Part shown: in pieces, positions 1-64,000 of the stretch | Layout of the letters: every line of letters starts with the position of its first letter | How positions within the stretch are numbered: position 1 is the stretch's first letter | Assembly (NCBI RefSeq): GCF_009905535.1 | Contig: NZ_JAAALA010000023.1 | Coordinates: forward strand, 1-64,000 | Reading direction: 5' to 3' | DNA: 64,000 nucleotides | Source of the DNA: Caulobacter sp. SLTY | Lineage (GTDB): Bacteria; Pseudomonadota; Alphaproteobacteria; Caulobacterales; Caulobacteraceae | The notes under the pieces: model-generated | What the model saw: the letters and a program-made list of their open reading frames with translations, nothing else | Databases searched by the model: none | What the model was told of the DNA's origin: nothing | Program-made: the position numbers and the translations under genes

Positions 1-55
1 GGTGCTGATCGTCGGGGCCGGCGCGCCCAGCCCCCCGGCCCCGACGATCAGCACC
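1..55. repeat. Perfect 21-bp inverted repeat at window edge (likely fold-back artefact)
   Basis: Bases 1-21 are the exact reverse complement of bases 35-55, with a 13-base loop between them. The right arm encodes the expected VLIVGAG stretch of the ThiF-like gene, while the left arm replaces what should be the next codons. A copied-back end is typical of a contig terminus artefact; a natural hairpin is less likely because it destroys a conserved protein. Confidence 0.75.
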
Positions 56-150
56 TTCGCGGCCGCCAGCTTCTGCTGCCCCGGCCCGCCGATCTCGCGC
101 AGCACCAGGTGGCGGGCATAGCGATCGACTTCTTCCGGGCTGAACGCCAA
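1..150 (-). CDS. ThiF/MoeB/HesA-family adenylyltransferase, N-terminal fragment
   Basis: This is the first 50 codons of a gene running off the left edge. It starts at a TTG (148-150) preceded on the minus strand by a perfect AGGAGG. The translation contains [19 protein letters not shown] and then [13 protein letters not shown], the N-terminal arginine segment and the GxGxxG nucleotide-binding loop of the E1-like adenylyltransferases that activate sulfur-carrier proteins (MoaD, ThiS) for molybdopterin or thiamine synthesis. After GAPA the reading becomes PTIST, which does not fit the family (usually ALQYLAAAG); this coincides with the inverted repeat at 1-55, so the last ~7 codons are probably not genuine. 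It is divergent from hslV. Which carrier protein it serves cannot be told from this fragment. Confidence 0.8.
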
Positions 151-187
151 CCTTGACCTCCTGACATGCCATGGCCACATCGCCCGC

Positions 188-727
188 ATGAGCAATTTCC
201 CCGACTGGCACGGCACCACCATCCTCGCGGTGCGCAAGGACGGCAAGACCGTGATCGCCGGCGACGGACAGGTGTCGATGGGCGCCACCGTGGTCAAGGG
301 CTCGGCGCGCAAGGTCCGCACCCTGGCCGGCGGCAAGGTGATCGCCGGGTTCGCCGGGGCCACGGCCGACGCCTTCACCCTGCTGGAGCGGCTGGAGGCC
401 AAGCTGGAACAGTATCCCGACCAGCTGGCCCGCGCCTGTGTGGACCTGGCGAAGGACTGGCGCACCGACCGCTACCTTCGCCGGCTGGAAGCCATGCTGA
501 TCGTGGCCGACAAGACCGCCATCTACACCGTCACCGGGGTGGGCGACGTGCTGGAGCCGGACCTGGGCGTGGCCGCCATCGGCTCCGGCGGCTCCTACGC
601 CCTGGCGGCGGCGCGGGCCCTGATCGACACCGACCAGGACGCTGAAGCCATCGCCCGAAAGGCCATGGCCATCGCCGCCGACATCTGTGTCTACACCAAC
701 GGCTCGCTGACCGTCGAAGTGCTGTGA
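188..727 (+). CDS. hslV: ATP-dependent protease HslV, proteolytic subunit
   Basis: HslV (ClpQ) is the N-terminal threonine peptidase that forms a double hexamer capped by HslU and degrades misfolded or regulatory proteins in the cytoplasm. The 179-aa product shows the family hallmarks: GTTILAVR near the N-terminus with the catalytic Thr at about residue 10 after a short propeptide, [10 protein letters not shown], the [16 protein letters not shown] block, LAKDWRTDR, and the C-terminal [16 protein letters not shown] and DICVYTNG. Length matches the family (about 175-185 aa). The stop codon overlaps the GTG start of the acetyltransferase by 4 bases, so the two are translationally coupled; hslU follows 1.5 kb downstream rather than immediately. 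Confidence 0.97.
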
Positions 728-1206
728 CCTATCGTTTCACCGCCCTGACGCCCGCCGACCTGCCGCTGCTGGATCGCTGGCTGAAGGCGCCGCATGTGCG
801 CGAGTGGTGGGAAGACGACGAGGGGCTGGCCGAGGCTGAGGAAGCCTACGCCGACCCCGACACCTGGCAATACATCGTCCACCTGGGCGATCGGCCGATC
901 GGCTACATCCAGGCCTATAATCCCCACGCCTGGCCCGGCCACCACTTTGGCGATCAGCCGCCGGGCGCTCGGGGCGTCGACCAGTACATCGGCGAGGCGG
1001 ACCTGCTGAACCAGGGCCACGGCCCCGCCTTCATCCGCCAGTTCTGCGACCAGCTGATCGCCGCCGGCGCCCCGGTCGTCTGCACCGACCCCCACCCGGG
1101 CAACGCCCGCGCCATCCGCGCCTATGAGAAGGCCGGGTTCGCCACCTATGGCGGGCCGGTGGACACGGACTGGGGTCGCAGCCTGCTGATGGCGCGGCGG
1201 GGCTGA
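724..1206 (+). CDS. GNAT-family N-acetyltransferase, AAC(6')-like
   Basis: This 160-aa protein of the GCN5-related fold transfers an acetyl group from acetyl-CoA to an unknown amine. The order of motifs ([17 protein letters not shown], then PIGYIQAY, then the acceptor-loop segment [19 protein letters not shown], and finally [16 protein letters not shown]) is the one seen in the AAC(6') aminoglycoside acetyltransferases and related proteins. The GTG start at 724 overlaps the hslV stop (GTGA), so it is in the hslV operon. Its position between hslV and hslU suggests a chromosomal housekeeping or protein-modifying role rather than acquired resistance, but the substrate cannot be read from sequence. 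Confidence 0.85.
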
Positions 1207-1246
1207 TCGCCTTAGTCTTGCCGCCGTCACCCCGTGGATAGGCGCC

Positions 1247-2134
1247 ATGATCCGTCCTCTGCTCTCGCTCGGCCTCGTCCTGCTCATCGCTCTTCCCGCC
1301 GGAGCGGCCCCCAAGAAGCCCAAGGCGCCGGCGCCCGTCACCCCCGCCCCGGTGATCGCCGCCGAGCGGGCCTTCGCCGCAGACGGGCTGAGCATGGGGA
1401 TCAAGCAGAGCTTCCTGAAGCACATGGCCGATGACGCGATCGTCTTTCAGCCGGAGCCCGTGAACGCCCGCCAGGCCATCTCCGCCCAGCCCGACACCCC
1501 GGGGCCGAAGCTGGAGTGGTGGCCGATCTGGGCCGGCATCTCGGCCGGCGGGGACATGGGCTTTACCACCGGCCCCTATGCGGTGAACGGAACCCGGCGC
1601 GGCTTCTACTTCACGGTCTGGAAGAAGCAGGCCGACGGGAGCTGGAAGTGGCTCTACGACGGCGGCCCGGCCAGCAGCGCCAAGGAGGCCCCCGGCCCCG
1701 ACTCCACCCCCGGCCTGCTTCCCGTCTCCAAGCTGTCGGCCGGGGACCCCGCCACCGCCTTCACCGGGGTCCAGGCCGCCGAGACGGCCCTGAACGAGGC
1801 CGCCGCCAGCGACGCCACGGCCGCCTACCAATCGGTGCTGGTCTGCGAGGCGCGGGTGCAGGGCTCGCCCAACGCCCCGGCCCAGGGCTGCGCCGCCTTC
1901 AAGGCCGAGCTGGCCACGCGTGGCAAGTTCATCGCCTTCAAGGCGCTGGGCGGCGAGGCCTCCCAGTCCGGGGACCTGGCCTGGACCTATGGCGAGGCCG
2001 ACTGGGCCCATCTGGGCCAGAAGCGGCGGGGCTTCTATGTGAGGGTCTGGCAGTACCGGGCCGAGGGCTGGAAGCTGGTGTTCGACCAGATCGTCCCGGC
2101 TCCGCCCCGGACGCCGCAACTTCGCAAGGGGTGA
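1247..2134 (+). CDS. Exported protein with two NTF2/SnoaL-like (DUF4440-type) domains
   Basis: The product has 295 aa. Residues 1-20 form a Sec signal peptide (hydrophobic LLSLGLVLLIALPAGAA ending at an Ala-x-Ala site), followed by a Lys/Pro-rich linker. The mature part contains two related segments: about 38-150 (AERAFAADGLSMGIKQSFLKHMADDAIVF... GFYFTVWKKQADGSWKW) and about 175-285 (AETALNEAAASDATAAYQSV... GFYVRVWQYRAEGWKLVFD). Both follow the plan of the SnoaL/DUF4440 cone-shaped NTF2 fold. Secreted two-domain NTF2 proteins of this type have no defined reaction. It sits between the acetyltransferase and hslU in the same direction. Function is unknown. Confidence 0.75.
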   Translation: MIRPLLSLGLVLLIALPAGAAPKKPKAPAPVTPAPVIAAERAFAADGLSMGIKQSFLKHMADDAIVFQPEPVNARQAISAQPDTPGPKLEWWPIWAGISAGGDMGFTTGPYAVNGTRRGFYFTVWKKQADGSWKWLYDGGPASSAKEAPGPDSTPGLLPVSKLSAGDPATAFTGVQAAETALNEAAASDATAAYQSVLVCEARVQGSPNAPAQGCAAFKAELATRGKFIAFKALGGEASQSGDLAWTYGEADWAHLGQKRRGFYVRVWQYRAEGWKLVFDQIVPAPPRTPQLRKG

Positions 2135-2202
2135 CCGGAGGGGTGACGCGGGGGCTCGCGGCGCCTATGTGCGTGCTTCGTGCTGACTACCAGGACCCTT
2201 AA

Positions 2203-3507
2203 GTGACCGAATTCTCTCCCCGCGAGATCGTTTCCGAACTGGACCGCTTCGTCGTCGGCCATGCCGAGGCCAAGCGGGCCGTGGCCATCGCTCTGCGCAA
2301 CCGCTGGCGCCGCCGTCGGGCGCCGGAAGCCCTGCGCGACGAGATCACGCCCAAGAACATCCTGATGATCGGCCCCACGGGCGTGGGCAAGACCGAGATC
2401 GCCCGCCGCCTGGCCAAGCTCGCCCAGGCGCCCTTCCTGAAGGTCGAGGCCACCAAGTTCACCGAGGTCGGCTATGTCGGCCGCGACGTCGACCAGATCG
2501 TCCGCGACCTAGTGGAATCCGCCATCGGCATGGTCCGCGACAAGCGCCGCGCCGCCGTCAAGGCCAAGGCCGAGGCCGCCGCCGAGGAACGCATCCTCGA
2601 CGCCCTGACCGGCCCCGGCAGCACGGCGGCCCGCGAAAGCTTCCGCAAGAAACTCCGCGCCGGTGAGCTCAACGACAAGGAGGTCGAGCTGCAGCTGGCA
2701 GATACCGCCAGCCCCTTCCAGGGCCTGGACATCCCCGGCATGCCGGGCGGCTCGGTCGGGATGCTCAATCTTGGCGACATGTTCGGCAAGGCCATGGGCG
2801 GCCGCACCCGCACCCACAAGACGACCGTGGCCGGCGCCTATGCCCCCCTCCTGGCCGAGGAAAGCGACAAACTGCTCGACCAGGAGGCTCTCACCCAGGA
2901 GGCGCTGGAGCTGGCCGAGAACCACGGGATCGTCTTCCTCGACGAGATCGACAAGGTGGCCAGCCGGTCGGACCGGGCCGGGGCCGACGTCTCCCGCGAG
3001 GGGGTGCAGCGCGACCTGCTGCCACTGATCGAGGGGACCACCGTCTCCACCAAGCATGGGCCGGTGAAGACCGACCACATCCTGTTCATCGCCTCCGGCG
3101 CCTTCCATGTCGCCAAGCCGTCGGACCTGCTGCCCGAGCTGCAGGGCCGGCTGCCGATCCGGGTGGAGCTGAAGGCCCTGTCCCGCGACGACTTCCGCCG
3201 GATCCTGACCGAGCCGGAGGCCAACCTGATCGTCCAGCAGAAGGCCCTGATCGCCACCGAGGGCGTCGACCTGACCTTCACCGACGAGGCCATCGACGCG
3301 ATCGCCGACGCCGCCGTGGCGGTGAACGGCAGCGTCGAGAACATCGGCGCCCGCCGCTTGCAGACCGTGCTGGAAAAGGTGGTCGAGGAGATCAGCTTCA
3401 CCGCCGGCGACACCAGCGCCACGGCCTTCACGGTCGACGAGGCCTACGTGAAGCAGAAGATCGGCGCCCTGGCGGCGGACACCGACCTCAGCCGGTTCAT
3501 TCTTTAG
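2203..3507 (+). CDS. hslU: ATP-dependent protease ATPase subunit HslU
   Basis: HslU (ClpY) is the AAA+ unfoldase hexamer that feeds substrates into HslV. The 434-aa sequence has the N-terminal [23 protein letters not shown], Walker A GPTGVGKT (residues 57-64), the pore-loop GYVGRD (90-95), the intermediate I-domain (about 110-230), Walker [11 protein letters not shown], sensor and arginine-finger region [12 protein letters not shown], and the C-terminal DLSRFIL tail that docks into HslV. The start is GTG at 2203; no in-frame ATG lies upstream near it. The 3' end overlaps the stop of the convergent BLUF gene by a few bases. Confidence 0.97.
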
Positions 3508-3962
3508 GCGACGTAGCGAAGCTGGGCGTCGTCCCGCACGGCGCGCAGCCGGGTCAGCAGCCGCGTTGCAGTCTCCAAAGACAGGCGTCCCGGATCGAAA
3601 GCGCCCCGTCGGGCGATAGCCTCGGCGACCTTGGCGTCGACCATGCTGAGGGTGCGGGCGCACATGTCCCACTCGCGGAACAGCCGCCCGCTGGCCTGGG
3701 CGGCGCCCAGAAGCAGGACGGCCTCATGCCGGTGGTCTGCTTCGATGCGGGCCAGGGTGGCGCTGATCGCCTTGTGCGAGCCCTCCAGAGCCTGGAGGAA
3801 CCATCCGTCGTGGCAGAACAGCATGCCGGAGATTCCGTCCGTCCGGTTATTGGCGATAGACTTGCGAATGATGCTGTCGATCGTCGGTTCGAACGCCCCA
3901 GGCGCCACCTGACTGCGGCTGTAGTAGACGAGGCGGAAGAGGCCGGACGGAACGCTGGACAT
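3504..3962 (-). CDS. BLUF-domain blue-light photoreceptor (short form)
   Basis: This is a 152-aa single-domain BLUF protein, a FAD-binding blue-light sensor. Residues 8-100 hold the fold: FRLVYYSR with the flavin-contacting Tyr (13), NN at 38-39 in the helix that binds the flavin, DGISGMLF, then WFLQALEG with the photoactive Gln (57). All three residues needed for the BLUF photocycle are therefore present. There is no EAL, cyclase or other output domain; the remaining ~50 residues are helical, so signalling must go through a partner protein. The start at 3962 places the domain directly at the N-terminus; an upstream in-frame ATG at 3998 would add 12 residues, and neither has a strong ribosome site. 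It converges on hslU. Confidence 0.88.
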
Positions 3963-4036
3963 GGAGGATCCCACACTGCGACTACCCGATTTGAGCATTC
4001 GATCGTAAGAATTCCCCTAATGCGCGGCAGCGAAGC

Positions 4037-4510
4037 TCAATATCGCTCCGCCCTGGCCCGGCGGATCGCCTCGCGCAGCGCGTGGCCCAGGGCCTCCCGC
4101 TCGGGCGGAGACAGCGCCTTGCCGACGCTGCGGCGCCGCCGCGACAGCCGCAGCCGGACCCGCACCTCATGCTCGCCGAGCGCTTCCATGTCGACGCTGG
4201 TGAAGGCGGTAGGAGAGGTCCAGACAGTGCGAACGACTCCGTCATGCTCCTCGATCACCTCCACCTGCTCGGCGCTGACCCGCAGCCGTTCTCGCCGCTC
4301 GGCCGCCCGGAAGCTGGCCTTGAGGGCGAAATAGACCAGCACCACGTCCAGCCCGAGAAACAACGGCGCCGGCCAAGCGCCGATGATGAAGAAGACGATG
4401 CTGATCATCGCGGCCGACACCGCCAGCGCGCCCAGCACGACCTTGAATCCCAAGGTTCCGAGCGAGCGGTTAGGGGCGATCACGGCGTCCATGTAGAGGG
4501 TGGCGGCCAT
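4037..4510 (-). CDS. DUF2244 integral membrane protein
   Basis: This 157-aa protein begins with the DUF2244 signature DAVIAPNRSLG. Two transmembrane segments follow (about 22-44 and 48-66), then a basic juxtamembrane helix (KASFRAAERRERLRV) and a cytoplasmic beta-rich domain ending in a basic helix. The family is widespread in Alphaproteobacteria and often lies near respiratory or cytochrome oxidase genes; no activity is established. Here it is divergent from recQ and upstream of the BLUF gene, with no clear operon partner. Confidence 0.85.
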   Translation of the reverse strand: MAATLYMDAVIAPNRSLGTLGFKVVLGALAVSAAMISIVFFIIGAWPAPLFLGLDVVLVYFALKASFRAAERRERLRVSAEQVEVIEEHDGVVRTVWTSPTAFTSVDMEALGEHEVRVRLRLSRRRRSVGKALSPPEREALGHALREAIRRARAERY

Positions 4511-4591
4511 GGCGCTAACCTAAGCCGAAACCCGCCACTTGCGAGTTGAACAAAAAGCGAACATTGTAACCTGAACCCTCGCCCCAACGCC

Positions 4592-6835
4592 ATGTCGTCG
4601 CGCCCCGCCCTTTCCGTGCCCGCCGCCGCTTCGCCATGGCATAAGCGGCCGGTGAACGATTCCCTTCCCCCGCTCGACCAGGCCCGCGAGACCCTTCGCC
4701 GGGTGTTCGGCCATGCCGAGTTCCGGGGGCTGCAGGCGCGGGTGATCGAGGAGGTCCTGGCCGGCCGCAACGCCGTGGCCGTCCTGCCGACCGGCGGCGG
4801 CAAGAGCGTCTGCTACCAGATCCCGGCCCTGATCCTGCCGGGCCTGGGCCTGGTTGTCTCGCCGCTGATCGCCCTGATGAGCGACCAGGTCGCCTCCCTG
4901 CGTCAGGCGGGGGTGGCCGCCGCGCGGCTGGACTCCAACATCGCCGCCTTCGAACGGCAGGAGATATGGGAGGCGATCGACCGGGGCGAGCTGGACCTGC
5001 TCTACATCTCACCCGAAGGCCTGTCGTCGAACGGCATGCTCGACCGCCTGGCCCGGCTGAAGCTGGCGGTGATCGCCATCGATGAGGCCCACTGCGTCAG
5101 CCAATGGGGGCATGACTTCCGGCCCGACTACCGGATGCTGGGCCGGCTGGCCGAACGCTTCCCGGGCGTGCCGCGCATCGCGGTCACCGCCACCGCCGAC
5201 GCCCGGACGCGGGAAGACATCCGCACCGAACTGCGGCTTGAGGACGCCGCCGAGTTCGTCGACAGCTTCGCCCGCCCCGAACTGGCGCTGAACGCCGAAC
5301 GCAAGGTCGGCTCCGGCCACAAGCGCGTCCTGGAACTGGTTGCCCAGCGGCCCGGCAAGTCGGGCGTGGTCTATGTCGGCAGCCGCGACAAGGCCGATGA
5401 GTTGGCTGAGAAGCTGCGCGAGGCGGGTGCGCCGGCCATCGCCTATCACGCGGGGCTGGAAAAGGAGCTGCGCAATCGGCGGCTCGAACAGTTCCTCGAG
5501 GCCGACGCGGCGGTGATGGTGGCCACCATCGCCTTCGGCATGGGTGTGGACAAGCCGGACGTTCGCTATGTGATCCACGCCGACCCGCCCGGCAGCATCG
5601 AGGCCTATTGGCAGGAGATCGGCCGGGCCGGGCGTGACGGCCAGCCGGCCGACGGCATCACCCTCTATTCCAGCGCCGACATGGCCTGGGCCTTCCGGCG
5701 CCTCGACGGCCGCGACATGGCCGCCGAGGTCAAGCAGGTGCAGGCCCGCAAGATCCGCCAGCTCTACGCCATGCTGGAAGGCACCGCCTGCCGGGCGGCG
5801 GCCGTGCGGCGCTATTTCGGCGAGGAGCGGGTCGAGCGCTGCGGCCAATGCGACCTGTGTCTCGCGCCGCCGGACAGCATCGACGTCAGCCAGTCGGCCT
5901 CCAAGGCCCTGGCGGCCACCCACCGGCTGGGCGGCCGGTTCGGACGCGGACGGCTGGTCGATCACCTGCTGGGCAAGACCAAGGATGTCTCCGATTTCGA
6001 GGCCGGGCTGTCCACCTGGGGCATCGGCACGGAGCTCAGCCAGCACGCCTGGCGCGACCTGATCGACCAGCTGCTGTTCGAGGGGCTGCTCAAGGAAGAC
6101 CCCAACGATGGGCGTCCGCTGATCGGGCTGGGCGACATCGACGGGGTGCGGGCGGTGTGGAAGTCCGAGCGGTCGGTGCTGATCCGCAAGGATTCCACGC
6201 GGGTGGCGGCGGCCGGGAAGACCCGGACGAGCAAGGGGCGCAAGGATGTGCTGGCGACGCTATCGCGCGATCAGTCGGTCGTCTTCGAGCGACTGCGCAC
6301 CTGGCGCAAGGAGGAGGCGCAGCGACAGCACGTGCCGCCTTACGTGATCTTCCACGACGCGACGCTGGCGGAGATTGCGGTGCGTAGGCCGAGCACGCTC
6401 CCGGCGCTCGCGGCAGTCAGCGGCGTCGGCGAAGGCAAGCTGGAGCGCTATGGTCAGCCGGTGCTCGATGTTGTCGCCGGTCGCGCAGACGCACTGCCCG
6501 AAGCGGCGGCCCGCGCCCGGGTCCTTCGCAGGTCCATGAGTTCACCGGAAGCGCTGCTCTGGACCGGGCTGCGGTCGCGCCAGCTGGATGGGCTGAAGTT
6601 CGGCCGCCAGCACCCGATGGGAATCTACGTGCTCGACTTCTACTGTCCTGAGGTGAAGTTGGCGGTTGAGGTCGACGGCATCGGCCACAGCCACGGCCAG
6701 CGCCCTGAGGCAGACCGCCGTCGGGACGCTTGGTTCGAAGAACAGGGCATCCGGACGCTCCGCATCCCCGCACAGGACGTCTTCGACGACATGTCCGAGG
6801 TGCTGCACCAAATCTACGTCGCCGCCCGAGGCTGA
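4592..6835 (+). CDS. recQ: RecQ ATP-dependent DNA helicase fused to a DUF559 nuclease-like domain
   Basis: RecQ is a 3'-5' DNA helicase acting in recombination and stalled-fork repair. In the 747-aa product the helicase core carries Walker A PTGGGKS (66-72), DEAH (164-167), and motif VI QEIGRAGRDG (341-350). The RecQ-Ct zinc site uses C400, C417, C420 and C423, then a winged-helix region and an HRDC domain (about 557-635). A normal RecQ would end there; here the frame runs on into a complete DUF559 domain (about 640-745: LRRSMSSPEALLWTGLRSR, DFYCPEVKLAVEVDG, a Vsr/restriction-endonuclease-like fold with acidic residues D682, E693 and D695). No stop or frame change separates them. A GTG at 4652 is an alternative start that would remove 20 residues with no helicase motif in them. 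Confidence 0.93.
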   Translation: MSSRPALSVPAAASPWHKRPVNDSLPPLDQARETLRRVFGHAEFRGLQARVIEEVLAGRNAVAVLPTGGGKSVCYQIPALILPGLGLVVSPLIALMSDQVASLRQAGVAAARLDSNIAAFERQEIWEAIDRGELDLLYISPEGLSSNGMLDRLARLKLAVIAIDEAHCVSQWGHDFRPDYRMLGRLAERFPGVPRIAVTATADARTREDIRTELRLEDAAEFVDSFARPELALNAERKVGSGHKRVLELVAQRPGKSGVVYVGSRDKADELAEKLREAGAPAIAYHAGLEKELRNRRLEQFLEADAAVMVATIAFGMGVDKPDVRYVIHADPPGSIEAYWQEIGRAGRDGQPADGITLYSSADMAWAFRRLDGRDMAAEVKQVQARKIRQLYAMLEGTACRAAAVRRYFGEERVERCGQCDLCLAPPDSIDVSQSASKALAATHRLGGRFGRGRLVDHLLGKTKDVSDFEAGLSTWGIGTELSQHAWRDLIDQLLFEGLLKEDPNDGRPLIGLGDIDGVRAVWKSERSVLIRKDSTRVAAAGKTRTSKGRKDVLATLSRDQSVVFERLRTWRKEEAQRQHVPPYVIFHDATLAEIAVRRPSTLPALAAVSGVGEGKLERYGQPVLDVVAGRADALPEAAARARVLRRSMSSPEALLWTGLRSRQLDGLKFGRQHPMGIYVLDFYCPEVKLAVEVDGIGHSHGQRPEADRRRDAWFEEQGIRTLRIPAQDVFDDMSEVLHQIYVAARG

Positions 6836-6852
6836 CGCCGGGCTTGGCGCTC

Positions 6853-7032
6853 TTCGCTCTCCGCCCCCGAGAGGGGGCGGAGGACGGTTCGGAGCATGAG
6901 CGACGGACCAGGAGGCGGGGCAGCGCCGGCGGTCAGTGATTAGCGGTCCACCGGCGGTGGGAACCCCCTCGGTTTGGCTCGCTTGCAGCGCTCGCCAAAG
7001 CCACTCCCCCATCTTCGATGGGGGAGAGCGAA
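6853..7032 (-). repeat. 180-bp dispersed intergenic repeat, copy 1
   Basis: The element is bounded by TTCGCTCTCC at one end and its complement at the other. Read on the minus strand it nearly matches the copy at 32676-32855 over its first ~82 and last ~85 bases, while the central ~15-25 bases differ. Both ends fold into hairpins (CCCCCAT/ATGGGGG and CCGCCCCC/GGGGGCGG). It fills the gap between the convergent ends of recQ and gyrB. It yields spurious ORFs on several frames but no gene. No target-site duplication was seen. Confidence 0.88.
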
Positions 7033-7054
7033 GGTCTCAGGCCATCAGCGGAGC

Positions 7055-9526
<2,472 letters not shown>

Positions 9527-10675
9527 TCAATCATCCAGAACGGTCAGGCCGGTGGGCTCCACACGGACACCCAGGGCCTGGCCCTTGAAAGGTTCGAAGA
9601 GCGAAGCGTCGGTCCCGGTCAGGAAGACCTGGAGCCCCAGCGCCGCGATTTCATCCGCCAGGGCGGCCCGTCGAAACGGGTCCAGGTGGGCGGCGACTTC
9701 GTCCAGCAACAATATAGGATTCGGCGCGGAAATTGCAGCGCTTAATCGCGCCGCCTGGGCCAAAACCAGGTTCAGAATCAAGGCTTTCTGCTCCCCGGTG
9801 GAGCATTCCGCGGCCGGACGATCCTTTTCGGCGTGGACCACCGCCAGATCGCCCCGATGCGGGCCCGTCAGGCCCCGTCCGGCGGAGGCGTCCCGCGGCC
9901 TTGACGCCGCGAGGGCGGGCCCAAGGCGAGCCGCGATCTCGGCCTCCCCCACCCCTTGTCCGGCCAGGGTTTCCCACTCGCCGGTCAGGGCCAGCCGGGC
10001 TCGCGGGAAGGGCCGGTCGGTGCGGGAATCGATCTCCGACTGAAGGGCGGCAAGGGTTCGCGCCCGCGCGGCGGCCAGGGCGGCGCCATGCTCGGCCATC
10101 CGCGCCTCCAACGCTGTCACCCAGACTGGATCAGGCGCCGCCCCCTCGTCGGTCAGCAGACGCATCCGCTCACGCAGGGCCTTGTCGTAGGCTGTTGCAT
10201 GGGCGGCGTGCAGGGGCTCGGCAGCGAACACCAGCCGGTCGAAGAAACGGCGCCGGTCGCCCGCCGCCTCCAGGAACAATCTGTCCTGCGCCGGGGTCAG
10301 CCAGACGGGCCGGATATGGTCGGTCAGCCGGCCGGGCGGCACGCTGGTTCCCTCGACCCGGGTCAGCCGCCGCGACGAGCCCGGACTGTCGGTGCCGGTG
10401 CCCAGCTGCGTTTCGTCCTCGCCGTCGGAGACTTTCGCCGCCACCGCCCAGGCGCGCCCGACCGCCTCCCCCGGCATCCGCCGACCGACCTCGGCCAGCG
10501 ACACCCCGCGCAGCCCCTTGCCCGGCGACAGCAGGGAGATGGCCTCCAGCAGGTTGGTCTTCCCCGCCCCATTCGGCCCGGCCAGCCACACCGACCGGCC
10601 ACGCGGCTCCAGACTCCCCAGCTCATAGGAGCGGAAGTTGGTCAGGGTGAGGGAGGCGAGGGCGGAGGTGGGCAA
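9527..10675 (-). CDS. recF: DNA replication/repair protein RecF
   Basis: RecF is the SMC-like ATPase that with RecO and RecR loads RecA at single-strand gaps. The 382-aa product has [10 protein letters not shown], Walker [10 protein letters not shown], the ABC signature [11 protein letters not shown], and Walker [13 protein letters not shown] followed by an LTGTD switch region, in the normal spacing for a family of 360-400 aa. It is directly upstream of gyrB, and dnaN lies further upstream on the same strand, separated by a small exported protein gene; this is the common dnaN-recF-gyrB arrangement with an insertion. Confidence 0.96.
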
Positions 10676-10717
10676 GGCGGTCCGGCAACGTTACCGGCCG
10701 TCTTTAGGCCAGTTCGG

Positions 10718-11053
10718 CTAGCGGCGCACGGCGTTCCAGTTGAACAGGAAGCTGCGGTGCTCCGCCCAGGTCTGGCCGACCGCCTTGTCGCCGACCAGGC
10801 AGACGCTGCTGTGATAGGGCCCCGCGCCGTCGGTGGTGCGGAAGCTGGCGCAGGTGCGGCCGCGATCGGTCTTCCACCGGCCGGCCAGGATTTCGCTGTC
10901 GTAGAAGCTGCCCGTGACCGTGCCGTCGGCCTTGAGGGTCAGGGTCATGGGCTTGGTGTAGGGCTCGTCCGGCTTGCCGGAGAGGTCGACGGTCCATTCC
11001 CCGGCAAGGGCGGGCTCGGCAGTCAGGGCAAGGGCAAGGAAAAGGGCGATCAT
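10718..11053 (-). CDS. Small exported protein of unknown function
   Basis: The product has 111 aa with a short signal peptide (MIALFLALALTAEPALAG, cleavage near residue 17-18). The mature part is beta-rich: GEWTVDLSGKPDEPYTKPM, TLTLKADGTVTGSFYDSEI, GRWKTDRGRTCASF and YHSSVCLVGDKAVGQTW, with two cysteines that could pair. The repeated 'GxWxxD...GTVxGSFYDS' pattern resembles small lipocalin/avidin-like beta-barrel proteins, but I recognise no family. It lies between dnaN and recF on the same strand. Codon use looks like the neighbours. Confidence 0.7.
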   Translation of the reverse strand: MIALFLALALTAEPALAGEWTVDLSGKPDEPYTKPMTLTLKADGTVTGSFYDSEILAGRWKTDRGRTCASFRTTDGAGPYHSSVCLVGDKAVGQTWAEHRSFLFNWNAVRR

Positions 11054-11148
11054 CGGCGGCTCCCGGGCGTTGACCGGGAACTGGAGCGAAAGGGCCGCCG
11101 GACAAGGCCGGGCGGCTCAGCTCACGAAGGGCGGGTGGCTGCCCCATC

Positions 11149-11184
11149 TTCCGCTCATCCCCGCGAAGGCTGGGGTGAGCGGAA
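11149..11184. terminator. Hairpin downstream of dnaN
   Basis: TTCCGCTCA pairs with TGAGCGGAA and an inner CCCC pairs with GGGG around a GCGAAGGCT loop, with a one-base bulge. On the plus strand it is followed by TTTTG. It lies 12 bases beyond the dnaN stop. It may end dnaN transcription or be a single copy of a palindromic intergenic repeat, whose 'CATCCCCGCGAAGG' core is widespread in Alphaproteobacteria. Confidence 0.5.
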
Positions 11185-11196
11185 TTTTGTGGGCGT

Positions 11197-12318
11197 TTAG
11201 ACCCGCAGCGGCATCAGGACGTACTTCACGCCCGCGTCGGTCGGGTCCAGCACCAGCGTCGGGCTGGCCGGATCGGCAAACCGGAACTCCGCCGTCTCGC
11301 CGTTGATCTGCCCCGCCACATCCAGCAGGTACCGCGCATTGAAGCCGATTTCGAAGGGCTCGCCGTCGTAATCGATCTCCAGCTCCTCGACGCCCTGGCC
11401 GGCCTCCATGTTGCGCACGGTCAGGGTCATGCGGCCGGTTTCAATAGCAAGCTTCACCGAGCGGCTCTTCTCGGCCGAGATGGTCGCCACCCGGTCCACC
11501 GCCTTGGCGAACAGCTCGGCGTCGACGGTCATCACCCGCTGGTTGTCGCGCGGGATCACCCGCAGATAGTCGGGGAACGACCCGTCGATCACCTTGCTGG
11601 TCAGGGCCGAGGCGCCGGCGAACTCGAACCGCACCTTCTGGGGGCTGACCTGGAAGCCGACCGATTCGCCGGCGTCTTCCAGCAGGCGGCGGGCCTCGTT
11701 GATGGTCTTGCGCGGGATGATCACCCCTGGCTGGCCGGCCGAGCCTTCCGGCGCCGGCATCTCGGCCAGGGCCAGGCGGTGGCCGTCGGTCGCCACGGCG
11801 CGAAGCTTGGCCTCGCCCCCGTCCATCACGGTGTGGACGTACAGGCCGTTCAGGTAATAGCGGGTCTCTTCGGTCGAGATGGCGAACCGGGTCTTGTCGA
11901 TCAGCCGGATCAGGTCATTGGCGTCGACCTGGATATGCGCCGACAGGCCGTCGGCGCTCATCACCGGGAAGTCCCCGGCCGGCAGCACCGGCAGGTTGAA
12001 GCGCGAACGCCCGGCCGAAATCTGCAGGCGCGGGTCCTCGCCCGAATAGGTCAGGGAGACGTCGGCGCCTTCCGGCAGCTTGCGGACGATCTCGTACAGG
12101 GTATGGGCCGGGGCGGTGATCTGGCCCGGCTGATCGACGTGGGCGGCGGCCTCATCGACGATCTCCATGTCCAGGTCGGTGGCCGAGAAGCTGACCTGCT
12201 CGCGGTCGGCCGACAGCAGCACATTCGACAGGATCGGGATCGTATTGCGCCGCTCGACGACGCTCTGAACGTGGCCCAGGGCCTTCAGCAGCGCGGCCCG
12301 CTCGATGGTCAGCTTCAT
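11197..12318 (-). CDS. dnaN: DNA polymerase III subunit beta (sliding clamp)
   Basis: The beta clamp is a ring-shaped dimer that tethers DNA polymerase III to the template. The 373-aa protein has three repeated clamp domains (about 1-120, 128-245 and 250-373), starts MKLTIERAALLKALGHVQSVVERRNTIPILSN, includes the SFSATDLDMEI and RAVATDGHRLALAEMP strands, and ends with the conserved KYVLMPLRV that forms the binding cleft. Length is normal. It is first in the dnaN/exported protein/recF/gyrB series on the minus strand; the accessory island begins 117 bases upstream of its start. Confidence 0.97.
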   Translation of the reverse strand: MKLTIERAALLKALGHVQSVVERRNTIPILSNVLLSADREQVSFSATDLDMEIVDEAAAHVDQPGQITAPAHTLYEIVRKLPEGADVSLTYSGEDPRLQISAGRSRFNLPVLPAGDFPVMSADGLSAHIQVDANDLIRLIDKTRFAISTEETRYYLNGLYVHTVMDGGEAKLRAVATDGHRLALAEMPAPEGSAGQPGVIIPRKTINEARRLLEDAGESVGFQVSPQKVRFEFAGASALTSKVIDGSFPDYLRVIPRDNQRVMTVDAELFAKAVDRVATISAEKSRSVKLAIETGRMTLTVRNMEAGQGVEELEIDYDGEPFEIGFNARYLLDVAGQINGETAEFRFADPASPTLVLDPTDAGVKYVLMPLRV

Positions 12319-12435
12319 GTCTTGTCCGGCGTCACGGGCGATTCGGAAACAATCCCCCGAGCCGCCATCATAAGGTGACCGCCAACATTAGAGGAAACGG
12401 CGCGCCGGGGAAGAGGGGCGGAGCCTGTGGAGGCG

Positions 12436-14178
12436 TCAGACTTGCGGTTTCAGGCCGCCGCGGGCGCCCTCGGCACAAGGCGCACATTTCGCCGGCGGCT
12501 TTCGGTCGATTGCGGTTTTCGGTGCCTGAGCGGTCGCGAAGGCCAAGAGGGCTGAGACGGCCACCAGCAGCGAAACAATCGCCACAGGCGGCGCCCAGAT
12601 CGGCCAAAACCATTTCTCGTGCAGATACACCGCCTTTGGCGCAATCCGGATGTGACGCACGACCAGCGACAGGTACCGATTGTACAGCTTCGCCAGGGCG
12701 TCCATGGCCAGACCGCTGTAAAGGACCTCCTTGCCGTCCCCGGCGGGGAGATAGATCACGGTCATCCGATCCCGCTCGGCTCCCTCACCCCAACCGTGGG
12801 CGACTGTGGTCAAGGCCGTGAGAGCGACGGTCGGCCGAGGCTCTTCACGAATCTCTTGAGTGAACAGGAAAGGGGCATGGGTAACGATAATCGCTTGGGA
12901 GTTGGTCGACCGACACCAGACGCGGATCAGGTCAATCATGCGGGCGGCGACACTAACAGAAAAATGCAGCTCGGGCTCATCGATGAGCAGGCACGACCCA
13001 GGGGGCGCTACGGAAAACAGCATGGTCAGCAGAAAAAGTGCCTGATTCTCGCCAGAACTTAGGAAGGTTCTGTCCTGTGTCCCAATCTTAACTTCCCAGC
13101 CAGTGCTCCCATAGACTAGGTGCAATTTGCGATCTCTGATCTCGTCGTTATGTAAGGCGTCATCCCTGAGCCGCTTCGCGACACTCGGGAAAAGATAGTC
13201 CCATTGAGGTTTGATAGCGTTCGGCGCTCCACCCTCTTGCACATAGTTGATAAGCAGCCTTGGACCTGCCTCTGGCAGTCCGACCGGGCCGCGGCGCGCC
13301 TGACTGTCGAAATTCAGGGCCTGAAGGCGGGCGATTAGGACTCGGGTCAGGCTGTCGGAGAAGTCCTTGGGGCTTTCACGGATGTCGAGGCCCGTTCCCC
13401 AGTCGTACATGTCGGTATTGATGTAGGAGACCACCCCCGGCGCCGTCGGCGTGGAAAATTTGGTCATACGGCAATGGGTCCGGGGGGTCCGACACCACTC
13501 GTCAGCCTCGCCGGCTCGATGCTCCCGCAGTCGACCAGCGGCCTCCAATTCCCGGAGGCCCATTAGTTCCGGCCGGTTCCAAGCGAGCAGCGCCGCCACC
13601 GCCGCAAGGCCGTTCTCCGCCGGATCCAAAACAACACGCCAGTCCGCTCTCAAGCGCGCGTCGCTGGTCAGCGCCTCTTTGAGGCTTGCGGCCTCCGTGT
13701 CTTTGATGAACTGGAGGCGCACCCGGTAGGGTCGGAGCGGGTCCGCCACAGCTTCACCTTCGCCCGAGAACGGTGCCGGCTTCGCATGGTCATCCCCCCG
13801 ACCCGACCTCACTGCGGCGAGCCAGCCGCGGATAGCCTCGATCTTATCCTCGGCAAAATGCCGATGCGAGATCGGCGCATCCATCAGCGCCGTCCGGGCC
13901 GCGCTCAGCATCGTCGAGTTTTCCGCAACAAGTTGCTCCAGCCAGTTCACCTCGCGCTCGGAAACCAGCAGAGTGACGTCCGCGTCTACGGGCTGGCCTA
14001 AGGACAGGGTGTCTTGTCGCAGGATCGGCAGGTGCCCGACCAACGATAGGGCTTCGAGAATTTGGGTCTTCCCAACACCGTTATCACCCCGCAGAAGATT
14101 GACGCCGTCCCCAAAGGCGATCGGGTCGGGATCGGCGAAGTCCTCGACCTCTGCGCCCCGCAGCGTTTCTAGGATCAT
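12436..14178 (-). CDS. ABC/OLD-type AAA ATPase with C-terminal membrane anchor
   Basis: The 580-aa product is a P-loop ATPase of the RecF/SMC/OLD branch: Walker A GDNGVGKT (31-38), ABC-like signature LSSGENQ (373-379), Walker B CLLIDEPE (396-403) and switch His in THAP (434). The middle (about 80-350) lacks the usual long coiled coil. Residues ~526-548 form a hydrophobic helix after an aromatic WFWPIW, followed by a 30-residue basic Cys/Pro tail, so the ATPase is tethered to the membrane at its C-terminus. There is no TOPRIM domain. Its start overlaps the stop of the six-TM protein by 4 bases (ATGA). G+C is lower than that of the neighbours. Related ATPases serve in phage defence, but no named system fits. 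Confidence 0.82.
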   Translation of the reverse strand: MILETLRGAEVEDFADPDPIAFGDGVNLLRGDNGVGKTQILEALSLVGHLPILRQDTLSLGQPVDADVTLLVSEREVNWLEQLVAENSTMLSAARTALMDAPISHRHFAEDKIEAIRGWLAAVRSGRGDDHAKPAPFSGEGEAVADPLRPYRVRLQFIKDTEAASLKEALTSDARLRADWRVVLDPAENGLAAVAALLAWNRPELMGLRELEAAGRLREHRAGEADEWCRTPRTHCRMTKFSTPTAPGVVSYINTDMYDWGTGLDIRESPKDFSDSLTRVLIARLQALNFDSQARRGPVGLPEAGPRLLINYVQEGGAPNAIKPQWDYLFPSVAKRLRDDALHNDEIRDRKLHLVYGSTGWEVKIGTQDRTFLSSGENQALFLLTMLFSVAPPGSCLLIDEPELHFSVSVAARMIDLIRVWCRSTNSQAIIVTHAPFLFTQEIREEPRPTVALTALTTVAHGWGEGAERDRMTVIYLPAGDGKEVLYSGLAMDALAKLYNRYLSLVVRHIRIAPKAVYLHEKWFWPIWAPPVAIVSLLVAVSALLAFATAQAPKTAIDRKPPAKCAPCAEGARGGLKPQV

Positions 14179-14948
14179 TTGCGCGTCACCAATGATTCAG
14201 CCGACAGCCCCTTGAGGCTGGTGGCCAAGAGCGTGGCCACGACTACGAGTACCTCCAAGATCAGACAGATGATCGAAATCGTTTCCTTGTGATCTGCGGG
14301 CGAGGTCAGCACCGCAGCGGTCTTGACAACAGCGACGGCGATAGAAAACGCCACGAAGACGGAGAGGTGTCGCGAGATTTCCTTGTGCTCTTCGAAATCC
14401 TCAGGAATATAATTTCTGACCCTGCCGTAAATCTTACTCGTGTATATCTCCATCCATAGGAGGCACAACAAGGATAAGACAAGACTGAAATTCCCGACAC
14501 CAAACAGTGCGGACTTCACGATTCCCACTGTTGTGTCCGCATATTCGGAGCTGCCGAGATAAGAGAAGATCTCTATGTGGCCAGCAATAAGCACGGTTAT
14601 CTGGCCGTATGTGTATATAAGGAAAAACTTTACGAAAGCTGTCGGTACAACAGGACCAATCTTGCTGAGATTCTCTTCCAGAAACAAACCCATCGTCAGT
14701 GTCAGAAGGCCAGAGCAGAGGCCAATCTTGATCGGTCCCGCGATGTATCTCCAGCTGAACGGCTTGTCGCAGGCGAGGGCGCGCGGGTCGCAAATGTTCA
14801 GCCCGACATGCACGAAGATGTAGATCGCCACGTACAGCCAAAAAATCAGAAAAACCGGTGCTGTCAACGAGCGCTTCACGACCCGAGTCGCGATATCGAA
14901 GAGGGCCACGGCGGTAGCCTGCCCGGCAGTCCCTGCCGTCTCAACCAT
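14175..14948 (-). CDS. Six-TM membrane protein partner of the ATPase
   Basis: I recognise no family. From the start at 14948 the product has 257 aa with about six transmembrane helices: near FLIFWLYVAIYIFVHVGL, IKIGLCSGLLTLTMGLFL, FVKFFLIYTYGQITVLIAG, FGVGNFSLVLSLLCLLWM, FVAFSIAVAVVKTAAVL and IICLILEVLVVVATLL, with a charged cytoplasmic loop between helices 4 and 5. The 14948 start has GGGGGGAA six to seven bases upstream; the ATG at 15005 would add 19 residues but lacks a ribosome site and nearly abuts the divergent gene. The sequence is close to 50% G+C, strikingly below the window average, a sign of horizontal transfer. It is translationally coupled to the ATPase. Confidence 0.75.
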   Translation of the reverse strand: MVETAGTAGQATAVALFDIATRVVKRSLTAPVFLIFWLYVAIYIFVHVGLNICDPRALACDKPFSWRYIAGPIKIGLCSGLLTLTMGLFLEENLSKIGPVVPTAFVKFFLIYTYGQITVLIAGHIEIFSYLGSSEYADTTVGIVKSALFGVGNFSLVLSLLCLLWMEIYTSKIYGRVRNYIPEDFEEHKEISRHLSVFVAFSIAVAVVKTAAVLTSPADHKETISIICLILEVLVVVATLLATSLKGLSAESLVTRK

Positions 14949-15009
14949 TCCAGTTCCCCCCAGGACCGGCGAATACAATCTAACATAGAGAACGACGTTC
15001 ATCATCTCG

Positions 15010-15795
15010 ATGCAAGCGGGAATTTGTGCAAGGTTAGCCTCGGGGCCGGCCGCGAGGATGGGTTTGGATTATCTGTTTGCTTGCATTTTGATGGGCGCTG
15101 GCATCGCTATCGATGTCGTCTTGGCGACACTGGCGCGCGTCCGAATCCTAGGCCTGAACAGACCGGGCTTGTCCTGGCTGTGGAAGATTACATTCACCCA
15201 CATTCTGTTCCCCGTGGTCGGTTACTATACAGCGATCTATCTGGTGCATCTGGGGCCCTGGATGACGCCCGTGGTCGGCGTCTTGGCAGCGGGCCTGCTA
15301 GGCTGGCACCTGACCTCTTTAGTACGGGACATCCTAGTCGACAGTCGATCGGACGAGCCTTCCAACGAAGCAGGCTCAACCACGAGTTGGGGCCTAGTGC
15401 TCGCGGTAAGTTGGGATGCCCTATTCTCCGGTCCCGCCAAATCAGCGCAAGCCATCGGCTGGACCGAAGCTCAAATTCTCTGGTCCTTTCCAATCGCTGG
15501 CCTGGTCGTGAGCGTCGGCGGTGGGCTCGCGCTGGCGGCGGCCGAGTTGCTGCGCAGGGGCCTCGATCCCCGCCGCGTCGCGCTTTCCCCGCCCGTGATG
15601 CGAGCCCAGGCCCTGGCCCTGTTGCTGGAGGTCGGGATATTCGCCTACTTCATGCTACTGGCGTTGATCAGGCTGACGCTCGGGTTTGAACCAGCCGTCC
15701 TAACATCGGCCGTCGGCGCATGTCTTATCGCCGCTGCAACAGGCATCACCCTGTGGAGGCCGATCCAATCGGCGGTGGCCAACCGGTTTTTGTAG
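15010..15795 (+). CDS. Multi-TM membrane protein, possibly MntP-like two-repeat fold
   Basis: The 261-aa product has six to seven predicted helices. The first (GAGIAIDVVLATLARV) and the fourth (LVLAVSWDALFSGPAK) each carry an Asp within a hydrophobic stretch in comparable positions of two half-proteins; this recalls the internal duplication of MntP/CadD-type efflux proteins, but the similarity is weak and I regard it as inference. A 40-residue polar loop (about 113-145) separates the halves. The start at 15010 has no Shine-Dalgarno sequence; ATG 15058 (16 residues shorter) is an alternative that leaves more room for divergent promoters. It is divergent from the ATPase pair and converges on grpE with only 3 bases between. 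Confidence 0.7.
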   Translation: MQAGICARLASGPAARMGLDYLFACILMGAGIAIDVVLATLARVRILGLNRPGLSWLWKITFTHILFPVVGYYTAIYLVHLGPWMTPVVGVLAAGLLGWHLTSLVRDILVDSRSDEPSNEAGSTTSWGLVLAVSWDALFSGPAKSAQAIGWTEAQILWSFPIAGLVVSVGGGLALAAAELLRRGLDPRRVALSPPVMRAQALALLLEVGIFAYFMLLALIRLTLGFEPAVLTSAVGACLIAAATGITLWRPIQSAVANRFL

Positions 15796-15798
15796 CCC

Positions 15799-16428
15799 TC
15801 AGGCCTTGGTGTCCAACGCCTCGCCGGTGTGATCATCGCCGGCCGCGTAGGGATTGCCCCCCGCCGTCGCTTCCGGCGCGCCGACACCCGAGCCCTTGGC
15901 CGCCACCACAACCATGGCCGGCCGCACCAGCCGGCCGAACAGGGAATAGCCCGACTGCAGGGTCTTGATCACCGCCCCGGCGGCGACCTCGTCGGACATC
16001 TGCTCCATCATCGCCTGATGCAGGTTGGGGTCGAACTTCTCGCCGGCGGCCGGCGCCACCTTCTTCAGCCCGTTGCGCTCGAAGGCTTCCAGCAGCTTCT
16101 TCTCGGTCATCTCGACGCCGACCACGAAGTTTTTCACCGCCTGGTCCGTCACGTCCTTGGGGGCATAGGCCGTGGCTTGGCCGAGGTTGTCGGCGGCCTC
16201 CAGCAGGTCGCGGGCGAACTTGGTGATGGCGAAGGCGCGGGCGTCGTTCATCTCCCGCTCGGCCCGGCGCCGGGTGTTTTCGGCCTCGGCGGCAAAGCGC
16301 AGGGCCTGGTCCTTCAGCGCGGCCACCTCGGCGCGGAGGGCCTCGATCTCACTGTCGGCCTCGGTGAAGTCCAGGGCTTCGTCCTCGGCCTCGTGGTCAT
16401 AGCCATTCGAAGTCGTGTCGTCACTCAT
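15799..16428 (-). CDS. grpE: Nucleotide exchange factor GrpE
   Basis: GrpE is the dimeric nucleotide exchange factor that releases ADP from DnaK. The 209-aa product has an acidic N-terminus, a long coiled coil (about 25-75: EIEALRAEVAALKDQALRFAA... ENTRRRAEREMNDA), the helical LLEAADNLGQA segment, and the C-terminal beta domain with GEKFDPNLHQAM and LQSGYSLFGRLVRPAMVVVA. It lies 7 bases downstream of hrcA on the same strand, the typical hrcA-grpE heat-shock pair. The C-terminal 30 residues are low-complexity and acidic. Confidence 0.97.
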   Translation of the reverse strand: MSDDTTSNGYDHEAEDEALDFTEADSEIEALRAEVAALKDQALRFAAEAENTRRRAEREMNDARAFAITKFARDLLEAADNLGQATAYAPKDVTDQAVKNFVVGVEMTEKKLLEAFERNGLKKVAPAAGEKFDPNLHQAMMEQMSDEVAAGAVIKTLQSGYSLFGRLVRPAMVVVAAKGSGVGAPEATAGGNPYAAGDDHTGEALDTKA

Positions 16429-16435
16429 ACCGGTC

Positions 16436-17521
16436 TCATCCGTCCATCATCTGGCCCAGGACCCGGGCGGTATAGTCCACCAACGGGATCACGCGGGCAT
16501 AGTTCAACCGCGCCGGGCCGATCACCCCGATCGCGCCCAGCACCTTCTGCCGGCCCGACATATAGGGAGCCGCGATCACAGCGGAACCCGAAAGTGAAAA
16601 GAGGCGCGTCTCCGCGCCGATGAAGATCCGCACCCCCTCGGCTTCCTTGACCCCGTCGAGCAGGCCGATCAGCTGTTCCTTCTGCTCCAGGTCCTCGAAC
16701 AGGCGCCGCACCCGCTCCAGGTCTTCGGCCGCCGCTCCCTCGATCAGGTTGGCCTGGCCCCGCACGATCAGGGCCCGGGCGTCCTCCGTCCCGCCGCCCC
16801 AGGCGGCCAGCCCGTCCTCGACCAGGCGGGAGGCGACACTGTCCAGTTCGCGGCGGGCCAGGTCCAGCTCGGCCCGCATCTCGCCCCGCGCCTCGCCCAG
16901 GGTCCGACCCTGCAGCCGCGCGCCCAGAAAGTTCGAGGCCTCGTTCAGGGCTGAAGGGGTGATGCCGGGGGCCAGCCGCATGATGCGGTTCTCGACCGCC
17001 CCGTCCTCCAGCACGATGACCACCAGCGCCCGGTCGGGCCCCAGCGCCACGAACTCCACATGCTTGACCCCGGCCTCGCGGGCCGGGGTGACCACCACCC
17101 CCGCCCCCCCGGCCAGGCCGGAGAGGATAGCGCTGGCCTCCTGCAGGGCCTGGTCCATCGACTGGCCCCGGCTTTTCAGCCGACCCTCGATGGCGTTGCG
17201 CTCGGCCTCGCCCACATCCCCCACCTCCAGCAGCCCGTCGACGAACAATCGCAACCCCGCATGGGTCGGCATACGCCCGGCGCTAACATGCGGACTGTTC
17301 AGCAGCCCCAGCTGCGCCAGGTCCTGCATGGTGTTGCGGATCGAGGCCGGCGACAGATGCACCCCGCCCTTGGAGATGGTGCGAGAACCCACCGGCTCCC
17401 CGGTTTCCAGATAGCTTTCCACAACCCGCCGGAAGATATCGCGCGCCCGCCCGTCGAGGTCCGACAGGCTGGGGGTCTGCGAAAGGCCGGAATTCGGGAA
17501 AGGCGGGATCAGAGGGCTCAT
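16436..17521 (-). CDS. hrcA: Heat-inducible transcription repressor HrcA
   Basis: HrcA represses chaperone operons by binding the CIRCE operator, with its folding monitored by GroEL. The 361-aa product has an N-terminal winged helix ([30 protein letters not shown]... [18 protein letters not shown]), the [20 protein letters not shown] segment, a GAF-like middle and dimerisation domain, and ends [12 protein letters not shown] chose the start at 17521, which has AGGATGAG just upstream; the open frame continues 43 codons further upstream without similarity and runs into rph. No CIRCE element was seen between hrcA and rph. Confidence 0.95.
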
Positions 17522-17588
17522 CTCATCCTGTGGACGCGGGGACCGGCATCTAGGATAAGCGCGCGACCCTTCCAGACAAGAGACCGTC

Positions 17589-18305
17589 ATGCGCCCGTCC
17601 CAACGCGTACCCGACCAGCTTCGCGCCGTCACCCTCGAGACCGGCGTCAACCGCTATGCGGAGGGCAGCTGCCTGGTCACTTTCGGCCATACCAAGGTGC
17701 TGGTCACCGCCAGCGTCGAGACCGGCGTGCCCGGCTGGATGCGCGGCAAGGGCGCCGGCTGGGTCACCGCCGAGTACGGAATGTTGCCTAGAGCCACCCA
17801 CACCCGCGGCCGCCGCGAGGCCGCGCAGGGCAAGCAGTCGGGCCGCACCCAGGAGATTCAGCGCCTGATCGGCCGCTCCCTGCGCGCCGTGGTCGACATG
17901 AAGGCCCTGGGCGAACGCCAGATCGTCCTCGACTGCGACGTGGTCCAGGCCGACGGCGGCACCCGCACGGCCGCCATCACCGGCGCCTGGGTGGCCCTGC
18001 GGCTGGCGACCAAATACCTGCTGGACGAAGGGGTGCTCACCACCGACCCGATCCTCGACCAGGTAGCGGCGGTGTCCTGCGGCGTGTTCGACGGCGTGCC
18101 CGTCCTCGACCTCGACTACGAGGAAGACTCCAACGCCGAGGCCGACAGCAACTTCGTCCTCACCGGAAACGGCGACATCGTCGAGATCCAGGCCACCGGC
18201 GAGAAGCGGGGTTTTACCCGGGGAGAATTCGAGGCGCTGTTCGGCCTGGCCGAGAAGGGCATCGGCGAGCTGTTCGCGATGCAGCGGGCGGCGGTGGGCC
18301 TCTGA
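17589..18305 (+). CDS. rph: Ribonuclease PH
   Basis: RNase PH is a phosphorolytic 3'-5' exoribonuclease that trims tRNA 3' ends. The 238-aa sequence matches the family from start ([27 protein letters not shown]) to end, including [18 protein letters not shown], the phosphate-binding [21 protein letters not shown] segment, [28 protein letters not shown] and [19 protein letters not shown]. It is divergent from hrcA with 67 bases between starts, the same hrcA/rph arrangement as in other Alphaproteobacteria. A palindromic repeat lies just downstream. Confidence 0.97.
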
Positions 18306-18331
18306 TCCACGCCTTTCGCCACCCACAACCC

Positions 18332-18464
18332 GTTATCCTAGGCCCTGTGCCTAGGATCCATTTTTCCGCTCACACGGACGGCAGGGTGGAGGCGCGGCCG
18401 CGCCTCCAGGGCAGGCATTCGCGGCGGCTGAACCATGGATCCTAGGCACAAGGCCTAGGATGAC
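18332..18464. repeat. 133-bp palindromic intergenic repeat with 29-bp inverted ends
   Basis: The left arm (18332-18360) and right arm (18436-18464) are near-perfect inverted repeats, each itself dyadic around CCTAGGC...GCCTAGG. The core contains a GGAGGCGCGG/CCGCGCCTCC hairpin. A translated spurious frame reads ILGLVPRIHG, which recurs in spurious alphaproteobacterial ORFs. A solitary arm of the same family lies at 42804-42832. Confidence 0.85.
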
Positions 18465-18489
18465 GGGAAATGAGGAACGAGCAGCGCCC

Positions 18490-18738
18490 TCACGCCCCTC
18501 CGTACGAATCCTCATCATCCGCATAGTCGCTCGGCCCCGGCTCGAACGACAGGATATCCCCCGGCTGGCAGCCCAGTTCGCGGCACAACGCATCCAGGGT
18601 CGAAAACCGGATCGCCCGGGCCTTGCCGGTCTTCAGGATCGACAGGTTGGCGATGGTCACGCCGACGCGATCGGCCAGTTCGGTGAGCGACATGCGCTGC
18701 TCCAGCAGCACGCGGTCGAGGCGGACGAGGATGGCCAT
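18490..18738 (-). CDS. Small XRE-family DNA-binding regulator (YozG-like)
   Basis: The 82-aa product is essentially one helix-turn-helix: MAILVRLDRVLLEQRMSLTELADRVGVTIANLSILKTGKARAIRFSTLDALC, with the recognition helix around ANLSILKTG, then the ELGCQPGDIL closing segment typical of this subgroup, and an acidic tail. Such regulators are regularly paired with DUF2975 membrane proteins; here the DUF2975 gene lies immediately upstream with 14 bases between. The partner membrane protein may control the regulator, but the signal is unknown. Confidence 0.9.
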   Translation of the reverse strand: MAILVRLDRVLLEQRMSLTELADRVGVTIANLSILKTGKARAIRFSTLDALCRELGCQPGDILSFEPGPSDYADDEDSYGGA

Positions 18739-18752
18739 GCTTTAAGGTCTCC

Positions 18753-19286
18753 TCAGATCGTCAGTTCGGCTTCGCGGCGCAGCCGGGCGCCTTCGCGGAA
18801 GACCTCGGCCAGCACGAAGACGACCATCACCGAGAACCAGGTGGTCAGGTTGAGGGCGCCGTTGCCCCGGTCGACGTCCGGAAACAGCATGGCGGTGGCG
18901 CCCCAGAACACCCAGCGGCCCAGTTCCAGCCCCGCCAGGGCCAGGCCGATGAACCGCAGCCGACCGACATTGTCGGGATGGAAGGGATCGCCCGCCGTCA
19001 GGGTCTGGAAGATGCGGCGCAGGTTGCCGACGATCAGCAGCACCCCGCCCATGTACAGCGCCCCGGCGAACAGGGCGGCGGCCATCATCGGGCCGATCCT
19101 GCCCGGATCTTCACCGATGTCGGTGCGGAATTGAATTTGCTCGATGAGCTCGGTGTTGAAACTGAGCAGCAGCGCGGCGAGCCCCGCCAGCGCCAAGATG
19201 CCGATCAACACCCAAAGGGCGAACCAGGTGACGTCGAGGATGATCTTCAGGAAGCTCGAAACCGAGCCGGGTCCTAGGGTTCTCAT
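18753..19286 (-). CDS. DUF2975 membrane protein
   Basis: The 177-aa product has four transmembrane helices (about 17-40, 67-87, 110-135 and 140-160) and matches the DUF2975 plan: a periplasmic loop after helix 1, then VGNLRRIFQTLTAGDPFHPDNVGRLRFIGLALAGLELGRW, and a C-terminal FVLAEVFREGARLRREAELTI. DUF2975 proteins almost always accompany a small XRE regulator, as here. No enzymatic function is known. Confidence 0.88.
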   Translation of the reverse strand: MRTLGPGSVSSFLKIILDVTWFALWVLIGILALAGLAALLLSFNTELIEQIQFRTDIGEDPGRIGPMMAAALFAGALYMGGVLLIVGNLRRIFQTLTAGDPFHPDNVGRLRFIGLALAGLELGRWVFWGATAMLFPDVDRGNGALNLTTWFSVMVVFVLAEVFREGARLRREAELTI

Positions 19287-19332
19287 GACGGTCAGCGCCC
19301 GAAAGTCGTTATCTGCCCAGCGCCGCTAAAGG

Positions 19333-19371
19333 CGCCCGCCGGTCCCGGTTCCCACGGAACTTCCCGGCGGG
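19333..19371. terminator. GC-rich hairpin between DUF2975 gene and 38-aa peptide gene
   Basis: GCCCGCCGG pairs with the complementary segment around CCGGCGGGC and an inner GTTCC/GGAAC pair closes a CAC loop, giving a long stem of about 15 pairs. It lies 37 bases beyond the stop of the small peptide gene and before the DUF2975 start, so it could end the peptide transcript. No T-run follows on the minus strand. Confidence 0.45.
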
Positions 19372-19408
19372 CAAGCCTTGCCAGGCGGCCTCACGAACAG
19401 TCCGCCAC

Positions 19409-19525
19409 TTAGACGGACTGGGCGACGAAGGCGTAGGCGGCCAGCGGCATGACAACCACGAAGGCGGTGTAGACCATGGCCACGGCCAGGCGATCGACGA
19501 CCGAAGTCACTTTTCCGAAGGTCAT
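19409..19525 (-). CDS. 38-residue single-pass membrane peptide
   Basis: This is a small gene easily missed by length cut-offs. The ATG at 19523-19525 is preceded on the minus strand by AGAGAGGGACT, a usable ribosome site. The product starts MTFGKVTSVVDRLA and continues with a hydrophobic helix (VAMVYTAFVVVMPLAAYAFVA, about residues 14-34) and a short polar end. It follows a conspicuous A+T-rich promoter region holding two perfect palindromes. Small one-helix proteins often modulate respiratory or transport complexes; the neighbouring cytochrome c gene is divergent, but no specific role can be assigned. Confidence 0.6.
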   Translation of the reverse strand: MTFGKVTSVVDRLAVAMVYTAFVVVMPLAAYAFVAQSV

Positions 19526-19639
19526 TTTGGTAGTCCCTCTCTTTCAGATTTCGCCCGTCCCCTTGGGGATCAGGCCCGGACCGCGCTGCGCCGTCCGTGA
19601 GGAGAGGGATAGGGCCGCATCGCTTTTCGATCAAATTAC

Positions 19640-19678
19640 ATATCGTTTAACGATATTAAACTCGTGTAACTTAGTTAC
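19640..19678. promoter_or_regulatory. A+T-rich regulatory region with two palindromic operator-like sites
   Basis: ATATCGTTTAACGATAT (19640-19656) is a perfect dyad, and GTAACTTAGTTAC (19666-19678) is a second one 9 bases on. The surrounding ~60 bases are the most A+T-rich stretch between the divergent small peptide gene and cytochrome c gene. The layout suggests a shared, repressor-controlled divergent promoter. The nearby XRE regulator is one possible binder, unproven. Confidence 0.5.
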
Positions 19679-19788
19679 CGGCTCTTAATGCCGGCGCCGG
19701 CGCATTCGCCTCGCCCATCAGGCGTTGCGCCCTTCGCGCCGGGCCGTTCCTGTCCTAGGTTATGGGCGACCCGACACGAGGAGCCCCG

Positions 19789-20184
19789 ATGCGCACCGCC
19801 CAGCCCGCCGCCGCCGCCCCGGCCCTGATCGCACTGGCCCTGATCGCACTGGCCCTGATCGCACTGGCTCCGGCGACGGGCGCCCAGGCCCAGGACGGCG
19901 CCGCCCTGTTCAACGCCCAGTGCAAGAGCTGCCACACCCTGACCGGGACCAACAGCCCGGCCGGCCCCACCCTCAAGGGCGTCTCGGGCCGCAAGGTGGC
20001 GGGGGCGCCGGGCTACGCCTATTCCAAGGCCCTGACCGCCAAGGGCGGGACCTGGACCGACGCCAATCTGGACGCCTACCTGACCAACCCCGGCGCCTTC
20101 GCGCCCGGCGGCAAGATGTTCAACAAGGTCGCCGACCCCAAGGCGCGGGCGGCGATCATCGCCTACCTGAAGGCCCAGAAGTGA
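19789..20184 (+). CDS. Class I c-type cytochrome (cytochrome c2-like), periplasmic
   Basis: The product is a 131-aa soluble electron carrier. GAGGAG lies 8 bases upstream of the ATG at 19789. A signal peptide (about residues 1-34) is followed by DGAALFNAQCKSCHTL with the CXXCH heme-binding site, then GPTLKGVSGRKV, PGYAYSKALTAKGG, and GKMFNKV carrying the axial Met, ending ARAAIIAYLKAQ. The heme Cys, His and Met ligands are all present. The signal-peptide core is made of three tandem LIALA units encoded by a 15-bp DNA repeat. The stop overlaps the GTG start of the next lipoprotein gene. Confidence 0.9.
   Translation: MRTAQPAAAAPALIALALIALALIALAPATGAQAQDGAALFNAQCKSCHTLTGTNSPAGPTLKGVSGRKVAGAPGYAYSKALTAKGGTWTDANLDAYLTNPGAFAPGGKMFNKVADPKARAAIIAYLKAQK
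19825..19869 (+). repeat. Three 15-bp tandem repeats in the cytochrome c signal peptide
   Basis: CTGATCGCACTGGCC occurs three times in a row, the last unit differing only in its final base. Each unit adds LIALA to the hydrophobic core. The unit is a multiple of three, so copy changes by replication slippage would keep the frame and lengthen or shorten the signal peptide. Confidence 0.9.
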
Positions 20185-20597
20185 AGCAGACGACGGTCCT
20201 CCTGGCGATCGGCCTCGGCGGGCTGACCCTGGCTGCCTGCGCCGGCGCGCCGCGCCAGACCCTGCCGCCGGCGCCTGCCTCGGCGGCCTCGCCGTCGCCC
20301 GCCAAGCCGGCCCAGCGCCCTGCCCTGCCCAGCGCCCGGCCGCAGGCCGCGCCCGGCGCGCGATCCGACGCCATCCTCTATCGATGCGCCGGGGGCAAGC
20401 GGTTCACCGCCGCCTGGGGCCTGGAGGGCGACAAGGTGCAGGTCAACGCCGGCGGCGTCTCCCGCACCCTGCCCCACCTGCCCAGCGCCTCGGGCGCCCG
20501 CTACGGCGACGGGACCTATCAGATCTGGGGCAAGGGCGAGGCGGCCATGCTCGAGGGCTTCCCCGGCGGACCTTACACAAGCTGCGTGGCCGGCTAG
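20181..20597 (+). CDS. MliC-family lysozyme-inhibitor-like lipoprotein
   Basis: The 138-aa product starts at GTG 20181, overlapping the cytochrome c stop by 4 bases. The N-terminus is a lipoprotein signal ending in the lipobox LAAC (Cys at about 20), followed by a long Pro/Ala linker. The C-terminal domain (about 65-138) has the MliC pattern YRCAGGKRFTAAW, LPHLPSASGARYGDGTYQIW, GKGEAAML and a final Cys, with the SASG and KG residues that contact lysozyme in that family. It probably sits in the outer membrane facing the periplasm and may inhibit host or competitor lysozyme. Coupling to a cytochrome c gene is unusual. Confidence 0.8.
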   Translation: MKQTTVLLAIGLGGLTLAACAGAPRQTLPPAPASAASPSPAKPAQRPALPSARPQAAPGARSDAILYRCAGGKRFTAAWGLEGDKVQVNAGGVSRTLPHLPSASGARYGDGTYQIWGKGEAAMLEGFPGGPYTSCVAG

Positions 20598-20598
20598 G

Positions 20599-21489
20599 GT
20601 GGACGCCTTTCCCGCCTTCTTCCCCCTGGAGGGGCGCCGCGTGGTCATCGCCGGGACCGGCGAGGCCGCCGAGGCCAAGGCCCGGCTGTTCGACGGCTCC
20701 CCGGCCCAGCTGGTGCGGCTGGAAGGCCCCCAGGCCTTCCTGGTCGGCTCCTACGGCGGGGCGTTGCTGGCCTTCATCGCCGGCGACGACCTGTTCATCC
20801 AGGCCGCCGCCGGCGCCGCGCGCGCGGCCGGGGCCCTGGTCAATGTCGTCGACCGGCCGGACCTCTGTGACTTCAACACCCCCGCCTTGATCGACCGGGG
20901 CGCGGTGGTTGCCGCCGTCGGCACGGCCGGGGCGGCGCCGATGCTGGCCAGCCTGCTGCGCAACGATATCGAGGCGCGGGTGCCGCCGGGGGCGGGCCGG
21001 GTGGCGGTGCTGCTGCGCAAGCTGCAGGGCGAGGTCCGCGAGGCCTATCCGGACCTGGTCGCCCGCCGATCCTTCCTGCGCGGGGTGCTGGGCGGCGAGG
21101 CGGCCCAGGCGGCCCTGGACGGCGACATGGACAGGGCCGAGGCTCTGCTGCGCGCCGCCATCGCCAAGGGCGGCGGCCCCGTCGGCCGCATCGCCTTCGT
21201 CGCCGGACGCGGCCCCGCCGACCTGCTCACCCTGCGCGCCTCCCGCGCCCTGGCCGAGGCGGACGTGATCGCCTTCGACGCCGACACCGACCCCGCCGTC
21301 CTGGCCCTGGCCCGCCGCGACGCCGGCCGCCTCAGTCCCGCCGACGCCACCCCCGAAGCCCTCTCCGCCCTGGCCCGCGCCGGCCGCCAGGTCGTCCGCA
21401 TTATCACCCGCGCCCCCACCCTGACCGACCTCAAGGCCCTGGCCGCCGAGGGCGTGGCGGTCGAAGTCATGCTGGCCGCCCCGGGTTGA
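20599..21489 (+). CDS. Siroheme synthase (precorrin-2 dehydrogenase/ferrochelatase) with degenerate SUMT half-domain
   Basis: The 296-aa product starts with GTG. The N-terminal domain (about 8-112) is the CysG-B/Met8p NAD-binding fold (VVIAGTGEAAEAKARL, then VNVVDRPDLCDFNTPALIDRG with the catalytic Asp), and about 115-180 is the dimerisation region (MLASLLRNDIEARVPPGAGRVAVLL). It oxidises precorrin-2 and inserts iron to make siroheme. From about 193 it follows the first half of a SUMT methyltransferase (GRIAFVAGRGPADLLTLRASRALAEADVIAFD, then LARAGRQVVRI) but the GGDPFVFGRG-type SAM/substrate motif is replaced and the chain ends where the first SUMT lobe ends. The methyltransferase activity must therefore come from elsewhere. 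Confidence 0.85.
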   Translation: MDAFPAFFPLEGRRVVIAGTGEAAEAKARLFDGSPAQLVRLEGPQAFLVGSYGGALLAFIAGDDLFIQAAAGAARAAGALVNVVDRPDLCDFNTPALIDRGAVVAAVGTAGAAPMLASLLRNDIEARVPPGAGRVAVLLRKLQGEVREAYPDLVARRSFLRGVLGGEAAQAALDGDMDRAEALLRAAIAKGGGPVGRIAFVAGRGPADLLTLRASRALAEADVIAFDADTDPAVLALARRDAGRLSPADATPEALSALARAGRQVVRIITRAPTLTDLKALAAEGVAVEVMLAAPG

Positions 21490-21524
21490 AGGCTGAGCGA
21501 CCACAGGCGGCTGAACATCCTGGC

Positions 21525-21646
21525 GCCCCCCTCCCTGAGGGAGGGGGTAGGGGGAGGGTTTACGGCGCCCGAAGGTCTGACACCGTAAACCCTCTCCCCC
21601 CCACCGCTTCGCGGCGGGTCCCTCCCTCTCCCTCGCGGGAGAGGGG
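21525..21646. repeat. Palindromic intergenic repeat, CCCTCTCCC type
   Basis: It is built of three nested dyads: CCCCTCCCT/AGGGAGGGG at the left, AGGGTTTACGG (21555-21565) pairing with CCGTAAACCCT (21583-21593) in the centre, and CTCTCCC/GGGAGAG at the right. It occupies most of the 217-base gap between the siroheme synthase and modB genes, where no gene is visible. Only one copy is in this window. Confidence 0.75.
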
Positions 21647-21706
21647 CAAGATGGTCCGGTCCGCCGGTGGGACGTCGATGGGCCCTCCACCGGAAGGCCC
21701 GCATCC

Positions 21707-22396
21707 ATGACCGGCCTCACCCCCGAAGACCTGGCCGTCGTCCTGCTGTCGCTGAAGGTGGCCACCGTGGCGACCCTTTGCGCCCTGCCCCTGGCCTTCG
21801 CCGCCGCCTACGCCCTGGCGCGGGGAAGCTTCCCCGGTCGTTCCCTGCTGGACGCGGCCGTCCACCTGCCCCTGGTCCTGCCGCCCGTGGCCACCGGGTA
21901 CGCCCTGCTGCTGCTGCTCGGCCGCCAGGGCCTGCTGGGCGAGCCCCTGTCGCGGCTGGGGATCGTGCTGGCCTTCGACTGGACCGGCGCCGCCCTGGCC
22001 GCCGCCGTCATGGCCTTCCCGCTGATGGTCCGCCCGATTCGCCTGTCCATCGAGGCCGCCCCGCCCCACGCCGACCAGGCCGCCCGCACGCTGGGCGCCG
22101 GCTGGTGGTCCCGGCTGGCCCGCGTGACCCTGCCCCTTTCCCTGCCGGGCATCGCCGCCGGCGGGGTGCTGGGCTTCGCCAAGGCCCTGGGCGAGTTCGG
22201 CGCCACTATCACCTTCGCCGCCGCCATCCCCGGCGTCAGCCTGACCCTGCCCTCGGCCATCTACCAGGCCATCCAGACCCCCGGCGCCGAACAACGCGCC
22301 GCCGCCCTCTGCCTGCTGGCCGCGGCGATCGCCGTCGCGGCGGTGATGGGCGCCGACGCCCTGACCCGCTGGGCGCTGAAGCGGCTGGGGAAATAA
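21707..22396 (+). CDS. modB: Molybdate ABC transporter permease ModB (orphan)
   Basis: ModB forms the membrane channel of the ModABC molybdate importer. The 229-aa protein has five to six TM helices and the full binding-protein-dependent permease loop, around AARTLGAGWWSRLARVTLPLSLPGIAAGGVLGFAKALGEFGAT, which docks to the ATPase; the C-terminal end matches ModB (SLTLPSAIYQAIQTPGAEQRAA). Neither modA nor modC is adjacent; the next gene is an unrelated MFS carrier. The importer components must be elsewhere. A molybdoenzyme and fdhD at 32.9-35.9 kb give a plausible use for the molybdate. Confidence 0.9.
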   Translation: MTGLTPEDLAVVLLSLKVATVATLCALPLAFAAAYALARGSFPGRSLLDAAVHLPLVLPPVATGYALLLLLGRQGLLGEPLSRLGIVLAFDWTGAALAAAVMAFPLMVRPIRLSIEAAPPHADQAARTLGAGWWSRLARVTLPLSLPGIAAGGVLGFAKALGEFGATITFAAAIPGVSLTLPSAIYQAIQTPGAEQRAAALCLLAAAIAVAAVMGADALTRWALKRLGK

Positions 22397-22548
22397 GGGG
22401 ACTGGTTCGCCGCCGCGCCGAAGCATCTGGCGATACGCAACCCGCACCCGGCGTACCTGTCCCCGACACTCCGTGGCCTATCGGGGACAGGTTGCCCGTC
22501 CGCCGCTGCGCGAACTCTTCGATCGCCCGGCGCGGGCAACCAGTCCCC
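22397..22548. repeat. 152-bp element with GGGGACTGGTT terminal inverted repeats
   Basis: GGGGACTGGTT (22397-22407) is exactly complementary to AACCAGTCCCC (22538-22548). Inside is a second hairpin, CTGTCCCCGA pairing with TCGGGGACAG. It starts directly after the modB stop and its last base is the final base of the MFS stop codon, so the element fills the convergent intergenic space completely. It looks like a REP/MITE-type element; no coding capacity. Confidence 0.8.
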
Positions 22549-24209
22549 TAGAAATCCAGCGACCGCCCCTTGGTCTCCTTCAGCATCAGCAGGGTCGTCA
22601 GCACGCTGATGCCGGTGAAGAAGATCGGATAGGCCAGGCCCGCGTAGATGTTCCCCGTCGCCGCCACGATGGCGAAGGCGCTGAACGGCACGAAGCCGCC
22701 GACCCAGCCCGTGCCCACGTGATAGGGCAGCGACAGGGCGGTGTAGCGCACCCGCGTCGGAAACATCTCCACCAGGGCCGAGGCCTGCGGCCCATACAGC
22801 GCCGTCGCCGCGATGGTGAACACCATCAGCACGCAGAACAGACCGATGATGTTGATCCGCTCAGGGTCCGCCCCGGCCGGATAGCCGGCCTGCGTCAGCG
22901 CCGCCTTCAGCCGCCCCTCGACCCCCGCCTTCACCGTCTTCAGCGAGGCCTTGTCCAGCCCGCCGCCCTCGACGCTGACCACCTCGACCTCGCCGATCCG
23001 CACCTTGGCCACCGACCCGGCCGGAGCCGCCTCATTGTCATAGTTGATGCCGGCGTTGGCCAGGTAGCTCTTGGCGATGTCGCAGCTGGTGACGAAGGCG
23101 GTCTTGCCCACCGGATCGAACTGCAGCGAGCAGGCGTCCGGATCGGCCACCACCACCACGGGGGTGTTGCGCGCCGCCTCGGCCAGGCCCGGATTGGCGA
23201 ACTGGGTCATCAGGTGGAAGCCCGGCAAGAAGGCCAGCAGGGCCAGCACCATGCCGAACCACATCACCCACTTGCGGCCGTACCTGTCCGACAGCCAGCC
23301 GAAGAAGACATAGAGCGGGGCGCTAGCCAGGGTGACGGTCATCATCAGCCCGTTCACCGTCGCCGGCGGCACCTTCAGGAACTTCTCCATGAAGACCTGG
23401 CTGTAGAAGAAGGCGCAGTACCAGACCGCCCCTTGCGCGAACATGATGGCCACCAGGGCGACCAGCACCAGCTTCAGGTTCTTCCACTGGCCGAAGGCCT
23501 CGCGGAACGGATGCTGCGACTGCTCGCCCGCTTCCTTCAGCTTCTGGAAACTGGGGCTCTCCGACAGCTTCATCCGCATGAAGATGGAGATGGCCAGCAA
23601 ACCGGCCGACAGCAGGAAGGGCACGCGCCAGCCCCAGGCCTTGAAGGCTTCTTCGCCAACCAGGGTGCGGGTGGCCAGGATGACGCCGAGCGCGCCCAGC
23701 AGGCCCAGCGCCGCCGAGGTCTGGATCCAGCCGGTCATCAGCCCGCGTTTGTTGGCCGGCGCATGCTCGGCCACGTAGATGGCCGCCCCGCCGTACTCGC
23801 CGCCCAGGGCCGTGCCCTGCAGGATGCGCAGCACGATCAGCAGGATCGGGGCGATGATCCCGGCTTGGTTGTAGGTGGGCAACAGGCCGATGGCGAAGGT
23901 CGCCCCGCCCATCAGGGTGACGGTGATCAGGAAGGCCGCCTTGCGCCCCACCTTGTCGCCCATCCGCCCGAAGATCAGCGCCCCCAGCGGCCGGAACGCA
24001 AAGCCGGTGCCGAACAGAGCCAGGGCGGCGATCAGCCCGGCGGTCTCGTTCAGCCCGGTGAAGAAGACCTGGGAAATCACCCCGGCCAGGCTGCCGAAGA
24101 TGAAGAAGTCATACCACTCGAAGGCCGTGCCCGCCGATGAGGCCGCCACCACCGTGCGCATGGAAACAGGCGCGTCTTCCGGCGCGGCGTCGGTGGTCTG
24201 GTCGGTCAT
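22548..24209 (-). CDS. MFS transporter, metabolite:H+ symporter (ShiA/ProP-like)
   Basis: This 553-aa sugar/metabolite-porter-type MFS protein probably imports a small organic acid or osmolyte with protons. It has the MHS-family start SSAGTAFEWYDFFIFGSLAGVIS, the GRMGDKVGRKAAF loop between TM2 and TM3, RILQGTALGGEYGGAAIYVAEH in TM4-5, WGWRVPFLLS, and the second-half LSDRYGRKWVM. Between TM8 and TM9 there is a ~110-residue hydrophilic insertion (about residues 345-455 of the long frame) with two Cys, most likely periplasmic and absent from ordinary MHS carriers. GGGGGAGG lies about 6 bases from the ATG at 24209; longer in-frame ATGs exist but lack this spacing. The substrate is unknown. Confidence 0.88.
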   Translation of the reverse strand: MTDQTTDAAPEDAPVSMRTVVAASSAGTAFEWYDFFIFGSLAGVISQVFFTGLNETAGLIAALALFGTGFAFRPLGALIFGRMGDKVGRKAAFLITVTLMGGATFAIGLLPTYNQAGIIAPILLIVLRILQGTALGGEYGGAAIYVAEHAPANKRGLMTGWIQTSAALGLLGALGVILATRTLVGEEAFKAWGWRVPFLLSAGLLAISIFMRMKLSESPSFQKLKEAGEQSQHPFREAFGQWKNLKLVLVALVAIMFAQGAVWYCAFFYSQVFMEKFLKVPPATVNGLMMTVTLASAPLYVFFGWLSDRYGRKWVMWFGMVLALLAFLPGFHLMTQFANPGLAEAARNTPVVVVADPDACSLQFDPVGKTAFVTSCDIAKSYLANAGINYDNEAAPAGSVAKVRIGEVEVVSVEGGGLDKASLKTVKAGVEGRLKAALTQAGYPAGADPERINIIGLFCVLMVFTIAATALYGPQASALVEMFPTRVRYTALSLPYHVGTGWVGGFVPFSAFAIVAATGNIYAGLAYPIFFTGISVLTTLLMLKETKGRSLDF

Positions 24210-24315
24210 CGGCATCCTCCCCCGAGGTGAACAAGGGGCAAGGTCTAGCACCCAACTTTGCCAGGACGCCAGATCGTGGACGCCAGAAGGCGGGCGCCAG
24301 ATCGCGCGCGACCGA

Positions 24316-26658
24316 TCAGGCCGCGTCGCTCTCGACCTCGGCGTCCTGCGACAGCCTGACGATCTCCGTCATCAGGGCGGCGGGGGAGAGGGGTTTGGCG
24401 ACCACCCCGTCCATGCCGGCCTCGCGGTAGGCGCGGGCCTGGTGGGCCATGACGTTGGCGGTCAGGGCGATGATCGGGGTCGTCGCGGATGGCCCGGTGA
24501 GCGCCCGGATGCGGCGGGTGGCCTCCACCCCGTCGATGCCGGGCATCTGGATGTCCATCAGGATCAGGTCATAGGCGCCGGTCCGGGCCCGCTCGACCCC
24601 GTCCAGCCCGTCATGGGCGGTGGTCGCCGCCGCGCCCAGGGTTTCCAGCAGCTTGACGGCAATCATCCGGTTGGTCGGGTTGTCCTCGACGACCAGCACC
24701 GACAGCCCGGCCAGGGCGCCGTCCGGGAGCGCCGCCGGCGGGGCCTGGGCCAAGGCGGCCGGGGCGCGCACCGTCAGGGTGAAGGTCGAGCCGTGACCGG
24801 GCTCGGAGACGAAGGTGAGCCCCCCACCCATCATCTCAGCCAGCCGATGGGTGATGGCCAGGCCCAGGCCCGAGCCGCCGAACTGGCGCGTGGTCGAGGC
24901 GTCGGCCTGGTGGAAGCGTTCGAACAGGCCCGCCTGGGCCTCCAGCGGGATGCCGACGCCGGTGTCCTGGATCTCGAAGACCAGCGCCTCGCCCTGGCGG
25001 GCGCAGCGCACCGCCACCCCGCCATGCAAGGTGAACTTGACCGCGTTGCCGACCAGGTTGAACAGGGCCTGGCGCAGGCGCACGCCGTCGGCCAGCGCCC
25101 AGCCCAGTTCCGCGGCGCCCTCGACCGACAGCTCGATGCCCTGGCCCTCCGCCTGGGGACCCAGCACGCGGGCCACCCCATCGACCAGGCCGGCGACATC
25201 GATCGGCTCGGCGCTGAGCTCCAGCTTGCCGGCCTCGATGCGCGAGAAGTCGATGACGTCGTCCAGCAGGGTGGTCAGCATCCGGCCACAGCCGAGCGCC
25301 TCGTCCAGCAGCCGCCGGCCGTCGTCCGACAGCGGCTCGCGCTCCAGAAGGTGCATCACCCCCAGCACCCCGTTCATCGGGGTGCGCAGCTCGTGGCTCA
25401 TGTTGGCCAGGAACCGGGCCTTGGCCTCGCTGGCCGCCAGCGCCTGCCGCTCGGCCGCCACCAGGGCGAGCTCCTGGCGCTTGCGGGCGTCGATATCCAG
25501 CACCAGCCCGACCGCGCGGCGGGTTGCGGTGTCGATGGCGTAGAAGGCCCGCACCCACCGCTCGCGGCCGTCCAGGTGGATGATCCGGAATTCCATCGGC
25601 TCGGTGGTGTCGCCGCTGGCCCAGCGCACGTTGGCGGCGATCACCGCCGCCTGGTCCTCCGGATGCACGAAGGGCCAGACCGGGACGTTGATCTCGGCAT
25701 AGGTCATCCGGCGCCCGACCAGGTCGTAGAAGCGGTCCGAGGCCCAGAAGGTCTGGCCCGCATGGTCGATCTCGAAGGCGCCCGCCTCGGCGGCGTTCAG
25801 CGCCAGCTTCAGGCGCACGGCGTTGGCGGTCAGTTCCTCGGCCAGGGCGGTCACCCGTTGCTGGCCGCTCAGGGCGGCGTCGCGGGCGGTGGCCAGCTCG
25901 GTGACGTTCTGGGAGATGCCCTTGAGGGCGAACAGCCGGCCCCGCCGCTCGGTGCGGAAGGTGGCCCGCATGATCAGCCAGCGGCCGTCGGCGCCCCGAA
26001 GGCGGTGTTCGATGGTCGATCCCTCGCCCAGCTCCACCCCGCGGGTGAAGGCCCTGTTGGTCTCCTCGACCTGGTCGGGATCGAGCATGGCCAGGAACTT
26101 GGCCGGGGTGTCGATATCCTCGGCCTGCCAGCCGAACAGGGCCAGCACATCCGGCGACCAGGCGATGCGGTCCTCCTTGGGCTCATAGGTCCAGGTCCCG
26201 ATGCCGGCGGCCTCCGACAGCATGGCCTGGTCGCGGCGGGCGGCGGCCAGCTCGGCCTCGCGGACCCGCTCCTCCTGCACATCGCGCAGCACCCCGACCA
26301 CCTCGCCCTCGGCGGTCCGGCGATTGCGGCCCTCGAACCAGCGCCAGGCGCCGTTCTTCAGTTTTATCCGCGCGAAGTTCAGCGCCTCGCCGGTGGCGGC
26401 CAGCCGCTTGGCCATCTGAGCGAAATCGGCCCGGTCGTCGGGATGGATGTAGTCGGCCGGCGAGGCGCCGATCAGCTCTTCACTGGTCCAGCCGGTGGCC
26501 TGCGTCCAGGCGGGATTGAGTATCTTGAAGCGGCCCTGGCGATCGATCACACAGAAGAGGTCACGGCCGTTCTCGAAGAACCACCGCGCCGCGTCGCCCC
26601 CCGGCGCGCATCCTGGCGCGCAGCTTGGCGCGCTCCCCTTTAGTTCTTCCCCAACCAT
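24316..26658 (-). CDS. Cytoplasmic hybrid sensor histidine kinase with three PAS domains
   Basis: The 780-aa product has no TM segment. It has three PAS/PAC units (about 25-130, 148-258 and 285-395), a HisKA domain with phosphoacceptor H422 in NMSHELRTPMNG, a HATPase domain (N538 in NLVGNAVKFT, DTGVGIP, GGSGLGLAI), and a C-terminal receiver with D702 in LILMDIQMPGIDG and the Lys of VAKPLSP. It should sense an internal signal (redox, light or a small ligand), autophosphorylate and pass phosphate to its own receiver and then to an unlinked phosphotransfer protein. It ends 106 bases upstream of the MFS start; no response-regulator gene is adjacent. Confidence 0.93.
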   Translation of the reverse strand: MVGEELKGSAPSCAPGCAPGGDAARWFFENGRDLFCVIDRQGRFKILNPAWTQATGWTSEELIGASPADYIHPDDRADFAQMAKRLAATGEALNFARIKLKNGAWRWFEGRNRRTAEGEVVGVLRDVQEERVREAELAAARRDQAMLSEAAGIGTWTYEPKEDRIAWSPDVLALFGWQAEDIDTPAKFLAMLDPDQVEETNRAFTRGVELGEGSTIEHRLRGADGRWLIMRATFRTERRGRLFALKGISQNVTELATARDAALSGQQRVTALAEELTANAVRLKLALNAAEAGAFEIDHAGQTFWASDRFYDLVGRRMTYAEINVPVWPFVHPEDQAAVIAANVRWASGDTTEPMEFRIIHLDGRERWVRAFYAIDTATRRAVGLVLDIDARKRQELALVAAERQALAASEAKARFLANMSHELRTPMNGVLGVMHLLEREPLSDDGRRLLDEALGCGRMLTTLLDDVIDFSRIEAGKLELSAEPIDVAGLVDGVARVLGPQAEGQGIELSVEGAAELGWALADGVRLRQALFNLVGNAVKFTLHGGVAVRCARQGEALVFEIQDTGVGIPLEAQAGLFERFHQADASTTRQFGGSGLGLAITHRLAEMMGGGLTFVSEPGHGSTFTLTVRAPAALAQAPPAALPDGALAGLSVLVVEDNPTNRMIAVKLLETLGAAATTAHDGLDGVERARTGAYDLILMDIQMPGIDGVEATRRIRALTGPSATTPIIALTANVMAHQARAYREAGMDGVVAKPLSPAALMTEIVRLSQDAEVESDAA

Positions 26659-26753
26659 GAACCGTAGCCTGCGCTCGGATCGATGAAGGAAGGTTTACAC
26701 GCCCACATGGTGTGCGCGGCATCTTGCCACGCGTGATAGGTGCAGAAGACAAG

Positions 26754-26781
26754 GCCCCGTCCGCCGGGGAGCGAACGGGGC
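26754..26781 (-). terminator. Terminator-like hairpin downstream of the siderophore receptor gene
   Basis: GCCCCGT and ACGGGGC form a 7-bp stem with a 14-base loop, 32 bases past the receptor stop. On the minus strand it is followed by CTTGTCTTC, a weak T-rich tail. The rest of the 154-base gap to the kinase gene shows nothing else. Confidence 0.5.
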
Positions 26782-26812
26782 GGGCCAGTGTCCAACCCGG
26801 AGGAGGAGGGGG

Positions 26813-29161
26813 TCAGAACCTGGCGGTAGCGGTCAGCACGGCGGAGCGGGCGTCGCCGGGTACGGCCCAGCCAAAGCCCGAAGACGAGCGGATGTTGGTG
26901 TAATAGTCCTCATCGGTGAGGTTCTTCAGGTTCAGCTGCAGGCCGATCCGATCGTTGATGTTCCAGGTGACCGCGGCGTTGAACACCCAGTAGTCATCCG
27001 AATACAGCTGCGGCGCGGCGGCATTCGGCCGCTGGAACCCGTACTCGCCGGCATAGTTGGCGCCGACGCCGACCAGCCAGTCCGGGTTGATCTGGTAGCT
27101 GGTCCAGACGTTGAACGCGTGCTTGGGCGTGAACGGGATCGGGTCGCCCTTCAGGAAGTCGACATCGTTCGGCGGCAGGGCCGTGCTGGCGACGTTCCGC
27201 AGGATCTCGCTGTCCAGATAGGTGTAGTTGGCGATCACCGTCCAGTTGGGCAGGATCTGGCCGCTGGCGCCCAGGGTCAGGCCCCGCACCCGGCTTTCGC
27301 CGTCCTGCTGCTGCACCGGGATGGCCGGGTCGTTGGAGGCCAGGCGGATCTTGCTGCGGGTGTTCTGGAACAGCGCACCGGTCAGGGAGAGGCGGCCGTC
27401 GAACAGATCCCACTTGGTCCCCAACTCGATGGTCTCGCCCTCTTCCGGCTCGAGGTCGCAGTTCTGGGCCGTGCCGGTGGTCGAGCAGCCGCTGTTGACG
27501 GTGGCCTGGCTGGGCGTGCTGACGTCACCATAGGCCAGGTAGATCGAGCCGTTCTCGGCCGGCTTGAACACCGCCCCGACGCGGTAGGAGAACAGCTGCT
27601 CCTCGTTGCGCGCCGTCGGGGCGGTGGTGATCACCGGGCTGGCCGGCGGGGCCGGATAGGGGGTCGCGATGGTGGCCGAGGTGAACTCGCCCTCGTTGTT
27701 CTCGTAGCGGACGCCGAAGTTCACGGCGAACATCGGGCCGAACTCGACGTTGTCGAACAGATAGATCGCCTGGTTATTCAGCTCGCCGTCGCTGACACCC
27801 GTGCGGACGAAGTTGATCGGCCCGGTGTAGACGTTGTTCGGGTTGGCGATGTTCATCGGCGGCAGGGCCGGGTTGGGCGTGGCGCCCAGCGGACTACGCT
27901 GCACGTTGCCGCTGACCAGGTCATAGGTCTCGTTCGAGAAGGCGACGCCGACCACCATGTTGTGGCTGACCGAACCTGTGTTGAACGTCCAGTTCAGGTC
28001 CCACTGGCTGACGATCTGGGTGTTCTCGGAGTCGCGGCGCGTGCCGCGAGGGCCGGAGGGGGTGTAGATCCCCGGCGTGGCGCAGACCGCGCCGGTCTGG
28101 GCGTTGAAGCCGCTGGACAGACACCAGGTCCCCTGCGGCGGGTTGACCGTCAGGTCCTGGTTCACCTTCAGGTACCGACTCGTGCTGGTCAGGATCAGGT
28201 CGTCGGTGAACTCGTGGCGGAAGCGCAGGGTGGCGCTGTCGACCGAGGTCTCCTGGCTGTCGATGTTGCGATAGCCGTAGTAGTTCGACGGATCGACGCC
28301 CGGAAGCGGGCCGTTCAGGAAGGCGTTCGACGCATAGGGCACGCCGTAGCGCGGGGTGTTCTTGTCCTCCTGGTGCATCAGCGACAGGGTGAAGCTGGTC
28401 GGGCCGCCGACGCCGAAGGTGATCGAGGGCGCGAAGCCCCAGCGCTCATAGACCTCCACGTCCCGGCCGGGGACGTCGTTCTGGTGGACCATGCCGTTCA
28501 GGCGGATGGCGATGCTGTCGGTCAGCAGCAGGTTGGAGTCGACCGTCAGCCGGCTGTAGTTGTCGGTGCCCAGGCCCCCGGTGACCGTGGTGCGGTCGGC
28601 CGCGAACGGCGTCTTGCTGACCAGGTTGATCGTGCCGCCGACCCCGCCGGAGCCCGAATAGGCGCCGTTCGGGCCGTTGACGACCTCGATCTGCTGCAGG
28701 TTGAAGGTGTCGGTGCGGCTGTACTGCGCCGAGTCGCGCAGGCCGTCGGTGGTGATGTCGTTGTTGGCGCTGTAGCCACGCAGGTTGATGCTGTCGCCAT
28801 AGCCGCCGCCGCCCTCGCCGGCCCCGAAGGTGATGCCGGGCACCGTCTGCAGCACATCGCGCAGGGTCAGCAGGTTCTGGTCGCGCAGAGTCCGTTCGGA
28901 GACCACGGTGATGGTCTGGGGGGTGTCCACTGGCTTGGCGGTGTACTTGGTCGAGGCTGGCTTGGCCCCGGTCTCGCCGGTGATGTCCACGCCGCTGACG
29001 TCGGTCGGCTGGTCGGCGTCCGCCCCGGCGGCCGACATCGGCGCCTCGTCGGCGGCCATGGTGGCCGTGGCCAGGCCGAACCCGGCGATCCCGGCGACGG
29101 CGGCCACGGACAGGGCGCGCTTGGCGCGGGCGCTGACGCCCAGCGGCTTGATGGTGCTCAT
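26813..29161 (-). CDS. TonB-dependent siderophore receptor
   Basis: This 782-aa outer-membrane receptor for a ferric siderophore has a long signal peptide (about 1-36), an acidic linker, and a plug domain (about 70-200) with DTPQTITVVSERTLRDQNLLTLRDVLQTVPGITF, the SINLRGY turn and IEVVNGPNGAYSGSGGVGGTINLVSKTP. The beta-barrel follows and ends in the terminal Phe of SAVLTATARF needed for BAM recognition. The plug pattern is that of the FhuE/Fiu/FpvA group of siderophore receptors; catecholate versus hydroxamate cannot be decided. A strong Fur box lies 80 bases upstream of the start, so expression should be iron-repressed. Confidence 0.93.
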   Translation of the reverse strand: MSTIKPLGVSARAKRALSVAAVAGIAGFGLATATMAADEAPMSAAGADADQPTDVSGVDITGETGAKPASTKYTAKPVDTPQTITVVSERTLRDQNLLTLRDVLQTVPGITFGAGEGGGGYGDSINLRGYSANNDITTDGLRDSAQYSRTDTFNLQQIEVVNGPNGAYSGSGGVGGTINLVSKTPFAADRTTVTGGLGTDNYSRLTVDSNLLLTDSIAIRLNGMVHQNDVPGRDVEVYERWGFAPSITFGVGGPTSFTLSLMHQEDKNTPRYGVPYASNAFLNGPLPGVDPSNYYGYRNIDSQETSVDSATLRFRHEFTDDLILTSTSRYLKVNQDLTVNPPQGTWCLSSGFNAQTGAVCATPGIYTPSGPRGTRRDSENTQIVSQWDLNWTFNTGSVSHNMVVGVAFSNETYDLVSGNVQRSPLGATPNPALPPMNIANPNNVYTGPINFVRTGVSDGELNNQAIYLFDNVEFGPMFAVNFGVRYENNEGEFTSATIATPYPAPPASPVITTAPTARNEEQLFSYRVGAVFKPAENGSIYLAYGDVSTPSQATVNSGCSTTGTAQNCDLEPEEGETIELGTKWDLFDGRLSLTGALFQNTRSKIRLASNDPAIPVQQQDGESRVRGLTLGASGQILPNWTVIANYTYLDSEILRNVASTALPPNDVDFLKGDPIPFTPKHAFNVWTSYQINPDWLVGVGANYAGEYGFQRPNAAAPQLYSDDYWVFNAAVTWNINDRIGLQLNLKNLTDEDYYTNIRSSSGFGWAVPGDARSAVLTATARF

Positions 29162-29241
29162 ACGAAATCTATCCCCAACTAACCCCTGCGGCGACCGGCC
29201 GCATGCGATTGCGAAGCGTTCTTAATCGCAGCATTTCAGCC

Positions 29242-29262
29242 TTGCAATGAGAATCGTTCGCA
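29242..29262. promoter_or_regulatory. Fur box upstream of the siderophore receptor
   Basis: The 21-base site centres on AATGAGAATCGTT flanked by TTGC and CGCA, close to the alphaproteobacterial Fur consensus of interleaved GATAATGATAATC-type repeats. It lies 81-101 bases upstream of the receptor ATG and 58 bases upstream of the divergent flavoprotein gene, so it may also touch the latter. Confidence 0.75.
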
Positions 29263-29319
29263 GAAAGCGGAAATCCCCTATCCCGTTGACTTCCCCGCCC
29301 CCCTGGGGTCGAAGCGGCC

Positions 29320-30516
29320 ATGGCCAGGACCGCTGAAACCTTCGATGTTGTGATAGTCGGCGCCGGCGCGGCCGGGATGATGTGCGCCATCGAGGCCGGC
29401 AAGCGCGGCCGCCGGGTGCTCGTCCTCGACCACGCCGCCGCGCCCGGAGAGAAGATCCGCATCTCCGGCGGCGGCCGCTGCAACTTCACCAACCTGGAGG
29501 GTGACCGGCCGGACCGCTACCTGTCGGCCAACCCCCACTTCGCCCGCTCGGCGCTCAGCCGCTATCGCCCGCGCGACTTCATCGCCCTGGTCGAGAAGCA
29601 CGGCATCGCCTGGCATGAGAAGACGCTCGGCCAGCTGTTCTGCGACGGCTCGGCCAAACAGATCGTCGCCATGCTGCTGGACGAGATGCGGGAAAACGGA
29701 GCCATCCTCCGCTTAAACGTCGAAATCGACCGCATCGAACAGACCGACAGCGGATTCGAGATCGCCGTCGGCGGCGGGCGCATCGCCTGCGAGAGCCTGG
29801 TGGCAGCATGTGGCGGCAAGTCGATTCCGAAAATGGGCGCGACGGGCTTTGCTTATGAGATCGCCCGGCAGTTCGAGGTCCCCGTGCTCGACACCCGCCC
29901 GGCCCTCGTCCCCCTGACCTTCGCGGTGCATGTGCTGGACCAGCTGAAGCCCCTGGCCGGGGTGGCGGTGAACCAGGCCGTGGTCGGTTGCGGCAAGACC
30001 CGCTTCACCGAGGACCTGCTGTTCACCCACCGAGGCCTCAGCGGACCGGCCATCCTGCAGATCTCGTCCTACTGGCGCGAGGGCGACGAACTGGCCGCCG
30101 ACCTGGCGCCGGGCCTCGACGTGCTCAATTTCCTCAAGGAATCCAAGCGCACCCACCCCAAGACCGCGCCCCACACCGCCCTGGCGTGGAAGCTGCCCAA
30201 GGCCCTGGCGGTGCTGATCGCCGACACCCACGCCGCGCCCGGCAACCTGGCGGACCAGCCCGACCGCGCCCTCAAGGCCATGGCCGATGCCGTCAACGCC
30301 TGGCGCTTCAAGCCCGTCGGCTCCGAAGGCTACCGCACCGCCGAGGTCACCCTGGGCGGCATCGACACCGCCGCGCTGGATCAGAAGACCATGGCCGCTC
30401 GCGGCGTTCCCGGCCTCTACTTCATCGGCGAATGCGTGGACGTCACCGGCTGGCTCGGCGGCTACAACTTCCAGTGGGCCTGGGCGTCCGGCTGGGTTGC
30501 GGGCCAATCAGCTTAA
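29320..30516 (+). CDS. HI0933/YhiN/BaiN-family FAD-dependent oxidoreductase
   Basis: This 398-aa two-dinucleotide-binding flavoprotein has an N-terminal FDVVIVGAGAAGMMCAIEAGKRG FAD-binding motif, GEKIRISGGGRCNFTN (the signature of the HI0933 family), GIAWHEKTLGQLFCDGSA, FTHRGLSGPAILQ, and the C-terminal GLYFIGECVDVTGWLGGYNFQWAWASG that closes the FAD site. Members include the gut bile-acid reductase BaiN and many uncharacterised YhiN proteins; the physiological substrate here is unknown. It is divergent from the receptor gene and its stop overlaps the stop of the convergent lipoprotein gene. Confidence 0.92.
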   Translation: MARTAETFDVVIVGAGAAGMMCAIEAGKRGRRVLVLDHAAAPGEKIRISGGGRCNFTNLEGDRPDRYLSANPHFARSALSRYRPRDFIALVEKHGIAWHEKTLGQLFCDGSAKQIVAMLLDEMRENGAILRLNVEIDRIEQTDSGFEIAVGGGRIACESLVAACGGKSIPKMGATGFAYEIARQFEVPVLDTRPALVPLTFAVHVLDQLKPLAGVAVNQAVVGCGKTRFTEDLLFTHRGLSGPAILQISSYWREGDELAADLAPGLDVLNFLKESKRTHPKTAPHTALAWKLPKALAVLIADTHAAPGNLADQPDRALKAMADAVNAWRFKPVGSEGYRTAEVTLGGIDTAALDQKTMAARGVPGLYFIGECVDVTGWLGGYNFQWAWASGWVAGQSA

Positions 30517-30968
30517 CCAGCCATTTCCCGCGCATCGTAGGCGTCCTCGGGCTTGGCGCCTTTGCCGGCCAGCACTTCCAGGGTCATCCGGTAGGCCGGG
30601 CCGCCGGAGAGGTCGAAGGTGGTCCCCACCCCCATCCCGACGCCCGAGCGATAGCCGCCCGTCCCGCCGCCGATCCCGATGCTGGTCCCGCCGCGCGAGC
30701 CGGACCGATCGCCGATCCGGTCCACCACCCGGAACCAGTCGTAGCCGTCCCGCACCGCGATCTCGGCCGCCCGGCGCAGGGCGAAGTCGCTGACCTGTTC
30801 CGGCGGAGCGCCGGGGCCGCCCTGGAAGGTGACCCGATAGCGGCCGGTGGCGATGCGATAGTCGGAAAAGCCCACAGCTCGCCCGTCCGGGGCGGGGCCG
30901 TAGGCAGTGGGGGTGGCGCAGGCGGCCAGGGACAGGGTGGCGGCAGCGGCGCAGATCAACAGGCGCAT
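30513..30968 (-). CDS. CC0125/CC1285-type lipoprotein
   Basis: The 151-aa product has a lipoprotein signal with lipobox LAAC (Cys at about 17), then TPTAYGPAPDGRAVGFSDYRIATGRYRVTFQG, ALRRAAEIAVRDGYDWFRVVDR, a glycine-rich stretch (GGTSIGIGGGTGGYRSGVGMGVGTTFD) and a C-terminal YRMTLEVLAG strand. The 'GFSDYRI..YRVTFxG' plus 'AAEIAVRDGYDWFRV' layout is that of a Caulobacter lipoprotein family (CC0125/CC1285), whose function is unknown. It is probably anchored in the outer membrane. Confidence 0.85.
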   Translation of the reverse strand: MRLLICAAAATLSLAACATPTAYGPAPDGRAVGFSDYRIATGRYRVTFQGGPGAPPEQVSDFALRRAAEIAVRDGYDWFRVVDRIGDRSGSRGGTSIGIGGGTGGYRSGVGMGVGTTFDLSGGPAYRMTLEVLAGKGAKPEDAYDAREMAG

Positions 30969-31074
30969 GGGGGTTTCTCCTCACCTCCGTTAATCCCGCC
31001 CGCCGGGGCCAAGTTCCGTTTACGCCCCCGCCCGGTGGGCGTATGCGATCCCCGCCAAGCCGTGGGAGCGCGCC

Positions 31075-31533
31075 ATGACATTCACCCTCACCCCTGTCGC
31101 CCATGTGCGGGGCGGCCGCAGCGAGGCCACGGATGACGACTGGGGCCAGAGCCGCGCCCGGATCGAACTGGCCGAGCACATCCCGGAAGAGGCGCTGGCC
31201 AGCCTGGGCGATTTTTCCCATGCCGAAGTCATCTTCGTCTTCGATCAGGTGACGGACGACCAGATCGTCACCGGCGCCCGCCACCCGCGCGGCCGCAAGG
31301 ACTGGCCGCTGGTCGGCATCTTCGCCCAGCGGGGCAAGAACCGGCCCAACCGCCTGGGGGTCACCGTCTGCTCCATCGTCGCGGTCGAGGGCCGAACCCT
31401 GATCGTCGAGGGGTTGGACGCCATCGACGGCACGCCGGTCCTCGACATCAAGCCGGTGCTGACCGGCTTTCTGCCGCGCGGCGAGGTCCGCGAGCCGGCC
31501 TGGGCCCGCGAAATCATGGAGGCCTATTGGTGA
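31075..31533 (+). CDS. trmO: TrmO/TsaA-type tRNA N6-methyltransferase
   Basis: TrmO methylates N6-threonylcarbamoyladenosine at position 37 of tRNA-Thr using SAM, with a single-sheeted beta-barrel fold. The 152-aa sequence contains the core RIELAEHIPEEALASLGDFSHAEVIFVFD, GIFAQRGKNRPNRLGVTVCSIVAVEG and GLDAIDGTPVLDIKPVL, which define this family. It is shorter than E. coli TrmO (about 235 aa) and lacks that protein's C-terminal domain, as do many alphaproteobacterial versions. The stop overlaps the GTG start of the CoA transferase by 4 bases. Confidence 0.85.
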   Translation: MTFTLTPVAHVRGGRSEATDDDWGQSRARIELAEHIPEEALASLGDFSHAEVIFVFDQVTDDQIVTGARHPRGRKDWPLVGIFAQRGKNRPNRLGVTVCSIVAVEGRTLIVEGLDAIDGTPVLDIKPVLTGFLPRGEVREPAWAREIMEAYW

Positions 31534-32672
31534 GGCGGCCTCTCGAGGGGGTGCGCGTCCTCGCCCTGGAGCATTTCGGAGCGGGCCCCTACGCCACCCT
31601 GCTGATGGCCGAATTGGGCGCCGAGGTGATCAAGGTGGAATCGCCCAGCCTCGGCGGCGACGCCTCCCGCCCGACCGGGCCGTATCGCCTCGGCGAGCAT
31701 GACAGCCAGTATTTCCAGACCTTCTCGCGCCACAAGAAGTCCGTCGCCCTGGAGCTCAAAGACCCGAAGGGCCGGGCCGATTTCGAGCGCCTGGTGGCCG
31801 GCGCCGAACTGGTGGTCAACAACTATCGCGGCGACCAGCCGGCCAAGCTCGGCCTCACCTATGAGGCGCTGAAGGCCATCAACCCCGCCATCGTCTGCGG
31901 CCACCTGTCGGCCTATGGCCGGGGCAACAGCCGGGAGGCCTGGCCCGGCTATGACTATCCGATGCAGGCCGAGTGCGGCCTGATGAGCCTGACCGGCGAG
32001 CCCGACGGCCCGCCGGCCCGGATGGGCGTCTCGATCATCGACTTCATGAGCGGGACCACCTTCGCCTTCGCCCTGGTCAGCGCCCTGCTGTCAGCGCGGA
32101 CCACGGGGGTGGGCTGCGACGTCGACGTCTGCCTGTTCGACGTGGCCCTGCACCAGCTGAGCTACCCCGCCATCTGGGCGATGAACGCCGGCCACCCGGC
32201 CGAGCGGCTGCCCAATGGGGCTCACCCGTCGCTGGCCCCAGTGCAGCGGGTGAAGACGGCGGACGGCTATGGCCAGCTGATGTGCATGACCGAGAAGTTC
32301 TGGCGGGAACTGTGCGTCGTGGCCGGGCGGGAAGATTTGCTCGCCGATCCGAGGTTCGAGGACCTGTCCGCCCGCCACAAGAACCTCGCGGCCTTGAGCG
32401 AGGCCCTCGACGGCCTGTTCGCAACCCGCACCAGCGCGGAATGGGCGACGCTGCTGGCGGGCCGCGTCCCATTCGGGCCGGTCAACGACGTGGCGGCGGC
32501 CCTGGCCAACCCCTTCGTGGCCGAGGTCGGCATGCGCGACGTCGTCGAGCACCCGGATATGCCACAAGGCCTGCAGATGCTGGCTGCGCCGATCCGGATC
32601 GACGGTGAGCGGATGCCGGGGAAGCGCGCGCCGAAGCTTGGCGAGGATACGGCAGACCTGCTGAAGCCGTAG
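31530..32672 (+). CDS. CaiB/BaiF (family III) CoA transferase
   Basis: The 380-aa product transfers CoA between carboxylic acids through an aspartyl-CoA thioester intermediate. It shows RPLEGVRVLALEHFGAGPYATLLMAELGAEVIKVE at the N-terminus, the SVALELKDPKGRADF segment, LSAYGRGN, DYPMQAECGLMSLTGEPDGPP with the catalytic Asp, and VDVCLFDVALHQLSYPA. The start is GTG 31530, in a GTGA overlap with trmO. The pairing with trmO is probably just a compact operon. The acyl substrate is unknown. Confidence 0.9.
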   Translation: MRRPLEGVRVLALEHFGAGPYATLLMAELGAEVIKVESPSLGGDASRPTGPYRLGEHDSQYFQTFSRHKKSVALELKDPKGRADFERLVAGAELVVNNYRGDQPAKLGLTYEALKAINPAIVCGHLSAYGRGNSREAWPGYDYPMQAECGLMSLTGEPDGPPARMGVSIIDFMSGTTFAFALVSALLSARTTGVGCDVDVCLFDVALHQLSYPAIWAMNAGHPAERLPNGAHPSLAPVQRVKTADGYGQLMCMTEKFWRELCVVAGREDLLADPRFEDLSARHKNLAALSEALDGLFATRTSAEWATLLAGRVPFGPVNDVAAALANPFVAEVGMRDVVEHPDMPQGLQMLAAPIRIDGERMPGKRAPKLGEDTADLLKP

Positions 32673-32675
32673 TTC

Positions 32676-32855
32676 TTCGCTCTCCCCCATCGCAGATGGG
32701 GGAGAGGCTCTGGCGAGCGCTGCAAGCGAGCCAGACCGAGGGGGTCCCCACCGCCAGTTCAGAAGAAACCTCCAAACGCCGGCGCTGCCCCGCCTCCTGG
32801 TCCGTCGCTCACGCTCCGAACCGTCCTCCGCCCCCTCTCGGGAGCGGAGAGCGAA
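32676..32855 (+). repeat. 180-bp dispersed intergenic repeat, copy 2
   Basis: It has the same length and the same TTCGCTCTCC/GGAGAGCGAA boundaries as the copy at 6853-7032, in opposite orientation. The outer ~80 bases on each side differ at only a handful of positions; the centre (after CCCACCGCC, before GCCGGCGCTGCC) has diverged completely at equal length. It starts 3 bases after the CoA transferase stop and ends 37 bases before fdhD. Confidence 0.88.
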
Positions 32856-32892
32856 GGCTTGCCTCTGCCGGGTACAGGCGTAGCCTTGGCGA

Positions 32893-33693
32893 ATGTCCCC
32901 GCTTCTCCCGACCGTCGAGACCCGCCCCGGACGCCAGTGGCGCACCGGCGGGGCCTCGGAGGCTATCGAACGCCCCCTCGCCGACGAGGCCCCGGTGGGT
33001 ATCCTCTACGATGGCCGGCCGCACGCGGTGCTGATGGCCACGCCCGCCGACGTCGAGGATCTCGCCGTCGGCTTCACCCTGTCCGAGCGCATCGCCACCG
33101 CCGAGCAGATCGCCGGCGTCAGGGTCGAGACCCTGCCCGAGGGTATCCAGGTCGATGTCCGCCTGACCGCCTCCGCCCGCGCGTCCAGGGCCAAAGCCCG
33201 CGCCCGCACCCTGGAGGGACGGTCGTCCTGTGGCCTATGCGGGGTGCAGCGGCTGGCCGCCGCGGTGCGGCCGCTGGAGCCGGTGCGCAACATCGCCCCG
33301 GTCTCCCGCGCCGCCATCGCTGCCGCCCTCGACGCCCTGGAGGCGCAGCAGGACCTCGGCCGGCTGACCCGCGCCTGCCACGCCGCCGCCCTGGCCGATG
33401 CCACGGGGAGGGTGCTGCTGGTCCGCGAGGATGTCGGGCGGCACAATGCGCTGGACAAGGTGATCGGGGCCGCCGCCCGGGCCGGGGTCACCGCGCCGGT
33501 CTGCCTGGTGACCAGCCGGTGCAGCTACGAGATGGTCGAGAAGGCGGCCATCGCCGGGTTTCCGGTGTTGGTGGCCATCTCGGCGCCGACCGCCCTGGCC
33601 ATCCGTAAGGCCGAGGAATCCAACCTGACCCTGATCGCCCTGGCGCGGGCCGATGGGTTCACGGTCTTCACCGGCGGGGAGCGGATCCAATGA
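32893..33693 (+). CDS. fdhD: Formate dehydrogenase accessory sulfurtransferase FdhD
   Basis: FdhD carries sulfur from IscS to the molybdenum cofactor of formate dehydrogenases and related enzymes. The 266-aa product has the key SSCGLCG motif (the two cysteines that carry persulfide), PHAVLMATPADVEDLAVGFTLSE, the REDVGRHNALDKVIG segment, TSRCSYEMVEKAAIAGFPVLVAISAPTALAI and the C-terminal LTLIALARADGFTVFTGGERI. It overlaps the next gene, a molybdopterin oxidoreductase, by 4 bases, which identifies its client. Confidence 0.95.
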   Translation: MSPLLPTVETRPGRQWRTGGASEAIERPLADEAPVGILYDGRPHAVLMATPADVEDLAVGFTLSERIATAEQIAGVRVETLPEGIQVDVRLTASARASRAKARARTLEGRSSCGLCGVQRLAAAVRPLEPVRNIAPVSRAAIAAALDALEAQQDLGRLTRACHAAALADATGRVLLVREDVGRHNALDKVIGAAARAGVTAPVCLVTSRCSYEMVEKAAIAGFPVLVAISAPTALAIRKAEESNLTLIALARADGFTVFTGGERIQ

Positions 33694-35948
33694 CCAAGGG
33701 TGTCAAACCCTACAAACCGCCGGCCGGCGGCTGGGGCGCGCTGAAGGCGGTCGCTGGGGCGCTGGCCGACCAGGAGACGGTGGCGGAGGGCGGCAAGGCG
33801 TTGCTGGCCGCCAACCAGCCGGACGGGTTCGACTGTCCGGGCTGCGCCTGGCCGGACCCCAAACACACTTCCAGCTTCGAATTCTGTGAAAACGGGGCCA
33901 AGGCGGTGGCCTGGGAGACCACCAGCAAACGGGCCACGCCCGAGGCGGTCGGCGCCCATACGGTCTCCGAGCTCTGGCAATGGACGGACCATGCGTTGGA
34001 GGATCTGGGCCGGCTGACCGAGCCGCTGCGCTACGATCCGGCATCCGACCGGTTTGTGCGGGCAAGCTGGGACGAGGCGACCACCGCCATCGGCCGCGTG
34101 ATCGCCGCCTTCGATCCCAACCAGGTGGAGTTCTACGCCTCCGGCCGGGCGTCCAACGAGGCGGCCTTCCTGTTCCAGCTGTGGGGCCGGCGGTTCGGGA
34201 CCAACAACTTCCCCGACTGCTCCAACATGTGCCACGAGCCGACCAGCGTCGGCCTGGCCGAACAGTTGGGGCTGGGCAAGGGCTCGGTCACCCTGGAGGA
34301 TTTCGACCACGCCGACTGCATCCTCAGCTTCGGCCACAACCCCGGCACCAACCATCCCCGGATGATGGCCACCCTGCGCGACGCCGCCCGGCGGGGCGCG
34401 GCCATCCTGGTGTTCAACCCGATGAAGGAGCGGGCGCTGGAGACGTTCGCCAGCCCTCAGGACCCGGTCGAGATGGCCACCCTGAGCGGGACCGACATCG
34501 CCAGCCGCTATTACCAGCTGAAGGTCGGCGGCGACGTCGCGGTGCTGACCGGGCTGATGAAGCTGTTGATCGAACGGGATGCTCTCGACCACGCGTTCAT
34601 CACCCAGCACACCGCCGGCCTGGAGGCGTTGAAGGCCGCCGTCACGGCGGCCGACTGGGACTGGATCGAGGCGCGCGGGGGCCTGACCCGCGCCGAGATC
34701 GAGGAGGCCGCCGACATCTATCAGCGGTCGAAGGCGGTGATCCTCTGCTACGGCATGGGGCTGACCCAGCATCGCTCGGCCTCCAGCCTGGTGCAGCAGC
34801 TGGTCAATCTGTTGCTGCTCGGCGGCCATATCGGGCGGCCGGGGGCGGGCATCTGTCCCCTGCGCGGCCATTCCAACGTCCAGGGCGCCCGGACGGTCGG
34901 GGTCTCGGAGAAGCCCTCGCCGGCCCTGCTCGCCAGTCTAACCAAGGTGTTCGGTTTTTCCCCGCCGACCGCCCACGGCCACACGGTGCCCGAGGCCATC
35001 GAGGCCATGCTGGCCGGGGAGGCCAAGGCGCTGGTCTGTCTGGGCGGCAACTTCGCCGTCGCCGCGCCGGACCCGGCCCAGACCTATCCGGCGGTCAAGG
35101 GCCTGGACCTGACGGTCAACATCGCCACCAAGCTCAACCGCACCCATCTGTTGGCCGGCAAGGCGGCCTGGATCCTGCCCTGCCTGGGCCGCACCGAGAT
35201 CGACGTCCAGGCCACGGGCCGCCAGTCGGTGACCGTCGAGGACAGCATGTCGATGGTCCACGCCAGCCGGGGCATGAAGCCGCCGGCGTCCGAGCACCTG
35301 CGGTCCGAGCCCTGGATCGTCGCCGAACTGGCCCTGGCCAGCCTGGGCGAGGGCAGCGGCATCGACTGGCGAGGGCTGGCCGGGGACTATGACCGGGTAC
35401 GCGAGATGATCGAGCAGGTCTTCCCCGACCAGTTCGAGGACTACAACGCCCGCATCCGCACCCCCGGCGGCTTCCGTCTGCCCGTGCCGACGGGCGAGCG
35501 GGTGTGGACCACCACCTCCGGCCGCGCCGCCTTCATCCCCTATGCCCCCGACGAGGCGGGCAAGGACGACCCGACGCGCGGGAAAGCGGACGTCCTGCTG
35601 CTGACCACCCTCCGCAGTCACGATCAGTATAACACCACCATCTACGGGCTGAACGATCGCTATCGAGGCGTGAAGGGCCGCCGGGACGTGGTGTTCGCCA
35701 ACTCGGCCGACCTGGCGGCGCGGGGGATCGCTGACGGGGATGTCATAGACCTGGAAGGGGTGAGCGACGACAGCATCGAGCGGGTGCTGCGCGGCTTCAC
35801 GGCGGTGGCCCGCGACCTGCCGAGGGGGTGCCTGGCGGCCTACTATCCGGAGGCCAATCCTTTGGTGGATCTGTCGGACCGCGACAAGCGCAGCGGGACG
35901 CCGGCCTATAAGTCGATCCCGGTGCGAATGCACAGATCAGCCCGTTAA
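33690..35948 (+). CDS. FdhF/YdeP-family molybdopterin oxidoreductase
   Basis: This 752-aa bis-MGD enzyme of the YdeP (TIGR01701-like) branch of the DMSO reductase superfamily has an N-terminal CPGCAWPD cysteine pair, ENGAKAVAWETTSKRATPEAVGAHTVSEL, the molybdopterin-domain segments FYASGRASNEAAFLFQLWGRRFGTNNFPDCSNMCHEPTS, and GHNPGTNHPRMM, GYGMGLTQHRSAS-type loops and the C-terminal aspartate-decarboxylase-like domain (LLLTTLRSHDQYNTTIYGLNDRYRGVKGRRDVVF). The Cys of SNMCHEPTS lies where formate dehydrogenases have the Mo-ligand region. E. coli YdeP is linked to acid resistance; the substrate is not known. It is translationally coupled to fdhD. Confidence 0.9.
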   Translation: MTKGVKPYKPPAGGWGALKAVAGALADQETVAEGGKALLAANQPDGFDCPGCAWPDPKHTSSFEFCENGAKAVAWETTSKRATPEAVGAHTVSELWQWTDHALEDLGRLTEPLRYDPASDRFVRASWDEATTAIGRVIAAFDPNQVEFYASGRASNEAAFLFQLWGRRFGTNNFPDCSNMCHEPTSVGLAEQLGLGKGSVTLEDFDHADCILSFGHNPGTNHPRMMATLRDAARRGAAILVFNPMKERALETFASPQDPVEMATLSGTDIASRYYQLKVGGDVAVLTGLMKLLIERDALDHAFITQHTAGLEALKAAVTAADWDWIEARGGLTRAEIEEAADIYQRSKAVILCYGMGLTQHRSASSLVQQLVNLLLLGGHIGRPGAGICPLRGHSNVQGARTVGVSEKPSPALLASLTKVFGFSPPTAHGHTVPEAIEAMLAGEAKALVCLGGNFAVAAPDPAQTYPAVKGLDLTVNIATKLNRTHLLAGKAAWILPCLGRTEIDVQATGRQSVTVEDSMSMVHASRGMKPPASEHLRSEPWIVAELALASLGEGSGIDWRGLAGDYDRVREMIEQVFPDQFEDYNARIRTPGGFRLPVPTGERVWTTTSGRAAFIPYAPDEAGKDDPTRGKADVLLLTTLRSHDQYNTTIYGLNDRYRGVKGRRDVVFANSADLAARGIADGDVIDLEGVSDDSIERVLRGFTAVARDLPRGCLAAYYPEANPLVDLSDRDKRSGTPAYKSIPVRMHRSAR

Positions 35949-35954
35949 ACGGCC

Positions 35955-36084
35955 GTGATCCCGGCCGCAGGGCGAAGGCCGGAGAGCCGGGACCCAGGGC
36001 CACAGGCGCAGGCGGCTGGAACAGCGAGATCACGCCCTCCTGGGTCCCGGCTCTCCAGCCCTTCGGGCCTCCGGCCGGGATGAC
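35955..36084. repeat. 130-bp palindromic intergenic repeat (GGAGAGCCGGGACCC type)
   Basis: GGAGAGCCGGGACCCAGG (35981-35998) is exactly complementary to 36039-36056, and outer arms ATCCCGGCC/GGCCGGGAT extend the dyad with a few mismatches. It fills the whole gap between the convergent molybdoenzyme and lipoprotein genes. No coding capacity. Confidence 0.8.
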
Positions 36085-36089
36085 GCAGA

Positions 36090-36563
36090 TTATTGCGGCT
36101 TAAATTTCGCCCAGTCCTCGGCCGAGATGCCGCAGCCCTTCAGCTCCAGGTCGCCGACCTTGACCACCGCCTCGTAGGGATAGACCCGGTCGCTCATCCC
36201 GTCGGAACAGGTCTTGGCGGTGACCGTGGCGGTCAGGGCGGGGGTGGTCCAGGTCGCCTTGCCGCTGCTGGCCGCCAGGGATGCGTTGGCGCCGGTGACC
36301 GCCGGTTCCGGATCAGGCCGGGTCAGCACCAGGGTCGTTCCCTTCACGTCCACCCGCCAGAAGGGCTCGGTCCCCGACAGCACGAAGTCCTGGCGGAAGG
36401 GGGCGGCCGGGTCAGTGGGCGCGACCACCTGTGGTTGGCCGGGGGCCTGGGCGGGCGGCGGAGCGTCGGCGGGCGGCACGGCTTCGCCGCCGCCGGGCGC
36501 TTCGGGCGCGCAGGCGGCCAAGGCCAAGGCGGCGATCAGGGCGGGCGGGACGAAGCGGCGCAT
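36090..36563 (-). CDS. Lipoprotein with GTEPFW (COG3650-like) domain
   Basis: The 157-aa product has a lipoprotein signal (VPPALIAALALAAC, Cys at about 19), then a Pro/Ala/Gln-rich linker. The mature domain (about 58-157) contains GTEPFWRVDVKGTTLVLTRPD, the GxEPFW signature of the COG3650 group, followed by ALTATVTAKTCSDGMSDRVYPYEAVV and ELKGCG, where two Cys could form a disulfide. The domain usually occurs in bacterial envelope lipoproteins of unknown role, sometimes next to META/HslJ-type domains. It is divergent from the DNA methyltransferase gene. Confidence 0.82.
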   Translation of the reverse strand: MRRFVPPALIAALALAACAPEAPGGGEAVPPADAPPPAQAPGQPQVVAPTDPAAPFRQDFVLSGTEPFWRVDVKGTTLVLTRPDPEPAVTGANASLAASSGKATWTTPALTATVTAKTCSDGMSDRVYPYEAVVKVGDLELKGCGISAEDWAKFKPQ

Positions 36564-36619
36564 GGCGGTTTCCTGTTCGGGCTTTGCGCCCGCGCGACGC
36601 AGGTTAGACTCAAAGTCCG

Positions 36620-37735
36620 ATGAGTCGAAACGGCCTCACCTTCTACGAGTTCTTCGCCGGCGGCGGCATGGCGCGCCTGGGCCTGGGCGCGGGCTGGGCC
36701 TGCGCCTTCGCCAACGACTTCGACCGGGTCAAAGCCGCAGCCTATCGCGCCAACTTCGCCGACGCCGTACATCACCTGCGCCAGGGCGATGTCTGGGGCC
36801 TGACGCCTGAGACGCTGCCGGGCCGGGCCGACCTCGCCTGGGCCTCCAGCCCCTGCCAGGACTTCAGCCTGGCGGGCGCGCGGGCCGGCCTGGGTGGCGG
36901 ACGGTCGAGCGCCTTTTTCGGCTTCTGGTCGCTGATGCGGGCGCTGAACGCCGAGGGCCGGGCGCCCCGCACCGTGGTGGTGGAGAATGTGGTCGGCCTG
37001 CTGACCTCGCACGGCGGTGCGGACTTCACCGCCCTGGCCCAGGCGCTGGCGGACGAAGGCTACCGGTTCGGAGCGCTGGAGATCGACGCCGCGGCCTTCA
37101 CCCCCCAGTCGCGGCCCCGGGTGTTCATTGTCGCCACCCGCGAGCCGCCGCCGGCCGTCCTGATCGGGACGGGACCGTTCCAGACCCCCGCCGTGCTGGC
37201 CGCTCGCGACCGCCTGCCGGCCGGGTTGCGCAGCCATTGGATCGACTGGCGACTGCCGCCGCCACCGGCCCGAAACACCGCCCTCGCCGACCTGCTGGAG
37301 CCTGATGACGCGGTGGCCTGGCGCAGCGAGGCCCAGACCGGCGCCCTGCTGGCCCAGATGGCGCCGCTGCACCGCCGCCGGCTGGACGCCGCCGGGCCGG
37401 GGCGGTGCGTGGCCGCCGTGTTTCGCCGCACCCGCGCCGGCGTCCCCCGCGCCGAGATACGGCTGGACGGGGCGGCGGGCTGTCTGCGGACCCCGCGTGG
37501 GGGCTCCTCGCGCCAGATGCTGATCGTCGCCGAGGGCGGGCAGATCCGCTCCCGCCTGCTGACCGGACGGGAGGGGGCCCGGCTGATGGGCCTGGCCGAC
37601 GACTACATTCTGCCGCCCAGCCAGACCGGCGCGCTGCAGGTGGTCGGCGATGGGGTGGCCGTGCCGGTGGTGCGTTGGCTGGCCGAGCATCTGCTGGAGC
37701 CGCTGCTGGCCGGCAGCGCCCGCGCGGCGGCCTGA
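36620..37735 (+). CDS. C5-cytosine DNA methyltransferase (Dcm-like)
   Basis: The 371-aa product transfers a methyl group from SAM to C5 of cytosine in a specific DNA site. Motif [20 protein letters not shown], motif [13 protein letters not shown] with catalytic C79, motif VI ENVVG (122-126), motif VIII QSRPRVF (163-169) and the C-terminal motif IX/X region ([21 protein letters not shown] ... [16 protein letters not shown]) are all present, with a target recognition region of about 110 residues between. No restriction endonuclease is adjacent. A vsr mismatch endonuclease lies 1.9 kb downstream on the same strand, which suggests a Dcm/Vsr-type solitary methylation and repair pair. Confidence 0.92.
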
Positions 37736-37817
37736 TAAAATACGATCAAACCAGTCGGGATTGAGATTGCCGTCCGGGCGCCCTAGCTTTGTCCCATCCC
37801 CACCCCGCGAGACCGCG

Positions 37818-38794
<977 letters not shown>

Positions 38795-38795
<1 letters not shown>

Positions 38796-39199
38796 TGCGC
38801 AGGGGCTGGATCGTCCTGGCGACCTCGCTGGCGCTGTGGGCGACAGGCGCCGGCGGAGCCCTGGCCTGCCGTTTCGCGCCGCCCAAGAACCCTGCGGAGC
38901 ATCTGGCGCGGGCGGATGTCGCCTTCGTGGGGCGGGTGATCGGCACTCGGCCGCTGCCGGGGCGCGAGGGTTGGATCGAAACCCGCTTCAACGTCGTGCG
39001 AACCCTGAAGGGCCGCCCCGCCAAGGTTCGGGTGGTCCAGCAGTACACCCCCACCACCTGCGACTATGTGAGGTACAGACCCGGTCAAACCACGCTGGTC
39101 CTGGCAATGGTCAACGAGGGTCGCCTGGGAACCTCCACCATGCTGGCGCCGCATTTCCCCCTGATCGAGTACGAGAAGGCGGCCCGAAGGTCCCGATGA
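38795..39199 (+). CDS. Secreted TIMP-like protein, first of a tandem pair
   Basis: The 134-aa product has a signal peptide (LATSLALWATGAGGALA) cleaved just before Cys 25. The mature part reads CRFAPPKNPAEHLARADVAFVGRVIG, then RFNVVRTLKGRPAKVRVVQQY and TTLVLAMVNEGRL: a Cys at the mature N-terminus followed by an OB-like beta-barrel pattern with 'ADVAFVGRV...F.V.RTLKG', as in TIMP/netrin-like bacterial proteins. The next gene is a clear paralogue. Start and stop overlap cysK and the paralogue. Bacterial members of this fold have no established target; protease inhibition is a possibility only. Confidence 0.72.
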
Positions 39200-39609
39200 A
39201 ACGCGCACCGACCCTGCTGATCGGGGCCCTCGCCATGGTGGCCGTTTCCGCCTCCGCCGCCTGGGCCTGCAGCTGCGTGCGCTACAAGAGCGCCGCCGAG
39301 CAGTACGCCAAGGGGCAGCTGATCTTCATCGGTCGGGCGGACGGGCGTGAAGTCCTGAGCCGCGACGGCGGGCCGCCCCCGGCCGCTACGCGCTTTGTCG
39401 TCCAGCGGACCTTGAAGGGCGAGCCGCAGAAGATGCGCCGCATCGTCCATGGCGAGGCGACCGGCGGCATGTGCGGCATCCGCTTCCAGCGCGGCCGGAC
39501 CTATCTGGTCATCGCCTATCGCAACGAAGGGCGGTGGCGCACCAACAGCTGCTCGGCGCCGCAGTTTCCGCGCGCCGAGTTCGAGCGGCTGGCTCAGCGG
39601 GGCCGGTGA
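39196..39609 (+). CDS. Secreted TIMP-like protein, second of a tandem pair
   Basis: The 137-aa product has a signal peptide (LLIGALAMVAVSASAAWA) followed by mature CSCVRYKSAAEQYAKGQLIFIGRADG. The CxC at the mature N-terminus is the layout used by TIMPs to chelate metalloprotease zinc. Then come RFVVQRTLKGEPQKMRRIVHG, CGIRFQRGRTYLVIAY and a C-terminal Cys. It shares order and spacing with the preceding gene but keeps more cysteines. The ATG overlaps the preceding stop (ATGA) and its own stop overlaps the vsr GTG start. Role as a metalloprotease inhibitor is inference from the fold pattern. Confidence 0.72.
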   Translation: MKRAPTLLIGALAMVAVSASAAWACSCVRYKSAAEQYAKGQLIFIGRADGREVLSRDGGPPPAATRFVVQRTLKGEPQKMRRIVHGEATGGMCGIRFQRGRTYLVIAYRNEGRWRTNSCSAPQFPRAEFERLAQRGR

Positions 39610-40010
39610 CCGACGTCTACAGCCCGGAGAAGCGCTCGGCCGTCATGCGCCGCGTAAAGGGCCGCGACACCACGCCCGAGCTGAAGGTCCGGCGTCAGTT
39701 GACGGCGCTGGGCGCCCGCTACCGGCTGCACCGCAAGGACCTGCCGGGCAAGCCGGACATCGTCATGGCCGGCCGGCGGCTGGCGATCTTCGTCCACGGC
39801 TGTTTCTGGCACGGCCACGACTGCGCGCGGGGGGCGCGGGTGCCCAAGGCGAACCGCGACTACTGGCTGGGGAAGGTGGGGCGCAACCGGGAGCGGGACG
39901 TCGTCAACCGGGCTGCGCTGGAGGCGGCCGACTGGCGGGTCGAGACGGTGTGGGAATGCGAGATGAAGGACGAGGCGGCGCTCACCGAGCGCCTGCGGGC
40001 GTTGCTCTAG
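39606..40010 (+). CDS. vsr: Very short patch repair (Vsr) DNA mismatch endonuclease
   Basis: Vsr nicks 5' of the T in T:G mismatches created by deamination of 5-methylcytosine at Dcm-type sites. The 134-aa product starts at GTG 39606. Residues fall on the E. coli numbering: D51 in KPDIVM, H64, F67, W68 and H69 in FVHGCFWHGH, with C66, H71 and C73 for the structural zinc and a fourth candidate Cys at 118. N-terminal SPEKRSAVMRRVKGRDTTPE also matches. It is the last gene of an overlapping cysK operon instead of directly following its methyltransferase. Confidence 0.95.
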   Translation: MTDVYSPEKRSAVMRRVKGRDTTPELKVRRQLTALGARYRLHRKDLPGKPDIVMAGRRLAIFVHGCFWHGHDCARGARVPKANRDYWLGKVGRNRERDVVNRAALEAADWRVETVWECEMKDEAALTERLRALL

Positions 40011-40067
40011 ATTCGTGCTGGTCGCGCGTTTGATCCGACTACCGGGTCCCGCTAATCGGAACGCGCT

Positions 40068-41810
40068 CTAAGCCGCCGCCCGTTCCGCGCCCTCGCCCAG
40101 GGCCGTCTCCAGCGCCGCGTAGAGCTGGCTCGGTTCAATCGGCTTGGCGACGTGGCCGTTCATGCCGGCGGCGAGGCAGGCTTCCCAGTCGCGGGCGGTG
40201 GCCGAGGCGGTTATCGCGATGACCGGGGTATGCTGGTTGGGGCCCTTCATGGCGCGCAGCTGGCGGGTGGCTTCGCGACCGTCCATGTCGGGCATGTAGA
40301 CGTCCATCAGCACGACATCGAAGGGCTCCAGCGCCAGCCGCTCCAGAGCCTCTTCGGCGGAGGCGGCGGTGGCAGGGGCGATGCCCAGCGGGGCCAGGAC
40401 CAGGGCGATGGCCTGGCGGTTGACCGCATGGTCGTCGACCACCATCACCCTCGCCTGGACGGCCTGGGGCGCCTGGGCCGTGGCGGGGGCTTCGGCGGCG
40501 GGCAGGACGAGGTTGAGGGTGAACACCGCGCCTTCGCCCGGCGCGCTGGCGACGCTGAGGTCGCCGCCCATCAGACGGGCCAGCTCGCGGCTGATCATCA
40601 GGCCCAGGCCGGTGCCGCCATGGGTGCGGGCGGTGTGGGCGCCCAGCTGCTCGAAGGGGGTAAACAGCCGCTCCAGCTGGTCGGGGCGCATGCCGGGGCC
40701 GGTGTCGGACACGGCGATGGTCACCGCGTGGTCGCCGGCCTCGGTCGTCCCACCGCCTAGGCGCAGGGTGACCGAACCTTCCTTGGTGAACTTCAGGGCG
40801 TTGGACAGCAGGTTGTTGATCACCTGGCGTATGCGGGTGGGGTCGCCGCTGACCCAGGCGGGCAGGTGGCGGGCGCCCTGGATCCGCATGTGCAGGCCCT
40901 TCGCCCGCGCCTGCGGCCGCCAGGCATGGACCGCGTCCAGCACCGCCTGGCGCAGGTTGAAGTCGACCGCCTCGACGCTCATCCGGCCGGCTTCCAGCTT
41001 GGACAGGTCGAGCATGTCGTCGAGCAGGACGGTCATCATCCGCCCGGCCTCGCCGATCAGCCGGCCCTGGGCGTGGCCGGCCCGTTCGGTCTCGGCGGCG
41101 CCGGCCAGGATGGCGCTGATCGGGGTGCGCAGCTCGTGGCTGATCATGGCCACATAGGCGCTCTTGGCCTCGGTGGCGGCGACCGCTTCAGCCCGGCGGT
41201 CCTCGGCCTCGGCGTGCGCTTCGTCCTGGGCGCGGCGGGCTTCCTCGGTGGTCAGCCAGGCGCCGATGATGTTCAGCATCACCAGCCCTACGGCGATCAT
41301 CATCGTGGACAGCACCGGCCCCGGCGCGGTGGCCAGGTCCATCAGGGGCAGGGTCAGGAGGTAGAGGCCATAGGGGACGCAGGCGGCGGCGAAGGCGATG
41401 CGGCTGCCCCGGCAGATGGCGATCAGGTTGGTCATCGCGGTGGCCACGACGATCATCGCCAGGGCCGGGCCGTAGCGGTCCACCCCCTGCCAAAGGGCCG
41501 GGGCCAGGGCGCCGAAAGCGATGGACGAGGGCAGGAAGGAGATCAGGGCGACCTTGGCCGCCTGGAACGGTCCGTCGATCGGCCGGCGGGTCAGGGCCAT
41601 GCCGGTCCAGTGGTCGATCAACTGGGTCGCCAGATAGGCGCCGGCCCACAGCCAGGCCCAGGTCCAGCCGAAGGTCAGCTGCAAGGCCAGCGCCACCCCG
41701 AAGGCGGTGAGGAGCCGCACGGGCATATGCTTGCGGCGAGTGGCGACCACGGTCGCCAACCCAAACCGGTCCGCGGCCCTGCTGGCCGACGTGGCTGTTT
41801 CCCCTGACAT
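40068..41810 (-). CDS. Membrane-bound hybrid sensor histidine kinase
   Basis: The 580-aa product has about six TM helices in the first 185 residues (around 32-48, 50-66, 88-106, 114-132, 137-157 and 167-187) forming an integral membrane sensor with almost no periplasmic domain. A short coiled coil (190-215) leads to HisKA with H225 in MISHELRTPISA, a HATPase (NNLLSNALKFT, DTGPGM, GGTGLGLMI) and a receiver with D503 in VVLMDVYMPDMDG, ending at VAKPIEPSQL. It is a single transcription unit, with no cognate regulator nearby. The signal is unknown, probably a membrane property or lipophilic ligand. Confidence 0.92.
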   Translation of the reverse strand: MSGETATSASRAADRFGLATVVATRRKHMPVRLLTAFGVALALQLTFGWTWAWLWAGAYLATQLIDHWTGMALTRRPIDGPFQAAKVALISFLPSSIAFGALAPALWQGVDRYGPALAMIVVATAMTNLIAICRGSRIAFAAACVPYGLYLLTLPLMDLATAPGPVLSTMMIAVGLVMLNIIGAWLTTEEARRAQDEAHAEAEDRRAEAVAATEAKSAYVAMISHELRTPISAILAGAAETERAGHAQGRLIGEAGRMMTVLLDDMLDLSKLEAGRMSVEAVDFNLRQAVLDAVHAWRPQARAKGLHMRIQGARHLPAWVSGDPTRIRQVINNLLSNALKFTKEGSVTLRLGGGTTEAGDHAVTIAVSDTGPGMRPDQLERLFTPFEQLGAHTARTHGGTGLGLMISRELARLMGGDLSVASAPGEGAVFTLNLVLPAAEAPATAQAPQAVQARVMVVDDHAVNRQAIALVLAPLGIAPATAASAEEALERLALEPFDVVLMDVYMPDMDGREATRQLRAMKGPNQHTPVIAITASATARDWEACLAAGMNGHVAKPIEPSQLYAALETALGEGAERAAA

Positions 41811-41871
41811 GGGGGGAGAGTGCGGCGCCGCGTCCTAACACTCAGTGAAAGAACGCGGGTCGCCGATATGG

Positions 41872-42384
41872 TTAATGACCCGAATCGGGGATTCGGGCCG
41901 AGCTTTCGGCCTGGGCAGGCAAGCTCGGAGGTTCAACGACGATCTCTGTCTTCACCGAGTTGGCGATGTAACAGACCTCGTGCGCCTCATGATGGAGGTG
42001 ATCGAGCTCTTTCGGCGTGGGCTGGCGGCCCTCGAAGGCGATGGCCGGGCGCAGGGCGACGCGGGTCACCGCGATCTTCCCCTCGGCCGTCTTGCGCATC
42101 ACGCCCTCGGCCTCGTCGCGATAGCTGAGCACCGAAAAGCCGGCCTTGGAGGCGATGTAGAGGAAGCTCAGCATGTGGCAGTTGGAGATGGCCGCCACAA
42201 ACATCTCCTCCGGATCGACGGCGTCGGCCGCCGACCAGGGGGCCGGCACCACCTGTGGCGAGGCGGAGGCGGGGATGGTGATCCCGGCGTCGAAGGCGAC
42301 AGTGTGCTTGCGGCTGTAGCGCCCGGCGATGAAGTCCTCGCCGGGCTGCAGGGCCCAGTCGACGGTGGCGGTGTAGCTGCCCAT
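41872..42384 (-). CDS. OsmC-family peroxidase-like protein
   Basis: The 170-aa product of the OsmC/Ohr fold reduces hydroperoxides with two cysteines. The redox pair is present: the peroxidatic Cys in AISNCHMLSFLYIASKAG and the resolving Cys in HEVCYIANSVKTEIVVEP. The N-terminal YTATVDWALQPGEDF and WSAADAVDPEEMFVAA also match. The start ATG shares one base with the stop of the VOC gene upstream (TGATG), so the two are coupled and may act together in detoxification. Confidence 0.92.
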   Translation of the reverse strand: MGSYTATVDWALQPGEDFIAGRYSRKHTVAFDAGITIPASASPQVVPAPWSAADAVDPEEMFVAAISNCHMLSFLYIASKAGFSVLSYRDEAEGVMRKTAEGKIAVTRVALRPAIAFEGRQPTPKELDHLHHEAHEVCYIANSVKTEIVVEPPSLPAQAESSARIPDSGH

Positions 42385-42767
42385 CAGGTGGTCTCCGGTG
42401 GGAAGGTTGCGGCTTCGATCTTGTTTCCGTCGAGGTCGCGGACGAAAGCGGCGTAGTAGCCGGTCATCGCTGCCTGGCGTGGGCCGGGTGGGCCATCGTC
42501 GCAGCCGCCATGGTCGAGGGCGGCTTGGTGGAAGGCCTGAACGCTGACCTGGTCGCGGGCGCGGAGGCAGATGTGGAGGCCGGTGTCGCCGGGCTCGGGC
42601 GTGCGGTTAGGGCGATGGTTCAGCCAGACCTCTGGATAACGCTTGCCGAAGCCGATGGTGGCTTCGCGCTCGACGAGACGGCGGTAGCCGAGTGGGGCGA
42701 GAACCGCCTCATAGAAGGCGGCGCTGGCGGCGAGGTCGCGGACCGAGAGGGAGAGGTGGTCGATCAT
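42384..42767 (-). CDS. VOC (glyoxalase/bleomycin-resistance) family protein
   Basis: The 127-aa product is one vicinal-oxygen-chelate module pair: MIDHLSLSVRDLAASAAFYEAVLAPLGYRRL, then the metal-site strands DTGLHICLRARD (His) and YYAAFVRDLDGNKIEAA (Glu). Proteins of this group include glyoxalase I-like isomerases, dioxygenases and drug-binding proteins; the substrate is not apparent. I chose 42767 because the fold begins there; the 23 upstream codons of the open frame come from a palindromic repeat. Coupled to OsmC. Confidence 0.88.
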   Translation of the reverse strand: MIDHLSLSVRDLAASAAFYEAVLAPLGYRRLVEREATIGFGKRYPEVWLNHRPNRTPEPGDTGLHICLRARDQVSVQAFHQAALDHGGCDDGPPGPRQAAMTGYYAAFVRDLDGNKIEAATFPPETT

Positions 42768-42803
42768 GCTGACCAGCCCCGCGCGGTCGTGCGAGCGGAC
42801 AAA

Positions 42804-42832
42804 TGGGTCCTCGGGACAAGCCCGAGGATGAC
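42804..42832. repeat. Solitary 29-bp arm of a palindromic intergenic repeat
   Basis: TGGGTCCTCGGGACAAG followed by CCCGAGGATGAC aligns base for base in length with the right arm of the 18332-18464 element (both TGG-TCCT...GGATGAC around an ACAAG centre), with the paired positions changed together so that the hairpin is kept. No opposite arm follows. It sits between the VOC gene start and the acyl-CoA dehydrogenase stop. Confidence 0.7.
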
Positions 42833-42860
42833 GCAAGGGGGTGGAGTGCGGGGCACGGCC

Positions 42861-44027
42861 CTACAGCGTCCTCGCGATCAGCACCTTCATGATCTCGTTC
42901 GTACCGCCGTAAATCCGCTGGACGCGGCTGTCGCGGTACATGCGGGCGATCGGGTATTCGGCCATGTAGCCGAAGCCGCCGAACAGCTGCAGGCAGCGGT
43001 CGATGATCTTGTTCTCCAGGTCGGTGACCCAGTACTTCGCCATCGAGGCGGTGGCGGCGTCGAGTTTGCCCTTCAGGTGCTTTTCGATGCAGTCGTTGAC
43101 GAAGACGCGGGCGACGGTCGCCTCGGTCTTGCACTCGGCCAGCACGAACTGGGTGTTCTGGAAGTCGAGGATCGCCTTGCCGAAGGCCTTGCGGGTCTTG
43201 ACGTAGTCGATGGTCAGTTCCAGCGCCCGCTCGATGGTCGCCATCCCCTGGACCGCGATGTTCAGCCGCTCCTGCGGCAGCTGACCCATCAGCTGGAAGA
43301 AGCCATGACCTTCGCCTTCACCTAGCAGATTGGCCGTGGGAACGCGGACGTCGTTGAAGAACAGCTCGGAGGTGTCGGCAGCCTCCTGGCCCAGCTTGTC
43401 CAGGTTGCGGCCGCGCTCGAAGCCCTCGGCCGTGTCCGTCTCGACCATGATCAGCGAGGTGCCGCGCGCGCCCTGAGTGGGGTCGGTCTTGGCCACCACA
43501 CAGATCAGGTTGGCGGTCTGGCCGTTGGTGATGAAGGTCTTGGATCCGTTGATGACGTACTCGTTGCCGTCCAGCCGCGCGGTGGTCTTGATCCCCTGCA
43601 GGTCGGACCCGGCGCCGGGCTCGGTCATGGCGATGGCCGTCACCAGTTCGCCGTTGGCCATCCGCGGCAGCCAGCGCTGCTTCTGCTCCTCGGTGCCGTA
43701 GTGATAGATGTAGGGGGCGACGATGGAGTTGTGGAGCGAGAGCCCGAACCCGTCGACGCCCTTGAGGCCCAGCTGCTCCATCAGGATGACCTCATGGCGA
43801 TAGTCGCCGCCCATGCCGCCGTATTCCTCTGGAATCGACAGGCAGGAGAGGCCCGCCTCGGCCGCCTCGTTCCACATCACGCGCTCGACCATGCCGTCCT
43901 CGCGCCATTTTGCGACGCGGGACTCCGGGGCGTGGTCCTCAAAGAACTTGGCCACGGCGTTCTCGAAGATGACGATGTCCTCGTCGGCCAGCGAGGGAGT
44001 GCGTTCGACTTGCAGGGCGGCGGGCAT
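42861..44027 (-). CDS. Acyl-CoA dehydrogenase (short/medium-chain type)
   Basis: The 388-aa flavoenzyme introduces a 2,3 double bond into acyl-CoA and passes electrons to ETF. It shows the ACAD N-terminal helical domain (FEDHAPESRVAKWREDG... GLSCLSIPEEYGGMGGDYRHEVILMEQLG), the FAD/substrate motif AIAMTEPGAGSDLQGIKTTA, FITNGQTANLICVVAKTD, and the C-terminal QLFGGFGYMAEYPIARMYRDSRVQRIYGGTNEIMKVLIAR with the catalytic Glu region. The ATG at 44027 lies 2 bases after the stop of the larger ACAD gene, so both are one operon, probably for branched or fatty acid breakdown. Confidence 0.95.
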   Translation of the reverse strand: MPAALQVERTPSLADEDIVIFENAVAKFFEDHAPESRVAKWREDGMVERVMWNEAAEAGLSCLSIPEEYGGMGGDYRHEVILMEQLGLKGVDGFGLSLHNSIVAPYIYHYGTEEQKQRWLPRMANGELVTAIAMTEPGAGSDLQGIKTTARLDGNEYVINGSKTFITNGQTANLICVVAKTDPTQGARGTSLIMVETDTAEGFERGRNLDKLGQEAADTSELFFNDVRVPTANLLGEGEGHGFFQLMGQLPQERLNIAVQGMATIERALELTIDYVKTRKAFGKAILDFQNTQFVLAECKTEATVARVFVNDCIEKHLKGKLDAATASMAKYWVTDLENKIIDRCLQLFGGFGYMAEYPIARMYRDSRVQRIYGGTNEIMKVLIARTL

Positions 44028-44029
44028 GA

Positions 44030-45820
44030 TCAGAAGGCCTCGGCGGGGAGTTGCATCAGGGTGGCTGAGCCGGTCTTCAGCTTGGCCAGGTGGGAGGTCC
44101 CTTCCGGGATGATCCGCTCGACGAAATAGCGGCCGACCACCAGCTTGTTGGCGTAGAAGGGATCGGCGTCGCCGGCCTTGGCGCGGGCGATGCAGGCTTC
44201 CGCGATCTGGGCCCACATGAAGGCCAGCCCGGTGATGCCGAACAGGTGCATGTAGTCGGTCGAGGCGGCGCCGGCGTTGTCCGGATTGGCCAGGCCATTC
44301 TGCATCAGCCACATGGTGGCCTCCTGCAGCTGGGCCTTCACGCCCGCCAGGCCGTCGGTGAACGGCTTCATCTGCGCATCGGAGCCGTGGGCTTCGACAT
44401 AGGCGTCGATCTCGGCGAAGAAGCTCATCACCGCTCGGCCGCCGTTGGCGGCCAGCTTGCGGCCGACCAGGTCCAACGCCTGCACCCCGTTGGTGCCCTC
44501 GTAGATCAGGGCGATGCGGCAGTCGCGCAGGTACTGGCTGGCCGGGAAGTGTTCGGTGAAGCCCGAGCCGCCGTGCACCTGCATGGCGTCGACGCAGACC
44601 TTGAAGCCCTTGTCGGTGAGGTAGCCTTTGAGGACCGGCGTCAGCAGGCCCATGTAGTCGTTGCCCTTCTGGCGCACCGCCTCGTCCGGGTGGCCGTGGG
44701 CGAGATCGCCCTGCAGGGCGGTCCAGAACAGGAAGGCGCGGCCGGCCTCGATGATGGCTTTCGAATCCAGCAGCATGCGGCGCACGTCGGGGTGGACGAT
44801 GATCGGATCGGCGGGCCCATCGGCATTCTTCGGGCCCGTCAGCGAGCGGCCTTGCAGGCGGTCCTTGGCGAATTCGGCGGCGGCCTGGTAGGCGGCCTCG
44901 GCCTGGGCGACGCCCTGCAGGCCCACCCCGATGCGGGCCTCGTTCATCATCACGAACATGATGCGCAGGCCGGCGTTCTCTTCGCCGATCAGGTAGCCGA
45001 CGGCGTCATCGTAGGCCATTACGCAGGTGGCGTTACCGTGGATGCCCATCTTCTCTTCGAGGCCGGCGCACTTGGCCCCCTCGTTGCGGGCGCCGACGCC
45101 GCCGTCGGCGGTGGGGAAGTATTTGGGCACGATGAACAGGCTGATGCCCTTCACCCCGGCCGGGGCGCCCTCGATACGGGCCAGCACCAGGTGGATGATG
45201 TTGTCGGCCATGTCGTGCTCGCCGGCCGAGATCCAGATCTTCTGGCCGGTGATCCGGTAGGTCCCGTCCGCCTGCGGGACCGCCTTGGTGCGCAGCAGGC
45301 CCAGATCCGTGCCGCAGTGGGGCTCGGTCAGGTTCATGGTGCCGGTCCATTCCCCGGTGACCATCTTGGGCAGGTAGGTCTGCTTCTGCTCGTCGGTGCC
45401 GCCGGTGTGGATGGCCGAATAGGCGCCATGGGCCAGGCCCGGATACATCGAGAACGCCATGTTGGCGCTGGACGACATCTCGCTGAAGCTGAGGTTGACC
45501 ACGTGGGGCAGGCCCTGGCCGCCGTAGGTGGGGTCGGAGCCCAGGCCCGTCCAGCCGCCTTCGCACAGCTGCCTGTAGGCCTCCTTGAAGCCCGCCGGCG
45601 TGGTGACCGTGTTGTCCGGATGCCAGGTGCAGCCCTGCTTGTCGCCGACGCTGTTCAGCGGCGCCAGCACCTCGCCGGTGAACTTGCCGGCCTCCTCGAT
45701 GATGGCCTTGACCACATCCAGCGAGGCGTCGGCGAAGGACGGCAGCTCTGCATACTGGTCGATCTTCAACACATCCTCGAGCAGGAAGACGTGGTCGCGC
45801 ACCGGCGGTTGGTAGGCCAT
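44030..45820 (-). CDS. Large acyl-CoA dehydrogenase, DmdC/AcdB-like with C-terminal extension
   Basis: The 596-aa product has the ACAD core (GLGSDPTYGGQGLPHVVNLSFSEM; GTMNLTEPHCGTDLGLLRTKA; KIWISAGEHDM; LRDCRIALIYEGTNGVQALDLVGRKL) in a longer frame with an N-terminal cap and a C-terminal helical domain of ~130 residues, the layout of the DmdC (3-methylmercaptopropionyl-CoA dehydrogenase) and related long ACADs. Catalytic Glu is in YEGTNG. Substrate not determined; DmdC-like enzymes also act on ordinary medium-chain acyl-CoAs. First gene of the operon; a MerR regulator gene lies directly upstream. Confidence 0.93.
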   Translation of the reverse strand: MAYQPPVRDHVFLLEDVLKIDQYAELPSFADASLDVVKAIIEEAGKFTGEVLAPLNSVGDKQGCTWHPDNTVTTPAGFKEAYRQLCEGGWTGLGSDPTYGGQGLPHVVNLSFSEMSSSANMAFSMYPGLAHGAYSAIHTGGTDEQKQTYLPKMVTGEWTGTMNLTEPHCGTDLGLLRTKAVPQADGTYRITGQKIWISAGEHDMADNIIHLVLARIEGAPAGVKGISLFIVPKYFPTADGGVGARNEGAKCAGLEEKMGIHGNATCVMAYDDAVGYLIGEENAGLRIMFVMMNEARIGVGLQGVAQAEAAYQAAAEFAKDRLQGRSLTGPKNADGPADPIIVHPDVRRMLLDSKAIIEAGRAFLFWTALQGDLAHGHPDEAVRQKGNDYMGLLTPVLKGYLTDKGFKVCVDAMQVHGGSGFTEHFPASQYLRDCRIALIYEGTNGVQALDLVGRKLAANGGRAVMSFFAEIDAYVEAHGSDAQMKPFTDGLAGVKAQLQEATMWLMQNGLANPDNAGAASTDYMHLFGITGLAFMWAQIAEACIARAKAGDADPFYANKLVVGRYFVERIIPEGTSHLAKLKTGSATLMQLPAEAF

Positions 45821-45861
45821 TTTCTGGTCCTTGTTTGGGATCTGGGAGCAGGACGCAAACG

Positions 45862-45887
45862 AGGGCCGCCCCTGTCGAGGCGGCCCT
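45862..45887 (-). terminator. Hairpin between MerR gene and ACAD operon
   Basis: AGGGCCGCC and GGCGGCCCT form a perfect 9-bp stem with an 8-base loop, 22 bases past the MerR stop. On the minus strand it is followed by CGTTTGCG, a weak T-tract. It may attenuate read-through from the regulator into the ACAD genes. Confidence 0.6.
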
Positions 45888-45909
45888 GTCTACGGGTATC
45901 GGAAGCTGG

Positions 45910-46392
45910 TTATTTGGCCAGGGCCAGGTCGGCGTGTCCGTCGAGCCTGGCCCGGAGCATCTGGTCGTAGTCGGCCGCCTTGGGCAGGAGGTCGGGACGC
46001 TTTTCGGAGAGGTGCTTCTCCAGGCGCTCGCAGGCCTGGTTCAGCTCCTGGATGGCCCCGTCGATGTCCTCGCGCTGGCGCTCCAGCACGACGATCTTCT
46101 CGCGGAATTTCTTCAGGCTGTGGGCGTTCTGGTGCGCCGCCTCGTCGCCCTCGTCATAGAGCTCGAGGATCTCGCGGATCTCCTGGAGCGAAAGGCCGAC
46201 GCGCTTGCCGCGCAGGATCAGGATCAGGCGGGCCCGGTCCTTGTAGCTATAGACCCGGTTCATCCCGTCGCGCGCGGGGGTGAGCAGGCCCTTGTCCTCA
46301 TAGAAGCGCAGGGCGCGCGGGGTGGCTTTGAACTCAGTGCAGAGCTGACGGATGGTGAAGGTCCGCTCGGGACGACGCAATTCCAGTGCCAT
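45910..46392 (-). CDS. MerR-family transcriptional regulator (likely of acyl-CoA catabolism)
   Basis: The 160-aa product has an N-terminal winged helix (FTIRQLCTEFKATPRALRFYEDKGLLTPARDGMNRVYSYKDRARLILILRGKRVGLSLQEIREILELYD), then a long dimerisation coiled coil (about 85-135). It lacks the C-terminal cysteines of metal-sensing MerR proteins. Regulators of this kind (LiuR/AcuR-like) next to acyl-CoA dehydrogenases usually sense an acyl-CoA and control the dehydrogenase operon; that is inference here from the immediate upstream position. Its promoter carries ACGT-based palindromes suggesting autoregulation. Confidence 0.9.
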   Translation of the reverse strand: MALELRRPERTFTIRQLCTEFKATPRALRFYEDKGLLTPARDGMNRVYSYKDRARLILILRGKRVGLSLQEIREILELYDEGDEAAHQNAHSLKKFREKIVVLERQREDIDGAIQELNQACERLEKHLSEKRPDLLPKAADYDQMLRARLDGHADLALAK

Positions 46393-46436
46393 GCGATGTT
46401 CTCCCTGTGAGGGTCTTTTTTAGCCCCTTCGAGGAG

Positions 46437-46468
46437 GACGTTACGTCCCGCTTACGTCAACGTCAAGG
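46437..46468 (-). promoter_or_regulatory. MerR gene promoter with overlapping ACGT palindromes
   Basis: On the minus strand TTGACG and TAACGT are separated by 17 bases, a good sigma-70-like promoter. GACGTTACGTC (46437-46447) is a perfect dyad over the -10 region, and the 46451-46467 stretch is an imperfect dyad with CTTACGTCAACGTCAAG, repeating ACGT with spacing typical of LiuR-type MerR operators. Autorepression is the simplest reading. Confidence 0.6.
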
Positions 46469-46494
46469 CATAAGCTGGCGGTGTTTCCGGAGCG

Positions 46495-46522
46495 AAAAAC
46501 GCGAAAGGGCCGGCCCCTTTCG
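46495..46522 (-). terminator. Rho-independent terminator of the SH3-domain gene
   Basis: The dyad CGAAAGGG...CCCTTTCG forms a stem of about 9-10 pairs, and on the minus strand it is followed by CGTTTTTCG. It lies 33 bases past the stop of the SH3-domain gene. Confidence 0.75.
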
Positions 46523-46554
46523 AGGTCGGCCCAATCACAGTTCAGGTCCGCGGC

Positions 46555-47136
46555 TTACCAGCTGGCGTTGCTGTAGCCGGTGGGCCGGACGTAGGCGGAC
46601 GAGACGTAGCCGACGCCGACGCCGTTCTGGCCGACCAGGACCCATTCGCCGCGCTTGGCATAGGCCATGGCGGTGAAGGTCTCACCCCGGCGCAGCTGGC
46701 CCGCCTTGGAGGCCGAGGTGGTCGGCCCGGCGCGCAGGTTCACCGTGCTGGTGGCGATGAACCGGCCGCCGCCCCGCTGGAAGTTGGCGGGCTGGACATA
46801 GTTCGCCAGGCGATAGCCGTTCGAAACATAGGTCCCGCGATTGGCCGCGTCGTTCTTCTGGACCTTGCAGCCGATGGCACCGCCGGCGGCGGCGCCCGCG
46901 CCGGCCCCGATCACGGCGCCGACGGCCGGCTCGTTATCGGTCAGCTTGGAGCCGAGCAGGCCGCCCAGAATCGCGCCGATAATGGCCCCGCCTTCCTGCT
47001 TGTTGCCGGAAGCCGAGCAGCCGAACGGGCCGTTGCTGGACTGGGCGGCGGCGGTCATCGGGGCCGCGGCGACGCCCAGGGCGGCCACGAGGGTCAGGGC
47101 CAGGCCGGTCTTCGCGATCTTGCTGTGCGCTTGCAT
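46555..47136 (-). CDS. Exported glycine-zipper and SH3-domain protein
   Basis: The 193-aa product has AGGAG 8 bases upstream of the ATG at 47136 (a second ATG lies two codons upstream). Residues 1-31 are a signal peptide. A glycine-zipper region (about 48-90: GGAIIGAILGGLLGSKL... GAVIGAGAGAAAGGAIG) can form a membrane hairpin, and about 125-190 is a bacterial SH3 domain (STVNLRAGPTTSASKAGQLRRGETFTAMAYAKRGEWVLVG... GYVSSAYVRP), usually binding peptidoglycan or cell-wall peptides. It probably links the envelope with the outer membrane, like SlyB/OmpA-zipper proteins. Bounded by terminators on both sides, so monocistronic. Confidence 0.88.
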   Translation of the reverse strand: MQAHSKIAKTGLALTLVAALGVAAAPMTAAAQSSNGPFGCSASGNKQEGGAIIGAILGGLLGSKLTDNEPAVGAVIGAGAGAAAGGAIGCKVQKNDAANRGTYVSNGYRLANYVQPANFQRGGGRFIATSTVNLRAGPTTSASKAGQLRRGETFTAMAYAKRGEWVLVGQNGVGVGYVSSAYVRPTGYSNASW

Positions 47137-47162
47137 GGTCATGTCTCCTCTTCAAAAGCGCG

Positions 47163-47185
47163 GGCCAGGGGCACATCCCCTGGCC
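47163..47185 (-). terminator. Rho-independent terminator of the DUF2059 gene
   Basis: GGCCAGGGG and CCCCTGGCC form a perfect 9-bp stem around a 5-base loop; on the minus strand CGCGCTTTTG follows. It lies 67 bases past the DUF2059 stop and just upstream of the SH3 gene start. Confidence 0.75.
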
Positions 47186-47252
47186 GTCGAGGAGGGTTAT
47201 GGCGCAGCGCGCCTGAACGACCCCGGACGGGCTCGTTATTTTCGGTTCAGGG

Positions 47253-47873
47253 TTATTGATCGTCCTCGTCATCCTCGGGCGGGACATAGACAAGACCGGC
47301 CTCATCGACCGCTTCGTCGAAGTCAGCGGCACAGGCCACCGCATCGTCCATCAGGGCCTCCTCGTCGGCCATGCCTTCCGTGCTCTCTTGCATGATGGCG
47401 GTGAAGCGGAGCATGGCCGGCTCCCTGGCGGCCGCCTCCAGCCGCTTGATTTGCGCCGGATCAAGCTCTGGCCTCTCGTCCGTCAGCAGCGTTGGGCCGA
47501 CCGATGAGAACATCGCCTTGACCCCTGGGTCCTCGTAGAAGGTGACAACCGTCAGGAGTTCAGCTTCAGTCATCCCCGCCTTGTCGGCGCCGGCCACCGC
47601 CACACCCACATAATCGCGCTCCGCGAACATCTTTGCCACGCAGGCGCCGAAACCGTCCGCCACGGGTCCTACGACGGCTTCCTTCCCCGGGTTCTGCCGA
47701 AGAAGCTCCTGGCGCATCTCGGCCGACATCGTTTCGGCGAAAGGGACGATCTCGCTGATCTTCGGCAACGCCGCACGCAGCCGCTCGAGCAGCGCGGCGC
47801 GCTCGGCCGGGGCGGCCATTGCCAGGCTGGCCGTCATCAGGACGCCGCAGACGGCAAAGACAAAGATACGCAT
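47253..47873 (-). CDS. Exported DUF2059-type protein
   Basis: The 206-aa product has a signal peptide at residues 1-20 (MRIFVFAVCGVLMTASLAMA). The mature chain is all-helical and acidic, with FAETMSAEMRQELLRQNPG, GFGACVAKMFAERDYVGVAVAGADKAGMTEAELLTVVTFYEDPGVKAMFSSVGPTL, the pattern of the periplasmic DUF2059 proteins (ELxxVxxFYxxPxGxKxxxxxP). The C-terminus is very acidic (PPEDDEDDQ). Function unknown. I chose 47873 rather than the upstream ATG at 47906 because the signal peptide begins there. Confidence 0.78.
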   Translation of the reverse strand: MRIFVFAVCGVLMTASLAMAAPAERAALLERLRAALPKISEIVPFAETMSAEMRQELLRQNPGKEAVVGPVADGFGACVAKMFAERDYVGVAVAGADKAGMTEAELLTVVTFYEDPGVKAMFSSVGPTLLTDERPELDPAQIKRLEAAAREPAMLRFTAIMQESTEGMADEEALMDDAVACAADFDEAVDEAGLVYVPPEDDEDDQ

Positions 47874-47951
47874 CGGACAACTCGAAAAGATCTGACCGAC
47901 GTGCACGGCCCCCTGCCGTCCTTGTGGCGCGCATCCAGGCGGACGGCAAGC

Positions 47952-49199
47952 TCAGAGGGTGCGGCGCATCTCGTCCCAGGCGTTTGACAACGCGTTACGA
48001 TGCGCCGGGCTGGCCACACCGATCAGGGCCTGGGCCCGTTCGTCCAGGGTCCGGCCGCGCAGATCAGCGACGCCGTGCTCGGTGACCACCACCCCGACGT
48101 CGGCGCGAGGCACGCTGACCGCGCCGGGCGACAGGCGGGGGACGATGCGGCTGATGCTGTCGCCCTTGGCCGAGGCCGGCAGCGCGATGATCGGCACGCC
48201 GCCGTCGGAAAGGCGGGCCCCCCGAAGGAAGTCGGTCAGTCCGCCGGCACCGGAGATCTGGCGGCCGTTCTGGAACTCGGCGTTGGCCTGGCCGAGCAGG
48301 TCGATCTCCAGCGCCGAGTTGACCGCCACCAGGCGCGGGATCTGGGCCAGGACCGCGATGTGGTGGGTATGGCCGCTATCGGCGAAGGTGATGCGCGGGT
48401 CGCTGAGGCGTTCGCGGAGCCGCGCTGTGCCGGCGGCAAGGCCGGTGACCACCTGGTCGACCACCTCCTCGTCGAGCAGCTCGACCAAGGGGTCGGTGAC
48501 CATGCCCGAATGGATCTTCAGGCCCCGACGACCCCGCAGGCCCTTCAGCGCCGCCACCCCGGCCTTGCCGACCCCGAACTGCAGGCTGGCGCCTTCGGGG
48601 GTTAGATCAGCGATGTGGCCGCTGATGGTCTCGAAGGCCGGGTCGAGGTCGCCGGCGTCGTAGTCGAGGACGGGATGGTCGGTTTCGGTGACGAGATCGA
48701 AGGCGTCGAGAGGCCAGCTGGGGCCGTTCACCGTCGGCAGGCGCGGATTGATGATGGCCAGCTTGAAGACGTCGGCGCGGCCCAGAACGGCGGGAGCCAG
48801 GTCGCTGGCGACGCTGAGGGTCACCCGGCCATCGATGGGCGGGCTGACCTGGAAGACCGCGCCATCCAGCGGCGTCGCTCCAAGCCAGCGATAGGTCTGG
48901 AACCAGGTCAGAGGCCGCAGGGCATAGCGGCCGGCGTCTAGGCCGGGCCGCCAGTCGGCCGAGGCGAACGTCCCTTCCGCCGTGGCGGTCGGCGACAGGG
49001 CCGACCAGTCCGCACGGTTGATGCCGGGGATGGCGGCGCCGACGAAGCACATCCGTTCGGCCAGTCCGGGCGTAGCTGACAGCATCTCCCGCAGGACCAG
49101 GGGCTCTCCCGGTCCGAAGGGGATGAACAGTCGCCCGCCGGCGGATTTCACCCGAAGGGCGAGCTGTTCGACGGCTTGGTCAATCGGGAGGCGAATCAT
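47952..49199 (-). CDS. Acetyl-CoA hydrolase/transferase (family I CoA transferase)
   Basis: The 415-aa enzyme moves CoA between acyl groups, or hydrolyses acetyl-CoA, via a glutamyl-CoA intermediate. N-terminal domain has GGRLFIPFGPGEPLVLREML; the C-terminal domain has LKIHSGMVTDPLVELLDEEVVD, LVAVNSALEIDLLGQANAE with the catalytic Glu, GAGGLTDFLRGARLSDGGVPIIALPASA, and DVGVVVTEHGVADLRGRTLDERAQALIGVASP. It resembles 4-hydroxybutyrate CoA-transferase and Ach1-type proteins. GGATAG lies 6 bases upstream of the ATG at 49199; ATG 49211 would add 4 residues. Confidence 0.9.
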   Translation of the reverse strand: MIRLPIDQAVEQLALRVKSAGGRLFIPFGPGEPLVLREMLSATPGLAERMCFVGAAIPGINRADWSALSPTATAEGTFASADWRPGLDAGRYALRPLTWFQTYRWLGATPLDGAVFQVSPPIDGRVTLSVASDLAPAVLGRADVFKLAIINPRLPTVNGPSWPLDAFDLVTETDHPVLDYDAGDLDPAFETISGHIADLTPEGASLQFGVGKAGVAALKGLRGRRGLKIHSGMVTDPLVELLDEEVVDQVVTGLAAGTARLRERLSDPRITFADSGHTHHIAVLAQIPRLVAVNSALEIDLLGQANAEFQNGRQISGAGGLTDFLRGARLSDGGVPIIALPASAKGDSISRIVPRLSPGAVSVPRADVGVVVTEHGVADLRGRTLDERAQALIGVASPAHRNALSNAWDEMRRTL

Positions 49200-49288
49200 G
49201 TCACTATCCATTCATGCGGCGTCCGCAACCGTACGGTCGTCCGTGAGTTCTGCGTACGAACCCCGGCCTTCGTAGGACCCGCGCCGCC

Positions 49289-49408
49289 ATGCAGACCGCA
49301 GATCATCCTTCCAGCCTGCTGAAGCCCATGCTGTGGGTCGCCGGCCTGTTCTTCTCCACGGGATTTCTCGGCTACCTGGCCTTCGGCCTCAACAGCCTGC
49401 CGGGCTAG
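49289..49408 (+). CDS. 39-residue single-pass membrane peptide
   Basis: A small open frame between the CoA transferase and dut. It starts MQTADHPSSLLKPMLWVAGLF and has one TM helix (MLWVAGLFFSTGFLGYLAFGL, about residues 14-34), a short polar N-terminus and a SLPG end. The Shine-Dalgarno is weak (TAGGACC about 9 bases upstream). Amino-acid composition and third-position G+C look like a real gene. No family is recognised. Confidence 0.5.
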   Translation: MQTADHPSSLLKPMLWVAGLFFSTGFLGYLAFGLNSLPG

Positions 49409-49431
49409 AGACCTGTCGCGGGGTCAGCCAA

Positions 49432-49445
49432 GGGCTGATCAGCCC
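49432..49445. terminator. Bidirectional palindrome at the dut 3' end
   Basis: GGGCTGATCAGCCC is a perfect 14-bp dyad overlapping the dut stop codon and lying 24 bases after the 39-aa peptide gene, where the two converge. No T-run is visible, so its role as terminator is uncertain. Confidence 0.4.
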
Positions 49446-49888
49446 GCGCCCGTCGACCCGAAGCCGCCGGTTCCGCGCGCCGTTTCCTCCAGCGATTCCA
49501 CCGGCCGCCAGGTCGCCTGCACGACGGGCGCAATCACCATCTGGGCGATGCGGTCGCCCCGGCGGATGACGAAGGCGTCTTCGCCCAGGTTGATCAGGAT
49601 CACCTTCACCTCGCCGCGATAGTCGGCGTCGATGGTCCCCGGCGTGTTGAGGCAGGTGACGCCCGCCTTGGCCGCAAGCCCCGAGCGCGGCCGCACCTGG
49701 GCCTCGAAGCCCGGCGGCAGGGCGAAGGTCAGGCCCGTCGGCACCATGGCGCGGGCCATGGGGGCCAGGGTCAGGTCCTCATCCACCGCCGCCCGCAGGT
49801 CCATGCCGGCGGCCAGCGCCGTCTCATAGGTCGGCAGGGGCAGGCCCGCCGCGTGGGGCAGCTGTACGACGTCGATTTCAGGTGTCAC
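49439..49888 (-). CDS. dut: dUTP diphosphatase
   Basis: The trimeric enzyme hydrolyses dUTP to dUMP and pyrophosphate, keeping uracil out of DNA and supplying dTMP synthesis. All five motifs are present in the 149-aa protein: [46 protein letters not shown] and the C-terminal P-loop-like [10 protein letters not shown]. The start overlaps the coaBC stop by 4 bases, the common coaBC-dut operon. Confidence 0.97.
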
Positions 49889-51102
49889 GCCAGATCCTTC
49901 GCCACACGGTCTGCGATCTTCATCGCCACCTCGTCCTTGCCCGCCCGGTCCCAGCGCTCGACGCCGGCCCTGGAGACGATCATCACCGCATTTTCTGTTC
50001 CGCCCATGACGCCGGGCTGAGTGACATCATTGGCCACGATCCAGTCGCAGCCCTTGCGGGTCAGCTTGGCCAGGGCGTGTTTTTCGACATCGTTGGTCTC
50101 GGCCGCGAAGCCGACCACCAGTGTCGGTCGCTGCGGCGTGTGGGCGGCCAGGGTCGCGAGAATGTCGGGGTTCTCGACCAGGGTGATGGCGGGCGGGCCG
50201 TCCTTGCCCTTCTTCAGCTTGATGCCGAAGGCCTCGTCGGGGCGCCAGTCGGCCACCGCCGCGACGCAGATCGCCGCATCGGCCGGCAGGGCCGACTGAC
50301 AGGCGGCCAGCATGTCGCGGGCGCTCTCGACATCGACGCGGGTGACGCCGGCCGGGGTCGGCTGGCTGACCGGCCCGGCCACCAGGGTGACCCGCGCGCC
50401 CAGCCGGGCCAGGGCGCCGGCGATCTCGAAGCCCTGCTTGCCGCTGGAGCGGTTGGTCAGCACCCGCACCGGGTCCAGAGCCTCGGCCGTCGGGCCGGCG
50501 GTGACCAGGACGTGCTTGCCGGTCAGGGGACGACTGATTTGGGGCCCGTCCGACAGCAGGGTCATGATGGCCTGGAAGATGACGTGCGGCTCCGCCATCC
50601 GGCCAAAGCCGAATTCGCCGCAGGCCATGGCCCCCTCGTCCGGCCCGACGAAGGACACCCCATCCGCCTTCAGGGTCGCCAGGTTCCGACGGGTGGCGGC
50701 ATGCTCCCACATCCGGACGTTCATCGCCGGGGCCATCAGCACCGGCTTGTCGGTGGCCAGCAGGGTGGTGGAGGCCAGGTCTCCCGCCAGGCCATTGGCC
50801 GCCTTGGCCATCAGGTCGGCGGTGGCCGGGGCGACGACCACCAGGTCGGCGGAGCGGGAAAGCTCGATATGGCCCATCTCCGCCTCGTCGGTGAGGGAGA
50901 AGAGTTCCTGATAGACCTTGTCCTCGGCCAGGGCTGACAGGGACAACGGGGTGACGAACTGGGCGCCCGACGCGGTGAGGATCGGCCGCACGCCGACCCC
51001 CGCCTTGCGCAGCAGCCGGGTCAGCTCCAGCGCCTTGTAGGCGGCGATCCCGCCGCCCACGATCAGCAAAACCCGCCGTTCGGTCAAAGCCAGCTCCAAC
51101 AA
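49885..51102 (-). CDS. coaBC: Bifunctional phosphopantothenoylcysteine synthetase/decarboxylase
   Basis: CoaBC performs two steps of coenzyme A synthesis. The N-terminal flavoprotein decarboxylase (1-190) has [32 protein letters not shown], the [12 protein letters not shown] active-site motif and the catalytic Cys of [14 protein letters not shown]. The C-terminal synthetase (190-405) has [26 protein letters not shown] and DWIVANDVT. Length 405 aa is usual. It is divergent from the IS1595-type transposon, which begins 83 bases upstream of its start. Confidence 0.97.
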
Positions 51103-51176
51103 TCCTCGGGCCTTCCTAACCAGTTTGCACGCGGCGCCAAACAGGACTCGACAATGTTCACGTTTTGATCTTATCG

Positions 51177-51184
51177 TTCATGGA
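51177..51184 (+). repeat. Left target-site duplication of the transposon
   Basis: TTCATGGA, identical to 53769-53776 on the other side of the element. Exactly 8 bases, as expected for IS1595-family insertion. Confidence 0.93.
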
Positions 51185-51208
51185 GGCGATTATGCACTTT
51201 ACATACCA
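51185..51208 (+). repeat. Left terminal inverted repeat (IRL)
   Basis: 24 bases, starting GGCGATTATGCACTTTA and ending ATACCA; complementary to the right end with one mismatch at position 18. Confidence 0.93.
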
Positions 51209-51250
51209 TCATTGATTTGATAGGGTTTTCTCACTGGAGAGAGCCTACCC

Positions 51251-52204
51251 ATGTCCGCCCCCCTCACTGACCCCATCTTCCACGATGAAGACGCCGCCCG
51301 CGCCCACTTTGAGGCGCTTCGCTGGCCGAATGGGCGGGTTTGTCCGCATTGCGGCGTAGAGGGCAATTCCACTCTCATGCAGGGCAAGACTACTCGCCCC
51401 GGCCTCTACAAGTGCAAGGAGAAGGAGTGCCGCAAGCCCTTCTCCGCCACCATGGGGACCCTGTACGAGAAGTCCCATATCCCGCTGCACAAGTGGCTGC
51501 TGGCCACGCACCTGATGTGCTCCAGCAAGAAGGGTATCAGCGCTCACCAGCTGTTCCGGATGCTCGGGTTTGGCTCCTATCGGACGGCCTGGTTCATGGC
51601 TCACCGCATCCGCGAAGCTATGCGGGAAGGCGATCTTGGCCCGTTCGGAATGGGCGGCGCGACCGTGGAAGTTGACGAGACATTTCTTGGAACCGACCCG
51701 GACTATGTTCAGGAAGCCAAGCGCGGTTCAGTGCACGGGAAAATGAAAGTTCTGACCCTGGTGGAGCGCGAAACTGGCCGCGCCCGCTCCTTCGTCGTGG
51801 ACAAGCTGACCATCAACGACATTGTGCCGGTGGTGGAAGCCAACCTCTCCCGTGAGGCCCGCCTGATGACCGACGAGAGCAAACTCTACGTCGAAATGGG
51901 CAAGGCCGTCCGCGACCACCAGAGCGTCAAGCACAACGAAGGCGAATACGTCCGCCGCAATCAACCGACCGTCCACACGAACACGATTGAAGGCTTCTTC
52001 TCGATTTTCAAACGCGGCATGCGCGGCGTCTATCAGCACAGCAGCAAGAAGCACTTGCACCGCTATCTGGCGGAGTTTGATTTCCGCTACAGCTACCGTG
52101 TCGCCCTTGGCGTGAATGACACCCAGCGCGCGGCTATCGCGGTGTCCAACGTCGTTGGCAAGCGCCTCACTTATCAAAGACCTCAAGTGCAAACGGCAAG
52201 CTAA
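51251..52204 (+). CDS. IS1595-family transposase
   Basis: The 317-aa product has an N-terminal zinc ribbon (CPHCG at 35-39 and a second pair in YKCKEKECRKPF) as in the IS1595 zinc-binding domain, a helix-turn-helix region (ISAHQLFRMLGFGSYRTAWFMAHRIREAM), and the ISXO2-like DDE domain with D in ATVEVDETFLG, D in LMTDESKLY and E in VHTNTIEGFFSIFK, followed by YLAEFDFRYSYR. All catalytic residues are intact and no stop or frameshift interrupts it, so the element may be active. GGAGAGAG lies about 10 bases upstream of the ATG. Confidence 0.95.
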   Translation: MSAPLTDPIFHDEDAARAHFEALRWPNGRVCPHCGVEGNSTLMQGKTTRPGLYKCKEKECRKPFSATMGTLYEKSHIPLHKWLLATHLMCSSKKGISAHQLFRMLGFGSYRTAWFMAHRIREAMREGDLGPFGMGGATVEVDETFLGTDPDYVQEAKRGSVHGKMKVLTLVERETGRARSFVVDKLTINDIVPVVEANLSREARLMTDESKLYVEMGKAVRDHQSVKHNEGEYVRRNQPTVHTNTIEGFFSIFKRGMRGVYQHSSKKHLHRYLAEFDFRYSYRVALGVNDTQRAAIAVSNVVGKRLTYQRPQVQTAS

Positions 52205-52529
52205 ACGGCCGGGATACCGGCTTAGCGCGCGGTGGCGAACCAAGGCTTAGGGTCAAGGCCTGGGCAAAGCTTTAGGCTTGACGGACTCGTCAACGCACCG
52301 GCAAATACGGCCAAGGAAAAGGGGCCGAGCCTTTCGACCCGACCCCTTCCCCACACCGAATGCCGCCACCGGACTTTTAGCGACTGCGAGCCGTACCGAG
52401 TTTGCCCCTCAGTACGGCCCTCCAAACCGACAACGAATCACCGGCGCCGTGGGTCAACCCTACGGCGCCGTTTTCGCGACCGTCTAGGGTTAACAACCTG
52501 CTACTAGCTGACTAACGCACAGTAGAAAC
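52205..52529. other. Structured noncoding stretch inside the transposon
   Basis: No convincing gene lies in these 325 bases. At least three stem-loops are present: AAAAGGGG pairing imperfectly with CCCCTTCC near 52318-52350, GCCGTAC (52390-52396) with GTACGGC (52412-52418), and a strong terminator at 52442-52474. A small RNA ending at that terminator is possible. The stretch could also be just a long 3' untranslated region of the transposase transcript. Confidence 0.5.
52442..52474 (+). terminator. Rho-independent terminator on the plus strand in the transposon
   Basis: CGGCGCCGT and ACGGCGCCG form a perfect 9-bp stem with an 11-base loop, followed directly by TTTT. It lies 238 bases after the transposase stop, leaving room for a separate noncoding transcript. 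Confidence 0.7.
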
Positions 52530-52724
52530 TTAACTCTGTGGAGAAGTCCTCAAGGCTTTTTCCTGAGAAGCCTTTTCGCGCTTCCGCTTGGCTGTCTCGG
52601 CGAGAGTTTCGCGAGGCTTCGAAAGCATGATCCGGGTGACTTGGTCCCGCCGTCTAGCGGCCTCTTCTTCCGAGAAGATTTCGGGGTCATCGGGCGGTGT
52701 GGATTCCATTTTCATGGCCCCCAT
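52530..52724 (-). CDS. 64-aa hypothetical passenger protein
   Basis: The small acidic-then-basic protein has MKMESTPPDDPEIFSEEEAA, followed by RRRDQVTRIMLSKPRETLAE and a Lys-rich tail. The 'FSEEEAARRRDxxxRxMLxxP' pattern resembles small hypothetical proteins frequent on plasmids and mobile elements of Alphaproteobacteria; I know no function. The first ATG (52724) has no clear ribosome site; the ATG five codons in has GGGGG about 8 bases upstream and may be the real start. On the strand opposite to the transposase. Confidence 0.55.
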   Translation of the reverse strand: MGAMKMESTPPDDPEIFSEEEAARRRDQVTRIMLSKPRETLAETAKRKREKASQEKALRTSPQS

Positions 52725-52909
52725 GCTAAGAGGCTTACGCCCCCGCCGCTAGGCGGGAGCGCAGAGGCCCGTTGTCATATTCTCATGTGCCACCTGCCTC
52801 CGGCGCCGCGCCAACGGAGCCGCCCTCTGGGGAATTAGAGCTGAAGGGACCCCCGGCCTCATGGTCGGGGGTTTCCGCTTTCGCGGAACCTGTATCGGCA
52901 AAGGCCGAA

Positions 52910-53620
52910 TTACTTTGAGCCATTCGACGCCCCCGGAAAGAGCGTGATGTTCTCGGATGGAAGGTCGCTGGCCATGTCGGGCAACTTGTAGCGACCGTTT
53001 TCGGCGACCAGCAACGCACGCTGCTTCATCTTGGACAGGTGCGTGCGGACCAGGGCCGGGTTGCGGTTGGCCACCTCCCGAGTGTCCGGATGACGCTGTA
53101 GCGCAGAGATGACACCTGCCGGCGAGAGCGAACCGCCGTGCGCCCCAATAACCTCCAAGATGTACTTCGGCATGCTGATCCGCCCCTCTTCTTCGGGAGG
53201 GGCGGCTTCGTCGATCTCGCCGGATTGGATCTTGGCGTAAGTCTCAGGCGCGTAAAAGCGCTTCCCGACCTTCACAAGCTCCCCGCCAACTTCCATCGCC
53301 TTGATGGTGTTATAGTAGCCGTTAGGGGAGATTTCGAAGCGCTCTCCGAACTCCGTCCCCTGTGCCAACTCCACAAACTCCGCTTTGGTCAGGTAGCCTT
53401 GCTTGGTGCGAAGGGCGGTGCTGATGAACTCCCGCCACGTTCGGGGCTCTCGCTTGACCTTGCCTGCGTAAGCTGGAGCCAAGGGCTCATTGGCAGGAAC
53501 CGCCTCTACAGCGGTGGTGCCAAGCAGCCGGGCAATTGCGCTCCGGTCGGCGCGGACCTCGGCCAACTCGGCGACTAGGCGCGCTTCGCGGATCGCTAAT
53601 TCAGCGTCCTTGTCTAACAT
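52910..53620 (-). CDS. Passenger protein with two winged-helix-like domains
   Basis: The product has 236 aa from the ATG at 53620, which has GAGGGG six bases upstream; the frame opens at 53662 (14 more residues). An N-terminal coiled-coil helix (KDAELAIREARLVAELAEVR...) is followed by a segment (about 75-135: LTKAEFVELAQGTEFGERF... YNTIKAMEVGGELVKVGKRFYAPE) and a second (about 160-225: PKYILEVIGAHGGSLSPAGVISALQRHPDT... VRTHLSKMKQRALLVAENGRYKLP), both with the helix-helix-wing pattern of winged-helix or HARE-HTH domains. It probably binds DNA; whether it regulates transposition or is cargo is unknown. It lies entirely inside the element. Confidence 0.7.
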   Translation of the reverse strand: MLDKDAELAIREARLVAELAEVRADRSAIARLLGTTAVEAVPANEPLAPAYAGKVKREPRTWREFISTALRTKQGYLTKAEFVELAQGTEFGERFEISPNGYYNTIKAMEVGGELVKVGKRFYAPETYAKIQSGEIDEAAPPEEEGRISMPKYILEVIGAHGGSLSPAGVISALQRHPDTREVANRNPALVRTHLSKMKQRALLVAENGRYKLPDMASDLPSENITLFPGASNGSK

Positions 53621-53744
53621 GACGCGCCCCTCGGGCGAGTCGGGTAAGATGATCGCGGCCATGGGGGACTCATGCCATATGCCCCGCCCCTGGGGAAGTG
53701 GGGGTCATACATATTTCTGTTCACTTGGCGTTCTTTCTGCAACT

Positions 53745-53768
53745 TGGTATCTAAAGTGCATAATCGCC
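53745..53768 (-). repeat. Right terminal inverted repeat (IRR)
   Basis: 24 bases; its complement begins GGCGATTATGCACTTTA and ends ATACCA, as the left end, with G for C at position 18. Confidence 0.93.
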
Positions 53769-53776
53769 TTCATGGA
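53769..53776 (+). repeat. Right target-site duplication of the transposon
   Basis: TTCATGGA, matching the copy left of the element. Removing the element and one copy gives the inferred empty site reading from ...CTTATCG through TTCATGGA into ACGCCGATCC. Confidence 0.93.
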
Positions 53777-53806
53777 ACGCCGATCCAGCTGGGGGAGAAA
53801 CCCGCC

Positions 53807-54376
53807 ATGTCCCGCATTCTTATGGCCGCCTCTGCGGTCGCCGCCCTGTTCGCCCTGGCCGCCTGTGACGGTGGACCGGCCAGCAAGCCCTCTCGTGATC
53901 AGGCGGAGGCCGGCGGTTCGCCCGCCTCGCCCAGCGACGCGGGAGTCGAGACCGCCTCAAGCGCCATCGACGGCGAGGCGCCGAAGACCGATCCGCGCAC
54001 CCAGCCGGCCAGGATGCTGGACGGGGCGCCCATCTGGGCCGCCAACCGCCGGCTGACCGCCGAGGAGGCCGCCCAACGCCAGTTCACCCGCAACGGCGCC
54101 GACTTCGGCGCCAAGTCGGTCGAGGACTACGCCCGCCAGGCCCGCGCCTTCGTCAACAAGCCGCCGTCCGGGGCGGAGACCATCACCCGCCGCAACGGCG
54201 ACAAGCTGATCTATGACGAGAAGAGCAATGTCTTCGCCGTGGCCACCAAGGACGGGGTGCCGCGCACCATGTTCAAGCCCGAGGAAGGCCCCAGCTATTG
54301 GCAGGAGGCCAAGGTCAGGGCTGAGCAGGGCCCGCGTCGCAATCGCGAAGGCCGGGACCGGGAGGATCGGGGCTGA
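53807..54376 (+). CDS. Lipoprotein with toxin-nuclease-like C-terminal domain
   Basis: The 189-aa product has a lipoprotein signal with lipobox LAAC (Cys at about 20), a long disordered linker, then about 95-165: VEDYARQARAFVNKPPSGAETITRRNGDKLIYDEKSNVFAVATKDGVPRTMFKPEEGPSYWQEAK. The 'G..L.YD...N.FAV...DG.PRTMFKP..G..YW' pattern recurs at the C-termini of polymorphic or contact-dependent toxins of the barnase/EndoU/colicin E5-like (BECR) class; I recall the pattern but could not search for it. GGGGGAG lies 10 bases before the ATG. The transposon inserted 31 bases upstream, so its original promoter is displaced. Confidence 0.75.
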   Translation: MSRILMAASAVAALFALAACDGGPASKPSRDQAEAGGSPASPSDAGVETASSAIDGEAPKTDPRTQPARMLDGAPIWAANRRLTAEEAAQRQFTRNGADFGAKSVEDYARQARAFVNKPPSGAETITRRNGDKLIYDEKSNVFAVATKDGVPRTMFKPEEGPSYWQEAKVRAEQGPRRNREGRDREDRG

Positions 54377-54439
54377 CCCCTCCGTCCCGCAAAGGCCGGA
54401 AACCTTGCGAGTCCCGGCCCGCGCCCCCATAACGCCCGC

Positions 54440-55785
<1,346 letters not shown>

Positions 55786-55789
<4 letters not shown>

Positions 55790-56730
55790 GTCGTCCCCCT
55801 GAGTTCATCACCCTCTCCGACGCCGCCGCCCGGGCGGTGGCCGGACCGGGCAGCCGTCACGCCGCCCTGATCGAGGACGCCTTCAAGGTGCTGCTGGAGA
55901 CCCCCGGCGGCGGGGTGTCGATCAGCGGCGATTCCCGCGCCCGCTCCCTGGCCAAGCGGGCCATCGCCGCGCTGGCCGCCCAGGCCGACGCCGGCGCCGA
56001 GGTGGCCGAGGCCGATGTCCGCGTGGCCGTCGGCCAGGCCCGCTCCGGCGAGCCCGGCCCCGTGGCCCCCGGCGCGGCGCGGCGCGGTCCCGTCTCGCCC
56101 AAGACGGCCACCCAGGCCCAGTACATGGACATGCTGGGCCGCCATGAGCTGGTGTTCGGGCTCGGCCCCGCCGGCACCGGCAAGACCTTCCTGGCCGTGG
56201 CCCACGGCGCCGGCATGCTGATGCGCGGCGAGATCGACCGGCTGATCGTCACCCGCCCGGCGGTCGAGGCGGGCGAGAAGCTGGGCTTCCTGCCCGGCGA
56301 CCTGACCGAAAAGGTCGATCCCTACATGGCCCCGGTCTGGGAGGCCCTGACCCAGATCGTCGGGACCGAACAGCTGCGCCGCCGCCGCGACAAGGGCGAG
56401 ATCGAGGTCGCGCCCATCGCCTTCATGCGCGGCCGCACGCTGAGCCACGCCTTCATCATCGTGGACGAGGCCCAGAACACCTCCCGCCTGCAGATGAAGA
56501 TGGTGCTGACCCGGATGGGCGAGGGCAGCCGCATGGCGGTGACCGGCGATCCCAGCCAGATCGACCTGTTGAATGCCGCCGATTCCGGCCTGGCCCATGC
56601 GGTGGCCATCCTGGAAGGCGTCGAGGGCGTGGCGGTCACCCGGTTCAGCGCCGCCGACGTGGTCCGCCACCCGATGGTCCAGCGCATCGTCAAGGCCTAC
56701 GACGAAGACGCGGCCAAGCGCGGCCGATGA
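55786..56730 (+). CDS. PhoH-family ATPase (YbeZ)
   Basis: The 314-aa P-loop ATPase of the PhoH-like group is usually encoded next to ybeY and works with it in rRNA maturation and ribosome quality control. N-terminal [18 protein letters not shown] region, then [13 protein letters not shown], Walker [48 protein letters not shown], and Walker [41 protein letters not shown]. The start is GTG in a GTGA overlap with miaB; the stop overlaps the ybeY ATG. Confidence 0.95.
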
Positions 56731-57199
56731 GCGACATCGACATAGAGGTCGAGGATCCGGCCTGGACGGCTGTGCCGGACGTCGAGGCTGTCGTGCAGGC
56801 TGCGGCGAAAGCGGCAATGCTCCAGTTCCGCCCCCCTTGGGGGCGGAACTTGAGCTTGGGGTCACCGTGCTGCTCACGGGGGACAATGAAGTCGCCGACC
56901 TCAACACCCGCTTTCGCCACAAGCCCGGCCCGACCAACGTCCTGTCCTTCCCCGCCCCGCCCAATCCCGAGAACCACCTCGGCGACATCGCCCTGGCCTA
57001 CGGCGTCTGCGCCCGCGAGGCCGCCGCGCAGGGCAAGACGCTGGCCGACCATCTGCGCCATCTGACCGTCCATGGCGTGCTGCATCTTGCGGGATACGAT
57101 CACCAGACCGATGATGAGGCCGAGGCCATGGAAGCATTGGAGCGGCGTGTGCTGGCCGATCTGGGCGTTGCCGACCCCTATGCCGATGAACAGAGCTAG
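56727..57199 (+). pseudogene. ybeY: rRNA maturation endonuclease YbeY, frameshifted in this sequence
   Basis: YbeY is a zinc endoribonuclease for 16S rRNA 3'-end maturation. The N-terminal part (56727 to about 56840, [23 protein letters not shown]...) is read from the ATG overlapping phoH, while the rest (ELGVTVLLTGDNEVADLN, KPGPTNVLSFPAPPN, and the zinc motif HGVLHLAGYDH) lies in the -1 frame to 57199. The switch falls inside the perfect hairpin GTTCCGCCCCC(CTT)GGGGGCGGAAC at about 56823-56847, consistent with one lost base in a C or G run. All other features are intact, so I favour a sequencing or assembly error; a true pseudogene or -1 programmed frameshift at CCCCCCT are alternatives. Confidence 0.88.
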
Positions 57200-58072
57200 A
57201 TGACCGACCCCGATTCAGACCCGCCGCCAGAACCTCCCCAGCGAAGGCGAGGGGGGTTGGGCGGCATGTTGCGCCAGGTGCTCCGCGCCTTCGGCGAGAC
57301 GCTCGACACCGACGCCCCCGCCACCCCCGGCGCCGAGGATCTGGCCAATCACGCGCGCGAGTTCGCCCGGCTGGACGTGGGCGACGTGATGATCCCCCGG
57401 TCCGACATCCAGGCCATCGAGATTTCCACACCGTTCGAGGAGGTGGTCGCCCGCTTCGTCGAAACCGAGCACAGCCGTCTGCCGGTCTATCGCGAGACGC
57501 TCGACGATCCGGTGGGCGTCATCCACATCAAGGACATCTTCCGCCTGCTGGCCTCGGGCCGCAGCGCCACGACCCGCGTCCTGCTGCGCACGCTGAAGCG
57601 CGAATTGCTCTATGTGCCGGAATCCATGCCGGCCACCGTGCTGCTGGAGAAGATGCAGCTTCGCCGGGCCCACCTGGCCCTGGTCATCGACGAGCATGGC
57701 GGGGTCAGCGGCCTGGCCACCCTGGAGAACCTGCTGGAAGCGGTGGTCGGGGAGATCGACGACGAACATGACGAGGCCCAGGTCAGCACCGTGATTGCAG
57801 GGCCGGACGGCGCCTTCGAGGTCGACGCCCGCGCCGATATCGAGGACCTGGAGGCGGCGCTCGAGGTCGAGGGGCTTGTTCCGGAGGAGCTTGAAGAGGA
57901 CGTCGACACGGTCGCCGGCCTGGTCACCGCCCTGGCCGGCCGGGTGCCTGAGGCCGGCGAGGTGATCTTCCATCCGGGCGGCTGGGCGTTCGAGATCACC
58001 GACGGGGATCTGCGCCGGGTCAAGCGGGTGCGGGTCCGCCGGCTGGCGGCGGCCGTCGCGCAAGAGGCGTGA
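57200..58072 (+). CDS. CorC/HlyC-family CBS-domain protein
   Basis: The 290-aa cytoplasmic protein has two CBS domains (about 55-115: RLDVGDVMIPRSDIQAIEISTPFEEVVARFVETEHSRLPVYRET; about 130-190: MPATVLLEKMQLRRAHLALVIDEHGGVSGLATLENLLEAVVGEI), then a C-terminal CorC_HlyC transporter-associated domain (about 200-280). It lacks the membrane domain of MpfA/YtfL proteins. E. coli CorC is tied to Mg2+/Co2+ handling, and members are called hemolysin C from heterologous expression. It starts immediately after the ybeY stop and overlaps lnt by 4 bases. Confidence 0.93.
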   Translation: MTDPDSDPPPEPPQRRRGGLGGMLRQVLRAFGETLDTDAPATPGAEDLANHAREFARLDVGDVMIPRSDIQAIEISTPFEEVVARFVETEHSRLPVYRETLDDPVGVIHIKDIFRLLASGRSATTRVLLRTLKRELLYVPESMPATVLLEKMQLRRAHLALVIDEHGGVSGLATLENLLEAVVGEIDDEHDEAQVSTVIAGPDGAFEVDARADIEDLEAALEVEGLVPEELEEDVDTVAGLVTALAGRVPEAGEVIFHPGGWAFEITDGDLRRVKRVRVRRLAAAVAQEA

Positions 58073-59712
58073 CCCTGACGGGCGATGCCATCCCGCCGGT
58101 CCGATCCGCCCGGGCCATCTGGCGACCGCGCCTGCTGGCCCTGCTCGCCGGGATCGCCGCCGCCCTGGCCCACCCGCCGTTCGGCCTGCTGCCGGGCCTG
58201 CTCAGCTACGGCGCGCTCATGCTGCTGATCGACGGATCGGGCGCCGACCGGCCGCTGCGCTCGGCCTTCCTGCGCGGCTGGTTGGCGGGCCTGGGGTATT
58301 TTGCGGTCGGCACCTGGTGGGTGGCCGAGGCCTTCCTGGTCGATATCGCCGCCCACGGCTGGATGGCCCCCATAGCGGTAACCCTGATGGCGGGCGGTAT
58401 CGCCCTGTTTTGGGGGTTGGCGGCCTGGCTCTACCGGCTGGCTCGCTTCGACGGCCCCTGGCGGGTGGTCGTCTTCGCCGCCGCCTTCGGAGCGGCTGAA
58501 TGGCTGCGGGGGCACATCCTGACCGGCTTTCCCTGGAACCTGCCGGGGGAGACCTGGCGGGCCGGCTCGGCGATTTCCCAGATGGCGTCGGTGGTCGGGG
58601 TTTACGGGCTGACGGTGCTGACGGTCGGCGTGGCCGCCGCCCCCGCCCTGCTGCTCCGCGACCGCCGCCGGGCCGATCTGATCGCGGTCGGTGCGGCGGC
58701 GGCTGTGGTGGTCGGGATGGCCGGCTATGGCATGGCGCGGACCGCCAACGCCCCCGTTGCCGCGGTCGGGGCGGAAAGGCCAGTCATCCGCATCGTCCAA
58801 CCCAACGTGCCCCAGACGGTGAAGTACGACCCGATCGTCTTCAGCCGCATCCTTGCCAAGCATCTGAAGCTGACCCGCCAGCCGGGCGAGCAGCTCCCCG
58901 ATATCGTCATCTGGTCCGAGGGCGCCATCCCGATGCTGGCCAACGACTACCTCGCTCCGGACAGTTTCGAGCGCACTGCCATCACCGAGGCCCTCGTCCC
59001 CGGTCAAGTGCTGCTGGTCGGGGCAGCGGTGGCCGAGGCGCCGGAAGCCGCTGGCGGCCGCGTCCGCTATTTCAACAGCCTGCTGGCCCTGCGCCGCGAT
59101 GGCGACGACCTGACCCTGATCGGCCGATACGACAAGCACCGGCTGGTGCCGTTCGGCGAGTTCCTTCCGCTGGAAGGCCTGCTCACCCCGCTCGGCTTCA
59201 AGGAGCTGGTCAAGATCGGCGACGGCTTCAGCCCCGGACCGAGGCCCGCCCCGATCGCCCTGCCCGGCCTCGGTATCGTTCAGCCGCTGATCTGCTACGA
59301 GAGCCTCTACCCGGGCTTCACCCGCGAAGGGGCCAAGGCCAGCGGCCGGCAGCCGAAGCTGTTGATCAACATCTCCAACGACGCCTGGTTCGGCGCCACC
59401 AGCGGCCCCCTGCAACACCTCAACCTGGCCAGCTATCGCGCCATCGAGGAAGGCGTCCCGATGGCGCGCGTCACACCCACGGGCGTATCGGCCATGATCG
59501 ACGCCTATGGTCGAGTGATTCCCTCCGCCAGGATTGAGCAGGGCGCGGAGGCTGTGATCGATGTCGGGCTTCCACCCACGGTAGATATTACCCCCTACCG
59601 CAGGTTGGGTGACACAATATTTTCGTTATTCATGATTGTATCCATCGGCCTAACCCTGGTCTTTCACTGGCGAGGCATGAAAAAACCGCCCAGACTGTTT
59701 CGGCGGCGCTAG
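58069..59712 (+). CDS. lnt: Apolipoprotein N-acyltransferase
   Basis: Lnt attaches the third acyl chain to the N-terminal Cys of lipoproteins in the inner membrane, the last step before Lol export. The 547-aa product starts with GTG, has about seven TM helices in residues 15-230 and one at the C-terminus, and a nitrilase-fold periplasmic domain (about 240-500) with the catalytic Glu in IVIWSEGAIPM, Lys in YDKHRLVPFGEFLP, and Cys in QPLICYESLYPG. NISNDAWFG and the RATPTGVSA-type segment also match. It acts on the many lipoproteins in this window. Confidence 0.96.
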   Translation: MTLTGDAIPPVRSARAIWRPRLLALLAGIAAALAHPPFGLLPGLLSYGALMLLIDGSGADRPLRSAFLRGWLAGLGYFAVGTWWVAEAFLVDIAAHGWMAPIAVTLMAGGIALFWGLAAWLYRLARFDGPWRVVVFAAAFGAAEWLRGHILTGFPWNLPGETWRAGSAISQMASVVGVYGLTVLTVGVAAAPALLLRDRRRADLIAVGAAAAVVVGMAGYGMARTANAPVAAVGAERPVIRIVQPNVPQTVKYDPIVFSRILAKHLKLTRQPGEQLPDIVIWSEGAIPMLANDYLAPDSFERTAITEALVPGQVLLVGAAVAEAPEAAGGRVRYFNSLLALRRDGDDLTLIGRYDKHRLVPFGEFLPLEGLLTPLGFKELVKIGDGFSPGPRPAPIALPGLGIVQPLICYESLYPGFTREGAKASGRQPKLLINISNDAWFGATSGPLQHLNLASYRAIEEGVPMARVTPTGVSAMIDAYGRVIPSARIEQGAEAVIDVGLPPTVDITPYRRLGDTIFSLFMIVSIGLTLVFHWRGMKKPPRLFRRR

Positions 59713-59747
59713 CCGGAACCCTCATCTCCTTACTGGGCAGGGCCTTG

Positions 59748-60167
59748 ATGACTGAAGACGTTAGCCGTTCACCCAATCCTATCGACGTCCATGTCGGGCG
59801 CCGGGTGAGGCAACGCCGCAAGGCGATGGGGGTGACGCAGGAGCGGCTGGCTGATGACCTGGGCCTGACTTTCCAGCAGGTCCAGAAGTACGAGCGCGGC
59901 GCCAATCGCGTCTCGGCCTCCAAGCTGTACGAGATCGCGGTCGCCCTGCAGACCAGCACCGAATATTTCTTCGAAGGCCTGGCCGACCCCGCCTCGCTGA
60001 AGGAAGGCGGCGGCGACGCCGAGCCGGCCTCCGAGAAGTTCGTCAACGCCTTCCTGATGTCGAGCGAAGGCCTGGAGCTGGCCGAGCTGTTCTCGCGCCT
60101 GAAAAACCCGCGCCTGCGCAAGCGGATCGTCGAACTGGTGCGCAGCATGGTCGAGGACGAGGCGTGA
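59748..60167 (+). CDS. XRE-family transcriptional regulator upstream of metK
   Basis: The 139-aa product has a helix-turn-helix at about 12-70: IDVHVGRRVRQRRKAMGVTQERLADDLGLTFQQVQKYERGANRVSASKLYEIAVAL, followed by a linker and a C-terminal helical segment (NAFLMSSEGLELAELFSRLKNPRLRKRIVELVRSM) typical of alphaproteobacterial regulators of this type. The frame opens with TTG directly before the ATG at 59748. Its constant place between lnt and metK suggests control of metK or of its own block; the palindrome at 60199-60216 would be a candidate site. Confidence 0.9.
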   Translation: MTEDVSRSPNPIDVHVGRRVRQRRKAMGVTQERLADDLGLTFQQVQKYERGANRVSASKLYEIAVALQTSTEYFFEGLADPASLKEGGGDAEPASEKFVNAFLMSSEGLELAELFSRLKNPRLRKRIVELVRSMVEDEA

Positions 60168-60198
60168 TCGTCCTCAATCGGCCAACAGCCTTGCGGGA

Positions 60199-60216
60199 TA
60201 TAAGGATATCTTTATA
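60199..60216. promoter_or_regulatory. 18-bp palindrome in the metK leader
   Basis: TATAAGGATATCTTTATA is a dyad with one mismatched pair, in the only A+T-rich patch of the 80-base leader, 32 bases before the metK GTG. It could be an operator for the adjacent XRE protein or for a methionine-cycle regulator. No SAM-responsive riboswitch fold was recognised in the leader. Confidence 0.5.
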
Positions 60217-60247
60217 GGTTCCCCCAGCCTCAAGCCGGGAGCCATCC

Positions 60248-61471
<1,224 letters not shown>

Positions 61472-61506
61472 CGTTCGACAGCGGGGGGCGGTAAAGGCCG
61501 CCTCCC

Positions 61507-62190
61507 ATGCCGACGCCTCAAAAACCCCACGGCCCGTTGCGGTCCTTCGGCCGCATCAAGTCGCGCCCGATCAAGGCGCGGCAGGCGGCGCTGTTCGACA
61601 GCCTGCTGCCCGCCATCATAGTGCCGGAAACAGCCTTCGATCCCCTGACCCTCAAGCCGGGCGCCAAGGCGGTCTGGGTCGAGATCGGTTTCGGGGGCGG
61701 GGAGCACCTGGCCGGCCAGGCGGCGAACAATCCCGATGTCCTGCTGATCGGCGCCGAGCCGTTCCAGAACGGCGTGGCCAGCGCGCTGCGCCACCTGGAG
61801 GAAGCCGGCGCGACCAACGCCCTCATCCATCCGGGCGATGGCCGCGAGGTCCTGGCCAACCTGCCGGACGGCAGCGTCGACCGCCTGTTCGTCCTCTTCC
61901 CCGACCCTTGGCAGAAGGCGCGGCACAACAAGCGTCGGCTGGTGAACCCCGAGTTCCTGGCCGAGGCACACCGTATTTTGAAGCCGGGTGGAAAATTCCG
62001 CTTCGCCACCGACTGGGCCGACTACGCCGACTGGACCCTGGAGCGCGTCCTGGCCAGCGGCCTGTTCGCCTGGCCCGCCGACAAGGCCGATGACTGGCGC
62101 GTCCCCCCGGCTGACCACCTGACTACGCGCTACGAAGAAAAGAAGCTCGGCGATATCCCGCCGGTTTGGCTGGACTTCGTACGGGCGTAG
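61507..62190 (+). CDS. trmB: tRNA (guanine-N7-)-methyltransferase
   Basis: TrmB forms m7G46 in the tRNA variable loop. The 227-aa product has a Rossmann SAM site (WVEIGFGGGEHLAGQAANNPDVLLIGAEPFQNGVASAL), GDGREVLANLPDGSVDRLFVLFPDPWQKARHNKRRLVNPEFLAEAHRILKPGGKFRFATDWADYADW with the FPDPWxKxRHxKRR motif that defines the family, and the C-terminal TRYEEKKLGDIPPVWL. It follows metK by 35 bases, last gene of the block. Confidence 0.97.
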   Translation: MPTPQKPHGPLRSFGRIKSRPIKARQAALFDSLLPAIIVPETAFDPLTLKPGAKAVWVEIGFGGGEHLAGQAANNPDVLLIGAEPFQNGVASALRHLEEAGATNALIHPGDGREVLANLPDGSVDRLFVLFPDPWQKARHNKRRLVNPEFLAEAHRILKPGGKFRFATDWADYADWTLERVLASGLFAWPADKADDWRVPPADHLTTRYEEKKLGDIPPVWLDFVRA

Positions 62191-62220
62191 ATCGCGCTAG
62201 CTCTCCGACCGCCGCCCCCC

Positions 62221-63258
62221 TCAGGGCGTCAGGATCATCTTCAGCGCCCCGTCCTTGCGGCCGTCGAACATGGCGTAGGCCTCGGCCCCATCGCTGAGCG
62301 GCAGGCGGTGGCTGATCACCCGTTCGGGCTTCAGGCGGCCGGCCTGGACCAGGGGGATCAGTTCGGGCCAGGTTTCCTGGACGCTGCAGGTCCCGATCCG
62401 GAAGGTCAGGCCCATCATGAAGGCGCGGGCCATGGGGAAGTCGAACCGGCGATCCTGGTTGACCCCGATCACCGACACCGTGCCGCGCCGGGCGGCCAGG
62501 TTCAGCGCCAGGTCGATGGTGCGGGCATGGCCGACGGCCTCGACCGTGCTGTCGACCATGCGGCCGCGGGTCAGTTCGCGGATGGTCTCGACCGCGTCGT
62601 CCGGGTGCAGGGCGGTGGCGCCCAGGGTCTCGGCGATGGCGCGGCGTTCGGCCACCGGGTCGATGGCGAAGACGCGGGCGGCGCCGAGCACGAAGGCCTG
62701 CTCCACGGCCATCAGGCCGATGGGGCCAAGGCCGACCACGGCGGCGGTCTTGCCGGAGCTGATGTCGGCGTTGCGGGCGCCGTACCAGGCGGTGGCCATG
62801 CCGTCGGTCATCAGCAGCGCCTGGTCCTCGGTTATCCCCTCGGGGATCAGGGCGGCGTTGAAGTCGCCTGCCGGGACGCGCACCGCCTCAGCCTGGGAGC
62901 CCTGCAGCTTCGAGGACAGGCCGTAGCAGCCGGCCGACCCGGTCTCGCAGCGGATGACGTCGCCGCGCAGGCAGGCGGGGCAGGCGCCGCAGCCGACGGC
63001 GGCGGAGATCATCACCTTGTCGCCGGATTTCAGGCGGCGAACGCCCCGGCCGATCTCGACCACCTCGCCCACCGCCTCATGGCCGACGCAGAAGCCGAGG
63101 TCCTCGCTGAACCCCTCGCCATGATAGATGTGCAGGTCGCTGCCGCAGATGGCGCAGCCGGTGACCTTGACCAGGACATCGCGGTCATCGTGCAGGACGG
63201 GATCGTCCATGCTCTCGTAGCGGACGTCGCGGGGGCCGAAGTAGCGCAGGGCCTTCAT
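62221..63258 (-). CDS. Zinc-dependent alcohol dehydrogenase (MDR family)
   Basis: The 345-aa medium-chain dehydrogenase/reductase has its catalytic zinc site in CAICGSDLHIYHG and GHEAVGEVVEIG, a structural zinc lobe with four cysteines (CGACPACLRGDVIRC), and NAD-binding GLGPIGLMAVEQAFVLGAARVFAIDP. The C-terminal half (TVEAVGHARTIDLALNLAARRGTVSVIGVN) resembles glutathione-independent formaldehyde or secondary alcohol dehydrogenases. The frame opens upstream without homology; the ATG at 63258 overlaps the stop of the phosphotransferase gene by 4 bases. Substrate not determined. Confidence 0.92.
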   Translation of the reverse strand: MKALRYFGPRDVRYESMDDPVLHDDRDVLVKVTGCAICGSDLHIYHGEGFSEDLGFCVGHEAVGEVVEIGRGVRRLKSGDKVMISAAVGCGACPACLRGDVIRCETGSAGCYGLSSKLQGSQAEAVRVPAGDFNAALIPEGITEDQALLMTDGMATAWYGARNADISSGKTAAVVGLGPIGLMAVEQAFVLGAARVFAIDPVAERRAIAETLGATALHPDDAVETIRELTRGRMVDSTVEAVGHARTIDLALNLAARRGTVSVIGVNQDRRFDFPMARAFMMGLTFRIGTCSVQETWPELIPLVQAGRLKPERVISHRLPLSDGAEAYAMFDGRKDGALKMILTP

Positions 63259-64000
63259 GGGGCGGCTCCGTCGATCCAGCGCAGGGCGCGCTGGAAGAGG
63301 TTGAGGGTCGATGCGTGGAGGCGATCGCCGATGGCCTTGGGCGCAAGGCCGGCGCCGGCCCGGGCATGGCTGCCCTCCAGGATGATGCCGAGCTTGTAGC
63401 AGGCCAGGACGCCGTACCAGCGGATGTGGGTCAGGTCCCGGTCGCTGTGGCGGCCGTAGTGGTCGATGACCTCGGCGATGGTGGGGAAGCCGTCCCAGGG
63501 GGTGACCGGGGTGATCACCGCCTGGCCGTCCTCGGGCCACATGGCCATCAGCCAGCCGAGATCGAGCAGGGGATCGCCGGTGCTGGCCAGTTCCCAGTCG
63601 ACGATGGCCGCCAGCTCGCCGCTGTCGTGACGGTAGATGACGTTGGCCAGGTGATAGTCGCCGTGAATCAGGCCAGGGCGGATGGACGGCGGACGATGGG
63701 CGTCCAGCCAGGCGCCGACGGCCTCGACGCCGGGGACCTCGTCGGTCCAGGTCGGGAACTCGCGATAACTCTCATACTGCTTGCGCCAGCGGGGGACCTG
63801 GCGTTCCAGCCAGCCGTCGGTCTTGCCGAGGGTCTCCAGCCCGACCTTGGCGATGTCGATCTTGCTGAGCGCAATGATGCCGTCGGCCAGGGCGAAGCCC
63901 ATGCGGTTGCGGATCGCCGGGTCGCGCGTATGAAGCGGCGGCAGGCCGACGGTCGGGTTGAAGCCGTCGATCGGTTCCATCAGGTAGAAGGCCGCTCCAT
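63255..64000 (-). CDS. APH-family phosphotransferase, partial
   Basis: The C-terminal ~248 residues of a kinase-fold protein of the aminoglycoside phosphotransferase family continuing past the right edge; the visible N-terminal reading begins in GAAFYLMEPIDGF, which is internal to the fold (the hinge strand). Catalytic loop LIHGDYHLANVIY (Asp and Asn) and metal loop IVDWELASTGDPLLDLGWLMAMW are intact. This sequence subtype, close to the ACAD10/ACAD11 kinase domain, is commonly encoded next to acyl-CoA dehydrogenase or alcohol dehydrogenase genes and phosphorylates hydroxyacyl-type substrates in characterised cases. Coupled to the dehydrogenase downstream. Confidence 0.9.
   Translation of the reverse strand, partial: GAAFYLMEPIDGFNPTVGLPPLHTRDPAIRNRMGFALADGIIALSKIDIAKVGLETLGKTDGWLERQVPRWRKQYESYREFPTWTDEVPGVEAVGAWLDAHRPPSIRPGLIHGDYHLANVIYRHDSGELAAIVDWELASTGDPLLDLGWLMAMWPEDGQAVITPVTPWDGFPTIAEVIDHYGRHSDRDLTHIRWYGVLACYKLGIILEGSHARAGAGLAPKAIGDRLHASTLNLFQRALRWIDGAAP

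What the first reader, a model, noticed from the sequence alone, without database searches (positions are those of the whole stretch)
51177..53776. Complete IS1595-family transposon with perfect 8-bp target duplication and passenger genes
Seen directly: the 24-bp inverted ends match at 23 of 24 positions, the flanks are the identical octamer TTCATGGA, and the transposase keeps all catalytic residues. About 1.5 kb of non-transposase DNA lies inside, with a 64-aa gene and a gene for a protein with two winged-helix-like domains on the opposite strand. Some IS1595 members are known to carry passenger genes, but I do not recognise this passenger set. Intact ends and target copies imply recent movement and perhaps current activity.
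Basis: partly seen in the sequence, partly recalled or inferred. Interest (0 to 1): 0.78.

Follow-up and report, generated by a model that had tools for sequence, protein, structure and literature searches.

The report
Cargo transposon that targets SOS promoters
This is an intact bacterial jumping gene carrying extra genes, and its relatives repeatedly land right beside the DNA switches (LexA sites) that control the bacterial DNA-damage response, a targeting habit for which no earlier description was found.

Summary
The element is real: 51185-53768 (2584 bp), 23/24 inverted ends, 8-bp duplication TTCATGGA, intact IS1595 transposase, single copy in the assembly; two relatives show the unoccupied site. 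An IS1595 element with passengers is a known kind.

Three things go further. (1) The "64-aa passenger" is a core gene: its family lies inside 53 of 68 delimited elements, always antisense to the transposase, with no hit in 812 kb of flanks. A different small family replaces it in 10 others. (2) The remaining cargo varies; some of it is defence- or toxin-like. Here it is a double winged-helix protein with an exact LexA box upstream. (3) Insertions cluster at LexA operators: 17 of 113 distinct elements lie within 30 bp of an exact GTTC-N7-GTTC (0.13 expected), including at recA and lexA. All 15 boxes clear of the duplication have one polarity, and 8 have exactly 4-bp spacing. The window copy sits 6 bp from a one-mismatch box at a site where 31 of 31 genus relatives carry a box; another species has an independent, inverted insertion there beside an exact box. 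Operator targeting looks new; the mechanism is inferred.

The parts
51156..51170 (+). Host LexA-box-like operator GTTC-N7-GATC (one mismatch to GTTC-N7-GTTC), 6 bp from the target duplication
   Evidence: a box (28 exact, 3 one-mismatch) is present upstream of coaBC in 31 of 31 relatives examined
51148..51177 (+). Promoter-like TCGACA-18-TATCGT spanning the box; reads into the transposase gene
   Evidence: 1 found, mean 0.7 in shuffles; weak evidence, consensus only
51177..51184 (.). Target duplication, left copy TTCATGGA
51185..51208 (+). Left terminal inverted repeat (23 of 24 match)
51251..52204 (+). IS1595-family transposase, 317 aa, zinc ribbon plus DDE domain
52530..52724 (-). p64: small core gene of this transposon clade (family motif RRDEVxxRMLxTPPxP), antisense to the transposase
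52910..53662 (-). p250: variable cargo; long N-terminal helix (low confidence, perhaps a coiled coil) plus two winged-helix domains
53719..53733 (-). Exact LexA box inside the element, 56 bp upstream of the p250 start used here
53745..53768 (-). Right terminal inverted repeat
53769..53776 (.). Target duplication, right copy TTCATGGA
49885..51102 (-). Flanking host gene coaBC (divergent neighbour)
   Evidence: TIGR00521 at 3.4e-122
53808..54376 (+). Flanking host gene, small predicted lipoprotein (lipobox read by eye); a match to it lies next to coaBC in many genus relatives
   Evidence: no family above cut-off

Best explanation
An intact IS1595-family passenger-carrying transposon (the kind called tIS). 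Shown: transposase, matching ends, 8-bp duplication, a clade-specific small gene (p64) and one variable cargo gene (p250). Shown for the clade: a sizeable minority of insertions lie at LexA operators with fixed polarity and preferred spacing, so the operator, or LexA bound to it, is very probably recognised as a target. Inferred for this copy: it used that route to enter the SOS-type promoter between coaBC and a lipoprotein gene. Inferred mechanism: a transposase-end complex docks on LexA-bound operator DNA and joins the ends 0-14 bp to the 3' side of GTTC-N7-GTTC. The insertion then places the transposase (here), or the cargo (in relative G191), downstream of a damage-inducible promoter, while p250 has a LexA box of its own, so transposition and cargo expression would rise with DNA damage. 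p64 is probably a helper or regulator; it cannot be the sole target selector, because box-adjacent elements L263, L271 and G191 carry p46 instead and L129 has neither.
For: Anatomy. Empty site in G582 and G047. Targeting: 17 of 113 distinct delimited elements (68) have an exact box within 30 bp, against 0.13 expected when the GC-matched control of the first set (0.08 for 68) is scaled up; 15 of 15 non-overlapping boxes share one polarity, 8 at exactly 4 bp, and in 2 more the duplication lies inside the box. By set: 13 of 68, 2 of 18, 2 of 27. With at most one mismatch, 18 of 68 against 2.1 expected. GAAC/GTTC is the commonest 4-mer direct repeat at 7-bp spacing near the sites (13 of 68). Neighbours include true SOS genes: recA twice, lexA once, S24 peptidase twice. 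Window site: 31 of 31 relatives carry a box there (28 exact). G191, same genus, has a 60%-identical element in opposite orientation at the same site, 5 bp from an exact box. GTTC-N7-GTTC is the published Caulobacter LexA motif (PMC9578287 and PMC12700426, passages).
Against: The window's own box has one mismatch; boxes with at most one mismatch occur in 3% of 68-bp control windows (794 of 26,200), so this copy alone proves little. 96 of 113 elements have no exact box within 30 bp; one subclade prefers AGG-N8-CCT instead (15 of 68 by the rule). Of the 4 elements of 68 with exact boxes only at 24-47 bp, 3 have the opposite polarity. In the window's own clade L057, L058 and L059 have exact boxes only at 24, 26 and 39 bp. 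Enrichment is weaker in the two later, more distant sets (4 of 45). The Poisson comparison ignores shared ancestry (for example L075/L076, L113/L119). No LexA, p64 or transposase contact was tested. No genome with and without this very copy was found.
Confidence: 0.75

Rival explanations
1. Ordinary IS1595 tIS that inserts in AT-rich intergenic DNA; SOS promoters are merely AT-rich, tolerated places.
For: Duplications are 31% GC against 65% in flanks (61 elements); most copies lack a box (96 of 113). PMC9208149 (passages) reports IS1595 occurrences overrepresented between genes.
Against: GC-matched-or-lower flank windows predict 0.08 boxes for 68 elements, 13 seen; a tenfold higher expectation still gives p about 1e-13 for the 113; polarity 15 of 15 and repeated 4-bp spacing point to recognition of an oriented object.
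Confidence: 0.12
2. Insertion is random but copies beside LexA operators survive because SOS control of transposase or cargo is beneficial (selection, not targeting).
For: Exact boxes also lie inside elements, outside the transposase gene, at about 5 times the flank density (11 in 118 kb versus 14 in 800 kb), some between the left end and the transposase (L089, L123, L130).
Against: Either transposon end can face the box (10 right, 5 left of 15), so no single gene is consistently placed under the promoter; exact spacing is hard to obtain by selection alone.
Confidence: 0.15
3. The two insertions between coaBC and the lipoprotein gene (window and G191) descend from one ancient insertion that was inverted and diverged.
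For: Same site within about 1 bp (by eye) and both carry p250 relatives.
Against: The 30 other genus genomes fetched with coaBC have no transposase match in the stretch fetched, including the closest (94% identical in the CoaBC part fetched); transposases 60% identical, p250 28%; different small gene (p46 versus p64) and different duplication.
Confidence: 0.1

Closest known systems
IS1595-family tIS elements, e.g. tISCpe8 and tISSag10/MTnSag1 (PMC5704250, passages read; Siguier 2009 recalled, not read)
   Same: IS1595 DDE transposase with extra genes between inverted ends
   Different: Known examples are a lincomycin-resistance element and mobilisable elements; here an antisense p64 gene, a winged-helix cargo and LexA-operator sites. 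No operator targeting is mentioned in the passages seen.
Tn7-like transposons with protein target selectors (PMC10293859, abstract start only)
   Same: Works like them if a DNA-bound host protein or site is recognised for insertion beside it
   Different: Different transposase family; no Tns or TniQ family among the Pfam hits of the window's three element ORFs; mechanism untested here
Integron-like elements that integrate in rulB (PMC4542609, abstract start only)
   Same: Mobile DNA with a DNA-damage-related target (rulAB link to damage tolerance recalled)
   Different: Those enter one gene by site-specific integration; here operators of several genes by a DDE transposase
SOS-regulated integron integrases (PMC3108266, abstract start only)
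   Same: Mobility gene coupled to LexA
   Different: There LexA controls the integrase promoter; here the operator is mainly the insertion target

Membership tests
IS1595 family | Transposase matches the IS1595 profiles above curated cut-off | tested here: met
   PF12762, PF12760, NF033547
IS1595 family | 8-bp target duplication and terminal inverted repeats (8 bp for the family is recalled) | tested here: met
   62 of 68 delimited elements have 8 of 8
IS1595 family | Assignment to an ISfinder subgroup such as ISNwi1 or ISPna2 (names recalled) | not testable with these tools
   ISfinder is not available
tIS (IS with passenger genes) | Genes not needed for transposition between the ends | tested here: inconclusive
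   p250 has no family match and among 68 elements occurs only in the window's, so it is unlikely to be needed, but need was not tested; p64 may be needed
LexA-operator-adjacent insertion class | Exact GTTC-N7-GTTC within 30 bp of the duplication | tested here: not met
   window box has one mismatch (GATC), 6 bp away, correct polarity
LexA-operator-adjacent insertion class | Insertion site carries a LexA box in the genus | tested here: met
   28 of 31 relatives exact, 31 of 31 within one mismatch; LexA binding not tested
p64 small-gene family | Profile match, antisense to the transposase, inside the ends | tested here: met
   E 3e-9 (the profile was started from this sequence)

The most novel reading that the evidence does not exclude
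A family of DDE transposons uses the host SOS repressor LexA, bound at its operator, as a docking platform for insertion, and so wires its transposase and swappable, sometimes defence-like cargo into the DNA-damage response; the small genes p64 or p46 would be the regulatory or target-assisting partners.
Probability: 0.4. Interest if true: 0.88.

Novelty: new variant of a known kind. Interest (0 to 1): 0.74.

Why it matters
The large majority of insertion sequences are said to show low target specificity (PMC6382973, passage). A transposon clade that repeatedly lands at LexA operators, including those of recA and lexA, in one polarity and with preferred spacing, would link target choice directly to a stress-response repressor. 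It would explain how cargo could become damage-inducible on arrival, and it gives a simple testable question (is LexA protein or operator DNA the target?). The recurrent small gene p64/p46 is a second component, without a curated family, to test.

Tried and rejected
Homologues of p250 by genome contigs and viral contigs pattern scans and by tblastn in plasmids: none. In the family, 3 of 199 genomes including the window's own; in the class with a 3-row profile, 2 of 385 including the window's own, the other weak at 3.6e-4. Pfam and NCBIfam for p64 and p250: no family; for p64 relatives none in Pfam and only sub-cut-off hits at E 0.04-0.05 for two of six in NCBIfam. Foldseek for p250: no hit at E <= 0.001; VIA-align Z about 9-11, mainly to the second winged helix, a common fold, with the first barely tested, so no function is read from it. 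An Abi/antitoxin reading of p250 was considered (an AbiEi antitoxin is at rank 50, E 0.11) and not adopted. p64 as an antitoxin for each cargo: rejected as the main reading because p64 persists while cargo changes. p64 as the sole target selector: rejected. LexA boxes upstream of p64: 0 of 56. p64 outside elements: of 37 class hits at E <= 1e-3 I count by hand 22 beside a transposase; of the other 15, 3 have a transposase fragment close by and 5 more one end-like sequence within about 1.1 kb, at a loose threshold without a control; 7 remain unexplained. Literature: ten searches gave nothing in their listings on LexA-operator targeting; none searched for p64 by motif. Passages of PMC6209633, PMC6382973 and PMC9208149 did not mention it. 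A review and a paper that I took to be da Rocha 2008 are not held; Siguier 2009 was not looked up.

Dropped rows: 13 of the 81 loci (80 plus the window) had no reliable pair of ends (four of these I judged spurious: L072, L081, L125, L126). In one search, 29 of 49 copies, and, 10 of 39, had no ends and were not counted. Four duplicates were removed. Three transposases with an internal stop were kept with X (L072, L097, L123). L060's boundaries from the script are shifted; re-read by eye its spacing is nearer 7 than the 14 printed. L137 (G191) was not delimited by the script and is outside the 113; its duplication (7-8 bp) was read by eye.

Full report
Observation. The element described is present. 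It runs 51185-53768 (2584 bp), flanked by TTCATGGA, the only two copies of that octamer on the + strand of the window. The ends match at 23 of 24 positions. The assembly (4.08 Mb, 87 contigs) holds one copy. The transposase meets the IS1595 profiles far above cut-off, and its presumed catalytic (roles recalled) and zinc-ribbon residues are invariant across 81 aligned transposases. Element GC is 0.60 against 0.68 for the window.

Site. The insertion lies between coaBC (-) and a small predicted lipoprotein gene (+). Thirty other genus genomes were fetched at coaBC, plus G191; only G191 has a transposase match in the stretch fetched (some stretches are short because contigs end). G582 and G047 (about 94% identical in the CoaBC part fetched) share the left flank almost up to the duplication and continue to the lipoprotein start with similar spacing, which gives the empty site. 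The octamer itself is not conserved in them.

Relatives. A scan found 428 relatives; the best 80 were kept. With the window, 81 loci were searched for ends; 68 gave a credible pair, 62 with an 8 of 8 duplication, lengths 1958-4157 bp, all with about 0.9-3.2 kb of non-transposase DNA on the right. In a further set the shortest is 1921 bp. So extra DNA is the rule here.

The 64-aa gene. An iterated profile started from p64 found members inside 53 of 68 elements at E below 1e-3 (56 at E below 1), none in 812 kb of flanks of the same loci, always antisense to the transposase. Third codon positions vary most, as expected for a protein-coding gene, although rows were chosen by protein similarity. 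Ten of the 12 elements without any p64 hit have an unrelated small acidic/lysine-rich gene (p46) in the sense direction. In 27 further elements 5 have p64, 13 have p46, none both and 9 neither; one p46 hit lay outside the delimited element (L263, in a region with a second copy), and G191's element also has p46. No curated family covers p64. AlphaFold gives two helices for p64, mean pLDDT 77.9, pTM 0.36. I read p64/p46 as a second core component of unknown function. Box-adjacent elements include p64 carriers, p46 carriers (L263, L271, G191) and one with neither (L129), so p64 does not by itself explain target choice.

Cargo. Of 104 cargo ORFs of at least 120 aa, Pfam tallies at E <= 0.01 include DUF3800 (9), PIN, NYN, D12 methyltransferase, DUF5343 and DUF4145 (2 each), Abi_2, SocA/Panacea, IrrE-like M78 and HNH (1 each). 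PADLOC tallies include PD-Lambda-5 A and B in two members each. The tallies do not say how many ORFs had no match. Many ORFs of one 21-member cluster show an R-N-x3-H motif like that of HEPN ribonucleases (motif recalled; read by eye; part of that clustering comes from ORF starts overlapping p64). In the window the cargo is p250: a long helix 10-46 of low confidence and winged helices about 76-138 and 164-227 with block pLDDT mostly 75-90; mean 68.9, pTM 0.35, from a 3-row alignment. An exact LexA box lies 56 bp upstream of the start used here. A p250 relative (28%) lies in a 4.1-kb IS1595 element of G191 together with a 204-aa ORF that I take for a NYN nuclease by eye.

LexA operators. Listing the unoccupied sites showed GAAC-N7-GAAC repeats beside many insertions. 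This is the published Caulobacter LexA motif (PMC9578287 Table 1 passage; PMC12700426 passage). Exact boxes lie within 80 bp of 17 of 68 insertions, against 0.003 expected per element from 14 boxes in 800 kb, and within 30 bp of 13 of 68 (0.06 expected at random, 0.08 GC-matched). Two further sets, mostly more distant relatives, gave 2 of 18 and 2 of 27 after removal of duplicates. In all: 17 of 113 within 30 bp; 15 of 15 non-overlapping boxes in one polarity (10 on the right of the element, 5 on the left); 8 at exactly 4 bp; in 2 the duplication lies inside the box. Of the 4 elements with boxes only at 24-47 bp, 3 have the other polarity. Neighbouring ORFs, mostly on one side only, were scanned for 16 of the 17 elements (not L075): recA (L123, L130), lexA (L060), S24 peptidases (L109, L076), PA0069 radical SAM (L058, L059), Mg-chelatase/ComM-like (L082), DUF5131 (L088); others had no hit or a gene without a known SOS link. 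RecA and LexA are classical SOS genes; any SOS status of the rest is recalled only. The transposase tree of 81 shows box-associated insertions in several clades, a large clade with AGG-N8-CCT targets, and a p46 clade without exact boxes, although p46 elements outside that tree do have them.

The window copy. Its left flank carries GTTCACGTTTTGATC, one mismatch, 6 bp from the duplication, with the polarity of the clade. Alone this is weak, since 3% of control windows have a box with at most one mismatch. But 31 of 31 genus genomes carry a box upstream of coaBC (28 exact), and G191 has a second, inverted, independent insertion at the same position 5 bp from an exact box. A promoter-like pair spans the window box and points into the transposase (near chance level). 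In G191 the box is at the cargo end.

Verdict. Known kind (IS1595 tIS) with an apparently new targeting habit, a small core gene without a curated family and an unassigned cargo. Targeting of LexA operators in the clade is well supported by sequence; for this copy it is likely; the molecular mechanism is not shown.

Noticed in passing
L079, L086, L090, L091, L103, L106, L108, L111, L116, L122: A second small gene family (p46, KFKEAARELExDDDEERFEEKLKK), sense to the transposase, stands where p64 is missing; the two were not found together in any delimited element.
   Followed up: partly
15 of 68 elements by the rule, e.g. L093, L114, L128, L134: A subclade whose targets are AGG-N8-CCT palindromes and most of whose own ends begin CC, often CCTA, so target and transposon tip look alike.
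   Followed up: partly
L274, L278, L284, L289 and L267, L287: Other copies sit in the centre of CTCC-N8-GGAG-like or CACTGTG-N8-CACAGTG-like palindromes (read by eye).
   Followed up: no
L089, L123, L130: Exact LexA box about 30 bp inside the left end, upstream of the transposase; in L130 the left junction itself forms an exact box.
   Followed up: partly
window 4548, 5279, 27972: Three further exact GTTC-N7-GTTC/GAAC-N7-GAAC boxes in the window, outside the element.
   Followed up: no
L091: Contig labelled Oceanobacillus (Bacillota) carries an element of this otherwise alphaproteobacterial clade; the contig may be misassigned.
   Followed up: no
L042: Two elements of this clade lie next to each other, one 0 bp from an exact LexA box.
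   Followed up: no
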